This document shows, piece after piece, positions 1 to 64,000 of a stretch of 64,000 nt of DNA. A program made the translations under genes and the position numbers. Source of the stretch: Mesorhizobium sp. ORS 3359. GTDB taxonomy: Bacteria; Pseudomonadota; Alphaproteobacteria; Rhizobiales; Rhizobiaceae. The notes under the pieces were generated by a model. The model saw nothing but the letters and a program-made list of their open reading frames with translations, searched no databases and had not been told where the DNA came from. The stretch is taken from positions 248,001 through 312,000 of the forward strand of contig CCNC01000046.1 of assembly GCA_000824845.1 (NCBI GenBank), read 5' to 3'. Positions within the stretch are counted from its first letter, which is position 1; each line of letters starts with the position of its first letter.

Positions 1-366
1 GCGTGCGAAATCCTCAAAGAATTCGCCGTAATCGCAGGTAATTTCCTCGCCGGCTGCGATGTCGCGAATGGCGGTGGCGCCGCCATATTGCGAGAAATCC
101 GTGTTTGGCCGCTCGGAGTGGTTCATGAAGCGGCCATTGTCGACCTCATAGACCATGAAGCCGGGCTTGTCCGGGCTCGGATAGGCATAGCGGTCGAGCA
201 GTTCCCTCAGATGAGGGGATGCCGCTTCATATTTTTCCATGGGGATCAGGCGGTCGAAATCGGGATCGAGCCGCCAGATCGAAGCACCTTTGCGGATCGG
301 CTCGGCAGCGAAGACACCGACGCCCTCGATGGCGCTCTGCGCAACATAGGTCCTGATCAGCAGCAT
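1..366 (-). CDS. SET domain-containing protein (3' end outside window)
   Basis: The first 122 codons of a minus-strand gene are present; it runs off the left edge of the window. The ATG at 366 follows a GGGGAACG ribosome-binding site. SET-domain signatures are visible: an N-terminal strand with GVGVFAAEPIRKG, then NGRFMNHSERPNT (the N-H-S motif that lines the S-adenosylmethionine pocket), then AIRDIAAGEEITCDYGEFF with the conserved Tyr. Small free-standing SET proteins are known in bacteria as putative protein-lysine methyltransferases. The substrate cannot be told from sequence. It is divergent from the sarcosine oxidase operon and separated from it by about 280 bp, so no functional link is implied. 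Confidence 0.85.
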   Translation of the reverse strand, partial: MLLIRTYVAQSAIEGVGVFAAEPIRKGASIWRLDPDFDRLIPMEKYEAASPHLRELLDRYAYPSPDKPGFMVYEVDNGRFMNHSERPNTDFSQYGGATAIRDIAAGEEITCDYGEFFEDFAR

Positions 367-644
367 CGTTCCCCATCCATTCTCGACGGGAAACGAAAAT
401 CGTCAAAACGGGCCGGAATGCAAGGTCGCCGGCGCAAGATTTTCCACTGGCCTGCGGCATGGCAGGCGCCAATACCCTCACGTCCGCTTGATCAGGCATC
501 GCCGTCGGCAGCGGCGCGATCTGCCATGGCGCAAAGCGGCAAGCGCCGTCGCAAACAGCGCAAGGGTGACATCGCGGTTTCGCTAGTGATACTCCTCGCG
601 TGACGGGCGGACGACATCCGCGATTTTTGGCGCGAGGCTATAAC

Positions 645-1898
645 GTGAAGAAATATTCGGTATTCGCCATCGCCCGCGAGGCGATGCGCGGCCACAAGGG
701 CTGGGAAGAGCAGTGGACCTCGCCCGAGCCGAAGAAGGAATACGACGTCATCATTGTCGGCGCCGGCGGGCACGGCCTGGCGACGGCCTATTACCTGGCG
801 AGCGAGCACGGCATCACCAACATCGCGGTGCTGGAAAAGGGCTGGCTCGGCGGCGGCAACACCGGTCGCAACACCACAATCATCCGCTCCAACTATCTCT
901 ATGACGAAAGCGCCGGCATCTACGACCATGCGCTGAAGCTGTGGGATGGGCTGAGCCAGGAGCTCAACTACAACGTCATGTATTCGGCGCGCGGCGTCAT
1001 GATGCTGGCGCACAACGTGCATGACGTGCAGGTGTTCAAGCGGCATATCCATGCCAACCGCCTCAACGGTATCGACAATGAATGGCTGACGCCGGAAGAG
1101 GCGAAGGCATTCTGCCCGCCGCTCAACATCTCCAAGGAAGCGCGCTATCCGGTAATGGGCGCAGCCCTGCAGCGTCGCGGCGGCACCGCGCGCCATGACG
1201 CGGTCGCCTGGGGCTATGCGCGCGGCGCCTCGGCGCGCGGCGTGCACATCATCCAGAACTGCGAGGTCACCGGCATCAAGCGGGCTGCGAACGGCGCGGT
1301 CAGCGGCGTGGAGACGACGCGCGGCTTCATCGGCGCCAAGAAGGTCGGCGTGGTCGCGGCCGGCCATTCCTCGGTGATCATGAATATGGCCGGCGTGCGC
1401 ATGCCGCTCGAAAGCTATCCGCTGCAGGCGCTTGTCTCGGAACCGGTCAAGCCGGTGGTGCCCTGCGTGGTGATGTCCAACACCGTGCACGCTTATATCT
1501 CGCAGTCCGACAAGGGCGAGCTCGTCATCGGCGCCGGCACCGACCAGTATGTCTCCTATTCGCAGACCGGCGGCCTGCACATATTGCAGCACACGCTGGA
1601 CGCCATCTGCGAGATGTTCCCGATCTTCACACGCATGAAGATGCTGCGCTCCTGGGGCGGCATCGTCGACGTCACGCCCGACCGCTCGCCGATTCTGGCG
1701 AAGACACCGGTCAAGGGGCTTTACGTCAATTGCGGCTGGGGCACCGGCGGCTTCAAGGCGACGCCCGGCTCGGGCAACGTCTTCGCGCATACGATCGCGA
1801 AGGACGAGCCGCACCCGATCAACGCGCCCTTCACGCTCGAGCGCTTCCGCACCGGACGCCTTATCGACGAGGCGGCGGCGGCGGCGGTGGCGCACTGA
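645..1898 (+). CDS. soxB: Sarcosine oxidase beta subunit
   Basis: 417 residues, the usual SoxB length. GTG at 645 is chosen because GCGAGG lies 7 bases upstream and the product then begins [13 protein letters not shown], as family members do. An FAD-binding GxGxxG motif ([18 protein letters not shown]) starts near residue 35, followed by the [17 protein letters not shown] segment typical of the family. [19 protein letters not shown] contains the His expected to carry covalent FMN. The subunit oxidises sarcosine to glycine, with the methyl carbon passing to tetrahydrofolate in SoxA. It is the first gene of soxBDAG. Confidence 0.95.
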
Positions 1899-1970
1899 TG
1901 ATGGCTCAGTCGCTTTGCGATCAACAGGCCGGCGCGCGCGTCGGTCACGGTAAGTTTTAGGATCACCCAG

Positions 1971-2267
1971 ATGCTTCTCATCCGCTGTCCCTATTGCGAG
2001 GAAGAGCGCCCGGAACTCGAGTTCCGCAATGCAGGCGAAGCGCATATCGCGCGCCCGACCAACATTGCCGCCGAGAGCGACGACGATTTCGAGAAATTCT
2101 TCTTCATCCGCGCCAACCCGAAGGGCGTCATCTATGAGCGCTGGCGCCACATCCATGGCTGCGCGCGCTTCTTCAACGCCGTGCGCGACACCGTCACGGA
2201 CAAGTTCGTCATGACCTACAAGGCCGGCGAGCCGAAGCCCACGAAGCTGCCCGGAGCCGCGAAATGA
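1971..2267 (+). CDS. soxD: Sarcosine oxidase delta subunit
   Basis: 98 residues. The CPYC pair at residues 6-9 and the HIHGCARFFNAVRDT segment supply the Cys/His ligands for the structural zinc of heterotetrameric sarcosine oxidase. It begins 72 bp after soxB and its stop overlaps the soxA start as ATGA, so translation of the two is probably coupled. Length and motif spacing fit the family well. Confidence 0.95.
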   Translation: MLLIRCPYCEEERPELEFRNAGEAHIARPTNIAAESDDDFEKFFFIRANPKGVIYERWRHIHGCARFFNAVRDTVTDKFVMTYKAGEPKPTKLPGAAK

Positions 2268-5257
2268 ACGCCATGTTCCGCATCTCCGGCGCCGGTCGCC
2301 TCAGCCAGGCGAAGACCGCCTCCTTCAGTTTCGACGACAAGTCCTATGTCGGCATCGAGGGCGACACGCTCGCCTCGGGGCTGCTCGCCAACGGCGTTCA
2401 TCTGGTCGGGCGATCGTTCAAATACCATCGGCCCCGCGGCGTCCTGTCGGCCGGCGCGGAAGAGCCGAACGCGCTGGTGCAGATCGTGCGCGACGATGCG
2501 CGCAAGACGCCGAATGTGCGCGCCACCGTCCAGGAGCTTTATGACGGGCTGACCGCCCATTCGCAGAACCGCTGGCCGTCGCTTTCCTTCGACGTCGGCG
2601 CCGTCAATGACATCGCCTCGCCGCTATTTTCGGCGGGCTTCTACTACAAGACCTTCATGTGGCCGAAGTCGGCCTGGAAGAGCCTTTACGAGCCGAAGAT
2701 CCGCGCCGCGGCCGGCCTTGGCGTTTCTCCGGACAAGCCGGACCCGGACCACTATGCCTCGCGCTACGCCCATTGCGAGGTGCTGGTGCTGGGCGGGGGT
2801 GCTGCCGGCATTGCAGCTGCCCTTGCCGCCGCCGAAACGGGCGTGCGGGTGATCCTCGCCGACGAGCAGGCCGAATTCGGCGGCAGCCTGCGCTTCGAGA
2901 GCGGCGCCAGGATCGACGGCCAGGACGGCTATGCCTGGGCGCAAGCCGCGATCGCCAGGCTCAAGGCGATGGACAATGTGCGGGTGCTGTCCCGCACCAC
3001 GGCTTTCGGCTATTACGCGCAAAACTTCGTCGGCCTTGTCGAGCGGGTCAGCGATCACCTGAAGAATCCCGGCCACGACCTGGCGCGCGAACGCCTGTGG
3101 CAGGTGCGCGCCGGCCGCGTGGTGATCGCCACTGGCGCCATCGAGCGCCACATGGTGTTCGCCAACAACGACCGTCCGGGCGTGATGCTGGCTTCCGCGG
3201 CGCGCACCTATCTCAACCATTATGGCGTCGCGGTGGGCAGGAATGTCGGCGTCTATACGGCCAATGATTCCGCCTATGCCGCCGCGATCGACCTCAAGAA
3301 GGCCGGCGTCAACATCGCGGCCATCATCGACCTGCGCGACAATCCGGCCGGACCGGTGATCGACGAGGCGAGGGCGCTCGGCATCGAGATCAATTTCGGC
3401 CGCGCGGTGGTGAGCGCCGGCGGCAAGCTGCGCGTCTCCTCGATGACCGTGCAGCCGAAGCATGGCGGCGGCGGGCGCACCATCCCCGTCGACGCGATCC
3501 TGATGTCAGCCGGCTGGACCCCGTCGGTGCATCTGTTCTCACAGTCGCGCGGCAAGGTCGCCTTCAACGACGAGACCAAGCGCTTCGTGCCCGGCACCTA
3601 CGCGCAGGATTGCGTCTCGGTCGGCGCCTGCAACGGCACGGACGGGCTGGACGCGACGGTCGACGAGGCCTATGCGGCCGGCGCCAAGGCGGCGAAGGAA
3701 GCCGGCGGCAAGGCCGGAAAAGGCGCCAGGCCGAAGGTCGATGCCGGCGAGAGCTGGTCGCGCGGCATGTTGGGCGCCGCCCCCGGCGCCGGGCAAGGCA
3801 CCACGGTCAAGGCCTTCGTCGATTTCCAGAACGACGTCACCGCCAAGGACATCCGCCAGGCGGTGCATGAAGGCATGCATTCGATCGAGCACGTCAAGCG
3901 CTTTACCACCAACGGCATGGCGACCGACCAGGGCAAGACGTCCAATATGCATGGCCTGGCGATCGCCGCCGAGGAGCTTGGCAAGCCGATCCCGCAGGTC
4001 GGCCTCACCACATTCCGCGCGCCCTATACGCCGGTCACTTTCGGCTCGATCGTCGGCCATGCGCGCGGCGCGCTGTTCGACCCGACCCGGCGCACGGCGA
4101 CGCATGGCTGGGCGGCGTCCCAAGGCGCCGTGTTCGAGGATGTCGGCCACTGGAAGCGCGCCTGGTATTTCCCCAAGGCGGGCGAGGACATGCACGCCGC
4201 CGTCAACCGCGAATGCGTGACGGTGCGCAAAGTCGGCGGCCTGTTCGACGCCTCGACGCTCGGCAAGATCGAGGTGGTCGGGCCCGACGCGGCGAGATTC
4301 ATGGAGCTGCTCTACACCAATCCGTGGGAGAAGCTGGAAACTGGCCGCTGCCGTTACGGTATCATGCTGCGCGAGGACGGCTTCATCTATGACGATGGCG
4401 TCGTCGGTCGACTTGCACCGGACCGTTTCCATGTGACGACGACGACCGGTGGCGCGCCGCGCGTCATGAACCATATGGAGGATTACCTCCAGACCGAGTT
4501 CCCGCATCTCAATGTCTGGCTGACCTCGATCACCGAGCAATGGGCGGTGATCGCGGTGCAGGGGCCGAGCGCGCGGAAGATTATCGAACCCTTGGTCGAA
4601 GGCATCGACATGTCGGATGAGGCGATGCCGCATATGTCGGTGCGCGAGGGCAAGATCTACGGCGTGCCGACAAGGCTGTTCCGCATGTCCTTCACCGGCG
4701 AGCGCGGTTTCGAGGTCAACGTGCCGGCCGATTACGGCGAGGCGGTCTGGGAAGCGCTGTGGGCCGAAGGGCAGAAGCATGGCGCGACCGCCTACGGCAC
4801 CGAAACGATGCACGTGCTGCGCGCCGAGAAGGGCTATATCATCGTCGGCCAGGACACCGATGGCACGGTGACGCCGAACGACGCCGGGCTCGACTGGGCG
4901 GTCGGCAAGAAGAAGACCGACTTCGTCGGCATCCGCGGCCTGACCCGGCCGGACCTGGTGGCCAAGGGCCGCAAGCAGCTTGTCGGCCTGAAGACTAAGG
5001 ACCCCAAAATCGTGCTGGAAGAGGGCGCGCAGATTGTCGCCGATCCGAAGCAGCCTATCCCGATGAAGATGATCGGCCACGTCACCTCCAGCTACTGGTC
5101 GGAGAATTGCGGCCGTTCGATCGCGCTGGCGCTGGTCGCCGGCGGCCGCGACCGCATGGGTGAGACGCTCTATGTGCCGATGCCGAACGGCACGATCGAG
5201 GTGGAAGTCACCGGCATGGTGTTCGTCGACGAGAAGGGAGAGCGCCTCAATGGCTAA
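2264..5257 (+). CDS. soxA: Sarcosine oxidase alpha subunit
   Basis: 997 residues, normal for SoxA. The N-terminal region has the HLVGRSFKYHRPRG motif of the ferredoxin-like domain. A dinucleotide-binding domain follows with VLVLGGGAAGIAAALAAAETG near residue 170. The C-terminal third resembles the glycine cleavage T-protein folate domain, for example FMELLYTNPWEKLETGRCRYG and FTGERGFEVNVPADYGEAVW. The subunit binds NAD and tetrahydrofolate and converts the sarcosine methyl group to 5,10-methylene-tetrahydrofolate. It overlaps soxD by 4 bp and soxG by 8 bp. Confidence 0.96.
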   Translation: MNAMFRISGAGRLSQAKTASFSFDDKSYVGIEGDTLASGLLANGVHLVGRSFKYHRPRGVLSAGAEEPNALVQIVRDDARKTPNVRATVQELYDGLTAHSQNRWPSLSFDVGAVNDIASPLFSAGFYYKTFMWPKSAWKSLYEPKIRAAAGLGVSPDKPDPDHYASRYAHCEVLVLGGGAAGIAAALAAAETGVRVILADEQAEFGGSLRFESGARIDGQDGYAWAQAAIARLKAMDNVRVLSRTTAFGYYAQNFVGLVERVSDHLKNPGHDLARERLWQVRAGRVVIATGAIERHMVFANNDRPGVMLASAARTYLNHYGVAVGRNVGVYTANDSAYAAAIDLKKAGVNIAAIIDLRDNPAGPVIDEARALGIEINFGRAVVSAGGKLRVSSMTVQPKHGGGGRTIPVDAILMSAGWTPSVHLFSQSRGKVAFNDETKRFVPGTYAQDCVSVGACNGTDGLDATVDEAYAAGAKAAKEAGGKAGKGARPKVDAGESWSRGMLGAAPGAGQGTTVKAFVDFQNDVTAKDIRQAVHEGMHSIEHVKRFTTNGMATDQGKTSNMHGLAIAAEELGKPIPQVGLTTFRAPYTPVTFGSIVGHARGALFDPTRRTATHGWAASQGAVFEDVGHWKRAWYFPKAGEDMHAAVNRECVTVRKVGGLFDASTLGKIEVVGPDAARFMELLYTNPWEKLETGRCRYGIMLREDGFIYDDGVVGRLAPDRFHVTTTTGGAPRVMNHMEDYLQTEFPHLNVWLTSITEQWAVIAVQGPSARKIIEPLVEGIDMSDEAMPHMSVREGKIYGVPTRLFRMSFTGERGFEVNVPADYGEAVWEALWAEGQKHGATAYGTETMHVLRAEKGYIIVGQDTDGTVTPNDAGLDWAVGKKKTDFVGIRGLTRPDLVAKGRKQLVGLKTKDPKIVLEEGAQIVADPKQPIPMKMIGHVTSSYWSENCGRSIALALVAGGRDRMGETLYVPMPNGTIEVEVTGMVFVDEKGERLNG

Positions 5258-5831
5258 GGCTGCCGCCAACACAAAAGCTGCCGCATCCGCTTCCGCCGAA
5301 CGGCGTCCCGCGCTTGCCGGCCGCACGCTGTCTGCGCCTGGCGTGAAGGTGGAGATGCTGCCGCCGGCCGAACGCATCTCGCTGCGCGCGCCGCAGGCTT
5401 CGCTTGCCCCGCTCTCCAAGGCGCTCGGCGTGACGCTGCCGGTCAAGCCGAAGACCTCGGCCATGAAGGACGGACGTACGGCACTGTGGCTCGGCCCGGA
5501 CGAATGGCTGATCATCGACGAGGCCGGCAACAATCCGCTCGCCGACTGCGCCAAGGTGACGGCGTTGCATTCGGCGGTCGGCATCTCGCATCGCAATGTT
5601 GGGATTTCCGTCGCCGGTCCAGCGGCCGCCGTGACGGTCAATTCGGGTTGTCCGCAAGACCTGTCGCTCGAGGCTTTCCCGGTGGGTGCTGCCTCGCGCA
5701 CCATTCTCGGCAAATCCGAGATCGTGCTGCTGCGCACCGCGGAAGACAGCTTCCGCGTGGAATGCTGGCGTTCCTTCTCGGACTATGTCTTTACTTTGCT
5801 GTCGGAAGCGGCGAGCGACGCGGCGAACTGA
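5250..5831 (+). CDS. soxG: Sarcosine oxidase gamma subunit
   Basis: 193 residues, starting at the ATG at 5250 inside the end of soxA, with GAGAAGGGAG upstream. The first 25 residues are Ala/Lys-rich. The body has the family's LGPDEWLIIDEAG and ALHSAVGISHRNVGISVAGPAA segments and the C-terminal FRVECWRSFSDYVF. It completes the heterotetramer. An upstream in-frame start is possible but would overlap soxA deeply. Confidence 0.93.
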   Translation: MAKAAANTKAAASASAERRPALAGRTLSAPGVKVEMLPPAERISLRAPQASLAPLSKALGVTLPVKPKTSAMKDGRTALWLGPDEWLIIDEAGNNPLADCAKVTALHSAVGISHRNVGISVAGPAAAVTVNSGCPQDLSLEAFPVGAASRTILGKSEIVLLRTAEDSFRVECWRSFSDYVFTLLSEAASDAAN

Positions 5832-5887
5832 TCCTCGCAGCAATTGGTGTGAGGAACCATAGCCGGTCCGCCTCGTTTCCACGGTTC

Positions 5888-5923
5888 GAGCGATTGAGCG
5901 TTTGGCAAGACGCCCAATCGCTC
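5888..5923. other. Hairpin downstream of soxG
   Basis: A perfect 9-bp inverted repeat, GAGCGATTG ... CAATCGCTC, encloses an 18-base loop about 57 bp after the soxG stop. No T-tract follows on the plus strand, so this is not a classical terminator. It may stabilise the operon 3' end or be part of the repeat element that begins 16 bp later. Confidence 0.5.
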
Positions 5924-5938
5924 AAAATATTGCTCTGA

Positions 5939-6220
<282 letters not shown>

Positions 6221-6249
6221 CCTGGGCCGATCGCTCGAGGCGATAGGCG

Positions 6250-6287
6250 AAACGAAAAGGGCGGCCAAGTGCCGCCCGTTTTCGTTT
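6250..6287. terminator. Bidirectional intrinsic terminator
   Basis: AAACGAAAAGGGCGGC pairs with GCCGCCCGTTTTCGTTT around a short loop. The A-tract and T-tract flank the GC core on both sides, so it can end transcription from the gene at 6002 and from the converging gene at 6301. Confidence 0.85.
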
Positions 6288-6300
6288 GAAATCTTACCGC

Positions 6301-6534
6301 TTACAGGCCGGGCACGAACCACGGGTCGACGTCGATGCCAAGCTTCGGGCTCTTCGGCTGGGTCTTGGCGGTGTCCGCCTTATCGACCGAGCCGGTCGCG
6401 GTGCAATCGAGCGCCACATTGGCGTTGGTCTGGGTGCAGGCAGCAGGCGCATGCTTGGCCGGCTGGCTCGCGCCGGCAAAGGCGGCACCCGAGAAAGCCA
6501 GAACGGCAGCCAGGGTGAGGATGATCTTCTTCAT
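6301..6534 (-). CDS. Small secreted protein, DUF680-like
   Basis: 77 residues starting at the ATG at 6534. A clear signal peptide, MKKIILTLAAVLAFSGAAFA, is followed by a mature part of about 55 residues with two Cys (AACTQTNANVALDCTATGS) that may form a disulphide, and a PKLGID segment near the end. Signal, size and tail resemble DUF680 proteins, a periplasmic family of unknown function found mainly in Mesorhizobium. The assignment is by resemblance only. Its upstream region carries CGTAC palindromes and a motif shared with the tetR promoter. Confidence 0.7.
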   Translation of the reverse strand: MKKIILTLAAVLAFSGAAFAGASQPAKHAPAACTQTNANVALDCTATGSVDKADTAKTQPKSPKLGIDVDPWFVPGL

Positions 6535-6548
6535 TTTCCGTCTCCAGT

Positions 6549-6619
6549 CGTACATGTACGATACAGCGTACAAATACGGTTAACGGAAACTGAATTCAAG
6601 AGGGAATTTGTACGCGTAC
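6549..6619. promoter_or_regulatory. Cluster of palindromic operator candidates
   Basis: Upstream of the small secreted protein gene lie a perfect 12-bp palindrome CGTACATGTACG (6549-6560), the motif TACAGCGTA (6562-6570) and a second palindrome GTACGCGTAC (6610-6619). On the minus strand TTGAAT and TATTTG with 17-bp spacing could be the -35 and -10. TACAGCGTA recurs, inverted, in the promoter of the neighbouring tetR gene, which suggests a shared TetR operator. This is inference. Confidence 0.5.
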
Positions 6620-6697
6620 GATAAATTTTTTTGAACGTAAGAATTGGTCGGCGGAATCCAGCGATCGGCCATCACGGAAGAGCGGCGCAGCCGCCGG

Positions 6698-7342
6698 TCA
6701 GCAGTTGACGGGTGTTTCGGTGAGCGAGGGGATATCCTGCGCCGACAATGAGGCCAGCATGAAGTCGCACATCCGCTTCACATACGCCTGGGGATCACCG
6801 AACGGATAGAAGGGGAAGGTGATCAGCAGCGAAATCGTGCCGTGGCCGACGGTCCACAGCATGGTGGCGATAGCGCGCGGATCGCCCTTGAGCTTGCCGG
6901 CGGCCACGCAGGCCTCGACCCGCTTGATCAGCACCTTCATGGCGGGGTTGCCCGCTTCCATGTCCTCGTAGCTGCGGCCCTCGGGTAGCCGGGTCTTCTC
7001 GGTCATGAAGACGGTGCGGTATTCGTTGGGATTGCCAAGGCCGAAAGCGGCATATTCGGTCATCACCGCCTTGAGCGCCTCGATCGGATCGTCGGCGGGG
7101 TGTTCCTCGATGCGACGGGCGAGCGTTTCGAAAGCGTCCTCGGCGAGCGCGAACAGGATGTCCTGCTTATCGGCGAAATAGGAATAGACCGACATCGGCG
7201 CATAGCCAACGCGCTTGGCAAGCTTGCGGATGGTCAGGCCTTCGTAGCCCTCCTCCTGCACAAGCTTGTGAGCTGCCGCGACGAGTTCGGAGCGAAGCTC
7301 CGCCTTCTGTTTCTCGCGGCGTTTCTGAACGCTCAGCGTCAA
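6698..7342 (-). CDS. TetR/AcrR family transcriptional regulator
   Basis: 214 residues. The N-terminal helix-turn-helix is plain: LTIRKLAKRVGYAPMSVYSYFADKQDILFALAEDAF at about residues 35-70. The remaining helical ligand-binding domain is less conserved, as usual for the family. The start is a TTG at 7342 with AAGGG about 11 bases upstream; no ATG is available near it. It lies downstream, on the same strand, of the SDR/APH/MaoC genes and probably controls this acyl-CoA cluster and itself. The ligand is unknown, with an acyl-CoA a reasonable guess. Confidence 0.88.
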   Translation of the reverse strand: MTLSVQKRREKQKAELRSELVAAAHKLVQEEGYEGLTIRKLAKRVGYAPMSVYSYFADKQDILFALAEDAFETLARRIEEHPADDPIEALKAVMTEYAAFGLGNPNEYRTVFMTEKTRLPEGRSYEDMEAGNPAMKVLIKRVEACVAAGKLKGDPRAIATMLWTVGHGTISLLITFPFYPFGDPQAYVKRMCDFMLASLSAQDIPSLTETPVNC

Positions 7343-7378
7343 TGTCCGCTGCCCTTTTGTCGTTGGTTGCCCGACGAA

Positions 7379-7406
7379 ATTATATACGCTGTACGGAAAC
7401 GGACAA
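7379..7406 (-). promoter_or_regulatory. tetR promoter with embedded operator
   Basis: On the minus strand, TTGTCC (7401-7406) and a consensus TATAAT (7379-7384) are 16 bp apart. The spacer holds GTACAGCGTA (7385-7394), the motif also found upstream of the gene at 6301. Its position against the -10 suits autorepression. Confidence 0.6.
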
Positions 7407-7452
7407 GAGAGCAGGCTGGTTCCCTTGCGTGCGCTCCAAACTCTGTTTTAAC

Positions 7453-7497
7453 GCAATTCCGGACGGAAAACCGCTGAGGCACTTTTCCTGGAATTGC
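7453..7497 (+). repeat. Dispersed 45-bp palindromic repeat, copy 2
   Basis: Arms GCAATTCCGGACGGAAAA and TTTTCCTGGAATTGC. First of three tandem copies between tetR and the frameshifted SDR gene. Confidence 0.9.
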
Positions 7498-7509
7498 GCT
7501 TTGTCAGAC

Positions 7510-7552
7510 GCAATTCCGGATGGAAACCGCAAAACACTTTTCCTGGAATTGC
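7510..7552 (+). repeat. Dispersed 45-bp palindromic repeat, copy 3
   Basis: Middle copy of the tandem trio. It is slightly shorter (GGATGGAAACCGC in the left arm) but both GCAATTCC and GGAATTGC ends are intact. It is separated from its neighbours by about 12 bp on each side. Confidence 0.9.
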
Positions 7553-7563
7553 TGTTGTTAGAC

Positions 7564-7608
7564 GCAATTCCGGACGGAAAAACCGCAAAGCACTTTTCTT
7601 GGAATTGC
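7564..7608 (+). repeat. Dispersed 45-bp palindromic repeat, copy 4
   Basis: Third tandem copy. Its right end (GGAATTGC) touches the stop codon of the SDR reading frame at 7609, so on that mRNA the hairpin starts immediately after the TGA. Confidence 0.9.
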
Positions 7609-8385
7609 TCAGATCGCCCCGATGCCGCCGTCGAGCGCCAGCGCATGGCCGGTCATGAAGGAATTGGCCGGGTCGGCGAGGAACAGGATGCCGGTCGTGA
7701 TCTCGTCGACCTCGCCGACGCGCTTCATCGGCACGCCGCGGGTGAGCTCGGCAAGCGCTTCGGCTTCGGGCGCTCCGGTGAAGCGGACGAAACCTTCGAC
7801 CATCGCCGTTCTGGTGTGGGCGGGGCAGACGGCGTTGATGCGAATGCCCTTGCTGGCATATTCCACGGCCGCCGAGCGCGTCAGCCCCGACGACGCCATG
7901 CTTGGCGGCGGCATAGACCGAAAGCTTGGGCGCGCCGGAGAGGCCGGCGACCGAGGCGACGTTGACGATGACGCCGCCCTTGCCGCTTTCCCTGAACTGA
8001 CGCGCCATCCGAGGGATCTGGTGCTTCATGGCGTAGAAGACGCCGAGCAGGTCGACTTCCACCACGCGGCGCGCTTCCTCGGATGTGACCTGCGGCAGGC
8101 GTACGAAGCTGTGCACGATGCCGGCATTGTTGACGGCGATGTCGAGCCGGCCGAATTTTTCGACGGCCAGTTGCACAAGATCCTCCGAGAGCTTTTCATC
8201 GGCGATGTTGCCGGCAAGGGTCGCCGTCTCGGCGTCGAGGGTTGCGGCGAAATCGGCCAGAGCGGCCTCGTTGAGGTCGGAAAGAACCAGCCGCGCGCCT
8301 TCGGCGGCAAAGGCCTTGGCCGCGCCGCTGCCGAGACCGCCAGTCGCGCCGGTGATGAGGACGGTCGCTCCGTTGAAACGCCCAT
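7609..8385 (-). pseudogene. Short-chain dehydrogenase/reductase, two frameshifts
   Basis: The minus strand encodes an almost complete classical SDR split over reading frames. Near the start the only ATG (8385) is out of frame with GRFNGATVLITGATGGLG, the Rossmann segment; one more G in ATGGGCG would fuse them. The next part holds DIAVNNAGIVH and SVYAAAKHGVVG (Tyr and Lys of the active site). A second shift then falls in a GGGG run near 7890; removing one G gives VVGLTRSAAVEYASKGIRINAV, and the frame continues to 7609. Both indels are in G-runs, so sequencing or assembly error is possible; otherwise the gene is recently inactivated. Confidence 0.8.
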
Positions 8386-8401
8386 TTGTCCGCCCTCCGC
8401 T

Positions 8402-9439
8402 TCAGCTCTTCTTGTCGATCAGATCCACCGCCAGCGCGGCAAGCAGCTTGACGGCCTCTCCGTAAGTCTTGGCCTTCTCGGGATTGGAGGCATTGCCGTC
8501 CAGCGCGCGGCGATAGACGCCCTGGCAGATCGCCGCCAGCCGAAAGAATGAGAAGGCCAGGAAGAAGGTCCAGTTGCCGATCTCGTCAAGGCCGCGCCGG
8601 CGGCAATAGGCCGCGACATAGGCCTCCTCGGACGGCAGGCCGGCCGCGGCGCGGTCGACGCCGCCGAGGCCGCGAAAGCCCGAGGCATGCGGCAGCCGCC
8701 ACTGCATGCATTGATAGGCGAGGTCGGCGAAGGGATGGCCGAGCGTCGACAACTCCCAGTCGAGCACCGCGATGACTTTCGGCGCATCGAGCGCGAACAT
8801 CATGTTGTCCAGCCGGTAGTCGCCATGGACGAGCGAAACGCGGCCGTCATCGGCCGGCATATGCGTCTCGAGCCACGCAACCAGCCTGTCGATATCGGCT
8901 ATGGTTTCGGTTTCGGAGGCCCGGTACTGGCCGGCCCAGCGCGCAAGCTGGCGTTCGAAATAGCTGCCGGGCTTGCCGAAGTCGCCAAGACCGACCGCGT
9001 CCACATCGACATTGTGCAGGGCGGCGAGCGTGGCATTCATGGCATCGTAGATCGCTGCCCGCTCGTCATTGCCGGAAGCGTCCGGCAGTGACGGATCCCA
9101 GAACACGCGGCCGGCGAGATATTCCATGACATAGAACATGCGGCCGATCGGCGATTCCTCGCCCGAGAGATGCAACATGCGCGGCACCGGCACAGCCGTG
9201 CCGGCCAGCGCCCGCATCACTCGGAATTCGCGGTCGACCTGGTGCGCGGATTTCAGCAATTGTCCCGGCGGCTTGGCGCGCAGCACGTAGCGGCCGCTGG
9301 TGGCGGTCAGGAGATAGGTCGGATTGGACTGTCCGGATTTGAATTTTTCAATGGCGGACAGACCGGCAAAACCCGGGACATGCGCCTCGAGATAGGGCGC
9401 AAGCGCCGCCTGGTCTATGGCACCGGCCTCGCCGCTCAT
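8402..9439 (-). CDS. APH-family phosphotransferase (ACAD10/11 N-domain type)
   Basis: 345 residues. Kinase motifs are intact: the catalytic loop LVHGDYRLDNMMF and the metal-binding VLDWELSTLGHPFADLAY. The N-terminal SGQSNPTYLL and YVLRAKPPGQLLKSAH segments match the phosphotransferase domain fused to acyl-CoA dehydrogenase in ACAD10/ACAD11. It is therefore unlikely to be an antibiotic kinase. In the Pseudomonas levulinate pathway a kinase of this fold (LvaA) phosphorylates 4-hydroxyacyl-CoA. Here it overlaps maoC by 4 bp and lies across a divergent promoter from an ACAD11-like dehydrogenase. The substrate is inferred, not shown. Confidence 0.88.
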   Translation of the reverse strand: MSGEAGAIDQAALAPYLEAHVPGFAGLSAIEKFKSGQSNPTYLLTATSGRYVLRAKPPGQLLKSAHQVDREFRVMRALAGTAVPVPRMLHLSGEESPIGRMFYVMEYLAGRVFWDPSLPDASGNDERAAIYDAMNATLAALHNVDVDAVGLGDFGKPGSYFERQLARWAGQYRASETETIADIDRLVAWLETHMPADDGRVSLVHGDYRLDNMMFALDAPKVIAVLDWELSTLGHPFADLAYQCMQWRLPHASGFRGLGGVDRAAAGLPSEEAYVAAYCRRRGLDEIGNWTFFLAFSFFRLAAICQGVYRRALDGNASNPEKAKTYGEAVKLLAALAVDLIDKKS

Positions 9440-9921
9440 GCGTTCTCGGGCTGACGCTCGATCAGCGTCAAGGTCAGCCAGCGCGCTGTCAGCGCCGGCT
9501 TCTTCGAGCCTTCGATCTCGATGGTCACGTCATGCGCCGTCTGCACCCAGCCGGATGGCCTCACCTTGACGTCGGCCAGCACGAAACGGGTGCGGATGCG
9601 GGAGCCCGTCTTCACCGGCGCCAGGAAGCGCAGCGTGTCGAAGCCGTGGTTGACGCCCATCTTGGTATTTTCCAGCGGCGGCATGGTCTCGAAGGTCATC
9701 GCCGACAAAAGCGACAGCGACAGGAAACCATGCGCGATGGTGCCGCCGAACGGCGTCTCGCGCATGGCGCGCTCGGGATCGCAATGGATGAATTGGTGGT
9801 CGTCGGTCGCATCGGCGAACTGGTCGATCATGCGCTGCGTCACCGTTCGCCAGGGCGAGACGCCGACCTCCTTGCCGACGCTTGCCAGAAGCGTATCGAG
9901 ACTGATCGGTTCCACGCTCAT
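9436..9921 (-). CDS. MaoC-like (R)-specific enoyl-CoA hydratase
   Basis: 161 residues, a single hot-dog domain. The hydratase signature is visible: DQFADATDDHQFIHCDPERA (catalytic Asp and His) followed by FGGTIAHGFLSLSLLS. GGAGGA precedes the ATG at 9921. It overlaps the kinase gene as ATGA. It probably hydrates a trans-2-enoyl-CoA within the acyl-CoA pathway encoded around it. Confidence 0.93.
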   Translation of the reverse strand: MSVEPISLDTLLASVGKEVGVSPWRTVTQRMIDQFADATDDHQFIHCDPERAMRETPFGGTIAHGFLSLSLLSAMTFETMPPLENTKMGVNHGFDTLRFLAPVKTGSRIRTRFVLADVKVRPSGWVQTAHDVTIEIEGSKKPALTARWLTLTLIERQPENA

Positions 9922-9942
9922 GTCCTCCGCACCCCCGTCCGT

Positions 9943-10012
9943 TCCTTGAACCGGGCGTCTTATTCCTTGAACCCCGCCCGGATTCCTTGAATCGGGCGTC
10001 TTACTCCTTGAA
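9943..10012. repeat. Four tandem ~20.5-bp units with TTCAAGGA core
   Basis: On the minus strand TTCAAGGA occurs four times, at plus positions 9943, 9964, 9984 and 10005, with spacings of 21, 20 and 21 bp. Two units also share the sequence AAGACGCCC. The rightmost unit is the last codons and stop of the SDR gene, so the array seems to have grown by duplication of that 3' end into the SDR-maoC gap. Confidence 0.8.
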
Positions 10013-10816
10013 CAACGTCATTCCGTGCTGCACCGACTGGCCGCCGTCGATGGGCAGGATGGCGCCGGTGACATAGCTTCCGGCACGGCTGCACAAATAA
10101 AGCGTTGCGCCGGCAATGTCATCCGCCACGCCGATGCGGCCGAGGGGAACATGGTTACCAACATGTTTCGCCTGCTCCTCGGTCGCTGTGGCGAAGGCCG
10201 TCATACGGCTCTGGAAAGGACCGGGGGCAAAGGCGTTGACGGTGATGCGGCGGGCGGCGAACTCGATCGCCAGCGTGCGCGTCAGATGATGCACGGCGGC
10301 CTTGGAGGCGGCGTAGGAATAGGCGTCGTCGGCAAGCGACTGGGTGCCCATCACCGAGCCGAGATTGATCACGCGGGCCGGATCCTCGTCGCTTGCCGCC
10401 CCCTCAAGCAGCGGCAAAAGCTCCCGCGTCAGGTGGAAGACGGCGGTGACGTTGACGCCGAACACCTTGGCCCAGGCGTGGTAGGGGAACTCCTGCAGCG
10501 GCGCGCCCCAGGAAATGCCGGCATTGTTGACCAGGATATGCAGGCGCTCCGAGCGCGCCTTCACCTCGGCGACAAGAGCGGCGATGCCCGCTTCGCTGGA
10601 CACGTCGCCGGCAAAGCCCTCGGCCTGGCCGGAGCCGCCGAGCGCGTTCAATTCGTTGGCGACCTTGGCGCAATCCTCGCCCTTGCGCGAGGCGATCATC
10701 ACATGAGCGCCGGCGCGGACCAGGCCGGTCGCCACCATGCGGCCAATGCCGGTCGCCGCGCCCGTCACCAGCGCAGTCTTGCCGGCGACCGAGAACAGCC
10801 TGTCCAGATAGCTCAT
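10001..10816 (-). CDS. Short-chain dehydrogenase/reductase
   Basis: 271 residues from the ATG at 10816, chosen because GGAGG lies 6 bases upstream; the longer in-frame start would place that site inside the coding region. Classical SDR motifs: TALVTGAATGIGRM for the cofactor, LHILVNNAGISWG, and the catalytic NLGSVMG...YSYAASK. It is likely a 3-hydroxyacyl-CoA or related dehydrogenase. It is the first gene of the minus-strand acyl-CoA operon (SDR, MaoC, kinase, broken SDR). Confidence 0.92.
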   Translation of the reverse strand: MSYLDRLFSVAGKTALVTGAATGIGRMVATGLVRAGAHVMIASRKGEDCAKVANELNALGGSGQAEGFAGDVSSEAGIAALVAEVKARSERLHILVNNAGISWGAPLQEFPYHAWAKVFGVNVTAVFHLTRELLPLLEGAASDEDPARVINLGSVMGTQSLADDAYSYAASKAAVHHLTRTLAIEFAARRITVNAFAPGPFQSRMTAFATATEEQAKHVGNHVPLGRIGVADDIAGATLYLCSRAGSYVTGAILPIDGGQSVQHGMTLFKE

Positions 10817-10930
10817 TGCATTCCTCCGCACCCTCGATCAAACCGGCGAGGGACTCGCGTTGACAAGGCTAGCCGAAGTACGGTCATCCTTGCGACGGGT
10901 AAAGATTTATCTGCGAAGGGACCGGAAGCG

Positions 10931-12172
10931 ATGGCGGATATGAATCTCGGCATGACCGAGCGGCTGAAGCCGATCCACCAGCGTGTGGCGGCTATGGTTC
11001 GCGACGAGATCGCGCCACTCGGGGAGGAGTTTCTCGCCGAAATCGGCAAGGAGGGCGACCGCTGGGCCTACACCGCCAGGCAAACCGAGATCCTCGAAGG
11101 CTTGAAGAAGACGGCGCGGGAGCGCGGGTTGTGGAACTTCTGGCTGACCGATTCCAAACGCGGCTACGGTCTTTCCACCGTCGAATATGCCTATCTGGCG
11201 GAGGAGATGGGCAAGGCGCATCTCGGCGCCGAGACCTTCAACTGCTCGGCGCCCGACACCGGCAACATGGAGGTGCTGGAGCGCTACGGATCGGAGGCGC
11301 ACAAGCGCGACTGGCTGGAGCCGCTGCTGGAGGGCCGGATACGCTCGGCCTATCTGATGACCGAGCCGGACGTCGCCTCCTCGGACGCGACCAACATCTC
11401 GATGCGCTGCGAGCGGCAGGGCGGCGATTATGTGCTGAACGGCGAGAAATGGTGGGCGTCCGGCGCTGGCGATCCGCGCTGCGCCATCTATATCGTCATG
11501 GTCAGGACCGGATCGGACGAGGAGCCGCAGCATCGCCGGCATTCGATGATCCTGGTGCCTTCCGACAGCAAGGGCATCACCAAATTGCGGCCGATGCAGG
11601 TCTATGGCGACGATGACGCCCCGCACGGCCATATGCATCTGAGATTCGAGAATGTGCGGGTGCCGACGACGAACCTGATCCTTGGCGAGGGCAGGGGCTT
11701 CGAGATCGCGCAGGGGCGGCTGGGGCCGGGCCGCATCCATCACTGCATGCGCGCCATCGGCCAGGCCGAGATGGCGCTGGAGATGCTGTGCCAGCGCTCG
11801 GTGCGGCGCGAGGCCTTCGGCCAGTCGCTGGCCAAGCTCGGCGCCAATTTCGACATCATCGCCGAATGCCGCATGGAGATCGAGATGGCGCGGCTCTTGT
11901 GCCTGAAGGCCGCGTGGATGATCGACCAGGGAGACGCGCGCGCGGCCGCCCCCTGGATCAGCCAGATCAAGGTGGTGGCGCCCCGCGTCGCGCTGAAGGT
12001 CACCGACGAGGCGGTGCAGATGTTCGGCGCGCAAGGCATCAGCCAGGACACGCCGCTCGCCCGCTCCTGGACGCATCTGCGGACGCTGCGGCTGGCGGAC
12101 GGGCCGGACGCCGTGCACCGGCGCCAGGTGGCGCGCGCGGAACTGAAGAAATACACGCAGGACAAAGTCTGA
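10931..12172 (+). CDS. Acyl-CoA dehydrogenase, ACAD10/11-like
   Basis: 413 residues from the ATG at 10931. Its segments resemble the dehydrogenase domain of human ACAD11: YLMTEPDVASSDATN, LNGEKWWASGAGDPRC, RHSMILVPSDSKGI, LILGEGRGFEIAQGRLGPG, RIHHCMRAIG and LRLADGPDAVH. In that family the enzyme acts together with an APH-fold kinase on 4-hydroxyacyl-CoA. Here the kinase is a separate gene (8402-9439) across the divergent promoter. The following MDR oxidoreductase starts 5 bp after the stop. Confidence 0.93.
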   Translation: MADMNLGMTERLKPIHQRVAAMVRDEIAPLGEEFLAEIGKEGDRWAYTARQTEILEGLKKTARERGLWNFWLTDSKRGYGLSTVEYAYLAEEMGKAHLGAETFNCSAPDTGNMEVLERYGSEAHKRDWLEPLLEGRIRSAYLMTEPDVASSDATNISMRCERQGGDYVLNGEKWWASGAGDPRCAIYIVMVRTGSDEEPQHRRHSMILVPSDSKGITKLRPMQVYGDDDAPHGHMHLRFENVRVPTTNLILGEGRGFEIAQGRLGPGRIHHCMRAIGQAEMALEMLCQRSVRREAFGQSLAKLGANFDIIAECRMEIEMARLLCLKAAWMIDQGDARAAAPWISQIKVVAPRVALKVTDEAVQMFGAQGISQDTPLARSWTHLRTLRLADGPDAVHRRQVARAELKKYTQDKV

Positions 12173-12177
12173 TAGCC

Positions 12178-13215
12178 ATGACGCTTCCATCGCAAATGCG
12201 TGGTCTGCTGCTTGTCGGCGACGGCTATACAAAGACGCCTTCCGCGGCCGCGCTGGAAGCGATGGAGCCTTACCTTGAGCCCGGCAGCATAGCCGTGCCG
12301 GAGCCGGGGCCGACACAGGCGCTGATCAAGGTCAGCCTCGCCTCGATCAACCCCTCCGACATCGCCTTCATCAAGGGCCAGTACGGCCAGCCGCGGGTGA
12401 AGGGCCGCCCGGCGGGTTTCGAGGGCGTCGGCATGGTCGTCGCCACCGGCGACGACCCGTACGCAAAAAGCCTGGCGGGCAAGCGGGTCGCCTTCGCCAC
12501 CGGCATGTCGAACTGGGGGGCCTGGGCGGACTATGCGGTTGCCGAGGCCGCGTCCTGCATCCCGCTCATCGACACGGTGCGCGACGAGGATGGCGCCGCG
12601 ATGATCGTCAATCCGCTGACCGCCTTGGCCATGTTCGACATCGTCGAGCTGGAGGGCGAAAAGGCCTTCATCATGACCGCAGGCGCCAGCCAGCTCTGCA
12701 AGCTGATCATCGGGCTGGCGAAAGAAGCGGGTTTCCGGCCGATCGTCACCGTGCGCCGTGACGAGCAGATCCCATTGCTGAAGAACCTCGGCGCCGCCCA
12801 TGTGCTCAATGAGAAGGCGGCGGATTTCGAGGCCGTGCTGCGCGAAACCGTGAAGGCCGAGCAGCCGCGCATCTTCCTTGACGCGGTCACCGGCCCGCTG
12901 GCTTCGACTATTTTCAATGCCCTGCCGAAGCGGGCACGCTGGGTCGTCTATGGCCGGCTAGACGCCGAGCCGACGGTTATCCGCGAGCCGGGGCAACTGA
13001 TCTTCCAGCACAAACGCGTCGAGGGTTTCTGGCTGGCCGAATGGATGCGCCAGTTCCGCGACAGGCTGGGTCCGGCGGTGCTGGAGGCGCAGAAGCGCTT
13101 TTCCGACGGACGCTGGTCGACCGATGTCACGGCGGTCGTGCCGCTGGACGAGGCGATGGCACGGCTGCCGGGCGAGCTCGCCAAGCCCAACGGAAAGGTG
13201 TTCATCAGGCCGTAA
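12178..13215 (+). CDS. MDR-family alcohol dehydrogenase / quinone oxidoreductase-like
   Basis: 345 residues. The GroES-like N-domain (LIKVSLASINPSDIAFIKGQYG, GRPAGFEGVGMVVATG) is followed by a Rossmann domain with the variant loop FIMTAGASQLCKLIIGLAKEAGF. The Cys/His ligands of zinc alcohol dehydrogenases are not seen, so it is probably a zinc-independent NAD(P)H enone or quinone reductase. It is translated immediately after the ACAD gene and has no strong ribosome-binding site, which suggests coupling. Confidence 0.85.
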   Translation: MTLPSQMRGLLLVGDGYTKTPSAAALEAMEPYLEPGSIAVPEPGPTQALIKVSLASINPSDIAFIKGQYGQPRVKGRPAGFEGVGMVVATGDDPYAKSLAGKRVAFATGMSNWGAWADYAVAEAASCIPLIDTVRDEDGAAMIVNPLTALAMFDIVELEGEKAFIMTAGASQLCKLIIGLAKEAGFRPIVTVRRDEQIPLLKNLGAAHVLNEKAADFEAVLRETVKAEQPRIFLDAVTGPLASTIFNALPKRARWVVYGRLDAEPTVIREPGQLIFQHKRVEGFWLAEWMRQFRDRLGPAVLEAQKRFSDGRWSTDVTAVVPLDEAMARLPGELAKPNGKVFIRP

Positions 13216-13413
13216 ACAGCCGGGCGCCGATTTGAACACAAAGCTGTGATCGGCAAGGGAGCGGCGGAAAAACGCCGCTGTTTCGCCTTCCGTTGCCACG
13301 CGCTGGCAACGGTCACGCTCGGATGTTCTATTTCATTTCGATGTGATATCTGGCCGGCGCTTGAGGCCAAACGGCGATGGGAAAGCCGTTCTGGTCGGGA
13401 TGCGGGGTGCGCT

Positions 13414-14580
13414 ATGATGGTGACCAAGCCGGTTTTCGACCGTTTGGGGTTTTGGCTTTGGGTCGGGTCGTTTCTGATTGTGCTTGGCCTGGCGCTGTGG
13501 TCGCCCGACGCGCGTTCGGTGGTCCATATCTATAGACACGGCAGTAAAGCTTTTCTCGCCGGAGAACCGCTGTATCAGGTCGAAGTCGCCATGGGGTACC
13601 TATACGCTCCCGCCTTCGCCGTCCTCTATGCTCCGCTGCTGAAGCTCGGGCCGTATCTGGGCAATGTTTTGTGGCACATGCTGGGTTTCGGGGCGCTTAC
13701 CTTTGCCGCGATGCGCCAGGTCCGCAAGGTGGGCGGCGAGGAGCAGACATGGCTCCTGTCTTTTGGCCTCTTCCTCGCCCTGCCGGTTTCGCTGGCAGCG
13801 CTTCGCAATGGCCAGGCGACGATCCTGCTTACCGGGGCGTGCTGGTTTCTGACGCTTTCGGCACTCGAGGGGCGCCGCGCCGAATGCTTCTTCTGGGCCA
13901 TGCTTGCGATCGTCGCCAAGCCGACCGCGATCATCATGCTGCTGCTGGCGGGAGCGCTGCGCCCCAGGCTGATACCGGCGCTGGCGCTGGCAGTCCTCGT
14001 CGTGCTCGTCATCCCCTATGGCTTTGCGTCGACCGACTATATCAACGCGCAATATCACGATTTCTTCCGGCTGCTGACTTCGATGACCGTCGATCCGACC
14101 GGCCCCTTCGTCCCGGCTGACTTCACGGCGCCTTTCACGCGGTTTGGGATGCCGATTTCCGAGTTCGACGCGACGATCGTGCGCGTCGTCGCCGGTTTGC
14201 TCACACTTTGGCTGGTGCTCCAGTTCGATCGCAGGCTGGACTCCAACCTCAGCGGACTCGCCATCTTCCTCGCCGCGGCATTCTACATGTGCGTCTTCAA
14301 TCCGCGGGTCGAGCAGAACACCTATGCCATGGTGGCAGTGCCCGCCGGTCTCTCCGTCGCCTTGCTTTGGCGGGAGAAGGGAGCCGGTGCCATGCGCTGG
14401 TTCCTGGCAACGCTCCTCTTCGTCACCGGACTGACTAGTCTGGACCTGCGATTGCACGATCTGTTTCACCTGTGGTTCTGGCCGGTCAGCGTCACAATAA
14501 TTGCCTGCGTGCTCATCGGCTGGCTCTGGACGCAAGACAGACAGAAGGCGCCAGCCGCGGGAGCAGTCGCGCATGGCTGA
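13414..14580 (+). CDS. GT87 (DUF2029) polyprenyl-phosphate-sugar transferase
   Basis: 388 residues with about ten hydrophobic segments, starting WLWVGSFLIVLGLALW. An early periplasmic loop holds acidic and basic residues (SPDARSVVHIYRHGSKAF), and GNGQATILL-like text appears as RNGQATILLTGACWFL, typical of GT-C family 87. Such enzymes take a sugar from a polyprenyl phosphate carrier and add it to an envelope glycan or lipid on the outer face. Start ATG 13414 gives MMVTK. The gene overlaps the next by 8 bp and heads the four-gene sugar operon. Confidence 0.82.
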   Translation: MMVTKPVFDRLGFWLWVGSFLIVLGLALWSPDARSVVHIYRHGSKAFLAGEPLYQVEVAMGYLYAPAFAVLYAPLLKLGPYLGNVLWHMLGFGALTFAAMRQVRKVGGEEQTWLLSFGLFLALPVSLAALRNGQATILLTGACWFLTLSALEGRRAECFFWAMLAIVAKPTAIIMLLLAGALRPRLIPALALAVLVVLVIPYGFASTDYINAQYHDFFRLLTSMTVDPTGPFVPADFTAPFTRFGMPISEFDATIVRVVAGLLTLWLVLQFDRRLDSNLSGLAIFLAAAFYMCVFNPRVEQNTYAMVAVPAGLSVALLWREKGAGAMRWFLATLLFVTGLTSLDLRLHDLFHLWFWPVSVTIIACVLIGWLWTQDRQKAPAAGAVAHG

Positions 14581-15541
14581 GAGGCTCGACGTCATCGCGC
14601 CGTTCTTCAACGAGGCCGAATCCGCGATTGCCTTCGTCGGGCTGCTCGACACACTCGAGGCGGCCGTGGCGGAGTGCTTCGGCATGACGGTGCGCAAGAT
14701 CCTCGTCGATGACGGCAGCCATGACGGCAGCGCCGAAAAATTCGCGGCGGCGCTGTCCGGTTCCTGGGAGATCGTGCGGCTCAGCCGCAATTTCGGCAAG
14801 GAAGCCGCGGTGCTCGCCGGTCTCGACCATTCCCGCGGCGACCTGGTCCTCATCATGGACTCCGACCTGCAGCATTCCGTGGACATCAGCCTGAAGATGA
14901 TCGCCGAGTTGGTCGACAACCCGGAGGTCGATGTCGTCTTTGCGCAGAACGACCGGCGGGAGGGCAGTTGGCGGCGCAGCCAGCTGGCGCGGCTTTTCTA
15001 CACGCTGATCAACAGCAGCCAGCGCTTCGATATCCCCGAAAATGCCGGGGACTTCCGCGTCATGCGCGGCGCCGTGGCGCGTGCCTTGACCAGCGTGCGC
15101 GACAAGCGTCGTTTCAACAAGGGCCTGTTCGCCTGGGCGGGCTTTCGCCAGAAGGCGGTGCTTTATTCACCGGAAAGCCGCGCCAGCGGCACATCGAAAT
15201 GGAGCCGGTTCAACCTGATCGCGTTCTCGCTCGAAGGGTTCACCTCGTTTTCCGTGATCCCGCTGCGCATCATCAGCCTTATCGGATTGCTGGCGGCATT
15301 TGCCGGTCTCGCCTATGGCGTGAAAGTGGTCTTCGAGGTGCTGTTCTACGGCATCGCCGTGCCCGGCTATCCAAGCATCATGGTCGCCGTCGTGTTGCTG
15401 GGCGGCCTCAACCTGGCACTGCTCGGCCTGATCGGCGAATATGTCTGGGTCACGCTCAGCGAAAGCAAGGACCGGCCCGTCTACATCGTGCGCGACGTGC
15501 TGCATGGCAATGCCGCCGAGCAGGTTGCTCCCGACAGATGA
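14573..15541 (+). CDS. GT2 polyprenyl-phosphate glycosyltransferase (GtrB/ArnC/FlmF-like)
   Basis: 322 residues. The GT-A domain begins LDVIAPFFNEAE; ILVDDGSHDGS and LIMDSDLQHSVD carry the nucleotide-sugar and metal-binding Asp residues. FRVMRGAVARAL and the helix around RFNKGLFAWAGF are typical of dolichyl/undecaprenyl-phosphate sugar synthases. Two transmembrane helices follow near residues 235-305. It should load a sugar from a nucleotide donor onto polyprenyl phosphate on the cytoplasmic face. It overlaps both neighbours (8 bp and 4 bp). Confidence 0.93.
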   Translation: MAERLDVIAPFFNEAESAIAFVGLLDTLEAAVAECFGMTVRKILVDDGSHDGSAEKFAAALSGSWEIVRLSRNFGKEAAVLAGLDHSRGDLVLIMDSDLQHSVDISLKMIAELVDNPEVDVVFAQNDRREGSWRRSQLARLFYTLINSSQRFDIPENAGDFRVMRGAVARALTSVRDKRRFNKGLFAWAGFRQKAVLYSPESRASGTSKWSRFNLIAFSLEGFTSFSVIPLRIISLIGLLAAFAGLAYGVKVVFEVLFYGIAVPGYPSIMVAVVLLGGLNLALLGLIGEYVWVTLSESKDRPVYIVRDVLHGNAAEQVAPDR

Positions 15542-16359
15542 CCAGGTCGATCCGCTTGATCGCCGACGATTACGGGCTGGCGCCGGGAGTCTCGAGCGCG
15601 ATCCTCGACCTGATCGAGCGCGGCCGCCTGACCGGAACCGGATGCATGACCGGTTTTCCCGAATGGGAAGAGGCGGCGGCGCGCATCCGGCCGTTCCGCC
15701 GTCGGGCTGCCGTCGGGCTGCATCTGACCCTCACAGATCAGGCCGCCGCGACCGGCCCGTCCAGCCTGGCGCCGGAAGGGAAGCTTCCCGGGCTCGCATC
15801 CCTCGCGCTGCCCGTGCGGCGCGGGCGTATCGACGAGCCGGACGTTCATGCCGAGCTCGACGCCCAGTACGACCGCTTCGTCGAAGCGCTGGACGGCCCG
15901 CCCGACTATATCGACGGACACCAGCATGTGCATTTTCTTCCCGTGGTGCGGAATTGGCTGCTCGCGCGGTTCGGGGCAAGCGCGCACAAGCCGGCGCTGC
16001 GAGGGGCGCCGGGACTTCCGGGCATGGATGCTGCGGCGGCCAAGATCGCGGCGGTCGCCGCTCTCGCCGCAGGGTTCAACGGATCAATGCGCCGGGCCGG
16101 CTTCAGCGTGATGACGCCGCTTTCCGGGATCTATGACTGGCGGCAGCCGGAGAGGTTCGCTTCAACGCTGCGCGCCGCGATCAAGACCTTGCCCGAACAA
16201 GGGGTGTTCATGTGCCATCCGGGCCATGTCGATGACATTTTGCGGGCGCGAGACCCGATGCAGGCCGCGCGCGAGGTTGAGTACGCGGTTCTTTCCTCGC
16301 AGGATTTCGGCGACATCCTAGACATGGCCGGAACCCGCGTCATGGATGGCGGCGCATGA
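15538..16359 (+). CDS. ChbG/HpnK (YdjC) family carbohydrate deacetylase
   Basis: 273 residues. The metal-binding signatures of the family are present: LIADDYGLAPGVSSAI at the N-terminus, AAVGLHLTLTD, YIDGHQHVHFLP and FMCHPGHVDD near the end. Relatives remove acetyl groups from chito-oligosaccharides (ChbG), an aminosugar hopanoid (HpnK), or undecaprenyl-phosphate-N-acetylgalactosamine (Francisella NaxD). Its place between a polyprenyl-sugar synthase and a GtrA flippase favours the NaxD-like role. No signal peptide is seen, so it would act in the cytoplasm. It overlaps both neighbours as ATGA. Confidence 0.9.
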   Translation: MTRSIRLIADDYGLAPGVSSAILDLIERGRLTGTGCMTGFPEWEEAAARIRPFRRRAAVGLHLTLTDQAAATGPSSLAPEGKLPGLASLALPVRRGRIDEPDVHAELDAQYDRFVEALDGPPDYIDGHQHVHFLPVVRNWLLARFGASAHKPALRGAPGLPGMDAAAAKIAAVAALAAGFNGSMRRAGFSVMTPLSGIYDWRQPERFASTLRAAIKTLPEQGVFMCHPGHVDDILRARDPMQAAREVEYAVLSSQDFGDILDMAGTRVMDGGA

Positions 16360-16766
16360 GCAATGCCGGCCAGCCGCAGCGTTCGACTGGCAACAAGATC
16401 GTCCGCTTCGCTCTTGTCGGACTGGTCAACACCGGCATCGACCTCACCGCATTCTACCTGCTGCTCAAGCTCGCGGCGCCGGCTTTGGCCGCCAATGTCG
16501 GCGCCTGGTTCGTCGCGGTTCTCTTTTCCTTCGTGGCGAACCGCTTCTGGTCGTTCGAGCGGGACCCGGACATCCAGCTGCACCATTCCTTCCTGCGCTT
16601 CGTGTCGCTAGGAGCGCTGATCTCGCTCGGCGTATCGAGCCTCTCGATCGCGGCGCTGGCAGGGGCCATCGGCGTGTGGCCGGCCAAGATCATCGGCGTC
16701 GTGGTGGCGGCCGTCCTAAACTTTTTGGCGGCGCGCTGGTCGATCGAAGGGCGGTTGTTGAGGTGA
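16356..16766 (+). CDS. GtrA-like membrane protein (putative polyprenyl-sugar flippase)
   Basis: 136 residues with four predicted membrane helices: IVRFALVGLVNTGIDLTAFY, VGAWFVAVLFSFVANRFWSF, the SLGALISLGVSSLS segment and KIIGVVVAAVLNFLAARW. These match GtrA, thought to flip polyprenyl-phosphate sugars across the inner membrane. It is the last gene of the operon and overlaps the deacetylase by 4 bp. Confidence 0.9.
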   Translation: MSNAGQPQRSTGNKIVRFALVGLVNTGIDLTAFYLLLKLAAPALAANVGAWFVAVLFSFVANRFWSFERDPDIQLHHSFLRFVSLGALISLGVSSLSIAALAGAIGVWPAKIIGVVVAAVLNFLAARWSIEGRLLR

Positions 16767-16983
16767 CTCCAGGGATTTCGCTGACCGGCTGGCTGGATGT
16801 CACGACCTGATCCATGATCTGCTCATGCCGCAAGCACCGGCGCGAAGATGGCGCAGGCGAGCTCCCGTCAGCTAGCCCGGTGATGTCGAGATATCGAGAA
16901 CATGAAGCCGGACTGCCGTCTCGGCTTGGTCCTTGCCGTATTTTCGCGAAGGCCGAAGATCTTAAGGCGGGTCCCGATCTTTA

Positions 16984-17018
16984 TCCCGAAAGCGGTTCCC
17001 ACTTTTGGGAGACATGCT
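16984..17018. repeat. Degenerate CCCACTTTTGGG-type rhizobial repeat
   Basis: TCCCGAAAGCGGTTCCCACTTTTGGGAGACATGC-like text, in the 250-bp gap between gtrA and the rpiR-type gene, resembles the fuller palindromic element at 38796-38847. It abuts the RpiR stop codon at 17019. The rest of the 16767-17018 gap shows no gene. Confidence 0.5.
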
Positions 17019-17843
17019 TTAGCGCAAGCTCTCCAGATCGCGGATGCGCTTGGCGCCGGCGGCTTCCAATTGCCTCGTCACAGCGCCAATCAGGGTTTCG
17101 GCGACCACGAACAGAGCGGCGGACGAATCCCAGGCCGAAGGCACGGCAGTGCGTCCGGCGATCACATGGCGGGCGAAGCGGGCGATCGGCGACAGCCATT
17201 GGTCGGTAAAGAGGATGATCTGCACGCCGCGGTGATGCGCCTTCTCGGCGAAGCGGACGAGACTTTCCTGGTAGCGGCGGATGTCGAAGATCACCAGCAC
17301 GTCACGCTTGCCCATGTCGATCAGGCGGTCGCGCCAGATGCTCTCCTGGCCTGAGAGGTGATAGACATCCGGCTGGATGATGGCCAGATGGGCGGCCATG
17401 TAGCGCGCCAGCGGATCGGTGAAGCGGCCGCCGATGAGGAAGGTCTTGCCGCGCCGCTCGGCAAGCCGCGCCGCGATGTCGGCCAGCTGTTTGTCGGTGA
17501 GGTGGCGGAAGGTCTCGCGCAAATTGTCGAGCGTCGCCTCCAGCATCGGCGAGACGGCGCTGCCGGCTGAGTCCGGATTGAGCGTGCGCGAGGCGGGCGA
17601 CTGCAATTGCGCGGCCAGCTCATCCTGCAATGCCGACTGGAATTCGGGGTAGTTCTGGAAACCCAGCCTGGCGACGAAACGCAGGATCGTCGGCGAGGAC
17701 ACGCCGGCCGCGGCCGAGAATTCGGCGACGGTCTTCAGCCCGGTCAAAGGATAGTTGGCAATCAGCGTCTGGGCGGCGCGGCGCTCGCCGGCCGGCATCG
17801 CGCCGATGCGGTCGGAGATCAGTTCGGCAATGCTGGAAATCAT
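17019..17843 (-). CDS. MurR/RpiR family transcriptional regulator
   Basis: 274 residues from the ATG at 17843. The N-terminal helix-turn-helix is clear (TVAEFSAAAGVSSPTILRFVARLGFQNYPEF), followed by a SIS sugar-binding domain with KTFLIGGRFTDPLARYMAAHL and RDVLVIFDIRRYQESLVRFA. The typical ligands are phosphosugars, although rhizobial members also control amine and amino-acid genes. It is divergent from the N-formylglutamate amidohydrolase-like gene and probably controls that cluster from the shared 145-bp region. Confidence 0.9.
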   Translation of the reverse strand: MISSIAELISDRIGAMPAGERRAAQTLIANYPLTGLKTVAEFSAAAGVSSPTILRFVARLGFQNYPEFQSALQDELAAQLQSPASRTLNPDSAGSAVSPMLEATLDNLRETFRHLTDKQLADIAARLAERRGKTFLIGGRFTDPLARYMAAHLAIIQPDVYHLSGQESIWRDRLIDMGKRDVLVIFDIRRYQESLVRFAEKAHHRGVQIILFTDQWLSPIARFARHVIAGRTAVPSAWDSSAALFVVAETLIGAVTRQLEAAGAKRIRDLESLR

Positions 17844-17916
17844 GGTTTTCCCCCACCTGTTGACCCGCCGCCGCCGTTTTCCCGAATTCGCGTTTGACAA
17901 AGCCGATCAAACTGTA

Positions 17917-17928
17917 TGAAATCATTCA
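17917..17928. promoter_or_regulatory. Candidate RpiR operator
   Basis: The imperfect palindrome TGAAATCATTCA lies in the divergent rpiR / hydrolase promoter region, just after a TTGACA (17894-17899). TGAA...TTCA half-sites suit RpiR-type regulators. Assignment is by position and shape only. Confidence 0.4.
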
Positions 17929-17988
17929 CCGGGACGCAATGAGGCAAAATACGTAACATAACATACAGCGCTCCCGAGGGACGGCAGT

Positions 17989-18807
17989 ATGGAGAAAGCA
18001 CGGCCCGCCAGCCTTGCACCGTCGGAGACCGTAAGGGTGACCAACCCTGGCGGCTCGAGCCCCTTCGTCTTCACCTGCGACCACGCCTCGAACTTCCTGC
18101 CCGCCGAATTCGGCACGCTGGGGCTGCCCCTTGAAGACCTTTCCCGCCACATCGCCTGGGATCCCGGCGCGCTGCCCGTCGCCAGCCGCATGGCCGAGGC
18201 GCTCGACGCCACTTTGGTCGAGACCCGTGTGTCGCGCCTCGTCGTCGACTGCAACCGGCCGCTCGACGCGCCCGACCTCGTGCCGCCGGTCAGCGAGACG
18301 ACGGTCATTTCGGGAAATTCCGGCCTGTCCGATAAGCAGCGCGCCGCGCGGGTCGACCTTGCCTGGCGCCCGTTTCATGATGCCATCTCCGGGATCGTCG
18401 ACCGGCGGCTGGCGCGTGGACAGGAGACGCGGCTGGTCTCGGTGCACTCCTTCACGCCGGTCTACAAGGGCAAGAGCCGGCCCTGGCATATCGGCATCAT
18501 CCATGATGACGACCGCAGGCTGGCGGCGCCGCTGATATCGGCGCTGCAGCGGCTTTCGGGCGTCGCCGTCGGCGTCAACGAACCCTATTCGCCGGCCGAC
18601 CGCGTCTACTTCACGCTGGAGCGGCATGCGCGCTCGCGCGGCCTTGCCTGCGCGATGATCGAAATCCGCAACGACGAAATCGCCGGCGAGACCGGGCAGC
18701 GGAAATGGGCGGATCTGCTCACAGGCATATTCTCGAATCTGGAGCCCGAGGAGGCCAGGGGCTCCCGACAACGCGCAATGGGAAAGTCAGTACAGTCGGC
18801 CAGCTAA
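17989..18807 (+). CDS. N-formylglutamate amidohydrolase family protein
   Basis: 272 residues. Family features include FVFTCDHASNFLP near the N-terminus (metal-binding Asp-His), RLVVDCNRP, LVSVHSFTPVYKGKSRPWHIGI and ACAMIEIRNDEI near the C-terminus. HutG-type enzymes cleave N-formylglutamate. No histidine-degradation genes are nearby, and a glutamine-synthetase-like ligase sits in the cluster, so hydrolysis of a gamma-glutamyl or other N-acyl glutamate is an alternative. It is followed after 19 bp by the permease. Confidence 0.85.
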   Translation: MEKARPASLAPSETVRVTNPGGSSPFVFTCDHASNFLPAEFGTLGLPLEDLSRHIAWDPGALPVASRMAEALDATLVETRVSRLVVDCNRPLDAPDLVPPVSETTVISGNSGLSDKQRAARVDLAWRPFHDAISGIVDRRLARGQETRLVSVHSFTPVYKGKSRPWHIGIIHDDDRRLAAPLISALQRLSGVAVGVNEPYSPADRVYFTLERHARSRGLACAMIEIRNDEIAGETGQRKWADLLTGIFSNLEPEEARGSRQRAMGKSVQSAS

Positions 18808-18826
18808 GAACCAACAGGGGACTAAA

Positions 18827-20389
18827 ATGTCAGCGCAAGACTATACGGAACATGACAAGCACGAGGACTTAAAGGTCCTGCACGGAATGGGCTATGCCCA
18901 GGAATTGTCGCGAAGCATGAGCCGCTTCTCGAACTTCGCAATCTCTTTCTCGATCATCTGCATCCTTTCAGGCGGCATCAACTCCTTCGCCCAGGCGACG
19001 TCTTCGATAGGCGGCGCCGGCGCGGGCATAGGCTGGATCGTCGGCTGTGCCGTTTCCGGGTTCTTCGCCCTCGCCATGGCGCAGATCGCCTCGGCGTTCC
19101 CGACAGCGGGCGGCCTCTATCACTGGGCCTCGATCCTCGGCAACCGGTTCACCGGCTGGCTCACCGCCTGGCTCAACCTGCTCGGCCTGATCACCGTGCT
19201 GGGCGCCATCAACATCGGCACCGCCTTCTTCTTCGTCGGAACGTTCGGAAGCTGGTTCGGGCTGACCGGCACGGCGGGCGAGGTCGTCGGATTTGTCGCC
19301 GTCATCACGGTGATCCAGGCGCTCTGCAACCATTTCGGAATCAAGCTGACCGCCATGCTGACCGACGCTTCCGGCTTCCTGATCCTTGGCGCAACGGCGG
19401 TGCTGATCGTCGCCTGCCTGGTGTTTGCCCCGGCGATCGACGTTACCAGGCTCTGGACGTTCACCAACTACTCGGGCGACGCAGGCGGCGGGGTTTTCCC
19501 GCAGTCGGATTCCATGACCTATCTGTTCCTGCTCTGCCTGCTGCTGCCGGTCTACACCATCACTGGCTATGACGCGTCGGCGCATACTTCGGAAGAAACG
19601 CTGAAGGCAGCGCATTCCGTGCCAAGGGCAATCATCTCGTCGGTGCTGTGGTCGTCGCTTATCGGTTGGGCGATGGTCTGCGCGATCACATTGGCGATCC
19701 CGGACCTGGCTGCCGGCGCCAAGCAGGGCTGGAGCGTCTTCTTCTCGACCATGGATGCGATCCTGCCCGTATGGCTCAAGGAGCTTCTCTATCTGGCAAT
19801 CCTGATCTCGCAGTTCCTCTGCGGCCTCGCCACGGTGACCTCGGCTTCGCGCATGTTGTTCGCCTTCTCGCGTGACGGCGGCATGCCGGTCGGGTCGGCC
19901 GGGCTCGCCAAGGTCAGCCCAAGCTGGCGCACACCGGTCAACGCGATCTGGACCGCGGCGATCCTCGAGATCATCTACGTCTTCCTCGCCCAGTTCATCT
20001 CGATCGGCGGCACGAACATCTACACAATCGTCGTCAATTCGACGCTGGTCTTCCTGTTCTTGTCCTTCACCATTCCGATCGTGCTCGGCATGCTCGCCTT
20101 CGGGACGGCGAAATGGCCAAAACCCGGCCCGTGGAACCTCGGCGGTGGCCTGTTCAAGCTGTTTTGCATCCTGTCGGTCGTCGGCATGGCGATCATCTTC
20201 TACATTGCGGTTCAACCGCCAAACGACAAGGTGCTCTACATCACCATCGGCTTCATCATCTTGACCGCCGTGCTCTGGTTCGGCTTCGAGAACCGCCGCT
20301 TCCAGGGTCCGCCGATCGGCGAGCAGATCGCGGCGCGCCAGGCGGCGATCAAGGCGGCCGAGCAGGCGGTCGGCGAGACCGGCAACTGA
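18827..20389 (+). CDS. APC-superfamily amino acid/amine permease
   Basis: 520 residues with about twelve membrane helices. The N-terminal LSRSMSRFSNFAISFSIICILSG, the glycine-rich GGAGAGIGWIVGC and the AFPTAGGLYHWASILG segment are typical of the GABA/choline-permease branch of the APC superfamily. It is probably a proton-coupled uptake system for an amino acid or amine used by the downstream enzymes. An intrinsic terminator follows at 20402-20440. Confidence 0.88.
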   Translation: MSAQDYTEHDKHEDLKVLHGMGYAQELSRSMSRFSNFAISFSIICILSGGINSFAQATSSIGGAGAGIGWIVGCAVSGFFALAMAQIASAFPTAGGLYHWASILGNRFTGWLTAWLNLLGLITVLGAINIGTAFFFVGTFGSWFGLTGTAGEVVGFVAVITVIQALCNHFGIKLTAMLTDASGFLILGATAVLIVACLVFAPAIDVTRLWTFTNYSGDAGGGVFPQSDSMTYLFLLCLLLPVYTITGYDASAHTSEETLKAAHSVPRAIISSVLWSSLIGWAMVCAITLAIPDLAAGAKQGWSVFFSTMDAILPVWLKELLYLAILISQFLCGLATVTSASRMLFAFSRDGGMPVGSAGLAKVSPSWRTPVNAIWTAAILEIIYVFLAQFISIGGTNIYTIVVNSTLVFLFLSFTIPIVLGMLAFGTAKWPKPGPWNLGGGLFKLFCILSVVGMAIIFYIAVQPPNDKVLYITIGFIILTAVLWFGFENRRFQGPPIGEQIAARQAAIKAAEQAVGETGN

Positions 20390-20401
20390 CCTTCGCTTCA
20401 T

Positions 20402-20440
20402 GACCATGGCCGGCGCAATGCCGGCCATGGTCTCGTTTTT
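20402..20440 (+). terminator. Intrinsic terminator after permease gene
   Basis: GACCATGGCCGGC and GCCGGCCATGGTC form a perfect 13-bp stem with loop GCAAT, followed by TCGTTTTT. It separates the hydrolase-permease unit from the ligase gene. Confidence 0.85.
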
Positions 20441-20475
20441 CCCTTTCAAATTGACAGCATTGGAGCGCCAAAGGA

Positions 20476-21846
20476 ATGGCCGGGAATTTCTCGTTCGATC
20501 AGTTGAAGAAGGCGGTCTCAAACGGCGAGATCGACACGGTGCTGGCCTGCATCGTCGATATGCAGGGCCGGCTCGCGGGAAAGCGCTTCCTGGCCCAGTA
20601 TTTCGTCGATTCCGCGCATGGCGAGACGCATGGCTGCAACTATCTGCTCGCCTGCGACATCGATATGGAGCCGGTGCCCGGCTACAAGGCGGCGAGCTGG
20701 TCGAAGGGCTATGGCGACTTCGTCATGAAGCCGGACCTGTCGACGCTGCGGCGCATTCCGTGGCTGGAGAAGACGGCGCTGGTCATCTGCGACGTGCTCG
20801 ACCACCACACGCATGAGGATCTTGGGCACTCACCGCGCGCGATCCTGAAGAAGCAGGTCAAGCGCCTGGGGGAGCGCGGCTATATCGGCTATTTCGCCTC
20901 CGAGCTCGAATTCTACCTGTTCAGCGAGACCTACGAGTCCGCCCGCAAGAAGCACTGGCAAGGGCTCGACAGCGCTTCGCCCTATATCGGCGACTACCAG
21001 ATCGGCATCACCACCAAGGAAGAAGGCGTTATGCGCCGGCTTCGCAACGAGATGGAGGCCGCCGGCATCCCGATCGAGAACTCCAAGGGCGAGTGGGGCC
21101 CCGGCCAGGAAGAGATCAACGTGCGATATGCCGAGGCGCTCGAGATGGCCGACCGCCACGTCATCCTGAAGAACGGCGCCAAGGAGATCGCCGATTCCGA
21201 AGGCAAGGCCATCTCCTTCATGGCTAAGTACAATTACGGGCTCGCCGGCAATTCCAGCCACATCCACAATTCGCTGTGGAGCGCCGACGGCAAGACGCCG
21301 CTATTCTTCGACAAAAAGGCCGAGTGGACGCTGTCGAGCCTCGGCCAGCAATGGGCGGCCGGTCAGCTCAAATACGCCAAGGAGTTCACCTGGTTCCTGG
21401 CGCCTTACATCAACTCCTACAAGCGCTTCCAGGCAGGCACCTTCGCGCCGACCAAGATCATGTGGAGCGAGGACAACCGCACCGCCGGCTTCCGGCTCTG
21501 CGGCGAGGGCACCAAAGGCATCCGAATGGAATGCCGCATCGGCGGCGCCGACCTCAATCCCTATCTCGCCTTCGCGGCGCTGATCGCGTCGGGCCTCGCC
21601 GGCATCGACGAGAAGCTGGAGCTGCAGAAGCCTTTCGTCGGCGACGCTTACCAGGCCTCGCGCCTGCCCGAGATCCCGAAGACGCTGCGCGATGCTACCG
21701 AGACGCTGGCCAAGTCGAAGATGCTGAAGCAGGCCTTCGGCGAGGAGGTGATCGAGCACTATGTGCACACCGCCCGCTGGGAGCAGTTCGAATACGACCG
21801 CCGCATCACGGACTGGGAACTGCATCGGGGCTTCGAGCGGTATTGA
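20476..21846 (+). CDS. Glutamine synthetase family ligase (GlnA/PuuA-like)
   Basis: 456 residues. The catalytic domain is intact: YFASELEFYLF (metal-binding Glu), WGPGQEEINVRYAEALEMAD, GLAGNSSHIHNSLW and FRLCGEGTKGIRMECRIGGADLNPYLA. The tyrosine adenylylation loop of GlnA is not evident. Members of this branch attach glutamate to amines (gamma-glutamylation, as in PuuA). With the nearby alcohol and aldehyde dehydrogenases, an amino-alcohol or diamine is a plausible acceptor. The toxin-antitoxin pair begins about 80 bp downstream. Confidence 0.88.
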   Translation: MAGNFSFDQLKKAVSNGEIDTVLACIVDMQGRLAGKRFLAQYFVDSAHGETHGCNYLLACDIDMEPVPGYKAASWSKGYGDFVMKPDLSTLRRIPWLEKTALVICDVLDHHTHEDLGHSPRAILKKQVKRLGERGYIGYFASELEFYLFSETYESARKKHWQGLDSASPYIGDYQIGITTKEEGVMRRLRNEMEAAGIPIENSKGEWGPGQEEINVRYAEALEMADRHVILKNGAKEIADSEGKAISFMAKYNYGLAGNSSHIHNSLWSADGKTPLFFDKKAEWTLSSLGQQWAAGQLKYAKEFTWFLAPYINSYKRFQAGTFAPTKIMWSEDNRTAGFRLCGEGTKGIRMECRIGGADLNPYLAFAALIASGLAGIDEKLELQKPFVGDAYQASRLPEIPKTLRDATETLAKSKMLKQAFGEEVIEHYVHTARWEQFEYDRRITDWELHRGFERY

Positions 21847-21851
21847 CGGTG

Positions 21852-21892
21852 TTGCGATTTTCGCAATATGTTGCGATTATAGTACCGCAACA
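21852..21892. promoter_or_regulatory. Antitoxin promoter with two inverted repeats
   Basis: TTGCGA TTT TCGCAA (21852-21866) and TGTTGCG ... CGCAACA (21869-21892) are adjacent inverted repeats sharing a TTGCG half-site. A TATAGT lies inside the second. They are likely operators for autoregulation by the XRE antitoxin. Confidence 0.65.
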
Positions 21893-21924
21893 TGGAGGCG
21901 ACGTTGTTGGAAAGCAGGTCTGGC

Positions 21925-22353
21925 ATGGACAAGGCATGGTTCGTGAGCAGGATGAGGGAGCGCAAACTAACGGTTCGCGGCATGGCCGGCCGCTTGGGCA
22001 TGCACTACAGCGCGCTGTCGCGAACCCTCAACGGCGAACGACGTATGCAAGTCGATGAAATACGTAAGATCGCGGAAGTTTTCGATCGGCCCATCAGCGA
22101 GATATTGGTCCACCTGGGTTCCTCATTCGACCCTGCGGACGCAAAGCCTAGCCCTGCACTGGAAAGCGAACCGGGTTTTATGGAGGGGCATGTGGATTTC
22201 AACAACGATACCGACGCGAAGGAAAACTATGTCGTGCCGCCTCCGGGCGCAGACCCTTTGTTTGGATGCATGGCCGGAACGCTGAAGCTGCTTCCCGAAG
22301 TTGACTACACCGCCCCCGCGGATCCCGACTGGGGCAAAGTGTATGACAGATGA
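21925..22353 (+). CDS. XRE-family antitoxin
   Basis: 142 residues from the ATG at 21925, chosen because the MDKAWFVSRMRERKLTVRG opening matches other short XRE regulators; a start at 21892 would overlap the operator. The helix-turn-helix is GMAGRLGMHYSALSRTLNGERR, followed by EIRKIAEVFDRPISEILVHLG. The C-terminal half (PPPGADPLFGCMAGTLKLLPEVDYTAPADPDW) probably binds the toxin. It overlaps the PIN-domain gene by 11 bp. Confidence 0.85.
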   Translation: MDKAWFVSRMRERKLTVRGMAGRLGMHYSALSRTLNGERRMQVDEIRKIAEVFDRPISEILVHLGSSFDPADAKPSPALESEPGFMEGHVDFNNDTDAKENYVVPPPGADPLFGCMAGTLKLLPEVDYTAPADPDWGKVYDR

Positions 22354-22762
22354 CGGACTGCTGCTTGATACCTGCTTCGTGCTTTGGTCGTCGGCGCGGC
22401 AGCCGGTCACCAAGACGGCGATTGAAGCGGTGAACCGTGCACGAAAGAACGCCGGTACGATCGCTGTCTCGGTCATGTCGGCTTGGGAAATCGGAATGCT
22501 GGTTTCAAAAGGCAGGCTGCCCTCCATCAGGACTCCCGAGCGATGGTTCGAAGAGTTCGTCGAGGCGGCGGCCGTTACGGTGGAAGGCGTCACTCCCCGC
22601 ATCCTTGTGGCTGCGTCCCATCTTCCTGGCACGGTGCACAGCGATCCCGTCGACCGGATGCTCATAGCCACCGCAAGAGAGCAGGATCTGACGATCATAA
22701 CGCGAGACCGGGCCATTCTGGCTTATGCAGCCCAGGGCCACGTTCGAGCTATAGCCTGCTGA
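22343..22762 (+). CDS. PIN-domain toxin (VapC-like)
   Basis: 139 residues. The acidic residues of a PIN ribonuclease are in place: LLLDTCFVLW at the N-terminus, SAWEIGMLVSKGR in the middle, and DPVDRMLIATAREQDLTIITRDRAILAYA at the C-terminus. It is expected to cleave RNA and be held by the upstream XRE antitoxin. The aldehyde dehydrogenase gene starts 19 bp after its stop, so the pair sits inside the metabolic cluster. Confidence 0.9.
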   Translation: MTDDGLLLDTCFVLWSSARQPVTKTAIEAVNRARKNAGTIAVSVMSAWEIGMLVSKGRLPSIRTPERWFEEFVEAAAVTVEGVTPRILVAASHLPGTVHSDPVDRMLIATAREQDLTIITRDRAILAYAAQGHVRAIAC

Positions 22763-22781
22763 CAAACTGGAGAGCGTTTAA

Positions 22782-24167
22782 TTGGAAACCGTAAAACTCA
22801 AATCCCCCATCGACGGCTCGATCTATGCCGAGCGGTCGGTCGCGACCGACCAGGCGATCAACGCGGCGGTCGAGCGCGCCAGGGCGGCGCAGGAGAAATG
22901 GGCCGAGACGCCGGTCGTCGAGCGCGGCAAATACATGCTGGCGATGCTCGAGGCCCTGGTCGCCATGACCGATGAGATCGTGCCCGAGATCGCCTGGCAG
23001 ATGGGGCGGCCGGTGCGCTATGGCGGCGAGTTCGGCGGCGTCAAGGAACGCACCAGCTATATGGTGGAGATCGCCGAAGCCGCGCTGAAGCCGGTCATGG
23101 CCTCCAATCCGAAGGACGGTTTTCGGCGCTATGTTAAGAAGGTGCCGCTCGGCGTCGTGCTGGTGATCGCGCCGTGGAACTATCCCTATCTCACCGCCGT
23201 CAACACCATCGTGCCGGCGCTGATGGCGGGAAGCGCCGTCATCCTCAAGCACGCGGCGCAGACGCTGCTGGTCGGCGAACGCTTCCAGCAGGCCTTCGAC
23301 AAGGCCGGCCTGCCCAAGGGCTTGTTCCAGAACCTCGTTATGAACCACGCCCAGACGGAGAAACTGCTCGGCTCGGGCAAGATCGACCACGTCAACTTCA
23401 CCGGCTCGGTCGGCGGCGGCCGCGCCATCGAGAAGGCCGCGGCCGGTACCTTCATGACGCTCGGCCTCGAGCTCGGCGGCAAGGATCCGGCCTATGTGCT
23501 GCCCGACGCCAAGCTGGACCATGCGGTCGCCAATCTTGTCGACGGCGCCTTCTACAATTCCGGCCAGTGCTGCTGCGGCATCGAGCGCGTCTATGTGCAC
23601 GAGAAGGTCTATGATGAGTTCGTCGAAGGTTTCGTCGCCGAGACGAAGAACTATGTCGTCGGCAATCCGCTGGAACAGGCGACCACAATGGGCCCGATGG
23701 CGCAGGCGCGCTTCGCCGACCTGATCCGCGAGCAGAAGGCCGAGGCGCTGCGCAAAGGCGCGACCGCGCATATCAACATGAAGGTCGAGAACGACAGGGC
23801 GGGCTCGCCCTATCTGGCGCCGGAAGTGCTGACAGAAGTCGACCACCAGATGAGCGTCATGCGCGAGGAAAGTTTTGGCCCGATCGTCGGCATCATGAAG
23901 GTGCGCGATGACGAAGAGGCGATCGCGCTGATGAACGACAGCCCCTATGGGCTGACGGCCTCGATCTGGACACGCGACACCGAGCGCGCGATCGCCATCG
24001 GCGACCGCGTCGAGACCGGCACCGTGTTCATGAACCGCTGCGACTATCTCGACCCGGCGCTGGTCTGGACCGGCGTCAAGGACACCGGCAAGGGCGCGGC
24101 GCTCTCGGCCATCGGCTACGACAATCTGACCCGGCCGAAATCCTATCACCTGCGCGAAGCGATCTGA
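22782..24167 (+). CDS. Aldehyde dehydrogenase (NAD(P)+)
   Basis: 461 residues, start TTG at 22782 with GGAGAG upstream. Family motifs: VIAPWNYPYLTAVNT, GSVGGGRAIEKAA, the general base in LGLELGGKDPAYV and the nucleophile in FYNSGQCCCGIERV. The C-terminal EESFGPIVGIM is also conserved. It probably oxidises an aldehyde produced by the iron alcohol dehydrogenase encoded 18 bp downstream. Confidence 0.93.
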   Translation: METVKLKSPIDGSIYAERSVATDQAINAAVERARAAQEKWAETPVVERGKYMLAMLEALVAMTDEIVPEIAWQMGRPVRYGGEFGGVKERTSYMVEIAEAALKPVMASNPKDGFRRYVKKVPLGVVLVIAPWNYPYLTAVNTIVPALMAGSAVILKHAAQTLLVGERFQQAFDKAGLPKGLFQNLVMNHAQTEKLLGSGKIDHVNFTGSVGGGRAIEKAAAGTFMTLGLELGGKDPAYVLPDAKLDHAVANLVDGAFYNSGQCCCGIERVYVHEKVYDEFVEGFVAETKNYVVGNPLEQATTMGPMAQARFADLIREQKAEALRKGATAHINMKVENDRAGSPYLAPEVLTEVDHQMSVMREESFGPIVGIMKVRDDEEAIALMNDSPYGLTASIWTRDTERAIAIGDRVETGTVFMNRCDYLDPALVWTGVKDTGKGAALSAIGYDNLTRPKSYHLREAI

Positions 24168-24185
24168 CCTTTCGAAAGACAAAAA

Positions 24186-25358
24186 ATGTCCAAGCTGATC
24201 TCCAAATGGAACTACCCCACCACCGTCCGCTTCGGCGCCGGGCGCATCAAGGAATTGCCCGATGTGCTCAATGCGACGGGCATCAAGCGGCCGCTCTTCG
24301 TCACCGATCCGGGCCTTGCGAAGCTGCCCGTCGTCGCCTCGACGCTGAAGATCCTCGACGATGCCAAGATCCCATACGGCGTCTTCTCGGAGGTGAGGCC
24401 CAACCCCGTCGAGTCCAATCTCACCGCCGGCATCGCGGTGTTCAAGAAGGGCAAGCATGACGGCGTCATCGCCTTCGGCGGCGGCTCGGCGCTCGACCTC
24501 GGCAAGCTCATCGCCTTCCAAGCCGGGCAGACACGGCCCGTTTGGGACTTCGAGGATATCGGCGACTGGTGGACCCGGGCCAATTCGGACGTGATCGCGC
24601 CGATCATCGCGGTGCCGACCACGGCGGGCACGGGGTCCGAGGTCGGCCGCGCCGGCGTCATCACCAATGAGGAGACCCACACCAAGAAGGTCATCTTCCA
24701 TCCGAAGCTTCTGCCGGCGATCGTCATTGCCGATCCGGAACTGTCGGTCGGCATGCCGCCCTTCATCACCGCCGGCACCGGCATGGACGCGCTGGCGCAC
24801 TGCCTGGAGGCCTATTGCGCGCCGGGCTATCATCCGATGGCCGACGGCATCGCGGTGGAAGGCATAAGGCTGGTGTTCGAGAACCTGCCCAAGGCCTTCG
24901 CCAACGGCAAGGATCTGGTCGCACGCGCCCATATGATGAGCGCGGCGGCCATGGGCGCCACCGCTTTCCAGAAGGGGTTGGGGGCCATCCATTCGCTGTC
25001 GCATCCGATCGGAGCGCTCTACGACACCCATCACGGCATGACCAATGCGGTGTTCATGCCCTATGTGCTGACCTTCAACCGCGAGGCGATCGAGGATCGT
25101 ATCGTGCGGCTCGCCGCCTATTGCGGCATCAAGGGCGGCTTCGACGGCTTCGCCAAGGCCATCATCAAGCTGCGCAAGGAGCTCAAGGTGCCGCACGCGC
25201 TGCCCGGCCTGATCAAGGGGCTCGACATGGACAAGAAGCGCAAGACGCTGATCGCCGACATGGCGGTGGTCGATCCGACCGCCGGCGGCAACCCCGTGAA
25301 GCTCACCAAGAAAGCAGCGCTGACGCTGCTCGAAAATTCGATCGCCGGCTCCGTCTGA
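24186..25358 (+). CDS. Iron-containing (group III) alcohol dehydrogenase
   Basis: 390 residues. GGGSALDLGK and VPTTAGTGSEV bind the cofactor. MDALAHCLEAYCAPGYHPMAD and AIHSLSHPIGALYDTHHGMTNA carry the Asp and His residues that hold the divalent metal. The N-terminal KWNYPTTVRFGAGRIKELPD is typical. With the upstream aldehyde dehydrogenase it could convert a primary alcohol to an acid in two steps. Confidence 0.93.
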   Translation: MSKLISKWNYPTTVRFGAGRIKELPDVLNATGIKRPLFVTDPGLAKLPVVASTLKILDDAKIPYGVFSEVRPNPVESNLTAGIAVFKKGKHDGVIAFGGGSALDLGKLIAFQAGQTRPVWDFEDIGDWWTRANSDVIAPIIAVPTTAGTGSEVGRAGVITNEETHTKKVIFHPKLLPAIVIADPELSVGMPPFITAGTGMDALAHCLEAYCAPGYHPMADGIAVEGIRLVFENLPKAFANGKDLVARAHMMSAAAMGATAFQKGLGAIHSLSHPIGALYDTHHGMTNAVFMPYVLTFNREAIEDRIVRLAAYCGIKGGFDGFAKAIIKLRKELKVPHALPGLIKGLDMDKKRKTLIADMAVVDPTAGGNPVKLTKKAALTLLENSIAGSV

Positions 25359-25604
25359 GAAGCCGGCCTCGATGCCAAGGAGTTGAATAAGGGAACACTC
25401 GAGAAAAAGGGAGAAGGGGCAAAAATCAAGGCAGCTAACCATTAGCCGGAAAATTAAGCGCGGGCTAATTGCTACAGTCCGTTAAAAAGAGTTAACTTTT
25501 TTCGCTGTGGGGCTCCGGTTTCAAAAAGCCTTCATCTGGCTGTCACACGAAAACGATACCCGCATCGCAGGCGCTTAACGGCGCCAGTTCAACGGAGAGA
25601 ACAC

Positions 25605-26711
25605 ATGTTCAAGTTCACGGGGAAAGTGCTTTCCCTCTCGGCCGCGGCGCTCTTTGCGTCGACGATGATTTCGTCCGCGGATTCGCTGGACGATCTCGTC
25701 AAGGCCGCGAAGGCGGAAGGCCAGCTCACCACGATTGCGCTCCCGCATGACTGGTGCGGCTACGGGGCAGTGATCGACGCATTCAAGGCCAAGTATCCGG
25801 AAATCACCATCAACGAACTCAACCCCGACGCCGGTTCCGGCGATGAGGTCGAGGCGATCAAGGCCAACAAGGACAACAAGGGCCCGCAGGCGCCCGACGT
25901 CATCGACGTTGGTCTGTCCTTCGGCCCGACCGCCAAGAAAGACGGCCTGCTGATGCCCTACAAGGTGTCGACCTGGGATTCGATCCCGGACAGCGCCAAG
26001 GATGCCGACGGCGCCTGGTACGGCGACTATTACGGCGTGCTCTCCTTCCAGGTGAACAAGGATCTGGTCAAGGAATCGCCGGCCGACTGGGCTGATCTCC
26101 TCAAGCCGGAATTCGCCAACTCGGTCGCACTCGCCGGTGATCCGCGCGCTTCGAACCAGGCCATCCAGGCGGTCTACGCTGCCGGCCTTTCCGGCGGCGC
26201 CGCCGCTGGCGAGGCCGCAGGCACCGCCGGCCTGGACTACTTCAAGAAGCTCAACGCAGCCGGCAATTTCGTGCCGGTCATCGGCAAGACCGCGACGCTC
26301 GCTCAGGGCCAGACGCCGATCCTCGTTACTTGGGACTATAACGCGCTTTCGGGCCGCGACACGCTGAAGGGCAACCCGCCCGTCGACGTCATCGTGCCGA
26401 AGACGGGTGTCGTCGCCGGCGTCTACGTGCAGGCGATCAGTGCCTTCGCGCCGCATCCGAACGCCGCCAAGCTGTGGATGGAGTACCTCTATTCCGATGA
26501 AGGCCAGATCGGCTGGCTGAAGGGCTATTGCCACCCGATCCGCTTCAACGATCTTGCCAAGAACGGCAAGATCCCGGCGGACGTGCTGGCCAAGCTGCCG
26601 CCGGCGGAATCCTATGCTTCCGCCGTGTTCCCGACGCTCGATGAGCAGGGCAAGGCCAAGGAGACCATTACCAAGAACTGGGACGCCGTCGTCGGCGCCA
26701 ATGTGAAGTAA
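25605..26711 (+). CDS. ABC transporter substrate-binding protein (polyamine/iron-type)
   Basis: 368 residues. A signal peptide (MFKFTGKVLSLSAAALFASTM) precedes a family-1 type binding protein with LTTIALPHDWCGYGAVIDAFKAKYP and YGDYYGVLSFQVNKDLV. It is followed by two permeases and an ATPase of the PotABC arrangement. The ligand is uncertain; an amine fits the preceding cluster. The 25359-25604 gap contains a near-palindromic AAAAAGAGTTAACTTTTTT (about 25484) that may be an operator. Confidence 0.87.
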   Translation: MFKFTGKVLSLSAAALFASTMISSADSLDDLVKAAKAEGQLTTIALPHDWCGYGAVIDAFKAKYPEITINELNPDAGSGDEVEAIKANKDNKGPQAPDVIDVGLSFGPTAKKDGLLMPYKVSTWDSIPDSAKDADGAWYGDYYGVLSFQVNKDLVKESPADWADLLKPEFANSVALAGDPRASNQAIQAVYAAGLSGGAAAGEAAGTAGLDYFKKLNAAGNFVPVIGKTATLAQGQTPILVTWDYNALSGRDTLKGNPPVDVIVPKTGVVAGVYVQAISAFAPHPNAAKLWMEYLYSDEGQIGWLKGYCHPIRFNDLAKNGKIPADVLAKLPPAESYASAVFPTLDEQGKAKETITKNWDAVVGANVK

Positions 26712-26773
26712 CAGCGTGACATCGGCCGGGCGGCTCTGGTCGCCCGGCCTCGTTCCAGCATGGTAACCGGCGC

Positions 26774-27688
26774 ATGACCGATCTCTCGCTATCCAACAAG
26801 GCAATTGCGGGAAACACCGCGCCGCCAGCCGAGGCGCGAAGCCTGCGGCTGCCGACGCAGTGGCTGGGAGTCACGCCTTTCTTCGTCTTCGCCGTGATGT
26901 TCCTGATCCTGCCCACGCTCTACCTGATGCTGGGCGCTTTCCAGAACGAGGCAGGCGAATTCACCTTCGCCAACATCGTCGCGCTCTTTTCGGCCAACAT
27001 CGTTGCCGCTTACTGGATCTCGATAAAGGTTAGTCTCGCGTCATCGCTGATCGGCGCCTTCGCAGGCCTCGCCATCGCCATCGCCATCGTGCGCGGCGGG
27101 CTGCCCAACTGGATACGTTCGGCGACGCTCACCTTCTCCGGCGTCGCCTCCAATTTCGCTGGCGTGCCCCTCGCCTTCGCTTTCATCGCGACGCTTGGGC
27201 GGCTCGGTCTTGTCACTGTTCTGCTCAACACGCTGGTTGGCCTGAACCTCTATGCGCATGGCTTCAACCTGCTGTCATTCTGGGGATTGACGATCACATA
27301 TGTCTATTTCCAGATCCCCTTGATGGTGGTCATCATCGTGCCGGCCATCGACGGCTTGAAACGCGAATGGGGCGAGGCCGCCGCGACGCTCGGCGCCACC
27401 CAGGCGCAATATTGGCGCATGGTGGTCATCCCGGTGCTGTGGCCGAGCTTCCTCGGCACCGTCATCCTGCTCTTCGCCAACGCCTTCGGAGCAATCGCGA
27501 CCGCCTATGCGTTGACCGGCTCGTCGCTGAACATAGTTCCGATTCTGCTCTATGCGCAGATCCGCGGCGACGTGCTGCATAACGCCCATCTCGGCTATGC
27601 GATCGCCTTCGGCATGATCTTCATCACCGGGCTTGCCAACATCTTCTACATCTGGTTCCGGACGCGCTCGGAGAGGTGGCTGAAATGA
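26774..27688 (+). CDS. ABC transporter permease (PotB-like)
   Basis: 304 residues with six membrane helices; the first is FFVFAVMFLILPTLYLMLGAF. The cytoplasmic coupling motif EWGEAAATLGATQAQYWRMVVIPVLWPS matches the EAA loop of importer permeases. It overlaps the second permease as ATGA. Confidence 0.9.
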   Translation: MTDLSLSNKAIAGNTAPPAEARSLRLPTQWLGVTPFFVFAVMFLILPTLYLMLGAFQNEAGEFTFANIVALFSANIVAAYWISIKVSLASSLIGAFAGLAIAIAIVRGGLPNWIRSATLTFSGVASNFAGVPLAFAFIATLGRLGLVTVLLNTLVGLNLYAHGFNLLSFWGLTITYVYFQIPLMVVIIVPAIDGLKREWGEAAATLGATQAQYWRMVVIPVLWPSFLGTVILLFANAFGAIATAYALTGSSLNIVPILLYAQIRGDVLHNAHLGYAIAFGMIFITGLANIFYIWFRTRSERWLK

Positions 27689-28476
27689 AATCCGGCAGGT
27701 TCTGGGCCTGGTTCGTCTTCCTCTTGGGCGCGGCCTATTTCTTCATCCCGTTGATCGCGACGATCGAGTTCTCGCTGCGCATGCGGCGCGGCGTCTACTC
27801 CTTCGACGCCTACAAGGTCGTGCTGGGCGACAGTCAATTCCAGGCGACCTTCATGTTCTCGGTGATCGTTGCCGTCTTCACTATCCTGCTCGGTGTGCTG
27901 ATCGTGGTGCCCACGGCATACTGGATCCGCCTGCGCCTGCCGCAGCTCAGGCCGATCGTTGAGTTTGTCACGCTGCTGCCGCTGGTGATCCCGGCCATCG
28001 TCATCGTCTTCGGTTATATCCGGATGTACGGCTCGAATTCACCGCTGCCGTTCCTGGGGTCCAATCTGGGAGCGAACGCGTTGCTGGTCATCGGCTATGC
28101 GGCGCTTGCGCTGCCTTACATGTACCGGGCCGTCGACACCGGCCTTCGCACCATTGACGTGCGCACGCTGACCGAGGCAGCGCAGATCCTGGGGGCCGGC
28201 TGGGGCACGATCATCGCCCGGGTCATTCTGCCAAATGTGCTGATTGCCGTCCTGTCGGGCGCGTTCCTGACCTTTGCCATCGTCATCGGCGAATTCACGA
28301 TGGCCAGCCTGCTCAACCGCCCGGCTTTCGGCCCCTATCTGCAGAATCTGGTCGCCAACCGCGCCTATGAGCCGGCAGCGCTGTCGATCATCGCCTTCAT
28401 AATAACATGGGGCTGCATGTCACTGATTCAGATACTGTCGCGCTTCGCGCCGAAATCGGCGAACCGCCCCAATTGA
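27685..28476 (+). CDS. ABC transporter permease (PotC-like)
   Basis: 263 residues starting at the ATG at 27685 inside the previous stop, with GAGAGG upstream. Six helices and the EAA-type loop LTEAAQILGAGWGTIIARVILPNV are visible. It pairs with the preceding permease to form the channel. Confidence 0.9.
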   Translation: MKSGRFWAWFVFLLGAAYFFIPLIATIEFSLRMRRGVYSFDAYKVVLGDSQFQATFMFSVIVAVFTILLGVLIVVPTAYWIRLRLPQLRPIVEFVTLLPLVIPAIVIVFGYIRMYGSNSPLPFLGSNLGANALLVIGYAALALPYMYRAVDTGLRTIDVRTLTEAAQILGAGWGTIIARVILPNVLIAVLSGAFLTFAIVIGEFTMASLLNRPAFGPYLQNLVANRAYEPAALSIIAFIITWGCMSLIQILSRFAPKSANRPN

Positions 28477-28501
28477 GCGAAAAGCAGTGAAAGAAAAAGC
28501 C

Positions 28502-29566
28502 ATGGCCGAGCCGTTCCTGTCCATCCAGCATGTGCGAAAATCCTTTGGCGCCACGACTGTGGTCGAGGATTTCAACCTCGACGTCGCGCCCGGCGAGTTC
28601 GTCTCCTTCCTTGGACCGTCGGGCTGCGGCAAGACGACGGTGCTGCGTATGGTCGCCGGCTTCGAGGAGCCGTCGGCCGGCAAGATCGTCGTCGGTGGCA
28701 AGGACATCACAAGGCTGAAGCCCAACCAGCGCAATGTCGGCATGGTGTTCCAGGCCTATGCGCTGTTCCCCAACCTGACCGTGGCGCAGAACATCGCCTT
28801 CGGGTTGAAGGTGGGCGGCATGCCGAAGCCTGACGCGGACAGGCGCGTCGCCGAGATGCTCGATATGATCAAGCTGCCCCAGATGGCCGACCGCTATCCC
28901 TATCAGCTTTCCGGCGGCCAGCAGCAGCGCATCGCATTGGCCCGCGCCATTGCGCCGAAGCCGAAGCTGTTGCTGCTCGACGAGCCGCTGTCGGCGCTCG
29001 ACGCCAAGGTGCGTGTGTCGCTGCGCGAGGAAATCCGCTCGATCCAGAAGAAGCTCGGCATCACCACCATCTTCGTCACACATGACCAGGAAGAGGCGCT
29101 GTCGATCTCCGACCGCATTGCGGTGATGTATGGCGGCAGGGCCGAGCAGGTCGGCACGCCGTTCGAGATCTACAACCGGCCGGCAACCAAGTTCGTCGCC
29201 AATTTCGTCGGCACGCTCAACGTGCTGGAGGGCAAGGTCACCGATGCCGCCTCGGGCAAGGTGCAGGTCAACAGCCAGGAAGTCTCGCTCAAGGGCAAGC
29301 TCAACGGCTCCAAGTCCGGCGACACGCTGTCGCTCGCCCTGCGGCCGGAAGCGATCTCGCTGGGGCGGCAGCCCGGCCATGACGCCAGCCTGTCAGGCGA
29401 GATCGCCGAAGTGCATTTCCTCGGTTCTGTCATCCGTGTACGCGTCGGCATCGGCGGCAACACGGTGTCGCTCGACACCTTCAACAATTCCACGACGCCG
29501 CCGCCGGTCGTCGGCGACAAGGCGGACATTTCGTTCTCGTCGGGCGATATGCTGGTGCTGCATTAA
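28502..29566 (+). CDS. ABC transporter ATP-binding protein (PotA-like)
   Basis: 354 residues from the ATG at 28502; a GTG at 28487 is an alternative. Walker A GPSGCGKTT, signature LSGGQQQRIALARA, Walker B LLLLDEPLSALD and the switch VTHDQEEALS are all intact. A C-terminal TOBE-like domain follows from about residue 235. It powers the importer encoded just upstream. Confidence 0.95.
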   Translation: MAEPFLSIQHVRKSFGATTVVEDFNLDVAPGEFVSFLGPSGCGKTTVLRMVAGFEEPSAGKIVVGGKDITRLKPNQRNVGMVFQAYALFPNLTVAQNIAFGLKVGGMPKPDADRRVAEMLDMIKLPQMADRYPYQLSGGQQQRIALARAIAPKPKLLLLDEPLSALDAKVRVSLREEIRSIQKKLGITTIFVTHDQEEALSISDRIAVMYGGRAEQVGTPFEIYNRPATKFVANFVGTLNVLEGKVTDAASGKVQVNSQEVSLKGKLNGSKSGDTLSLALRPEAISLGRQPGHDASLSGEIAEVHFLGSVIRVRVGIGGNTVSLDTFNNSTTPPPVVGDKADISFSSGDMLVLH

Positions 29567-29690
29567 GCTGTGTCAATATTCAGGTGAGGCCGCCTGCAAA
29601 TGGCAGTCTCCTGCGCTTCTGGCCTGACAAATCAACAGTATCCTAGCTCGAGGTACTGCCAAGCCTCGTGTTTCATCGTTACGATGGGCC

Positions 29691-31241
29691 ATGGCCCTCT
29701 TCGAGCTCACCCTCATCCTGCTTCTGATAGCCGTTGCGCTGACGGCGCTGTCGCGCCGTCTTGAGATACCCTATCCGTCACTGCTGGCGCTTGCAGGCGT
29801 TGCGCTGGCCTTCGTGCCGGGCGCACCGACGATCGAGATCGATCCGGAACTGGCGCTGGCGCTGTTCATCGCTCCGGTGCTGCTCGATGCCGCCTACGAC
29901 ACCTCGCTGCGCGACCTCAAGCGCTATCGGCTGTCGCTGCTGCTCCTGGCGCTCGGCGCCGTCGTGTTCACCACCGTGGTGGTTGCCTTCGTCGGCTGGA
30001 AGATGGCCGGCCTTCCGATCGCGGCGGCGATCGCGCTAGGCGCCATCGTGGCTCCGCCCGACGCGGTCGCGGCGAGCGCCGTGCTCAGCCAGTTCAAGGT
30101 GCCGCACCGCATCACAGCCATCCTGCAGGGCGAGAGCCTGCTCAACGATGCCACCGCGCTGCTGATCTACCGGATATCGGTTTCGGCGGCCATCGGCTCG
30201 GTCATGCTCAAGGACGCAGTGCCCGTCATCCTGCTTGCGACAGTCGGCAGCGTCGTCGCCGGGTATTTGTTCGGCCGAGTATCGCTGCTCGCGCTGACGC
30301 GCATCGAGGATGCGGCAAGCAGCACCGTGGTGCAGTTCGCCGGAACCTTCGCCGTCTGGATCATTGCCGACAAGCTCGGTCTCTCCGCCATCATCACCAT
30401 CGTCGTCTATGCCATCACCATCGCGCGGACCGCGCCACGCCGGATGTCGGCGAGGCGCCGCGTCAGCACCTATTCGGTCTGGGAGTCGGCGGTGTTCGTG
30501 CTCAATGTGCTGGCCTTCGTGCTGATGGGACTGCAGGCTCGATCGATCGTCGGCCGGCTCTCCGGCGACGGGCAAGGCGAGGCCTTCGTCTTCGCTGCCA
30601 CCGTGCTGGCCGTCGTCATCGTGGCGCGTCTCGTATGGGTGATGGGCTACGTTGCGGTGATAAGGCAGTTTAAGCGTTTCGACGGCGAAGGGCAGAAGCG
30701 GGATGCGCCGACGTTTCGCGGCGCGGTGCTTGTCGGCTGGTGCGGCATGCGCGGGCTGGTGACGCTGGTGGTGGCGATCGCCTTGCCCGCCGACTTTCCG
30801 GGCCGCGACCCGATCGTGCTGGCGGCCTTCGCCGTCGTGCTCGGAACGCTTGTGCTGCAGGGCATGAGCTTGAAGCCGCTGCTGCGCCGGCTCAACTTCG
30901 AACGGGATACCTCGATCGACCGCGAAGTAGCCGCGGCCCGGGTGGCCATCATGCAGGCGGCGCTTGATGTGCTGAGCCGCAAGACCTCGTCCGCTGCCGC
31001 CGTCGTACGTGAACAATACGAGGCGCAACGCCGGATCGCCGAAAATCCGGACGATGCGCAAGCCGCCACGGAATACGACCGATTGCGTCTTTACGCCATC
31101 AAGCGGCAGCGTGACAGGCTGGAGGAGTTGCGCAGCAACGGCACGATCGGCGACGAGGCCTATCACCGGCTGGAAGAGGAGATCGACTGGTCGGAACTGG
31201 CGGCGGCTCCCGCCGGAAGCTTCCAGCCGCTCACCACCTGA
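29691..31241 (+). CDS. CPA1-family Na+/H+ antiporter
   Basis: 516 residues. About twelve helices occupy residues 1-400. The ion-binding region reads LGAIVAPPDAVAASAVL and LQGESLLNDATALLIYR, characteristic of CPA1/NhaP-type exchangers. WCGMRGLVTLVVAIALP is the conserved late helix. A charged cytoplasmic tail (LRLYAIKRQRDRLEELRSNG) follows. It exports sodium or potassium in exchange for protons. It is monocistronic by spacing. Confidence 0.93.
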   Translation: MALFELTLILLLIAVALTALSRRLEIPYPSLLALAGVALAFVPGAPTIEIDPELALALFIAPVLLDAAYDTSLRDLKRYRLSLLLLALGAVVFTTVVVAFVGWKMAGLPIAAAIALGAIVAPPDAVAASAVLSQFKVPHRITAILQGESLLNDATALLIYRISVSAAIGSVMLKDAVPVILLATVGSVVAGYLFGRVSLLALTRIEDAASSTVVQFAGTFAVWIIADKLGLSAIITIVVYAITIARTAPRRMSARRRVSTYSVWESAVFVLNVLAFVLMGLQARSIVGRLSGDGQGEAFVFAATVLAVVIVARLVWVMGYVAVIRQFKRFDGEGQKRDAPTFRGAVLVGWCGMRGLVTLVVAIALPADFPGRDPIVLAAFAVVLGTLVLQGMSLKPLLRRLNFERDTSIDREVAAARVAIMQAALDVLSRKTSSAAAVVREQYEAQRRIAENPDDAQAATEYDRLRLYAIKRQRDRLEELRSNGTIGDEAYHRLEEEIDWSELAAAPAGSFQPLTT

Positions 31242-31467
31242 CAGATTTCAGCAAAAGCGTGGGCGTTTGCGGCGGCGATTCACCGCAGCGATTGCCCGGG
31301 ATTGCATCAGCACAGGGAGATGGAGCGGATCGCCTCCGTGGGAAAGCGAAACGGTTTGGCAAACGTGGTTCGCAGGCAGCATTGGACTATTCCGCTCGTC
31401 CTCGCGGTCCATTGAAACGCTGACAGCGAGGGGCTACTGCGATCCTCAGAAGTGAGCCGGTTAATCA

Positions 31468-32385
31468 ATGAAGCTGATCAGCTACAACATCCAGTATGGC
31501 TACGGCAGCGACGGGCGCTATGATCTTTCCCGCGCCGCCAGGCTGGTGGACGGCGCCGACATCATCGCGCTGCAGGAGGTCGAGCGGCATTGGCTGCGAA
31601 CCAATGAGGACGACCAGCCGGAGGTCCTGTCCAGGCTGTTGCCCGGCTATTACTGGGCCTATGGCCCCGCCTTCGACATGGACGCCAGCGAGAAGCGCGA
31701 CGGTCGCGTCGTCAACCGCCGGCGGCAGTTCGGCACGATGGTGCTGTCGAAGTTGCCGATCGTCTGGTCGCGGCTGCATGCGCTGCCGATGCGCCGCACG
31801 CTGAGACCGCTCAACACCCGCAACGCGGCGCTGGAATGCATGATCCGCACGCCGGCTGGGCCGGTGCGGGTGCTTTCACTGCATCTTGCCCATATCGCGG
31901 ACGAGGAACGGCTGGAGCAGATCGACTATCTCACTGCCGAGCATCGTCGCGCGCCATCCGATGGCGGCCCGTGGAGCGGCGCCGACGACGAGCCGCAGCG
32001 CAACTGGTCCAACGGCCAGGCGGAACCCGAAAACCCCCAGGCGGCGATCTGGCTTGGCGATTTCAACATGGAGCCGGGCAGCGCCGAATACCGGCGTATC
32101 GTGGGTTCGACGCCCTATCATCGCGGCGCGGCCTATGTCGACGGCTTCGTCGACGCCGCCGCCGTCGCCAGCGAGCCTGGGCCGGATTTCCACACGCATG
32201 AAAAGATCATCGACGGCAGGCTGGCGAAACGCCGGCTCGACCATTGCTTCGTCGGCGGCATGCTGGCCCCGCGCGTCCGTTCGGTGACAGCGGATATCGG
32301 CGCGGTGGCATCCGACCATTTTCCGCTGAGGATCGATATCGACCTGGAAACGCCGGGCATCGGCTCAAGTCTGGCGGGCAGGTGA
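31468..32385 (+). CDS. Endonuclease/exonuclease/phosphatase family protein
   Basis: 305 residues. The EEP fold signatures are present: KLISYNIQYG, IIALQEVERHW (metal-binding Glu), IWLGDFNMEPGSAEYR and the C-terminal VASDHFPLRIDID with the catalytic Asp-His. There is no signal peptide. The substrate may be a phosphodiester or phosphoinositide-like compound and cannot be told. The 226-bp gap upstream holds no gene. The next gene starts 8 bp after its stop. Confidence 0.88.
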   Translation: MKLISYNIQYGYGSDGRYDLSRAARLVDGADIIALQEVERHWLRTNEDDQPEVLSRLLPGYYWAYGPAFDMDASEKRDGRVVNRRRQFGTMVLSKLPIVWSRLHALPMRRTLRPLNTRNAALECMIRTPAGPVRVLSLHLAHIADEERLEQIDYLTAEHRRAPSDGGPWSGADDEPQRNWSNGQAEPENPQAAIWLGDFNMEPGSAEYRRIVGSTPYHRGAAYVDGFVDAAAVASEPGPDFHTHEKIIDGRLAKRRLDHCFVGGMLAPRVRSVTADIGAVASDHFPLRIDIDLETPGIGSSLAGR

Positions 32386-32392
32386 GGCGGGC

Positions 32393-33238
32393 ATGACGCT
32401 GTTCGTCTTCCTGGCTGTGCTCTCGGCGGCTGCCATGCACGCGATCTGGAACGCGCTGGTCAAGGTGCATCTCGACCGCTTCCTGTCGATCACGCTGATG
32501 ACGCTCGGCATGGGCGCCGCGGCGCTCGTGGTGCTGCCTTTCGTCGAAGTGCCGAAGGCCGAGGTCTGGCCATTCATCCTCGCCTCGGTTTTCTTCCACA
32601 TGGGCTACCGGACATTCCTGATCGGCGCCTACAAGGCGGGCGATTTCGCCCAGACCTATCCGCTGGCGCGCGGCACCGCGCCGCTGCTCTCGGCGCTCGG
32701 CGGCATAGTGTTGGTCGGGGAGGTGCCTGCGCCGCTCGCCATCGTCGGCATCGTGCTGTTGTCGATCGGCACGCTGGTTATGTCGTTTCGCGGCGGCGCG
32801 CATCTGGAAAGGCTCAATCTGCGCGCCGTCGGCTTCGCGCTTGGGACATCGATCTTCATCGCCAGCTACACGCTTTCCGACGGCAGCGGCGCGCGGCTGG
32901 CGGCGACGGCAACGAGCTACGCCGCCTGGCTGTTCGTCTGCGATGCGGCGTGGGCGCTGGTGCTGTGCATTGCCTTTCGCGGACCGCAATCGCTTCCGGT
33001 GCTGGCTCGCGACTGGAAGGCCGGACTGTTCACCGGCGTGCTCAGCGGCGCGGCCTACTGGATCGTCATGTGGGCGATGACCAAGGCGCCGATCGCCTCG
33101 GTCGCGTCGCTGCGCGAGACCTCGATCCTGTTCGCCATGCTGATCTCCGTCTTCGCGCTGGGCGAGAAGATGACGGCCTGGCGCGCGGCCGCGGCGCTTG
33201 GGATCGTTGCCGGCGTTGTCGCGCTCAGGATGGGTTGA
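32393..33238 (+). CDS. DMT/EamA-family transporter
   Basis: 281 residues with about ten helices in two EamA-like halves; AAAMHAIWNALVKVHLDR opens the first and SAAYWIVMWAMTKAPIA lies in the second, near the conserved Pro of the repeat. This is likely an exporter of a small metabolite. It converges with the MFS gene with only 10 bp between stop codons. Confidence 0.87.
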   Translation: MTLFVFLAVLSAAAMHAIWNALVKVHLDRFLSITLMTLGMGAAALVVLPFVEVPKAEVWPFILASVFFHMGYRTFLIGAYKAGDFAQTYPLARGTAPLLSALGGIVLVGEVPAPLAIVGIVLLSIGTLVMSFRGGAHLERLNLRAVGFALGTSIFIASYTLSDGSGARLAATATSYAAWLFVCDAAWALVLCIAFRGPQSLPVLARDWKAGLFTGVLSGAAYWIVMWAMTKAPIASVASLRETSILFAMLISVFALGEKMTAWRAAAALGIVAGVVALRMG

Positions 33239-33248
33239 AAACAGACCC

Positions 33249-34466
33249 TCAACCTAGCACGGTCATCACCTGGCCGCGCTTTTCGGGACTGAAGCGGATG
33301 ACGACGATGATGCAGACGGCGACAACTCCGGCAAACAACGCCAGCGAATAGCCGTAGCTGCCTCCCGGCGCTTCGGCGATGCCGGCCTGGTAGGGGCCGC
33401 CATAGGAAGCAGCAAGATTGCCGGCCTGATAGATGAAGCCCGGCAGGGTCGCCCGCACGGAGCCCGGCGACAATTCGTTGAGATGCACGGGGATGACGCC
33501 CCAGGCGCCTTGCACGGCCACCTGCATGATGAAGGCGCCGATCGCCAGCATGAAGGGTGTGGTCGTATAGGCCCAGAGCGGGATCGCCGGCAGGGCGATC
33601 ACGCAGGCCAACGTGATGGCGTTGATGCGGCCGATCTTCTCCGACAGCGCGCCGAAGGCGAGGCCACCGACGATGGCGCCAATATTGGCGACGATGGTGA
33701 TCCAGCTCACCGTATGCGGATCGAAGCCGTGCTGCTTCTTCAGGAAGGTCGGGTAGAGGTCCTGCGTGCCATGGCTGAAGAAGTTGAAGAACATCATCAG
33801 CACCACGGCATAGAGAGCGATACCCCAGTGCTTCCGCAGCGTTTCGAGAAGACCGGGCCGTGCCTGCGAACGGCCTTCGACGAAAGCAGGCGATTCCGGC
33901 ACATGCGAACGGATGAACAGCACGATCAGCGCCGGCACGAAGCTCAGGAGGAACATGGCGCGCCAGCCGATGGTGAAGTCGCCGATCCTCTGCCCGTAGA
34001 GCAGCCCGTAAGCAACGGCGGCGAGCAAATAGCCGGCCGGATAGCCGCATTGCAGGATGCCCGAGACCATACCGCGCGCGCCAGGTGGGATGGACTCCAT
34101 GGCAAGTGAGCTGCCCAGGCCCCATTCGCCGCCCATCGCGATGCCGAACAGGGCACGCAGCGCCAAGAATATGCCGAGGTTGGGCGAGAAGGCGGCCAAG
34201 GCGCCGATCACAGAGTAGCTGATGATATTCAGCATCAGGATGGGCTTACGGCCGTATTTGTCGGCAAGCATGCCGAAGAAGAACGCGCCGATGAAGCGCG
34301 TGGCCAGCGTCAGGAACAGTGCTTTGGAGACTGCCGGGACATCAGTCTGGAACTCAGTGGCAATGTCGGTGAGCAGGAAAGTCAGAAGGAAGAAATCGAA
34401 AGCGTCGAGCGTCCAGCCGAGAAACGATGCGACTACGGTTTTCTTCTGCTCGCTGGTGAGGTTCAA
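33249..34466 (-). CDS. MFS transporter, sialate/carboxylate symporter type
   Basis: 405 residues, twelve helices. SFLGWTLDAFDFFLLTFLL and the GMLADKYGRKPILM loop match the sialate:H+ symporter / lactate-pyruvate branch of the major facilitator superfamily. GGEWGLGSSLAMESIP and a second-half GALSEKIGRINAI motif are also present. It probably imports an organic acid. Confidence 0.9.
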   Translation of the reverse strand: MNLTSEQKKTVVASFLGWTLDAFDFFLLTFLLTDIATEFQTDVPAVSKALFLTLATRFIGAFFFGMLADKYGRKPILMLNIISYSVIGALAAFSPNLGIFLALRALFGIAMGGEWGLGSSLAMESIPPGARGMVSGILQCGYPAGYLLAAVAYGLLYGQRIGDFTIGWRAMFLLSFVPALIVLFIRSHVPESPAFVEGRSQARPGLLETLRKHWGIALYAVVLMMFFNFFSHGTQDLYPTFLKKQHGFDPHTVSWITIVANIGAIVGGLAFGALSEKIGRINAITLACVIALPAIPLWAYTTTPFMLAIGAFIMQVAVQGAWGVIPVHLNELSPGSVRATLPGFIYQAGNLAASYGGPYQAGIAEAPGGSYGYSLALFAGVVAVCIIVVIRFSPEKRGQVMTVLG

Positions 34467-34559
34467 GGCGGTGCTCCTTTTGTGTCCCCAAAAGGAGCGA
34501 TATGTTCCACGGCGGGCAAAAGAGAACGGGACAGCTGCCGGTTTTAAGCCGGCGAGCGG

Positions 34560-34877
34560 TCACATTTGCGTCACCTCGAGATCGATGACCATCAGCCCGT
34601 CAGTGCCGCCTTCGAGGGCGGCGACAAGGCGCGCGCCGGCGCGCTGATGTGCTTCGTGCACCAGATAAGCGTCGCGGGCGGCGGGATCGCGGAAATCAAT
34701 GGTGAAACCATGCGTGAAGCCGCGCGCGAACGGTTCGGGGCTGACATTGGCGCTGAATTGCACCTTGCCCATGCCATCGGTGACGGCGCGCAAGGCTTCG
34801 AGATCGGCATGGATCGCCGCGCGCTCGATTTCAGGAACGTCGTCGCGAAAGCGGACAAAGACGCAATGCCGGATCAT
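34560..34877 (-). CDS. Dabb (stress-responsive A/B barrel) domain protein
   Basis: 105 residues. MIRHCVFVRFRDDVPE and FTHGFTIDFRDPAARDAYLVHEAHQ are the typical strand and helix of this dimeric ferredoxin-like fold. Its function is not defined; the family includes small enzymes and regulatory proteins. It lies 10 bp after the GMC oxidoreductase gene on the same strand and is likely cotranscribed. Confidence 0.88.
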   Translation of the reverse strand: MIRHCVFVRFRDDVPEIERAAIHADLEALRAVTDGMGKVQFSANVSPEPFARGFTHGFTIDFRDPAARDAYLVHEAHQRAGARLVAALEGGTDGLMVIDLEVTQM

Positions 34878-34887
34878 CGTTTTCTCC

Positions 34888-36516
34888 TCAAGCCGCCTGA
34901 TTGCCCTTGAACACGGCCGGCGGCAGCGGCTCGCGGCCTAGGACGAGGTCGGCGCCCTTTTCGCCAACCATGATGGTCGGCGCATTGGTGTTTGAGGAGG
35001 GGACGCGCGGCATCACGGAGGCGTCGCAGACGCGCAGGCCCTCGATGCCGCGCAGCCTGAGATCGGGAGTCACTACCGCCATCGCGTCATGGCCCATGCG
35101 GCAGGTGCCGACAGGATGATGATCGGTTTTCGAGGTGCGGCAGGCATAATCGAACAGGTCGTCGTCGCTCTGCAGGTTTGGACCGGGCAGCACCTCGCGC
35201 AGCACGAAGGGCTGAAGCGCCTTCTGGCGCATGATCTCGCGCGCAAGCCTGAGCCCCTTGATCGACATGTCGCGGTCATAGGGGTCGGACCAGTAGTTCG
35301 GATCGATCAGCGGGTGATCGGCCGGGTCGGCGCTCCTCAGCCGCACGGTGCCGCGCGAGCGCGGGCGCAGGAAGGCGGAGTTCAGCGTCACGCCTGGGTT
35401 CTTCAGCTTCTCGACGCCGGCCTCAATGCCGGAGCCGAGGCCGAGATGGAACTGGATGTCTGGCGAGGCGGCTGTCGGGTCGGCGTACCAGAAGCCGCCG
35501 GTCTCGAACAGGCTCGAGGCGACCGGACCCTTCTTGAGCAAGAGGTACTGCAGGCCGGCCCACAGGGTGCGGTGCAGCTTGGCGTAGTTGTCGTAGGTGT
35601 GGTCGCCGGTGCATTCGGCGATGACGAACAGGTCGAGATGATCCTGCATGTTGGAGCCGACGCCTGGCAAGTCATGCACCGGCGTGACGCCGACCGATTT
35701 CAGGTGATCCGCCGGGCCGACACCCGATTGCATCAGGAGCTTGGGCGAACCGATCGCGCCTGACGAGACGATCACCTCGCGTTCGGCGCGCAGGATGGTC
35801 TTTTCGCCACCTGGCTTGTTGACGATCTCGACGCCGATGGCGCGGCCCTTCTCGATGACCACGCGGGTGACGAGCACGTCCGTCCTGACCGTCAGGTTCT
35901 TGCGGGCGCCGATCGGCTTCAGATAGGCGACGGAGGCCGATGAGCGCCGCGCATTCTTTTGGGTCAGTTGATAGTAGCCGACGCCCTCCTGGCTGGTGCC
36001 ATTGAAGTCCGGGTTGAAGGGTATGCCCATTTCCTGGCCAGCGCGGAAATAGGCCTCGCAGATGGGCAGCGGCGAGATCGGATTGGAGACGCCGAGCGGA
36101 CCCTGGTCGCCATGGAAATCGTTGGCGAAGCGCTGGTTGTTCTCGGCGCGCTTGAAATAGGGCAGCACGTCGCGATAGCCCCAGCCGGCGAGCCCCTCTT
36201 CCTTCTCCCAGGCGTCGTAGTCGCGGGCGTTGCCGCGCGTGTAGATCTGGGCGTTGATCGACGAGCCGCCGCCGACGACCTTGGCCTGCGTGTACCAGAA
36301 GACGCGGTCCTTCATGTTTCTCTGCGGCACGGTCGACCAGCCCCAGGAGGCGATGCCCTTGGTCATCTTGGCGAAGCCCGCCGGCATGTGGATCAGCGGA
36401 TGCCAATCCTTGCCGCCGGCTTCCAGGAGCAGGACGGAATTGCCTGGATCCTCGCTCAGCCGGTTGGCGAGAACGCAGCCGGCGGGACCGGCGCCAACAA
36501 TGATGTAGTCAGCCAT
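34888..36516 (-). CDS. GMC-family oxidoreductase (choline dehydrogenase-like)
   Basis: 542 residues. The FAD-binding site begins ADYIIVGAGPAGCVLANRLSE. VVGGGSSINAQIYTRG and VIVSSGAIGSPKLLMQSGVGP are the two GMC signatures, and the C-terminal TDHHPVGTCRMG has the active-site His region. It oxidises a primary or sugar alcohol. The substrate is not certain, as BetA-like proteins are broad. It is 6 bp downstream of the SDR gene in a sugar/alcohol operon. Confidence 0.93.
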   Translation of the reverse strand: MADYIIVGAGPAGCVLANRLSEDPGNSVLLLEAGGKDWHPLIHMPAGFAKMTKGIASWGWSTVPQRNMKDRVFWYTQAKVVGGGSSINAQIYTRGNARDYDAWEKEEGLAGWGYRDVLPYFKRAENNQRFANDFHGDQGPLGVSNPISPLPICEAYFRAGQEMGIPFNPDFNGTSQEGVGYYQLTQKNARRSSASVAYLKPIGARKNLTVRTDVLVTRVVIEKGRAIGVEIVNKPGGEKTILRAEREVIVSSGAIGSPKLLMQSGVGPADHLKSVGVTPVHDLPGVGSNMQDHLDLFVIAECTGDHTYDNYAKLHRTLWAGLQYLLLKKGPVASSLFETGGFWYADPTAASPDIQFHLGLGSGIEAGVEKLKNPGVTLNSAFLRPRSRGTVRLRSADPADHPLIDPNYWSDPYDRDMSIKGLRLAREIMRQKALQPFVLREVLPGPNLQSDDDLFDYACRTSKTDHHPVGTCRMGHDAMAVVTPDLRLRGIEGLRVCDASVMPRVPSSNTNAPTIMVGEKGADLVLGREPLPPAVFKGNQAA

Positions 36517-36522
36517 TGTTCC

Positions 36523-37284
36523 TCACAAGCGTGGCACCGAGAGCGCGCCGTCGACATCGATGACCGATCCGGTCGAAAAGCCGAATTTGTCGGAGGCGAG
36601 CGCCGCAACCACGCCGCCGATGTCGGCGGCTTCGCCCCAGCGTTTTGCCGGCACCAGGCCGCCATCGATCAGCGCGTCATATTTGGCGGAGACGCCAGCG
36701 GTCATATCGGTGCGGATGATGCCCGGCCGCACCTCGAACACGCCGATGTTCTCGGGCGCGAGCCGCAGCGCCAGGTTCTTCACCCACATTGAAAGGCCGG
36801 CTTTCGAGACGCAGTAGTCGGCGCGCTCTGGCGAAGCCATTTCGGCGCTGACCGAGGTGATGGTGATGATCGATCTGGCGGCTTTTGCGGGTGTCGTCAG
36901 CATAGCCTTGGCGACGGCCTGGCTGAGGAACACCGTGCCGCGCAAATTGATGTTCAGCGCGCGGTCGAAATTCTCCGGCTTCAGCTCGAGCAGGTCGCCG
37001 CGAACAACGGCGCCGATGCCGGCATTGTTGACCAGGCAATCGATGCGACCGAAGACGTCCATGGCCGCTTCAACGAGCGCGGCGTGGCCCGCCAGATCGG
37101 CGATGTCGCAGCGGGCGTAGGCAAACTTCGCGCCGCGCGCGGTAATATTCTCGGCAAGTTCGTCGGCGGGCTTGTCGGCGAGGTCGGCGACAAGGATATC
37201 GAAGCCGGCATCGGCCAGTGTCTTGGCGCAGGCCAGCCCGATGCCGCGCGCGCCGCCGGTCACGATGGCTGCAGGGCGGGTCAT
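36523..37284 (-). CDS. SDR-family oxidoreductase (3-oxoacyl-ACP reductase-like)
   Basis: 253 residues. IVTGGARGIGLACAKTLA binds the cofactor; CLVNNAGIGA, ITITSVSAEM and DYCVSKAGLS complete the Ser-Tyr-Lys site. Classified as FabG-like by sequence, but its neighbours suggest a sugar or polyol dehydrogenase. It overlaps the second GMC gene by 4 bp. Confidence 0.92.
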   Translation of the reverse strand: MTRPAAIVTGGARGIGLACAKTLADAGFDILVADLADKPADELAENITARGAKFAYARCDIADLAGHAALVEAAMDVFGRIDCLVNNAGIGAVVRGDLLELKPENFDRALNINLRGTVFLSQAVAKAMLTTPAKAARSIITITSVSAEMASPERADYCVSKAGLSMWVKNLALRLAPENIGVFEVRPGIIRTDMTAGVSAKYDALIDGGLVPAKRWGEAADIGGVVAALASDKFGFSTGSVIDVDGALSVPRL

Positions 37285-38783
37285 GCGGCAAGCTCCGTCT
37301 TGCGGAGATAGTCAGCAACCCGCAGCGCCTGCGCGGCGATCGACAGCGCCGGGTTGACCGCGGCCGAGGTCGGCAGGAAGCCGCCATCGACGACGAACAG
37401 GTTCGGATGGTCATAGGCGCGGCAGAAGGTGTCGAGCGGCGAGGTGGCCGGGTCGTTGCCCATCCTCACCGTGCCGCATTGATGCGAGGGCGTGCGCTTG
37501 TCGAAAGGGCGCGACAGCACGATTGGATAGCCGCAGGCGCGCAGGTTCTCGCGCATCACATTGGTCAGGCCGTCCAGCGACTGCATGTTGGAGCGCCGCC
37601 ACTGCATGACGATCTCCTTGCCGTCGACCATGATGCGGCTTTCGGGATCGGGCAGGTCCTCGCACATCAGGTACCAGTCGACAGCGTGGCCGGCCATGAA
37701 GTCGAGCACGAATTTCGGCATCGTCTTCACATTGGCCTTGAGCATGTTGCCGTCGATCTTGCCGAGCAGCTGCACATTGCCAAGCGGCTTGCCGCCCTTG
37801 CCGTCCGACAGATAGTAATCGTTGAGCATCAGCGTCTTCTGGTAGACGCTGTCGTTGCGGCGACGCGGATCGATCGCCAGCATGGCGCTCGAATTGTGGT
37901 TCATGAAATTGCGCCCGACCTGGTCGGAGCCGTTGGCGAGGCCTTTGCCCTTAGAAGACGGTGAGCGCAGCAGGATGGCGGCCGAGTTGATCGCGCCCGC
38001 CGAGAGGATGACCAGCTTCGGCGACAACCTCTTCTTCGCGCCATCTTGCGTGTAGTGGATGGCGGCGATCGACTTGCCGTCCGGCGCGGTTTCGAGCCAG
38101 TCGACATGGGCACCGGTTTCAAGGCGGATGTTCGGATCCGTCAGCGCCTCGGCCAGCGGGCCGGTCTGCGCGTCGATCTTGCCCTGCCCGGTGTTGGGGA
38201 AGGCGTCCCAGCCGGTCTTGCCTTCCTTCAGCCAGGTCTCGATGTCGACGCCGAGCGGAAGCGAAGCGGGATGCAGTCCGAGACTTTTCAACTCGGCGCG
38301 GGCGCGGGCAATCGCCGGCTCGTCGGGCACCGGTCTAAAGGGATAGGGGATCGAATGGAATGGCTCGGTCGGGTCTTCGCCCAGCGTGCCGCGCACGCGA
38401 AAGAGCTGCTCGGCCCTGGAGTACCAGGGCTCGAATTCGTCGTAGGAGAACGGCCAGGCGGGCGAGACGCCGCCGAAATGCTCGAGCTCGGAGAAATCCT
38501 CCTTGCGGTAGCGGATCAGCACCGCGCCGAAGAATTTCGAATTGCCGCCGACATAGTAGTAATTGCCGGGGTTGAAGGCGGCGCCGCCAGCCTCGCGCCA
38601 CATCTCCTTCGGACGATAATGCTCGTCGAGGAAGATCGAGCGCGTCGAGCGCGCATGCGATGTCGCGGGCAGCGGCTCGCCGCGTTCCAGGATCAGGATC
38701 GAGGCGCCGCTGCCGGCCAAGCCGGAGGCGATCGTGGCGCCGCCGATGCCGGAGCCGATGATGACGATATCCGGGTTTGTCAT
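37281..38783 (-). CDS. GMC-family oxidoreductase (glucoside dehydrogenase-like)
   Basis: 500 residues from the ATG at 38783; the longer frame upstream only reads through a repeat element. The FAD motif is DIVIIGSGIGGATIASGLAGSG; VGGNSKFFGAVLIRYR and LVILSAGAINSAAILLRS are internal signatures. HQCGTVRMGNDPATSPLDTFCRAYD and FVVDGGFLPTSAAVNPALSIAA form the C-terminal active-site part. The pattern resembles sugar-oxidising GMC proteins such as glucoside 3-dehydrogenases. Its position after a sugar ABC transporter supports that. Confidence 0.9.
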   Translation of the reverse strand: MTNPDIVIIGSGIGGATIASGLAGSGASILILERGEPLPATSHARSTRSIFLDEHYRPKEMWREAGGAAFNPGNYYYVGGNSKFFGAVLIRYRKEDFSELEHFGGVSPAWPFSYDEFEPWYSRAEQLFRVRGTLGEDPTEPFHSIPYPFRPVPDEPAIARARAELKSLGLHPASLPLGVDIETWLKEGKTGWDAFPNTGQGKIDAQTGPLAEALTDPNIRLETGAHVDWLETAPDGKSIAAIHYTQDGAKKRLSPKLVILSAGAINSAAILLRSPSSKGKGLANGSDQVGRNFMNHNSSAMLAIDPRRRNDSVYQKTLMLNDYYLSDGKGGKPLGNVQLLGKIDGNMLKANVKTMPKFVLDFMAGHAVDWYLMCEDLPDPESRIMVDGKEIVMQWRRSNMQSLDGLTNVMRENLRACGYPIVLSRPFDKRTPSHQCGTVRMGNDPATSPLDTFCRAYDHPNLFVVDGGFLPTSAAVNPALSIAAQALRVADYLRKTELAA

Positions 38784-38795
38784 GGTTCTTTGTTT

Positions 38796-38847
38796 TGATG
38801 CATGTCGTTGCCCCAACACCGGACCCACTTTTGGGCGACATGCATCA
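38796..38847. repeat. CCCACTTTTGGG-type palindromic intergenic repeat
   Basis: TGATGCATGTCG at the left pairs with CGACATGCATCA at the right, around a centre with ACCGGACCCACTTTTGGG. It overlaps the stop codon of the ABC ATPase gene by three bases and lies just upstream of the GMC start. A decayed relative is at 16984-17018. Such elements are common between rhizobial genes. Confidence 0.75.
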
Positions 38848-39960
38848 GAGGATGCGCTTCTCGGTCGCCGGGTCGAAGAACACCGCCTTACTGAGGTTGA
38901 AGGCCAAGGGCGTGCTGGTGCCGGGCTGGATCCTGGCATCGGCTCTCAGCCGCGCCACCACGCCCTTGCCGCCGAGATTGGTGACTGCGAAGGTGTCGGA
39001 GCCGGCCGGCTCCACCACCTCGATATGGCAGTCGGCGGTAGCGATGGCGGACCCGTTGCGTTCCGCGCCCTCAGGGTCGGTCAGCGCTTCGGGGCGAACG
39101 CCGAAGATGACCTGCTTGTCCTTGAAGGCCGCAAGGCCGGCGGGCGCGCCTGGCATCGGCAGCACGATCGGCTGGCGCGACTCGCGGTCCAGCACCACCG
39201 ACAACCCGCTGCCATTGCCGTCGATCTTAGCCGGGATCAGGTTCATCGCCGGCGAGCCCATAAAGTCGGCGACGAAGATGTTGGTCGGGTTGTTGTAGAT
39301 CTCGGCCGGTGTGCCGAATTGCTGCACCTCGCCGTCGCGCATCACGGCGATCTTGGTCGCTAGCGTCATCGCCTCGATCTGGTCGTGGGTGACATAGACG
39401 ATCGTCGTGCCGGTGGTGGCATGCAGGCGCTTGATCTCGATGCGCATGTCGACGCGCAGCTTGGCGTCGAGGTTCGAAAGCGGCTCGTCGAACAGGAAGA
39501 GTTTGGGGTCGCGCACCAGCGCCCGGCCCATGGCGACGCGCTGGCGCTGGCCGCCGGAAAGCTGGCTGGGCTTGCGGTTGAGCAGGTGACCGATCTGCAG
39601 GATCTTGGCGACCTTGTCGATCGCCGCCCGGCGCTCGGCGGCCGGCACGCCGCGCATCTCCATGCCGAAGGCGATGTTCCCGGCCACCGTCATGTTGGGG
39701 TAGAGCGCGTAGCTCTGGAACACCATGGCGATGTCGCGCTTTGAAGGATGCAGGTCATTGATGGCACGACCGTCGACACGGATCTCACCCTCGGTGATCT
39801 GCTCCAGGCCGGCGATGGTGTTGAGCAGCGTGGACTTGCCGCAGCCGGACGGGCCGACCAGCACCAGGAAGCCGCCCTTTTCGAGCTCGACATTGATGCC
39901 CTTCAGGATCTCGACGCTCCCGAAGCGCTTCTTCAGCCCATCAATTTCCAGAAAAGCCAT
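38845..39960 (-). CDS. Sugar ABC transporter ATP-binding protein (UgpC/MalK-like)
   Basis: 371 residues. Walker A GPSGCGKSTLL, signature LSGGQRQRVAMGRALVRDP, Walker B LFLFDEPLSNLDAKLR and VTHDQIEAMTLATKI are present. The FVADFMGSPAMNLIPA segment starts the C-terminal regulatory domain typical of carbohydrate importers (CUT1 class). Its stop overlaps a palindromic repeat. Confidence 0.95.
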   Translation of the reverse strand: MAFLEIDGLKKRFGSVEILKGINVELEKGGFLVLVGPSGCGKSTLLNTIAGLEQITEGEIRVDGRAINDLHPSKRDIAMVFQSYALYPNMTVAGNIAFGMEMRGVPAAERRAAIDKVAKILQIGHLLNRKPSQLSGGQRQRVAMGRALVRDPKLFLFDEPLSNLDAKLRVDMRIEIKRLHATTGTTIVYVTHDQIEAMTLATKIAVMRDGEVQQFGTPAEIYNNPTNIFVADFMGSPAMNLIPAKIDGNGSGLSVVLDRESRQPIVLPMPGAPAGLAAFKDKQVIFGVRPEALTDPEGAERNGSAIATADCHIEVVEPAGSDTFAVTNLGGKGVVARLRADARIQPGTSTPLAFNLSKAVFFDPATEKRIL

Positions 39961-39981
39961 GGTCGTTCCTTCCGAATGGGG

Positions 39982-40926
39982 TCAGCCCTTGACCGCGCCG
40001 GCCATCAGCCCGCGCACGAAATAGCGGCCGGCGACGACGTAGACGATCAGGGTGGGGAGCGCGGCGATCATCGCCGCGGCCATGTTGACATTGTACTCGA
40101 CGACGCCGGTCGAGGTGTTCACGACATTGTTCAGCGCCACCGTCATCGGCATCACGTCGCCGGAGCCGGCATAGGCGGAGGCGAACAGGAAGTCGTTCCA
40201 GATGTTGGTGAACTGGTAGATCACCGTCACAACGATGATCGGCAGCGAATTGGGCAGCATGATGCGGCGGAAGATCTGGAAGAAGGAGGCGCCGTCAACC
40301 TGCGCCGCCTTGATCAACTCGGTCGGGAAGGCTTCGTAATAGTTGCGGAAGAAAAGCGTGGTGAAGCCAAGGCCGTAGACCACGTGAACGAAGACGAGAT
40401 TGACGGTCGAATTGCCAAGGCCAAAATTGAAGCCGGTGGCGTTCTGCAAGGTGGCGCCGAAGCGTCCGAGGCTGCCGAGAATGGTCGCCATCGGCAACAG
40501 CACCGACTGGAACGGGATGAAGCAGGCGAACAGCATCATCGCGAAGACCAGCGTGTGGCCACGGAAGCGCCATTTGGTCAACACATAGCCGTTCAAAGCG
40601 CCCAGCAGCGTCGAGATCAGCACCGCCGGCACGACCATCTTGATAGAGTTCCAGAAATAGCCCTTCATGCCGACGCAGGTCAGACCCGAGCAAACTTCGC
40701 TCCACGCCTTTATCCATGGTGCGAAAGTCGGCGCATGCGGCAGCGCCAGCATGTTGCCGTTCTGGATCTCGTCCATCGTCTTGAACGAGGTCACCAGCAT
40801 GACGAACAGCGGCATCAGGTAGAAGATCGCGAAAAGCGCGAGCAAGCCGTAGATGACGATGCGGTTGATCGTCCTGGCGCTCAGGCCGCTCGAAGCCTGG
40901 CGGGCGGGTGAAGTGACGGCGCTCAT
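39982..40926 (-). CDS. Sugar ABC transporter permease (MalG-like)
   Basis: 314 residues, six helices beginning RIVIYGLLALFAIFYLMPLFVMLVTS. The coupling loop reads ELIKAAQVDGASFFQIFRRIMLPNSLPI. An insert of about 30 residues after helix 1 contains two Cys (EVCSGLTCVGMKG), probably periplasmic. It overlaps the other permease gene by 4 bp. Confidence 0.93.
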   Translation of the reverse strand: MSAVTSPARQASSGLSARTINRIVIYGLLALFAIFYLMPLFVMLVTSFKTMDEIQNGNMLALPHAPTFAPWIKAWSEVCSGLTCVGMKGYFWNSIKMVVPAVLISTLLGALNGYVLTKWRFRGHTLVFAMMLFACFIPFQSVLLPMATILGSLGRFGATLQNATGFNFGLGNSTVNLVFVHVVYGLGFTTLFFRNYYEAFPTELIKAAQVDGASFFQIFRRIMLPNSLPIIVVTVIYQFTNIWNDFLFASAYAGSGDVMPMTVALNNVVNTSTGVVEYNVNMAAAMIAALPTLIVYVVAGRYFVRGLMAGAVKG

Positions 40927-41882
40927 CGCGACTTCTCCCTGAGCTCGGAATAGAGATACGGAACAATGATGGCCGTGATGGTCATCAGCATGATCACGGC
41001 GCTGGCCGAACCGACGGCCATCTCGTTGCGCTTGAAAGTGAACTCATACATGAAGTTGGAGGGCAGCCAGGCCGAGCCGCCGGGGCCGCCGCTGGTCAGC
41101 GCCACGACCAGGTCATAGGACTTGATGGCCAGATGCGCGAGCACGATGAAGGCCGAGAGGAAGACGGGCCGCAGCAGCGGAATGACGATGCGGCGGTAAA
41201 GCTGGAAGGTGGAAGCGCCGTCGATCTGCGCCGCCTTCATGATCTCGCCGTCGATACCGCGCAGGCCGGCCAGGAACATCGCCATGATGAAGCCGGAAGC
41301 CTGCCAGACGCCGGCGATGACGACCGTGTAGATGACGAAATCCTTGTTCTTGATCCAGTCGAAGTGGAAGCTCGTCCAGCCCCATTGGTGCAGCGTCTGC
41401 TCCAGACCGAGGCCGGGGTCGAGGAACCATTTCCAGGCGACGCCGGTGACGATGAAGGAAAGCGCCATCGGATAGAGATAGATCGGCCGCAGCACGCCTT
41501 CGCCGCGGATCTTCTGGTCGAGCAGGATAGCCACGAACAGGCCGAGCGCCAGGCAGATGGCGATATAGAGGAAGCCAAAAATGCCCATATTGGTGATCGA
41601 GGTGTACCAGCTCGAGGGCGGGTCGCTCTCGAAAGTCCAGCGCCACAGCCGCTGATAGGCACGGGGGCCGGTGATGGCGTAGGACGGGAAAGTCTTGGAG
41701 TTGGTGAAGGACAGATAGATCGTCCACAGGATGAAGCCGTAGACGAAGACGATCGTCGCGGCGAAGCTCGGCGCCAGAACGATCTTCGGCAACAGGTCCT
41801 GCAGCCGCGACCGGACCGACGCGCCGGGACGGGCGTCGTGCTCCGGTGTCAGCTTGATCTGGGTTTCGGCAACTGTGCTCAT
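40923..41882 (-). CDS. Sugar ABC transporter permease (MalF-like)
   Basis: 319 residues from the ATG at 41882; a start 66 bp upstream is possible but adds a Pro/Arg-rich leader unlike the family. Helix 1 is FAATIVFVYGFILWTIYLSFTNS. The EAA loop reads EIMKAAQIDGASTFQLYRRIVIPLLRPV. It forms the channel with the MalG-like partner. Confidence 0.92.
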   Translation of the reverse strand: MSTVAETQIKLTPEHDARPGASVRSRLQDLLPKIVLAPSFAATIVFVYGFILWTIYLSFTNSKTFPSYAITGPRAYQRLWRWTFESDPPSSWYTSITNMGIFGFLYIAICLALGLFVAILLDQKIRGEGVLRPIYLYPMALSFIVTGVAWKWFLDPGLGLEQTLHQWGWTSFHFDWIKNKDFVIYTVVIAGVWQASGFIMAMFLAGLRGIDGEIMKAAQIDGASTFQLYRRIVIPLLRPVFLSAFIVLAHLAIKSYDLVVALTSGGPGGSAWLPSNFMYEFTFKRNEMAVGSASAVIMLMTITAIIVPYLYSELREKSR

Positions 41883-42008
41883 CGGCTTGTCCAGTTCCGG
41901 TTGGTCGGAAACCGCCCGGCGCGAAAACGCACCAGGGTTGTCCCACACCTTTTGTCGACAGGAGGACCTCCCCCGCCGAAGCGGGGGAGACCTGAGTTCA
42001 AGCGATCC

Positions 42009-43262
42009 TTACTTGGCGTCGTCGATCGCCTTGACCAGTTCGGTCACGGCCTCGTCGGAGGTCTTGATCTGACCATGGACGAATTTCGACACGACGTCCT
42101 TGTAGGCGTTGGCGACGGCGGGCGGAGCGCCGTAGCCCTGCGCCAGCGAGCCGAACAGCGTGCCGCCTTCGTTGGCCTTCTTCAGGTCGGCGATGCCCTT
42201 CTTGCCGCAGGCGTCGAAGTCGGTGTCCGGCACGTCAGTGCGGGCCGGGACCGAGCCCTTCACCACGTTGAAAGCCGACTGGAAGCTCTTCGACAAAGTG
42301 GCGGTGGCCAGTGCTACCTGGGCGGCCTTGCGGTCGTCCGGAACGTTGAACATGCCGAACATGTCGGAGTTGTAGACCACCGAGCCATCGGTGCCCGGGA
42401 AGCGGTAGCAGAGGAAGTCGGTGCCCGGGGTCTTGTTGGCGGCGTGGAACTCGCCCTTGGCCCAGTCGCCCATGACCTGAACCAGCGCGTCGCCCTTGAT
42501 GACCATGGCGGTGGCGAGGTTCCAGTCGCGGCCCGAGAAGTTCGGGTCGACATAGGTGACGAGCTTGGCGAGGTTGTCGAACGACTTCTTCATCGTATCA
42601 GACTTGAGCGAGTCTTCATCGAGGTCGTTCATCGCCTTCTTGTAGAACTCCGGCCCGCCGGTCGACAGCACGACGGAGTCGAACATGGTGGCTTCCTGCC
42701 AGTTCTGGCCGCCGAGCGCGAGCGGGATGACGCCCGCGGCCTTGGCCTTGTCGAGCAGCGCCACGAAGTCATCGAAGGTCTTCGGCTCGGTGCCGCCGAT
42801 CTTGTCCATCACCGCCTTGTTGATCCACAGCCAGTTGACGGAGTGGACGTTGACCGGAGCCGCGACCCACTTGCCGTCATAGACGGAGAACTTCTGCAGG
42901 GCGGCCGGAACCGACTTGTCCCAGCCTTCCTTCTTGGCGGTCTCGGTCAGGTCGCCCATGACGCCGGCGGCGGCATAGTCGAGCACGGTGTAGCCGAGCA
43001 TCTGCGAGGCGGTCGGGTAGTTGCCGGCCGCGACCATCGCCTTCAGCGCGGTCATGGCGGCGTCGCCGCCGCCGCCGGCCACCGGCACGTCCTTCCAGGC
43101 ATAGCCTTCCTTCGCCAGATCCTGCTTCAGCACGTTCAGGGCAGCCGCTTCGCCGCCCGACGTCCACCAATGCAGCATCTGCACTTCCTTGACGTCCGCG
43201 GCATGCGCCGAGAACGCAAAGCTCGTCGCAAGAGCCGTTCCGATAAGCAGTTTGTGCAACAT
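42009..43262 (-). CDS. Sugar ABC transporter substrate-binding protein
   Basis: 417 residues. The signal peptide [21 protein letters not shown] is followed by [21 protein letters not shown], the opening of carbohydrate-binding proteins of family 1. [20 protein letters not shown] and [14 protein letters not shown] are also typical. It is the first gene of the ABC operon, in the order binding protein, two permeases, ATPase. Confidence 0.94.
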
Positions 43263-43320
43263 GTACTACCTCCCTTGTTGCATTCACATAACCGGCGGGT
43301 GTCCGCCGGGGTCTCCCAAC

Positions 43321-44832
43321 TCAGCCGACCCACCAACCGGTGCGCTGGCCGCGATGAAACTGGATCGTCTTTTCCTCGGTATAGTCCTCGACAGCGCGTT
43401 TGCCGAGTTCGCGTCCCAGACCGGACTGCTTGTAACCCCCGAAAGGCAGCTCTGGGTAACCTTCCATGAACGTGTTCACCCAGACCGTCCCCGAACGCAC
43501 ACCGCGCGCCACCGACATGCATGTGTCGATGCTGGCGCTCCACACCCCTGCAGACAAACCATAGGGCGTGTTGTTGGCAATGTGCAATGCCTTTTCAATC
43601 GTTTCAAAAGTGAGCACGGACAGCACCGGACCGAACACTTCCTCGCGCGCAATCGCCATGTCTTCCGTGACGTTTCGGACGATGGTCGGATCGAGATATT
43701 GGCCGGCGTTGGATTGAAGCCGAGTGCCGCCGGCAAAAACGCTGCCGCCGTCGGTTTGCGCCGCCGTTACATAGCCGGCTACCTTTTCCATATGGTCGGC
43801 CGAGATCATGGCGCCGACCTTGGTGCGGTCGTCGAGCGGATCGCCGACGCGGACCTTTTCAGCCAACGCCTTGACTGCGCCGAGGAAGTCTTCCGCGATC
43901 GCCGCATGCACGATCAGGCGGCTGCCGGCATTGCAGCATTCGCCGGCATTGAAGAAGGCGCCGAACACCGCGGCATCGGCCGCGGCTTCGAGGTCGGCAT
44001 CGGGGAAGACGATCTGGCCGTTCTTGCCGCCGAGCTCCATCGAGACCTTCTTCAAGGAGTTCGAGGCAGCGGCCATGGTCATCTTGCCGACGCGGGTCGA
44101 GCCGGTGAAGGAGACCATCTCGACCAGCGGATGGCTGACCATCGGCGCGCCGACATCAGCGCCGAAACCTGCGAGGATGTTGACGACGCCCGCCGGCAGG
44201 CCGGCTTCGAGCAGGATGTCGCCGAGAACGAAGGTCGAGGCCGAGGTCAGTTCGCTCGGCTTGACCACCGCCGTGCAGCCGGCGGCGAGCGCGAAGGGCA
44301 GCTTTTGGCTGACGATCAGGAAGGGGAAGTTCCACGGCGTGATGATCGAGACGACGCCGATCGGTTCGCGCAGCACGACGCCCAGCATATCCTCGCCGAG
44401 ATTGGCGTAGCTCTCGCCATGCAGCGTGCGGGCAAGCGAGGCGGCATAGCGCCAGATGTCGATCGCGCCGCCGATCTCGCCGCGCGCCTGGGCGATCGGC
44501 TTGCCGGATTCCAGCGCATCGAGCCGGGCGATCTCCTCCAACCGGGCCTCGATCAGGTCCGCAGTCTTCAGCAGAACCGCGGCGCGTTCTGACGCTTTCA
44601 TGCGCGGCCATGGGCCTGTCTCGAAGGCCTTGTGCGCGGCCTGCACCGCTGCTTCCACTTCCGCCGCGCCGGCCTGGGCGTAACGCGACACCGCAAACCC
44701 GTGGCCGGGGCTCACGCGCTCGATCGTTCGGCCGTCGCGGGCGTCGACATGCTTGCCGTCAATCAGCAGCTTGTAGGCTTTCGGCGTTTGAGACGCCTCG
44801 GCAGGCATGGCAATGTTGAGCGGTGCGTTCAT
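43321..44832 (-). CDS. Aldehyde dehydrogenase (betaine aldehyde dehydrogenase-like)
   Basis: 503 residues. VSIITPWNFPFLIVSQKLP and FTGSTRVGKMTMAAA bind NAD; KVSMELGGKNGQIVF carries the general base and FFNAGECCNAGSRLIVH the Cys nucleophile. EEVFGPVLSVLTF and the C-terminal GGYKQSGLGRELGKRAVEDYTEEK are conserved. It may act on an aldehyde from the GMC oxidation steps nearby. It lies 10 bp after the enoyl-CoA hydratase gene. Confidence 0.94.
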   Translation of the reverse strand: MNAPLNIAMPAEASQTPKAYKLLIDGKHVDARDGRTIERVSPGHGFAVSRYAQAGAAEVEAAVQAAHKAFETGPWPRMKASERAAVLLKTADLIEARLEEIARLDALESGKPIAQARGEIGGAIDIWRYAASLARTLHGESYANLGEDMLGVVLREPIGVVSIITPWNFPFLIVSQKLPFALAAGCTAVVKPSELTSASTFVLGDILLEAGLPAGVVNILAGFGADVGAPMVSHPLVEMVSFTGSTRVGKMTMAAASNSLKKVSMELGGKNGQIVFPDADLEAAADAAVFGAFFNAGECCNAGSRLIVHAAIAEDFLGAVKALAEKVRVGDPLDDRTKVGAMISADHMEKVAGYVTAAQTDGGSVFAGGTRLQSNAGQYLDPTIVRNVTEDMAIAREEVFGPVLSVLTFETIEKALHIANNTPYGLSAGVWSASIDTCMSVARGVRSGTVWVNTFMEGYPELPFGGYKQSGLGRELGKRAVEDYTEEKTIQFHRGQRTGWWVG

Positions 44833-44842
44833 CGTTTCTTCT

Positions 44843-45608
44843 CTAGGATCTCGAAAAGGCCGGCTTCTGCTTGGCCTTGAAGGCGCCGACGCCGGCTTTG
44901 AGGTCGGCTGTCATCGCGATGAAGCCGCTGGCCAGCGCCTCGGTTGCGGCTGCGTCTTCCTCGCCCTCGGCAACGCCGATCATCAGCTTGGCGGCCTCGG
45001 TCGCCAGCGGGCCGCGTTCGGCGATTTTTTCGGCCCAGGCCTTCGCTTCGTCGAAGGCCTTGCCGGTTTCGACGACGCGATCGACGATTCCATGCGCGAA
45101 CGCTTCGGTCGCCAGGAAAATCTCGCCACCAATCGCCATCCGGCGCACGATTTGTGCGCCGAAGCGGCGTACGGCGCGCTGCGTGCCCGACCATCCGGGC
45201 ACGACGCCGATCGAGGTCTCGGGAAAACCGAGCTTCACCTTGGTTTCGGCGACGCGGAAGTCGCAGGCCGCGGCCAGTTCCAGGCCGCCACCCAGCGCAT
45301 GGCCGGACAGCACCGCGATGGTCGGCTGCCTCAGCCGCGCCAGCCGGTCGAAGACGCGGTGGCCGTAGCGAACCCATTGCACCTGGAAATCGGCGGCGCT
45401 TAGTTGCGCCCAGGCCTCGACGTCGCCGCCGGCGCAAAAGCCCTTGCCCTCGCCACGGATGAGCACGACGCGAACGCGCCCGGCCAGTTCCGCCTCGTCG
45501 AGCGCCGCTTCCAGCGCGCGCAGCATCGGGATGTCGAGCGCGTTGAACTTCTCCGGGCGGCGCAGCGTGAGGATGCCGATGGCGCCGTCCTGCTCGAAGG
45601 TGACGAGC

Positions 45609-45616
<8 letters not shown>
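44843..45616 (-). CDS. Enoyl-CoA hydratase/isomerase family protein
   Basis: 257 residues from the ATG at 45616. The crotonase oxyanion-hole segments read GEGKGFCAGGDVEAW and LSGHALGGGLELAAACDFRVA. The Glu pair is partly conserved, as KLGFPETSIGVVPGWSGTQ. Members hydrate or isomerise acyl-CoA esters. Its start lies inside the end of the CoA-transferase gene (8-bp overlap), so the two are likely coupled and share a substrate. Confidence 0.92.
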
Positions 45617-49263
<3,647 letters not shown>

Positions 49264-49297
49264 CCTCGTTCTGTCCTCCACGGTTGAGCGAATTTTA

Positions 49298-49311
49298 TTG
49301 GAACGTTCTAA
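49298..49311. promoter_or_regulatory. LacI-type operator 1
   Basis: TTGGAACGTTCTAA, an almost perfect palindrome centred on ACGT, 35 bp upstream of the regulator start. A further half-site CCGTTCCAA follows at about 49315. Confidence 0.75.
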
Positions 49312-49463
49312 TCACCGTTCCAAATTGGAGTCAACCGCGATTCCCGCGAGATCTGAAAATTTGATTGTTCTGGCTCAGAACTCCCGTCAATGCAAGCATT
49401 TCTTCACGGCGGGACTATGCCCTGCCGGCTCGAATCCCAAGCATCATATAGCTTCTTGATTTA

Positions 49464-49477
49464 TTGGAACGTTCCAT
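49464..49477. promoter_or_regulatory. LacI-type operator 2
   Basis: TTGGAACGTTCCAT matches operator 1 over 11 of 14 bases and lies 28 bp upstream of the DUF993 start. The operators are about 166 bp apart, a spacing that allows looping. Confidence 0.8.
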
Positions 49478-49504
49478 TTATAGGAGCCGCAACGGGAGAG
49501 TTCC

Positions 49505-50659
49505 ATGGACATCATCTTGCCTGCGGCAAACGGCGACCGGATCAGCTACCGGCTCGTTGGCAAGCCGGTAGAGCCGAGCAGGAACGCGCATTTTTCGCGC
49601 ATCGCCTATGCCGCCGCCCATGTCGTCGCCGACCCCATCGCCATGACCAATCCGTGGTCGCGGCCGGCGGTCGACTGGGACAAGACCATGGCGTTCCGTC
49701 ATCATCTGTGGCGGCTCGGCTTCCGCATCGCCGAGGCCATGGACACCTCGCAGCGCGGCATGGGTTTCGACTGGGCGAGCGCCAAGGAGTTGATTCGCCG
49801 CTCGGTGGCCGAGGCCAGAACAGTGCCGGGCGCCGATCTTGCTTCGGGGGCGGGGACCGATCATCTGGCGCCGGCGGCGGCCCAGACGCTCGACGACGTC
49901 ATCGGCGCCTATGAGGAGCAATTCGCCTTCATCGAAGGCGAGGGCGGCAAGGCGATCATGATGGCGAGCCGGGCGCTGGCAGCGGTGGCAAAAGGGCCGG
50001 ACGACTACGTCCGCGTCTATGATCGGATGCTCTCCCAGGCATCAGGCAAGGTGATCCTGCACTGGCTGGGCGACATGTTCGACCCGGCGCTCGGGGGCTA
50101 TTGGGGCAGCAGCGATTTCGACGCGGCGCTCGACACGGTCGTGGCCATCATCGAGCGCCATGCGAGCAAGGTCGAGGGGATCAAGATATCGCTGCTCGAT
50201 GCCGGTAAGGAAGTGCAGTTGCGTGACCGGCTGCCCGAAGGTGTCGTGATGTTCACCGGCGACGACTTCAACTATCCCGAGCTGATCGCCGGCGACGGCA
50301 GGCGGCATTCGCACGCGCTGCTCGGCATCTTCGACGCCATCGCGCCCGTGGCCAATGCCGCGCTGGCGAAGCTGGCTGAAGGCGACAAGGCCGGCTATGA
50401 CGCGCTGATGGCCCCGACCGTGCCGCTGTCGAGAAAAATCTTCGAGGCGCCGACCGAATACTATAAGGCCGGCATCGTCTTCATGGCCTGGCTGAACGGG
50501 CATCAGGACCATTTCACCATGGTCGGCGGCATGCAGTCGGCGCGCGGCATATGCCACTATGCGGACGTGTTCCGCCTCTCCGACCAGGCCGGCCTGCTGG
50601 CCGATCCCGACCTTGCCTCCGCCAGGATGAAGAGCCTGCTGGCGACGGCCGGCATCTGA
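49505..50659 (+). CDS. DUF993 family protein
   Basis: 384 residues. The N-terminal ARIAYAAAHVVADPIA-like segment (FSRIAYAAAHVVADPIAMTN), MGFDWASAKELIRRSVAEA and the C-terminal MVGGMQSARGICHYADVFRLSDQAG match DUF993, a family with a TIM-barrel related to dihydrodipicolinate synthase. Its reaction is not established. A LacI operator upstream and a Gfo/Idh gene in the divergent unit suggest carbohydrate catabolism, perhaps aldol cleavage. Confidence 0.85.
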   Translation: MDIILPAANGDRISYRLVGKPVEPSRNAHFSRIAYAAAHVVADPIAMTNPWSRPAVDWDKTMAFRHHLWRLGFRIAEAMDTSQRGMGFDWASAKELIRRSVAEARTVPGADLASGAGTDHLAPAAAQTLDDVIGAYEEQFAFIEGEGGKAIMMASRALAAVAKGPDDYVRVYDRMLSQASGKVILHWLGDMFDPALGGYWGSSDFDAALDTVVAIIERHASKVEGIKISLLDAGKEVQLRDRLPEGVVMFTGDDFNYPELIAGDGRRHSHALLGIFDAIAPVANAALAKLAEGDKAGYDALMAPTVPLSRKIFEAPTEYYKAGIVFMAWLNGHQDHFTMVGGMQSARGICHYADVFRLSDQAGLLADPDLASARMKSLLATAGI

Positions 50660-50751
50660 ACCGATCGCCCCGTGGCGATTTGCGTTCCGCAGGCAAACCT
50701 GTATTCGCTTGCCAAAATCGCGTTCCACCAAGGCGGACTACGGGTGAGCAG

Positions 50752-51516
50752 ATGGAAGTTCCCGGCTTGAGGGGGCGGGTGGCGGTCATCACCGCGGCTG
50801 GCCAGAACATCGGCAGGGCAGTCGCCCTGGCGTTCGCTCGAGCGGGGGCGCACATCGTGATTACCGGCGGCAGCGATCTGGCCAAGATCGAGGCCGTGGC
50901 GGATGAGGCGCGATCCTTAGGCGTCGAGGCGATGGCGTCCATCTGCGACGGCGCCGACGAGACTGCCATGAACGCCTTGATCGAAAGGGCGGTCGCGGAA
51001 CTCGGCGGCGTCGACATCGCGGTATCCTGCGTGGGGATAAGACCGCATCAGCCGATCGCGGAGATCACCCTTCAGGACTGGCAGAAGGTGATGAACACCA
51101 ATCTCGGATCGGCTTTCATCCTGACCCAGGCGGTGCTTCCGCACATGCGCAGGAGGAAGTATGGCCGCCTGCTTTACATGGCGGGCACGGACGCCCTTTT
51201 CCCGCTGGCAAACAGGGCGCATGTGGTTGCCGCGAAGCACGGCATGCATGGCCTGGCGAAGGCCGTGGCGCTGGAATGTGGGCCGGACGGGGTGACCGCC
51301 AACAGCATCGCGCCTGGATGGCTGGACACCGACCGAAACGCGGTGTGGTATCCCGATCTTGAGAAGACCTACGAGCATGTGAGAGCCACGGTGCCGCTCA
51401 GGACGTTGGGGACCGCCGAGGACGTCGCCAATGCCTGTCTCTATCTCGCATCGGACATGGGCAAGTTCGTCACCGGACATTTGTTGCACGTCAACGGCGG
51501 CGAGTTCATGGTGTAG
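50752..51516 (+). CDS. Atypical SDR-family protein lacking catalytic Tyr
   Basis: 254 residues. The SDR fold is clear from VAVITAAGQNIGRAVALAFARAGAH, CGPDGVTANSIAPGWLDTD and the C-terminal GKFVTGHLLHVNGGEFMV. The glycine motif is altered (TAAGQNIG), NNAG is replaced by SCVG, and where YxxxK is expected the sequence is ANRAHVVAAKHG, leaving Lys but no Tyr. It may be inactive as a dehydrogenase or have a different chemistry. It is 93 bp after the DUF993 gene. Confidence 0.82.
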   Translation: MEVPGLRGRVAVITAAGQNIGRAVALAFARAGAHIVITGGSDLAKIEAVADEARSLGVEAMASICDGADETAMNALIERAVAELGGVDIAVSCVGIRPHQPIAEITLQDWQKVMNTNLGSAFILTQAVLPHMRRRKYGRLLYMAGTDALFPLANRAHVVAAKHGMHGLAKAVALECGPDGVTANSIAPGWLDTDRNAVWYPDLEKTYEHVRATVPLRTLGTAEDVANACLYLASDMGKFVTGHLLHVNGGEFMV

Positions 51517-51545
51517 GACCGCAATCGGCAAGGGAGCGCGTCGGC

Positions 51546-51839
51546 GTGAAGGGATACTGGCTCATCGTCGGAACCGAGATTTCGGACCAGGAGGCGCAGG
51601 CCGAATATAGCCGGCTCTGGAAGCCGATCGGCGAAAAACATCAGGCACGCACCAACACGACGAAGCAGCCGCCGCTGCTCGTCGAGGCGCGTGACGCCAA
51701 GCGCATGGTGCTTGTGGAATTTCCGTCGCTGGACATTGCCAAGGCCTGCTACGCCGACCCGGCCTATGAGGAAGCCATGCGCTTCGCGCTGAAGGCGTCG
51801 AATCGTACGCTCGTGATGTTTGAGGGGGATCTGGGGTAG
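51546..51839 (+). CDS. DUF1330 family protein
   Basis: 97 residues from a GTG at 51546, with AAGGGAG about 9 bases upstream. KGYWLIVGTEISDQEAQAEY and MVLVEFPSLDIAKACYADPAYEEAMRFAL are typical of DUF1330, a dimeric ferredoxin-like fold of unknown function. It starts 30 bp after the degenerate SDR and is probably cotranscribed. Confidence 0.85.
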   Translation: MKGYWLIVGTEISDQEAQAEYSRLWKPIGEKHQARTNTTKQPPLLVEARDAKRMVLVEFPSLDIAKACYADPAYEEAMRFALKASNRTLVMFEGDLG

Positions 51840-51897
51840 CGTGCCGCTAGGCGCCAAACGCAGGGGATGTGTGCCGGCAGCGTCCTAAGTTTGTGAG

Positions 51898-51957
51898 AAG
51901 GATGGTGGGCGTGACAAGGATTGAACTTGTGACCGCGGCTATGTCAATGCAGCGCGT
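51898..51957 (-). repeat. Partial tRNA-Val copy (3' portion), putative att site
   Basis: 51898-51934 is identical to 53682-53718 (37 bp) and covers the acceptor 3' strand, T-arm and bases beyond the CCA of the intact tRNA-Val. Similarity continues, imperfectly, through the anticodon arm (ATGTCAATGCAG) and then stops; the D-arm and 5' acceptor strand are absent. Orientation equals that of the intact gene, as expected for the far end of an element integrated at the tRNA 3' end. Confidence 0.8.
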
Positions 51958-52148
51958 TCTCGGATTTCGTTGCAGAGTCCGCCGCAAAAGAACGTGAACC
52001 GAGCAAAAACATTCGAACATATCTGTGCCGCGACACGGTGGTGGCAAACTCCTAGCGCATTTCGAGGGGAAATAGCCTGAGTCAATCAAGCGCAACCTTC
52101 TTACGCGAAGCACGTTAGAACCCGGCTGATCGTCGGGGAGAGCGCGCA

Positions 52149-52256
52149 ATGGACAGAATCGGAAACCGCGGCAATGGTTTTGAGGCATTTATGGTCTTCA
52201 TGATCGGCCTCGCCGTGATAGGCGCTAGCATATCGATCTACGTCACCGGCCTCTAA
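52149..52256 (+). CDS. Small single-span membrane protein
   Basis: 35 residues. MDRIGNRGNGFEAFMVFM leads into a hydrophobic helix, MIGLAVIGASISIYVTGL. GGGAGAG lies 7 bases before the ATG. No family is recognised. It is inside the tRNA-bounded segment. Because it is so short, coding status rests on the ribosome site and clean hydrophobic span. Confidence 0.5.
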   Translation: MDRIGNRGNGFEAFMVFMIGLAVIGASISIYVTGL

Positions 52257-52273
52257 CAAGGCTCGCCAGACCG

Positions 52274-52462
52274 GTGGACTTCAGAAAACTGACATGCCCG
52301 GTCTGCCAGGGCGGCGGCAGGGTGTTTGCATGCAGCCGGCGGAAGACGACGGGCGGAACCTGCTGCCCGACCGGCACTCACCAGCAAGGTTGCCCGGGGC
52401 GCACAGTTAGGTGCACCCCTTGCGAGGGAACCGGCATCAGAAGATCAGTGCTGGAAGATTAG
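52274..52462 (+). CDS. Small DnaJ-type CxxCxGxG zinc protein
   Basis: 62 residues from a GTG at 52274. CPVCQGGGRVFAC at residues 8-20 and CTPCEGTG at 47-54 resemble the paired CxxCxGxG motifs of the DnaJ zinc-binding domain, with further Cys between (GGTCCPTG, GCPGRT). No J-domain is present. It is 17 bp downstream of the small membrane protein gene. Confidence 0.55.
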   Translation: MDFRKLTCPVCQGGGRVFACSRRKTTGGTCCPTGTHQQGCPGRTVRCTPCEGTGIRRSVLED

Positions 52463-52674
52463 CCGCTGGCGCCGCGGAACAGAATGCCGATTTCGGCTTC
52501 GGCCAGTGTGATCTGATAGCGCTGTTTGGATCTGTTCGAGTAGATGTCGTCAGCAATAATCGAGACTGTCACATCGCCGTTGTCGCTAATCTGCACATCG
52601 TCGAGCCGCAGCGGCGCCGAGTATATGCATTTCGCTGATCCTTGCCTTCGCGCGGGCTGAGTAGATAGCCGCAT
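52459..52674 (-). CDS. Hypothetical protein
   Basis: 71 residues. The C-terminal part (LDDVQISDNGDVTVSIIADD, YQITLAEAEIGILFRGASG) has alternating hydrophobic residues suggesting a small beta-rich domain. The first 20 residues look less protein-like, so the true start may be internal. No family is recognised. It converges with the zinc protein gene. Confidence 0.35.
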   Translation of the reverse strand: MRLSTQPARRQGSAKCIYSAPLRLDDVQISDNGDVTVSIIADDIYSNRSKQRYQITLAEAEIGILFRGASG

Positions 52675-53125
52675 TTACGACATCCTCTGCTGTTGCAGGA
52701 TACCGGGTGCAAGACGGATGCCAACCACTTCGGTCCCAAAATGGAGCAAGGCAACAGCCCGGAGACTGCAGAAACGCACAAGCCTACTCCCATCTTCCTC
52801 CTTATGGATACATGCCATGCAGTTCAGCACGGCCGTATATCTTCGTTAGCCGGTGAGTTGTTTTGAGTCCGAGCCCTCACTGGTCAGGCCCGGTGTGATT
52901 GCTGGCCTACCCCGTCAGCCTCCCGGGCCGCTCCCGGCCTCCGTCGCCGACTGCGGATGTACCAGCGGCGACGGAGCTGGCCCTTGGGCACTAGGTGAAA
53001 CTGGCACTCATAAAGCTGGCGCCTCGGCCAGTTTCTCGATGGATAAAAATTTGGGACGTCCGTTCACGCTATCTAAATTAGATAGCCCTCATATTTGCGT
53101 GATCGGAAGTCAGGGCTTTTGAAAG
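52675..53125. other. Gene-poor stretch within putative island
   Basis: 450 bp without a convincing gene. The composition looks more AT-rich than the flanking operons. One 89-codon plus frame (52853-53122) has Pro/Gly-rich text without domain character and is not called. TTAGATAG-like AT-rich sequence near 53075 could belong to the promoter of the pilin gene at 53126. Confidence 0.5.
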
Positions 53126-53302
53126 ATGAAACGGGTAGCGAGTTTTCTACGTGACGATTCCGGAGCAACGGCCATCGAGTATGGTTTGATTGCAGCGCTT
53201 ATCGCCTTGGGAATCATGGTTGGGGCAACCTCACTGGGCGGCGCGCTAAATGCCCAGTTTGTGTCGATTGCCACGACGCTTAACGGCGCCGGCTCACCGT
53301 GA
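53126..53302 (+). CDS. Flp/Fap-type pilin component
   Basis: 58 residues. A short basic leader MKRVASFLRDDSG precedes ATAIEYGLIAALIALGIMV, the prepilin-peptidase site and N-terminal helix of Flp pilins, with the conserved Glu and Tyr. The mature pilin would be about 45 residues. No tad/cpa assembly genes are in the window, so it is an orphan copy here that would need a pilus machine elsewhere. Confidence 0.85.
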   Translation: MKRVASFLRDDSGATAIEYGLIAALIALGIMVGATSLGGALNAQFVSIATTLNGAGSP

Positions 53303-53316
53303 GGGTGCCCTAGGCT

Positions 53317-53661
53317 TTACGGACAGGGCGTCCAGCCATTCCGGTGTTCCAGTGTCACGGCGTGGTTCGTGAACTGCAGGTTCCGATCGTCTCGGCCGGC
53401 GGCGCGGAACTCGTGGCAGTAGATGATTTTCAGCAGATCCCAGTGCAGACAGGGCTGGTCCGGGCCGAACCGCCTGGCCAGCGCGGCGACGTCAAGAACC
53501 GCGCGGCGCTGGCAGCCGAAGCAGTGGACCGAAAGGCCGTGCAGGCGGCCAGTTTGCCGCCCAGCGTGGCTTCTCATCCCCAAACCCCGGTGCGCACCGC
53601 TGTCGTGCCCGGCGGCGCGCTTTTTACACCCGTCGGGAGGTTTCTGTGCCACACGGCACAA
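53317..53661 (-). CDS. Hypothetical zinc-ribbon-like protein
   Basis: 114 residues. SVHCFGCQRRAVLDVAALARRFGPDQPCLHWDLLKIIYCHEF has a CxxC pair and a later single Cys in a pattern seen in small rhizobial proteins, but the second pair is incomplete (YCHEF), so it may be decayed. The N-terminal third is Arg/Gly-rich and may not be translated. It converges with the pilin gene, 14 bp away. Confidence 0.4.
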   Translation of the reverse strand: MCRVAQKPPDGCKKRAAGHDSGAHRGLGMRSHAGRQTGRLHGLSVHCFGCQRRAVLDVAALARRFGPDQPCLHWDLLKIIYCHEFRAAGRDDRNLQFTNHAVTLEHRNGWTPCP

Positions 53662-53686
53662 GGGCTTAGCTAAGTTATTGAAAGGA

Positions 53687-53761
53687 TGGTGGGCGTGACA
53701 AGGATTGAACTTGTGACCCCTGCAATGTCAATGCAGTGCTCTCCCGCTGAGCTACACGCCC
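53687..53761 (-). tRNA. tRNA-Val (anticodon GAC)
   Basis: 75 bases including an encoded CCA. Acceptor GGGCGTG pairs with CACGCCC; D-arm TAGCTCAGCGGGAGAGCA, anticodon stem CTGCA/TGCAG with loop TTGACAT, and T-arm with GTTCAATCC are all present. GAC reads GTC/GTT valine codons. Its 3' end points left, towards the putative island whose far end holds a partial copy. Confidence 0.97.
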
Positions 53762-53888
53762 ATCCGACGCCGCGCATACACCACTTTTGATCCGGCACGT
53801 CAATAGCGGGAATGTGGAAAGACGGCTTCCGTTTGTCGCATCGGCGAAGCACCTGCCGATGCAGGGCCCGATCCGGGCCGGAGGCGGC

Positions 53889-54251
53889 TCAGGCGGCCTG
53901 CAGCATCTTCTCGACCTCGTTGACGAGATCGCGCAGGTGGAATGGCTTCGACAGCACCTTGGCGTCCTTGGGCGCCTTGGAATCGGGATTAAGCGCGACG
54001 GCGGCGAAGCCGGTGATGAACATCACCTTGAGGTCGGGATCGATCTCGGTGGCGCGGCGGGCAAGCTCGATGCCGTCCATCTCCGGCATGACGATGTCGG
54101 TCAGCAGCAGCGAGAAAGGCTCCTCGCGCAGCCGCTCATAGGCGCTGGCGCCATTGTCGAAATCGCTTACCTGGTAGCCGGCGCGTTCCAGCGCCTTGAC
54201 GAGGAAGCGGCGCATATCGTCATCGTCTTCCGCCAGCAGAATGCGTGCCAT
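53889..54251 (-). CDS. cpdR: Response regulator CpdR
   Basis: 120 residues, a stand-alone receiver domain. LLAEDDDDMRRFL holds the acidic pocket, LLLTDIVMPEMDG the phospho-accepting Asp, and VLSKPFHLRDL the conserved Lys. Overall text is close to rhizobial CpdR1. In the CckA-ChpT pathway, unphosphorylated CpdR brings ClpXP to the pole to degrade cell-cycle proteins including CtrA. The ATG at 54254 directly before is an alternative start. It is divergent from the hydrolase gene. Confidence 0.93.
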   Translation of the reverse strand: MARILLAEDDDDMRRFLVKALERAGYQVSDFDNGASAYERLREEPFSLLLTDIVMPEMDGIELARRATEIDPDLKVMFITGFAAVALNPDSKAPKDAKVLSKPFHLRDLVNEVEKMLQAA

Positions 54252-54464
54252 CATGTCCCGTCCGAATCACCCACCCCAAGCCTGCCGCCGGGCTAGGCCG
54301 TTAACCATCCTGTATATGAGATGGAGCCGGTAAACATCAAGTGAATGAAGGGCATGCCAGATGCGGTTCGCAGCACGGTTTTGCCGCCTGAAATGCTGGA
54401 CATGCCGCACGCAAGGTGGCAAGTTTTGCGTCATGACGCAGTGCTTCAGCCCGGTTCATAAAAA

Positions 54465-55358
54465 TTGAAGACGGCAGCCGAGGATTTTTCGGTCGTTCCA
54501 CCCTTCGAAATCCGATCGGGCGCCGAGCAGCGCGTCCCTTTCCTGTTCAACTCGCCGCATAGCGGCCGCCACTATCCGGAGCGGTTCCTGGCCATGGCGC
54601 GGCTCGACCGCAACGCCATCCGCCGGTCGGAGGACTGCTATGTCGAGGAGCTGTTCGGCGGCGCCGTGCCGCTCGGCGCGCCGCTGCTGGCGGCGAACTT
54701 TCCGCGCGCTTATCTCGACGTCAACCGCGAGCCCTGGGAACTCGATCCGCGCATGTTCGCGGAGCCGGTGCCGTCCTTCTGCAATATCCGTTCGGCGCGT
54801 GTCGCCGGCGGGCTGGGCACCGTGCCGAAACTGGTCGGCGAGGGGCTCGACATCTATCCTGGACGGCTGCCTTTGTCCGAGGCCGTCGCGCGCATCGAAG
54901 CGGTGTACAAGCCTTACCACGAGACGCTGAAGCGGCTTTTGACCAGGACGCATGCCAGGTTCGGCTATGCCGTGCTGATCGACTGCCATTCGATGCCGGC
55001 CTCGATCCGCGTCGGCGACAATGGCGTACGGCCCGACTTCATCATCGGCGACCGGTTCGGCATCTCGGCCTCGCCGGCGCTCACCGAGATGGCGATCAGC
55101 CTGCTTGTCGGCATGGGCTACACGGTCGCGCACAACAAGCCCTATGCCGGAGGCTTCATCACCGAGCATTACGGCCGACCGGCGCGGCATCTGCATGCGC
55201 TGCAGATCGAGGTCAATCGCGGGCTTTACATGGACGAGCGGACATTCCAGAAATCGGCCGGCTTCGACGCCCTGGCTTGCGACCTGACCCGCTTCTCTGC
55301 CGATCTGATGTCGATGCCCGATCATCATTTCGTCGATTTGCCGCTTGCGGCGGAATGA
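54465..55358 (+). CDS. N-formylglutamate amidohydrolase family protein
   Basis: 297 residues from a TTG at 54465. VPFLFNSPHSGRHYPE, YLDVNREPWELDP, VLIDCHSMP and HALQIEVNRGLYMDE are the family's metal and substrate segments. It is a distant paralogue of the protein at 17989 (little text in common). The gene order cpdR - this hydrolase - hisN is conserved in rhizobia. Its physiological substrate is not established. Confidence 0.9.
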   Translation: MKTAAEDFSVVPPFEIRSGAEQRVPFLFNSPHSGRHYPERFLAMARLDRNAIRRSEDCYVEELFGGAVPLGAPLLAANFPRAYLDVNREPWELDPRMFAEPVPSFCNIRSARVAGGLGTVPKLVGEGLDIYPGRLPLSEAVARIEAVYKPYHETLKRLLTRTHARFGYAVLIDCHSMPASIRVGDNGVRPDFIIGDRFGISASPALTEMAISLLVGMGYTVAHNKPYAGGFITEHYGRPARHLHALQIEVNRGLYMDERTFQKSAGFDALACDLTRFSADLMSMPDHHFVDLPLAAE

Positions 55359-55383
55359 CGGCGCGCCCGAGTTCTTGATAAAC

Positions 55384-55427
55384 GCAATTCCGGACGGAAA
55401 ACCGCCTCACGCTTTTCCTGGAATTGC
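55384..55427 (+). repeat. Dispersed 45-bp palindromic repeat, copy 5
   Basis: GCAATTCCGGACGGAAAA at the left and TTTTCCTGGAATTGC at the right, 25 bp after the hydrolase stop. The rest of the 349-bp gap up to hisN shows no gene. Confidence 0.9.
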
Positions 55428-55707
55428 TCGAAAAAAAGACCGCATCGTTTTCACGACACGGTCGAAGTCTAGGGAGGAAACGCCCAAGGAGGGCATGGAC
55501 AGGAAAACCTGTCCGATGACAAAATTATTGTGCGGCGCACAAATGTCAATCGACAGCTGGGTTTTTTAATTCAATATGATGTGGAAATTCCGCTTCGGCG
55601 GATCAGTTGTGGCATAACGGCAACAGAAAGCGGGCGCCTGACCGGTCTTCAGCGCGCCTGTTCTGCGAGAAATAGCGGCTGGCAAGAGCCGCGATGGGGA
55701 GAGCGAC

Positions 55708-56481
55708 TTGGATATCAGCACCGATTTCATGCGGCGCATAGCGCATGCCGCCGCAGCGGAAACCTTGCCGCGCTTCCGCAGCCAGGGGGTGGTCGCCAAC
55801 AAGGAGGCGGGAAGCTTCGACCCGGTCACGGAGGCCGATCGCGAAGCCGAGCGCGCGATCCGGGCGCTGATCTCCGCCGAATATCCCGAGCACGGCATTC
55901 TCGGCGAAGAGCATGGCAGCCAGAACATCACCAGCCGGCATGTCTGGGTGATCGACCCGATCGACGGCACCCGCGCCTTCATTTCCGGCCTTCCGGTCTG
56001 GGGAACGCTGGTCGGGTTGACCGCCGACGGCGACGCGGTCGCCGGCATGATGTCGCAACCCTTCACCGGCGAGCTGTTCTACGCCAACGCGTCCGGCTCG
56101 CACTATGAAGGACCGGGCGGCCCGCGCAGGCTCTCGACCCGCAAGACGACCGACCTCGCGCAAGCGACGCTGTTCACGACCACGCCTGCTCTTTTCAAGG
56201 GCGAAGCGCGCAAGCGCTACGACCAGTTCGAGACGAAGGTCCAGCTCGCCCGTTACGGAACCGACTGCTATGCCTTCGCCATGGTGGCCGCCGGCTGTGT
56301 CGACATCGTCGTCGATCCGGGCTTGAAGCCCTACGACATCGTCGCGCTGATCCCGATCATCGAGAAGGCCGGCGGCGTCGTCACCACTTTCGAAGGCGGC
56401 CCGGCGGAGAAAGGCGGCGATATATTGGCTGCGGCGACGCCGGAACTGCACGCCGCGGCAATGGCGGCGCTGCGCGGCTGA
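55708..56481 (+). CDS. hisN: Histidinol-phosphatase, inositol monophosphatase family
   Basis: 257 residues from a TTG at 55708 with GGGGAGAG 6 bases upstream. The Li+-sensitive phosphatase motifs are GILGEEHG, WVIDPIDGTRAFI (metal-binding Asp residues) and DIVVDPGLKPYDIVALIPIIEKAGG. FDPVTEADREAERAI is typical. In actinobacteria and rhizobia this branch is the HisN histidinol-phosphate phosphatase of histidine biosynthesis; other small phosphates remain possible. Confidence 0.88.
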   Translation: MDISTDFMRRIAHAAAAETLPRFRSQGVVANKEAGSFDPVTEADREAERAIRALISAEYPEHGILGEEHGSQNITSRHVWVIDPIDGTRAFISGLPVWGTLVGLTADGDAVAGMMSQPFTGELFYANASGSHYEGPGGPRRLSTRKTTDLAQATLFTTTPALFKGEARKRYDQFETKVQLARYGTDCYAFAMVAAGCVDIVVDPGLKPYDIVALIPIIEKAGGVVTTFEGGPAEKGGDILAAATPELHAAAMAALRG

Positions 56482-56508
56482 TCCGCCGCGGCCTGGTTTC
56501 GACTGCGA

Positions 56509-57465
56509 TCAGGGAGCGTCGCCGGTGCCTGGAATGAAGGCATCGAAGGCGGCGAGCAACTGCTCGCGGTAGATGTCCCTCTCCTGCAGGATTTCGTGCT
56601 CGGCGCCGTCGATCATCAATAGCGAGCCGACGCGCAGCTTCCTGGCATAGGCCTCCACGGCCTTGGTCGAGACCACCCTGTCGGCGCCGGCGGCGACGAT
56701 CAGCATCGGAACCTTGACCCTTGCCATGAAATCCGGATCGCTAACGGCTTCCGCGGCCGCGGCTGCGGCCTTCAGCCAGCGGATGGTCGGGCCGCCGAGC
56801 GCGAGCTGCGGCCAGGCCTCGTAAATTCCGACATTGCGGCGGTAACGCGCCGGGTCCGAGGTCACCTTGTTCACCTCGAAAGCCGGCGGCACTTTCGGCC
56901 GCGGACCGATCGCCGCGTAGAGCCAGCCGAGGCCAAGCGCGCAGAAGATCGCGCACACGCGCCGCACGGTAGCGATCGAGACCGGCATGTCCGGCACCTC
57001 CAGAAAAGGCGCCAGCAGCACCATGCGCCGGACCCGATTGACCATGGACGGCGAGGCAAGCAGCGCGATCACCGCCCCGGTCGAGTGGGCGAGGATATAA
57101 TAGGGGCCGCGGCAGTCGGGCAGCACGATGTCCTCGAAGAATTGCTCGAGGTCGTGCGCATAGTCGCGGAAGCTGCGGACATGGCCACGCTGGCGGTCGC
57201 GCAGCAGGCGGCTGGAGTCGCCCTGGCCGCGCCAGTCGAGGATGGCGACGCCGAAGCCGCGATCGGCGAGATTGCGGATGGTCTCGAAATACTTCTCGAT
57301 GCACTCGTTGCGCCCGGTCAGCAGAACCACCGTGCCCAGCAGCGGGCGGGCGACGGCGGCAAAGACGCCGTAGCGGATCTTCCTGCCGTCGGGCGTGGTG
57401 AAGAAGCCGCCCGCCGCGTTCTGGGGCGCGGGATTGTCCTCGGTATGATGGAAGAGATCCGTCAT
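56509..57465 (-). CDS. Alpha/beta hydrolase (monoacylglycerol lipase/PldB-like)
   Basis: 318 residues from the ATG at 57465; an in-frame ATG at 57513 is also possible. VVLLTGRNECIEKYFETIRNLADRGF, ILDWRGQGDSSR and the variant nucleophile elbow YILAHSTGAVIALL (Ser) match the serine aminopeptidase S33/lysophospholipase group. VPMLIVAAGADRVVST has the acid and DGAEHEILQERD the His. It probably hydrolyses lysophospholipids or monoglycerides. Confidence 0.88.
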   Translation of the reverse strand: MTDLFHHTEDNPAPQNAAGGFFTTPDGRKIRYGVFAAVARPLLGTVVLLTGRNECIEKYFETIRNLADRGFGVAILDWRGQGDSSRLLRDRQRGHVRSFRDYAHDLEQFFEDIVLPDCRGPYYILAHSTGAVIALLASPSMVNRVRRMVLLAPFLEVPDMPVSIATVRRVCAIFCALGLGWLYAAIGPRPKVPPAFEVNKVTSDPARYRRNVGIYEAWPQLALGGPTIRWLKAAAAAAEAVSDPDFMARVKVPMLIVAAGADRVVSTKAVEAYARKLRVGSLLMIDGAEHEILQERDIYREQLLAAFDAFIPGTGDAP

Positions 57466-57693
57466 TCGGCCAGTCGCTGGTTGTTCTTGCCCGGACGGGC
57501 GAGGCATCGGCATGGTGATAGACGGCCAGGCGGCAAAAGCAAAGGCGCCGCAACGCAACCGCCCTGAAATGGGAAGGCCGGAAGTGCCTGCGGCGCACTT
57601 CCGGCCTCTGTCGATCCGGGAGGAAGGGACGTTGCACCCGGTTCGGCCTCGGCGGCGCCGGGATCAAGGCACCGCTTGTCTCTTTGTCTTGAC

Positions 57694-57736
57694 GCAATTC
57701 CGGTCGGAAAGCGCCTCGCGCTTCTCTTGGAATTGC
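57694..57736 (+). repeat. Dispersed 45-bp palindromic repeat, copy 6
   Basis: The most diverged copy: GCAATTCCGGTCGGAAAG and CTTCTCTTGGAATTGC. The ends are intact. It lies in the 509-bp divergent region between the hydrolase and hsp20. Apart from this copy and the heat-shock signals at 57838-57966, that region shows no gene. Confidence 0.85.
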
Positions 57737-57837
57737 TCCAACTTGACCAAAGCCTACCGCCGAGCGGCTGAACGGATGCCGAAGCTGCGGTTCATCCGCC
57801 GTTCATCAACTTGGCCACATTGCGGCGCTGAAAAAAC

Positions 57838-57866
57838 CTTGAAATGGGTTTTTGAGCTTCCCAAAT
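57838..57866 (+). promoter_or_regulatory. Candidate RpoH (heat-shock) promoter
   Basis: CTTGAAA (57838-57844) and CCCAAAT (57860-57866) are separated by 15 bases, resembling the sigma-32 consensus CTTGAAA...CCCCATNT. It would give a leader of roughly 100 nucleotides before hsp20. Confidence 0.6.
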
Positions 57867-57952
57867 GAAGGTTGCGGCCGCCGATTGTCGGGGTCGCTGG
57901 CCTATCCGGAACGCCTTTCGAGGGTTTCGCACCGGGTCACACGCAAACCATG

Positions 57953-57966
57953 TTGCTCAACAGGAG
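57953..57966 (+). promoter_or_regulatory. ROSE-like RNA thermometer hairpin
   Basis: TTGCT (57953-57957), loop CAAC, then AGGAG (57962-57966), the hsp20 ribosome-binding site. The pairing U-G, U-A, G-G, C-G, U-A with a central G-G mismatch is the hallmark of the last stem of ROSE thermometers that control rhizobial small heat-shock genes. The upstream leader stems were not modelled. Confidence 0.7.
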
Positions 57967-57974
57967 AACACCTC

Positions 57975-58442
57975 ATGCGTCACGTTGATTTTTCCCCGCT
58001 TTATCGTTCGACCGTCGGCTTTGACCGGCTGTTCACCATGCTCGACTCGCTCGGCCAGCCCGAGACCGCGCAGACCTATCCGCCCTATAACATCGAGCGC
58101 ACCGGCGAGAATGCCTATCGCATCTCGATGGCCGTTGCCGGCTTCTCGGAAGACGAAATCTCGATCGAAGCCCACCGCAATGTGCTGACCGTCAAGGGCG
58201 AGCGCAAGGAAGAGGGCAATGGCGAGGGTTCCGAGCTGCTTTATCGCGGCATTGCCTCGCGCGCTTTCGAGCGCCGCTTCCAGCTCGCCGACCATGTCGA
58301 GGTCGAGGGCGCCACGCTGAAGAACGGCCTGCTCTTCGTCGACCTCAAGCGCAACATTCCCGAGGAGCTGAAGCCGCGCAAGATCGCGATTACCCAGTCC
58401 TCGGACAAGGCCAAGCAGATCGAGGCGAAAGCAGCCGCGTAA
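57975..58442 (+). CDS. Hsp20/alpha-crystallin small heat-shock protein
   Basis: 155 residues from the ATG at 57975, 8 bases after AGGAG. MRHVDFSPLYRSTVGFDRLFTML is the IbpA-type N-terminus. The alpha-crystallin domain spans NIERTGENAYRISMAVAGF to GLLFVDLKRNIPEE, including the A-x-x-x-n-G-L-like ATLKNGLLFV. It is an ATP-independent chaperone that holds unfolding proteins. Regulation is probably by RpoH and a ROSE-type leader. An intrinsic terminator follows. Confidence 0.95.
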   Translation: MRHVDFSPLYRSTVGFDRLFTMLDSLGQPETAQTYPPYNIERTGENAYRISMAVAGFSEDEISIEAHRNVLTVKGERKEEGNGEGSELLYRGIASRAFERRFQLADHVEVEGATLKNGLLFVDLKRNIPEELKPRKIAITQSSDKAKQIEAKAAA

Positions 58443-58484
58443 TCCGCGGACTTTTTCCAGACGACGTCTCCCTTCCGAGACGAA

Positions 58485-58511
58485 AGCGGCGCCGCGAGGC
58501 GCCGCTTTTTA
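58485..58511 (+). terminator. Intrinsic terminator of hsp20
   Basis: AGCGGCGCC and GGCGCCGCT form a 9-bp stem with loop GCGA, followed by TTTTTATT. Confidence 0.92.
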
Positions 58512-58631
58512 TTGGTGCTCCCGGCTACGGGCCTTTCTGACCTGTTTTGAAGCTGCGGCGGAGCATGAAGGCCCCCCTGGTGGACCAGCCGCATCGTCGA
58601 GCCGAACGGCGGCTCGGTCATGGCAGGACGC

Positions 58632-59681
58632 TCAGCCGAGCAAATGGCCGAGGCGGTCGATCTCCTCGGTCGTGGTCGCGAAGCTGGCGACGAAGCGGTA
58701 GATCGCTTCATTGTCGCCGAGATGGCCGTCGAATCCAGAAGGCACGCCCCATTCATGGAATTTGGCGCCGGCCGCCCGCAGCCTTTCAGCCGTGGCGCGG
58801 TCCAGGATCGCGAAGACCTCGTTGGCTTGCGGCAACCAGGCGAGCCTGCCCGTCGGTGCATCCTCGATCGTCTCGGCCAGACGCGCTGCCATTTGATTGG
58901 CGTGCCCGGCCATCCTCAGCCACAGGTCGTCGGTGAAATAGGCCTCGAACTGGGCCGAGATGAAGCGCGCCTTGGAGAAGGTCTGCCCGGCGCGCTGACG
59001 CTGCAGGCGCAGGTCGTTACCGACATCCGGATTGAGGATCACCACCGCGTCGGCCATCCAGCAGCCATTCTTGGTGGCGCCGAAGGAGATGAGGTCGACG
59101 CCGCTCTTCCAGGTCATTTCGGCCGGGCTGACGCCGGTCGCGGCAATCGCATTGGCGAAGCGCGCGCCGTCCATGTGCACCGGCAGCTTGTGGCGGCGGC
59201 TGACCTCGGCGATCGCCTTGACGTCGTCGACGCTGTAGACCGTGCCGACCTCGGTCGCCTGGGTGATGGTGACCGCCATCGGCTGGCCGGCGGGAGCCAG
59301 ATCCTGCGAATAGCGCTTGATAGCCCGGTCGAGCGCTTCCGGATTGATGCGCCCCAGCGGCCCGGGGACCGGTGCCATGCGCGCGCCGCCCGTGTAGAAA
59401 CCCATCGCGCCGAACTCGTCGACACTCATATGCGCTTCGGAGTGGCAGAGCGCGATGCCGCCGATACGGTTCAACGCGGCCATCGAAAGCGCGTTCGCCG
59501 CGGTGCCGGTCGCGGCGAAGAAGACCTCCACCTCACGCTCGAAAATCTCGTTGAAGCGTCGATAGGCGGCGCGGTCCAGATCGCCGTCGCCATAGGCGGT
59601 GGCGACGCCGTCGGCGTGGCGCGCCAGGTTGGCCGAAATGTCGGGATGGACGCCCGCCCAGTTGTCGGAAGCAAAGAACAT
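58632..59681 (-). CDS. Low-specificity L-threonine aldolase
   Basis: 349 residues from the ATG at 59681, giving MFFASDNWAGVHPDIS, as in relatives; a TTG at 59753 would add 24 atypical residues. FFAATGTAANALSM binds the PLP phosphate, CHSEAHMSVDEFGA and VHMDGARFANAI are conserved, and DLISFGATKNGCW has the Schiff-base Lys. It cleaves threonine or allo-threonine to glycine and acetaldehyde. It is divergent from gltB. Confidence 0.93.
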   Translation of the reverse strand: MFFASDNWAGVHPDISANLARHADGVATAYGDGDLDRAAYRRFNEIFEREVEVFFAATGTAANALSMAALNRIGGIALCHSEAHMSVDEFGAMGFYTGGARMAPVPGPLGRINPEALDRAIKRYSQDLAPAGQPMAVTITQATEVGTVYSVDDVKAIAEVSRRHKLPVHMDGARFANAIAATGVSPAEMTWKSGVDLISFGATKNGCWMADAVVILNPDVGNDLRLQRQRAGQTFSKARFISAQFEAYFTDDLWLRMAGHANQMAARLAETIEDAPTGRLAWLPQANEVFAILDRATAERLRAAGAKFHEWGVPSGFDGHLGDNEAIYRFVASFATTTEEIDRLGHLLG

Positions 59682-60170
59682 CGAGAGGTCCGTATCGTGA
59701 TTGGCAAAAGCGGCGGGACTTGACCGCTTCAGCGGGAGAAGCGCAAGGGCCAATCGCCGGCAAAGCGGTGAAGCCAGCTTATCGCCTCGAAGCCAGGACC
59801 AAAGCTTGCGTTTCCAGTGTTCGTCACGAAATTTTGTGTCGCGTCACGCCCAAGTTTTTTGTGAATCGGTCTTGTATAGGTCCCTGATTTCTGCCATAAA
59901 AAATTTAGGACAGTAGTGCTGTCTTATTTTGTCGCACAAAACAGGCTGGACTGGCGTATCATTGCTGCCATTCCGGCCATTGTCGCGAGCGGCGGGTAGA
60001 CGGCCCGGCTCTGGCCTGTACGATACCGGATGCGAACCGGGCGTATAGCCGTATGGTTCGATGGATTTCGCGAGACGTGCAGCAAGGATCAAGGGGAAGC
60101 CTTGTGCTTCCCAAGGCAAACCGACGCCCTCAGACAGTCAGGGCCAAGGTGGAGAACGGAGGATAGGACG
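59682..60170. other. Divergent ltaE-type/gltB intergenic region
   Basis: 490 bp without a convincing gene. It includes the perfect palindrome TTTTGT CGC ACAAAA (59927-59941) and a smaller one, ACAGTAGTGCTGT (59910-59922), side by side. These may be regulator sites for gltB. GGAGGATAGGACG gives the gltB ribosome-binding site. Confidence 0.55.
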
Positions 60171-63100
60171 ATGACGGAACTGACGCCATCTGCGATCTAC
60201 GGCCAGGCCGCGCAGACGAAAGCGGCAGCCGTTAAAAATACCGTCCTGACCAATGCCGGCAGAACCACCAATGGCCCTGCCGCCCAGGGCCTCTATGATC
60301 CGCGCAACGAGCATGACGCCTGCGGCGTTGGCTTCATCGCCAACATGAAGGGTGTGAAGTCGCACCGGATCGTCGAGGACGGTCTGGCGATGCTGGAGAA
60401 CCTCACCCATCGCGGCGCCGTCGGCGCCGACCCGCTGGTCGGCGACGGCGCCGGCGTGCTGGTGCAGATCCCGGACGCTTTCTTCCGCGAGGAAATGGCG
60501 GCCAAGGGCGTCGAACTGCCTCCGGCCGGCCAGTATGGCGTCGGCCACTGGTTCATGCCGCAGGACGCGGCGCTGCGCGCCCATATCGAGGAGATCATCG
60601 CCGAATCGGCGCAGTCGGAAGGGCTGCCGCTCATCGGTTTCCGCGACGTGCCGGTCGACAATTCGTCGCTGTCGAAGGCGCCCGATATAGTGGCATCGGA
60701 GCCGTTCCACCGCCAGGTGTTCATCGGCCGTACGGCCGACATCCCGGATGACGAGGAATATGAGGCGCGGCTCTATTTGCTGCGCAAGGTGATCTCGGGC
60801 CGCATCTATGCCGAGAACGACAACAAGGACATCGGCGCCTATTGCGTGTCGCTGTCGGCGCGCACCATCGTCTACAAGGGCATGTTCCTGGCCTACCAGG
60901 TCGGCGCCTATTACAAGGACCTCAAGGATCCGCGCTTCGAAACGGCGCTGATCCTCGTTCACCAGCGCTTCTCGACCAACACCTTCCCGTCGTGGAAGCT
61001 GGCGCATCCCTACCGCATGGTCGCGCATAATGGCGAGATCAACACGGTGCGCGGCAACAACAACTGGATGGCGGCGCGCCAGGCCTCGGTCGATTCCGAG
61101 CTGTTCGGCAACAACATCTCGAAGCTCTGGCCGATCTCCTATGAGGGCCAGTCGGACACGGCGTGCTTCGACAACGCGCTGGAGTTCCTGTTCCAGGGCG
61201 GCTATTCGCTCACCCACGCCATGATGATGCTGATCCCGGAAGCCTGGGCCGGCAACAAGCTCATGGACGCCGACCGCAAGGCTTTCTACGAGTACCATGC
61301 GGCGCTGATGGAGCCGTGGGACGGGCCTGCGGCGGTGGTGTTCACCGACGGCCGCCAGATCGGCGCCACGCTCGACCGCAACGGCCTGCGCCCGGCGCGC
61401 TACATCGTCACCGATGACGACCGCGTCATCATGGCGTCGGAAGCCGGCGCGCTGCCGGTGCCGGAGGAAAAGATCGTGCAGAAGTGGCGGCTGCAGCCCG
61501 GCCGCATGCTGCTGATCGACCTCGCCAAGGGCCGCATCGTCTCCGACGAGGAGATCAAGTCGGAGATCGCGACCAGGCATCCCTACAAGACCTGGCTCGC
61601 CAACACGCAGCTGATCCTGGAAGACCTCAAGCCGGTCGAGCCGCGCGCGCTGCGCAAGGATGTCAGCCTGCTCGATCGCCAGCAGTCCTTCGGCTACACG
61701 CAGGAAGACACCAAGCTTCTGATGGCGCCGATGGCTACCACCGGCCAGGAAGCTGTGGGCTCGATGGGCACCGACACGCCGATCTCGGCCATGTCGGACA
61801 AGTCGAAGCTGCTCTACACCTATTTCAAGCAGAATTTCGCGCAGGTCACCAACCCGCCGATCGACCCGATCCGCGAGGAACTGGTGATGAGCCTGGTGTC
61901 GTTCATCGGGCCGCGGCCGAACATCTTCGACCTGGTCGGCACGTCGCGTCGCAAGCGGCTCGAGGTGCGTCAGCCGATCCTGACCAATGGCGATCTCGAA
62001 AAGATCCGCTCCATCGGCCACACCGAGGATCGTTTCGACACCAAGACGCTCGACATTACCTATGGCTCGAACGAGGGCGCCGCCGGGATGCACGGCGCCG
62101 TCGATAGGCTTTGCGAGCGAGCCGAGGCGGCGGTCGCCGGTGGCTACAACATCATCATCCTGTCGGACCGCCAGGTCGGGCCCGACCGCATTGCCATTCC
62201 AGCTCTTCTGGCCACGGCGGCGGTTCACCACCACCTGATCCGCAAGGGGTTGCGCACGTCGGTCGGCCTTGTCGTCGAATCCGGCGAGCCGCGCGAGGTG
62301 CACCATTTCTGCTGCCTCGCCGGCTATGGCGCCGAGGCGATCAACCCTTATCTTGCCTTCGACACGCTGCTCGACATGCACAAGCGAGGCGAACTGCCGG
62401 CCGAGGTCGACGAATACGAGGTGGTTTCGCGCTACATCAAGTCGATCGGCAAGGGCATCCTCAAGGTGATGTCCAAGATGGGCATCTCCACCTACCAGTC
62501 CTATTGCGGCGCACAGATCTTCGACGCGATCGGGCTGAAGTCCGATTTCGTCGAGAAGTATTTCACCGGCACCGCGACGCTGATCGAAGGCGTCGGCCTG
62601 GACGAGGTCGCCGCCGAGACGCTCAGCCGCCATGCGGACGCCTTCGGCAGCGATCCGGTGCTGCGCAACAGCCTCGAGGTCGGGGGCGAATACATGTTCC
62701 GCATGCGCGGCGAGGCGCATATGTGGTCGCCGGATGCGGTCGCTACCTTGCAGCATGCCGTGCGCCAGGGCTCCTGGGACACGTTCAAGGAGTATTCGGC
62801 GCAGATCGACAGCGCGACCGCGCGGGCGCAAACCATCCGCGGTCTGTTCAAGATCAAGCTGGCCGAAGAAACCGGCCGCAAGAAGGTCGCGATCGAAGAC
62901 GTCATGCCGGCGGCCGAGATCGTGAAGCGCTTCTCCACCGGGGCAATGTCCTTCGGCTCGATCTCCAGGGAAGCGCACACCACGCTGGCGCGCGCCATGA
63001 ACCAGATCGGCGGCAAGTCGAACACCGGCGAAGGTGGCGAAGAGGCCGACCGCTATCTGCCGCTGCCGGGCGGCGGCAAGAACCCGGAACGCTCGGCGAT

Positions 63101-64000
63101 CAAGCAGGTCGCCTCGGGACGGTTCGGCGTCACGGCAGAATATCTGGTCAATTCCGACGTCATGCAGATCAAGGTGGCGCAAGGCGCCAAGCCGGGCGAG
63201 GGCGGCCAGCTGCCTGGTCACAAGGTCGACGCTACCATCGCCAAGGTCAGGCACTCGACGCCGGGCGTCGGCCTTATCTCGCCGCCGCCGCATCACGACA
63301 TCTATTCGATCGAGGATCTGGCGCAACTGATCTACGACCTGAAGAACGTCAATCCGGCGGCCGACGTCTCGGTCAAGCTTGTGTCGGAAGTCGGCGTCGG
63401 CACGGTCGCGGCGGGCGTCGCCAAGGCGCGCGCCGACCACATCACCATCTCCGGCTATGATGGCGGCACCGGCGCTTCGCCGCTGACCTCGCTCAAGCAT
63501 GCCGGCAGCCCGTGGGAAATGGGCCTTGCCGAGACGCATCAGACGCTGGTGCTCAACGGCTTGCGCAGCAGAGTCGCGCTGCAGGTCGACGGCGGCTTGC
63601 GCACCGGGCGCGACGTCATCATCGGCGCGCTGCTCGGCGCCGACGAGTTCGGCTTCTCGACCGCGCCGCTGATTGCGGCGGGCTGCATCATGATGCGAAA
63701 GTGCCATCTCAATACCTGTCCGGTCGGCGTGGCGACGCAGGACCCGGTGCTGCGCAAGCGCTTCAAGGGCACGCCCGAGCATGTCATCAACTTCTTCTTC
63801 TATGTGGCGGAAGAGGTGCGTGCATTGCTCGCCGAAATGGGCTTCACCCATCTCGACCAGATCATCGGCGACAGCGACCTCCTGGAGAAGCGCGACGTGA
63901 TCCAGCACTGGAAGGCGCGCGGGCTCGACTTCTCGAAGATGTTTTTCAAGCCGGACGCGCCGCATGAGGCGCTGCACTGGACCGAGCGGCAGAAGCATCC
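60171..64000 (+). CDS. gltB: Glutamate synthase large subunit (3' end outside window)
   Basis: 1,276 codons are present of roughly 1,570 expected; the frame is open to the window edge. A 50-residue propeptide precedes Cys51 in [16 protein letters not shown], the glutaminase nucleophile exposed after cleavage. [20 protein letters not shown] and [14 protein letters not shown] belong to the amidotransferase domain. The FMN synthase domain includes [11 protein letters not shown] and [15 protein letters not shown]. Three Cys in [19 protein letters not shown] ligate the 3Fe-4S cluster near residue 1172. It makes two glutamates from glutamine and 2-oxoglutarate. Confidence 0.97.

What the first reader, a model, noticed from the sequence alone, without database searches (positions are those of the whole stretch)
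13414..16766. Candidate aminosugar envelope-modification operon: GT87, GT2, ChbG/HpnK deacetylase, GtrA
Four genes overlap by 4-8 bp, so they are almost certainly one unit. Their predicted roles form a complete route: GT2 loads a sugar on polyprenyl phosphate, the deacetylase frees an amino group, GtrA flips the lipid, and GT87 transfers the sugar outside. The logic parallels ArnC-ArnD-ArnEF-ArnT and Francisella FlmF-NaxD-FlmK, where NaxD is also a YdjC-family deacetylase. Use of a GT87 enzyme with a GtrA flippase in place of ArnT/FlmK and ArnEF would be a different assembly of the pathway. A free amine on lipid A or another surface glycan could change charge and peptide resistance.
Basis: partly seen in the sequence, partly recalled or inferred. 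Interest (0 to 1): 0.72.

Follow-up and report, generated by a model that had tools for sequence, protein, structure and literature searches.

The report
Aminosugar cassette with atypical GT87 transferase
A four-gene unit in Mesorhizobium, a soil bacterium that lives with legumes, probably puts a positively charged aminosugar on the cell envelope; it is built like a gene set seen in Acinetobacter, but its last enzyme is of another family and seems to lack the usual catalytic residue.

Summary
Window 13414-16766 (a Mesorhizobium genome) carries GT87, GT2, YdjC deacetylase and GtrA as one tight unit. The order is kept in 49 of 49 relatives examined, the genes are under purifying selection, and the unit sits at one site, with empty-site alleles elsewhere in the genus. 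The deacetylase keeps the five ChbG active-site residues, GT2 is closest to GtrB, and the GT87 model is closest to PimE. GtrA instead of ArnEF is not new: an Acinetobacter baumannii YdjC gene, probably naxD, lies in a YdjC-GT2-GtrA-ArnT-like cluster. New is the GT87, linked to YdjC only in Mesorhizobium in my samples. It appears to lack PimE's essential Asp (Ser/Thr in 49 of 49) but keeps donor-phosphate residues. Lipid A is a doubtful acceptor: passages on the lipid A of M. huakuii IFO 15243 mention no hexosamine substituent, though that species' NBRC 15243 genome carries the operon. I read it as a NaxD-like aminosugar cassette for a not yet known periplasmic acceptor.

The parts
13414..14580 (+). 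GT87-like GT-C glycosyltransferase (388 aa), PimE fold; EL1 Asp replaced by Ser35
   Evidence: PF09594 35 bits; model pLDDT 80.3, best PDB match PimE 9dm5 Z 24.6, rmsd 3.7 over 347 residues; S/T35, Q134, K169, R131, R298, E300 conserved in 49 of 49
14573..15541 (+). GT2 of GtrB type (322 aa), likely polyprenyl-phosphate sugar synthase
   Evidence: PF00535 85 bits; PDB GtrB sll0501 209 bits, ArnC up to 104 bits; phrog_841 GtrB-like 246.6 bits; DDGS and D-x-DLQ motifs kept in 49 of 49
15538..16359 (+). YdjC-family (ChbG/NaxD-like) deacetylase (273 aa), probably cytosolic
   Evidence: PF04794 165.4 bits; model pLDDT 93.5, best matches EF3048 and ChbG; D10, D11, H62, H128, H227 in 49 of 49; no TM-like segment
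16356..16766 (+). GtrA (136 aa), likely helps move the lipid-linked sugar across the membrane
   Evidence: PF04138 69.4 bits; four TM-like segments; lowest median dN/dS, 0.08
12166..13215 (+). left neighbour, zinc-binding dehydrogenase; border of the site, not part of the cassette
   Evidence: Pfam; found in 48 of 49 operon loci and directly beside RpiR in 3 operon-less genomes
17019..17855 (-). right neighbour, RpiR/SIS-type regulator, convergent; border of the site
   Evidence: Pfam; found in 46 of 49 operon loci

Best explanation
The operon encodes a NaxD-like aminosugar cassette. GT2 charges polyprenyl phosphate with an N-acetylhexosamine (GlcNAc or GalNAc); the cytosolic YdjC enzyme removes the acetyl group; GtrA helps bring the polyprenyl-phosphate hexosamine to the periplasmic face; the PimE-fold GT87 passes the hexosamine to an envelope acceptor, more likely LPS core, O-chain or another periplasmic glycan than lipid A. 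Shown here: gene order, linkage, families, predicted folds, active-site residues, selection. Inferred: the sugar, deacetylation on the lipid carrier, flipping, transfer and the acceptor.
For: Order kept in 49 of 49 and both 4-bp overlaps in 49 of 49; dN/dS 0.08-0.21; GT2 closest to GtrB, then ArnC; the five ChbG catalytic residues in 49 of 49; GT87 model closest to PimE with its phosphate-site residues kept. The same kinds of gene occur together with a PMT-like GT-C in 6 of 31 other YdjC loci and in A. baumannii, where NaxD is reported to deacetylate undecaprenyl-phosphate GalNAc. LPS polysaccharide of M. loti NZP2213 contains glucosamine.
Against: No biochemistry. The GT87 seems to lack the catalytic Asp, so its activity is not assured, and its Pfam score is weak. 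The glucosamine may be ordinary core GlcNAc or, by the paper's own footnote, reflect co-precipitated lipid A for some samples. No LPS gene lies among the nearest neighbours. YdjC enzymes can also act on free sugars (ChbG). The operon is absent from 64 of 146 genomes of the genus by the YdjC search, so it is not essential.
Confidence: 0.55

Rival explanations
1. Lipid A modification as in NaxD and Lgm: the hexosamine goes onto a lipid A phosphate. A phosphate oxygen needs no catalytic base, which would fit the missing Asp and the invariant arginines R131 and R298.
For: A. baumannii NaxD-dependent GalN goes to the lipid A 1-phosphate; the cluster around an A. baumannii YdjC gene has the same kinds of parts; M. 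loti lipid A has a 4' phosphate; acidless EL1 and R131, R298 in 49 of 49.
Against: Passages on the lipid A of M. huakuii IFO 15243 and M. loti MAFF303099 mention no hexosamine substituent, and L070 (M. huakuii NBRC 15243) carries the operon. A labile glycosyl-phosphate could have been lost in preparation. ArnT, a lipid A phosphate enzyme, keeps an equivalent Asp according to the PimE paper.
Confidence: 0.25
2. The GT87 protein is not the transferase: it has lost catalysis and helps assembly, as PIGU uses a GT-C fold for another task, and another GT-C of the genome does the transfer.
For: EL1 Asp replaced in 49 of 49; PIGU is the second-best structural match, Z 22.3; three PMT_2 genes exist elsewhere in the genome.
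Against: Median dN/dS 0.18; phosphate-site residues Q134 and K169 in 49 of 49; fixed linkage with GT2; other clusters of this kind each hold one GT-C.
Confidence: 0.12
3. A Gtr-type O-chain glycosylation set, with a YdjC enzyme that trims a free or glycan-bound sugar and not the lipid-linked donor.
For: GT2 is GtrB-like (246.6 bits) and GtrA matches the phage GtrA family (25.1 bits).
Against: The 4-bp overlaps tie YdjC between GT2 and GtrA in 49 of 49, and YdjC recurs with GT2 in clusters outside the genus.
Confidence: 0.06
4. Hopanoid biosynthesis: the deacetylase is HpnK.
For: Same Pfam family; weak HpnK score, 53.6 bits.
Against: HpnK cut-off is 232.6 bits; no PF13243 hopene-cyclase match in the genome; flanks are acyl-CoA and amino-acid genes.
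Confidence: 0.02

Closest known systems
Acinetobacter baumannii YdjC cluster (probably the naxD operon; CP040041)
   Same: YdjC, GtrB-like GT2, GtrA and a GT-C enzyme in one tight cluster; NaxD makes lipid-linked GalN for the envelope
   Different: The GT-C is ArnT-like (186 bits against the ArnT model, cut-off 567), not GT87; the order is YdjC-GT2-GtrA-GT-C; YdjC is 29% and GT2 36% identical; lipid A is the reported acceptor there
Bordetella pertussis lgmABCD
   Same: lgmA-C are required to add glucosamine to lipid A phosphates; that LgmC is a YdjC-like enzyme is recalled
   Different: LgmB is an ArnT orthologue (a reference title), and lgmD is not essential; no Lgm sequence was compared here
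ArnC-ArnD-ArnEF-ArnT
   Same: Logic of lipid-linked sugar, deacylation, flipping and transfer (recalled); ArnC and ArnT folds are related to the window's GT2 and GT87
   Different: GT2 scores 111.5 bits against ArnC (cut-off 529); the deacetylase is YdjC and not ArnD (an ArnD structure is a distant fold match); GtrA and not ArnEF
GtrA-GtrB-GtrX O-antigen conversion
   Same: GT2 and GtrA match the GtrB and GtrA phage families
   Different: A deacetylase is added and the GT-C is GT87; GT87 and YdjC match no PHROG at E 0.001
PimE (GT87, mycobacteria)
   Same: Fold (Z 24.6) and phosphate-site residues
   Different: EL1 Asp58 corresponds to Ser/Thr35 or Val36, and D160 to R131
Mycobacterial/corynebacterial PpgS system
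   Same: Lipid-linked HexNAc synthase plus further glycosyltransferases implicated in putting GalN on a cell-wall glycan
   Different: The window's GT2 scores only 36.3 bits against PpgS (cut-off 370); neither 'deacetylase' nor 'GtrA' occurs in the paper searched

Membership tests
NaxD-type aminosugar cassette | YdjC deacetylase with complete active site | tested here: met
   D10, D11, H62, H128, H227 in 49 of 49
NaxD-type aminosugar cassette | Adjacent polyprenyl-phosphate GT2 and GtrA | tested here: met
   49 of 49 relatives; families
NaxD-type aminosugar cassette | ArnT-like (PMT) GT-C | tested here: not met
   Pfam gives GT87 and not PMT/PMT_2 at E 0.001; so it works like, but is not filed as, this architecture
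NaxD-type aminosugar cassette | Deacetylates lipid-linked HexNAc | not testable with these tools
   needs an enzyme assay
GT87 (Pfam PF09594) | Family score above cut-off | tested here: met
   35 bits, cut-off 25
GT87 with PimE-type catalysis | EL1 aspartate as base | tested here: not met
   S/T35 in 49 of 49, D in 23 of 30 other GT87s aligned, S or T in 3 of those 30; loop alignment of middling reliability
GT87 with PimE-type catalysis | Phosphate-site Tyr, Gln and Lys | tested here: met
   Q134 and K169 in 49 of 49; Y64 in 23 of 23 aligned; PimE Y92, Q163, K195
ArnC equivalog | Model above cut-off | tested here: not met
   111.5 bits, cut-off 529
PgfS equivalog | Model above cut-off | tested here: not met
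   195.5 bits, cut-off 500
HpnK (hopanoid) | Model above cut-off and hopanoid genes | tested here: not met
   53.6 bits, cut-off 232.6; no PF13243 match in the genome
ChbG chitin disaccharide deacetylase | Equivalog model above cut-off | tested here: not met
   84.5 bits, cut-off 227; active-site residues are nevertheless shared
GtrB-like GT2 | GT-A domain with C-terminal TM segments and GtrB family match | tested here: met
   phrog_841 246.6 bits; three TM-like segments after residue 220

The most novel reading that the evidence does not exclude
A GT87 subfamily that works without the EL1 aspartate: it keeps the polyprenyl-phosphate donor site but has a rebuilt acceptor side (S/T35, R131, R298, E300), and so passes a lipid-linked hexosamine to an anionic acceptor such as a phosphate, or uses D236 or E300 as a new base. 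It would be a new kind of last step for bacterial aminosugar decoration, carried by 82 of 146 Mesorhizobium genomes searched (by YdjC) and possibly relevant to the legume host.
Probability: 0.25. Interest if true: 0.65.

Novelty: new variant of a known kind. Interest (0 to 1): 0.45.

Why it matters
If right, one aminosugar-decoration module can swap its last enzyme between GT-C families (ArnT-like elsewhere, GT87 here), and a GT-C enzyme may work without the aspartate that the PimE paper calls equivalent in PimE, ALG6, ArnT and PglB. It would also point to a positively charged envelope decoration in many Mesorhizobium strains, whose lipid A is studied for effects on the legume host, and it makes a direct test possible in a harmless laboratory organism.

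Tried and rejected
HpnK reading: rejected on score and on absence of a PF13243 match. ArnC equivalog: rejected on score. GtrA for ArnEF as a novelty: rejected by the A. baumannii cluster. A GT87-YdjC link in Sphingomonas (H15, product name 'glycosyltransferase family 87 protein'): not counted, since that protein has no Pfam hit at E 0.001 and the neighbouring GT-A has no TM-like segment. Sequence search of the PDB with the GT87 protein and with its profile A1: only designed helical repeats, judged chance. Promoter and terminator scan: 1 promoter-like site on the other strand (0.7 expected) and 5 terminator-like (3.8 expected), so uninformative. Tying E300 to the aminosugar: weakened, because the orphan paralogues L025 and L026, with no GT2 or YdjC in their 4.1-kb loci, share it.

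Results against my reading, and rows dropped. Ser or Thr at the EL1 column is not unique to Mesorhizobium: of the 30 other GT87s, L122 and L141 have S and L142 has T there, and 3 have N and 1 P. The 30 came from 19 of the 46 GT87-bearing genomes, which I chose from the strong and the weak ends of the list; one of the 30 (L143) is below the Pfam cut-off. The profile A3 used only 18 of the 30, rows that I picked as canonical, so the invariant Asp in A3 is partly chosen. The profile comparison of A1 with A3 is marginal (E 0.013, probability 3.3%) and leaves out EL1; the PimE alignment also starts after EL1, so no call aligns PimE D58 itself. The Foldseek E-value for PimE is modest, 5.2e-4. ArnT's Z of 14.8 is near what unrelated helical models can reach by that tool's own note. 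Linkage counts use draft genomes, in which a link across a contig break would be missed. The list of YdjC loci is the best 80 of 151.

Literature: searches listed no paper that I recognised as being about this operon. The search naming GtrA and YdjC together gave two papers, judged irrelevant from the listing alone. Most subscription journals are not in that library.
Full report
Observation. Four intact ORFs lie on the + strand at 13414-14580, 14573-15541, 15538-16359 and 16356-16766 with overlaps of 8, 4 and 4 bp. Pfam gives GT87 (35 bits, cut-off 25), Glycos_transf_2 (85), YdjC (165.4) and GtrA (69.4). The window lies in a 6.86-Mb genome in 213 contigs; its nearest named relatives by YdjC are Mesorhizobium, up to 92% identical.

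Conservation. One search kept 80 of 151 YdjC relatives. The best 49 (L027-L075; 47 titled Mesorhizobium, one 'Hyphomicrobiales bacterium' MAG, one 'Bacterium M00') all hold GT87, GT2, YdjC and GtrA in this order; GtrA is cut by the locus end in L064 and L074. The two 4-bp overlaps are exact in 49 of 49; the GT87/GT2 junction is an 8-bp overlap in 34, a 1-bp gap in 14 and a 4-bp gap in 1. Lowest pairwise identities among the 49 are 49%, 69%, 60% and 61% (GT87, GT2, YdjC, GtrA). Median dN/dS of the window against 10 of the 49 is 0.18, 0.11, 0.21 and 0.08. The left neighbour ADH is found in 48 of 49 and the right neighbour RpiR in 46 of 49; of the three without RpiR, L064 and L074 end soon after the operon and L043 does not. 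YdjC of this type is in 82 of 146 genomes of the genus. GT87 of this type was in 23 of 61 genomes, all 23 among the 37 of the genus, none among the 24 others of the order. Of 14 operon-less genomes of the genus, 8 keep ADH; in 3 of these 8, RpiR begins 20-29 bp after the ADH match, an empty site; in the other 5 no RpiR lies in the stretch held. So the operon is present or absent at one site. I did not work out whether it was gained or lost.

GT2. The closest solved structure by sequence is GtrB-type sll0501 (209 bits), then ArnC (97-104 bits). NCBIfam puts PgfS (195.5) before ArnC (111.5), both under their cut-offs, and PHROGs gives GtrB-like O-antigen conversion (246.6 bits). Three TM-like segments lie near the C terminus. 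This fits a polyprenyl-phosphate sugar synthase; the sugar cannot be read from sequence.

YdjC. A model with pLDDT 93.5 matches EF3048 and ChbG best. The ChbG paper (PMC9402603, passages read) proposes D10 as base, D11, H61 and H125 as metal ligands and H206 as acid. The alignment puts these at D10, D11, H62, H128 and H227 here; all are present in 49 of 49. No TM-like segment was found, so the enzyme should act in the cytosol, before any flipping. By score it is neither an HpnK nor a ChbG equivalog, and the genome has no PF13243 match.

GT87. The model (pLDDT 80.3, pTM 0.85) matches PimE best by Foldseek (E 5.2e-4) and by VIA-align (9dm5, Z 24.6, rmsd 3.7 A over 347 residues; then PIGU 8imx Z 22.3; ArnT 5f15 Z 14.8, rmsd 4.3 over 272). 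In PimE (PMC12041525, passages read) D58A and D58N are dead; K195A, Y92A and Q163A are dead and concern the phosphate; D160 serves the acceptor. Through a profile of 18 GT87s aligned to PimE and an alignment of 30 PF09594-matched proteins of other genomes of the class with 10 Mesorhizobium rows, Y92, Q163 and K195 correspond to Y64, Q134 and K169; Q134 and K169 are kept in 49 of 49 and Y64 in 23 of 23 aligned. The EL1 column is D in 23 of the 30 others, N in 3, S in 2, P in 1 and T in 1; in the 49 operon copies it is T in 27 and S in 22. If anchored on Y40 and PimE Y62 instead, the partner is V36, also 49 of 49. No position from 26 to 61 is acidic in every copy; the nearest, 45, is E or D in 43 of 49 and K in the window. 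By the same route PimE D160 corresponds to R131, and W319, H321, H322 to E300, N302, T303, all 49 of 49. In the model a helix starts at residue 37, so 35-36 lie at its tip, as PimE D58 lies at the apex of JM1. Weak points: the loop has middling confidence (block mean 71); the profile comparison is marginal and does not cover EL1; no call aligns PimE D58 itself; S or T also occurs in 3 of the 30 others.

Linkage elsewhere. In 289 genomes of the class, 46 have YdjC and 46 have PF09594 GT87; 12 hold both, and only the window's own genome has them on one contig (read from the place tables). In 398 genomes of the phylum 102 and 51 have them; 27 hold both: in the 9 Mesorhizobium genomes among these the two lie about 1.3 kb apart, in the other 18 they are never within 20 kb; the nearest pair is 33 kb apart (place tables). 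Draft contigs may hide links. In the 31 other YdjC loci (L076-L106), 6 hold YdjC, GT2, GtrA and a PMT-like GT-C, 4 hold YdjC, GT2 and PMT-like, 5 hold smaller sets, 16 show YdjC alone, and 0 show GT87. Some loci are short, and the PMT queries were partly taken from these loci: Pfam supports PMT_2 above cut-off in L076, L090, L096 and L106, below it in L083, and not at all in L098 and L105. In A. baumannii CP040041, YdjC, GT2, GtrA and an ArnT-like protein lie in a row with overlaps of 4 and 1 bp and a 9-bp gap. That this YdjC is NaxD is inferred: the four A. baumannii records, three of chromosome size, show one YdjC place each, and the literature speaks of a naxD operon. So the architecture has a known counterpart; the GT87 is the new part.

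Acceptor. NaxD is described as deacetylating undecaprenyl-phosphate GalNAc before addition to lipid A (PMC11279074, passages), on the 1-phosphate in A. baumannii (PMC12330716, a preprint, passages). One study found that overexpressed naxD was not sufficient for colistin resistance (PMC6635527, passages). For Mesorhizobium, lipid A of M. loti MAFF303099 is partly methylated P-4-GlcNN-GlcNN-GalA (PMC4103559, passages), and that of M. huakuii IFO 15243 has the same backbone (PMC5644692, passages); the passages mention no hexosamine substituent, and I did not read either paper whole. L070, titled M. huakuii NBRC 15243, carries the operon; that IFO and NBRC 15243 are one strain is recalled. Whether MAFF303099 carries it was not tested. 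The polysaccharide part of M. loti NZP2213 LPS contains glucosamine (PMC6274867, passages with a table); L053, M. loti DSM 2626, carries the operon, and its identity with NZP2213 is recalled. Such a composition cannot tell GlcN from GlcNAc. I therefore prefer an LPS core, O-chain or other glycan acceptor, with low confidence, and keep a lipid A phosphate as the main rival, since labile glycosyl-phosphates can be lost and a missing base suits a phosphate acceptor.

Verdict. The operon is real and conserved, and the pathway logic is sound. It is a variant of a known kind: a NaxD-like aminosugar cassette whose ArnT-type enzyme is replaced by an atypical GT87. The question of most interest is how that GT87 works without the aspartate.

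Noticed in passing
L152:4980-8787 (A. baumannii CP040041): A 2025 preprint says that GalN is added to lipid A by an unknown enzyme, yet the YdjC gene, probably naxD, is followed by GT2, GtrA and an ArnT-like gene: an obvious candidate.
   Followed up: partly
L079:7974-8753 and L080-L082: In Agrobacterium vitis and Allorhizobium loci the YdjC gene stands without detectable GT2, GtrA or GT-C, and in L079 the metal-ligand Asp11 reads Gly: perhaps a decaying remnant.
   Followed up: no
L025:1489-2667, L026:1495-2652 (genome G005): Two GT87 paralogues of the operon type (45% and 44% identical) without GT2 or YdjC in their loci, sharing S35, R298 and E300.
   Followed up: no
G000:C21:37855-38205 (L146), G000:C198:9698-10048 (L147): Two further GtrA genes in the same genome; L146 has a cut-off ORF at its edge that looks GtrB-like by eye, which suggests another Gtr-like set.
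   Followed up: no
window 17989-21846: N-formylglutamate amidohydrolase family, amino-acid permease and glutamine-synthetase-like genes beside an RpiR regulator: looks like an amino-acid or polyamine catabolic cluster; nothing seen to tie it to the cassette.
   Followed up: no
window 8402-13215: APH-type phosphotransferase, MaoC, SDR, acyl-CoA dehydrogenase and zinc dehydrogenase, a cluster that accompanies most of the 49 operon loci.
   Followed up: no
L122 (genome G433) against L125 (genome G336): Two GT87s of one genus, otherwise alike in the EL1 stretch, differ at the EL1 Asp column: S in L122, D in L125. A natural comparison for how needed the Asp is.
   Followed up: no
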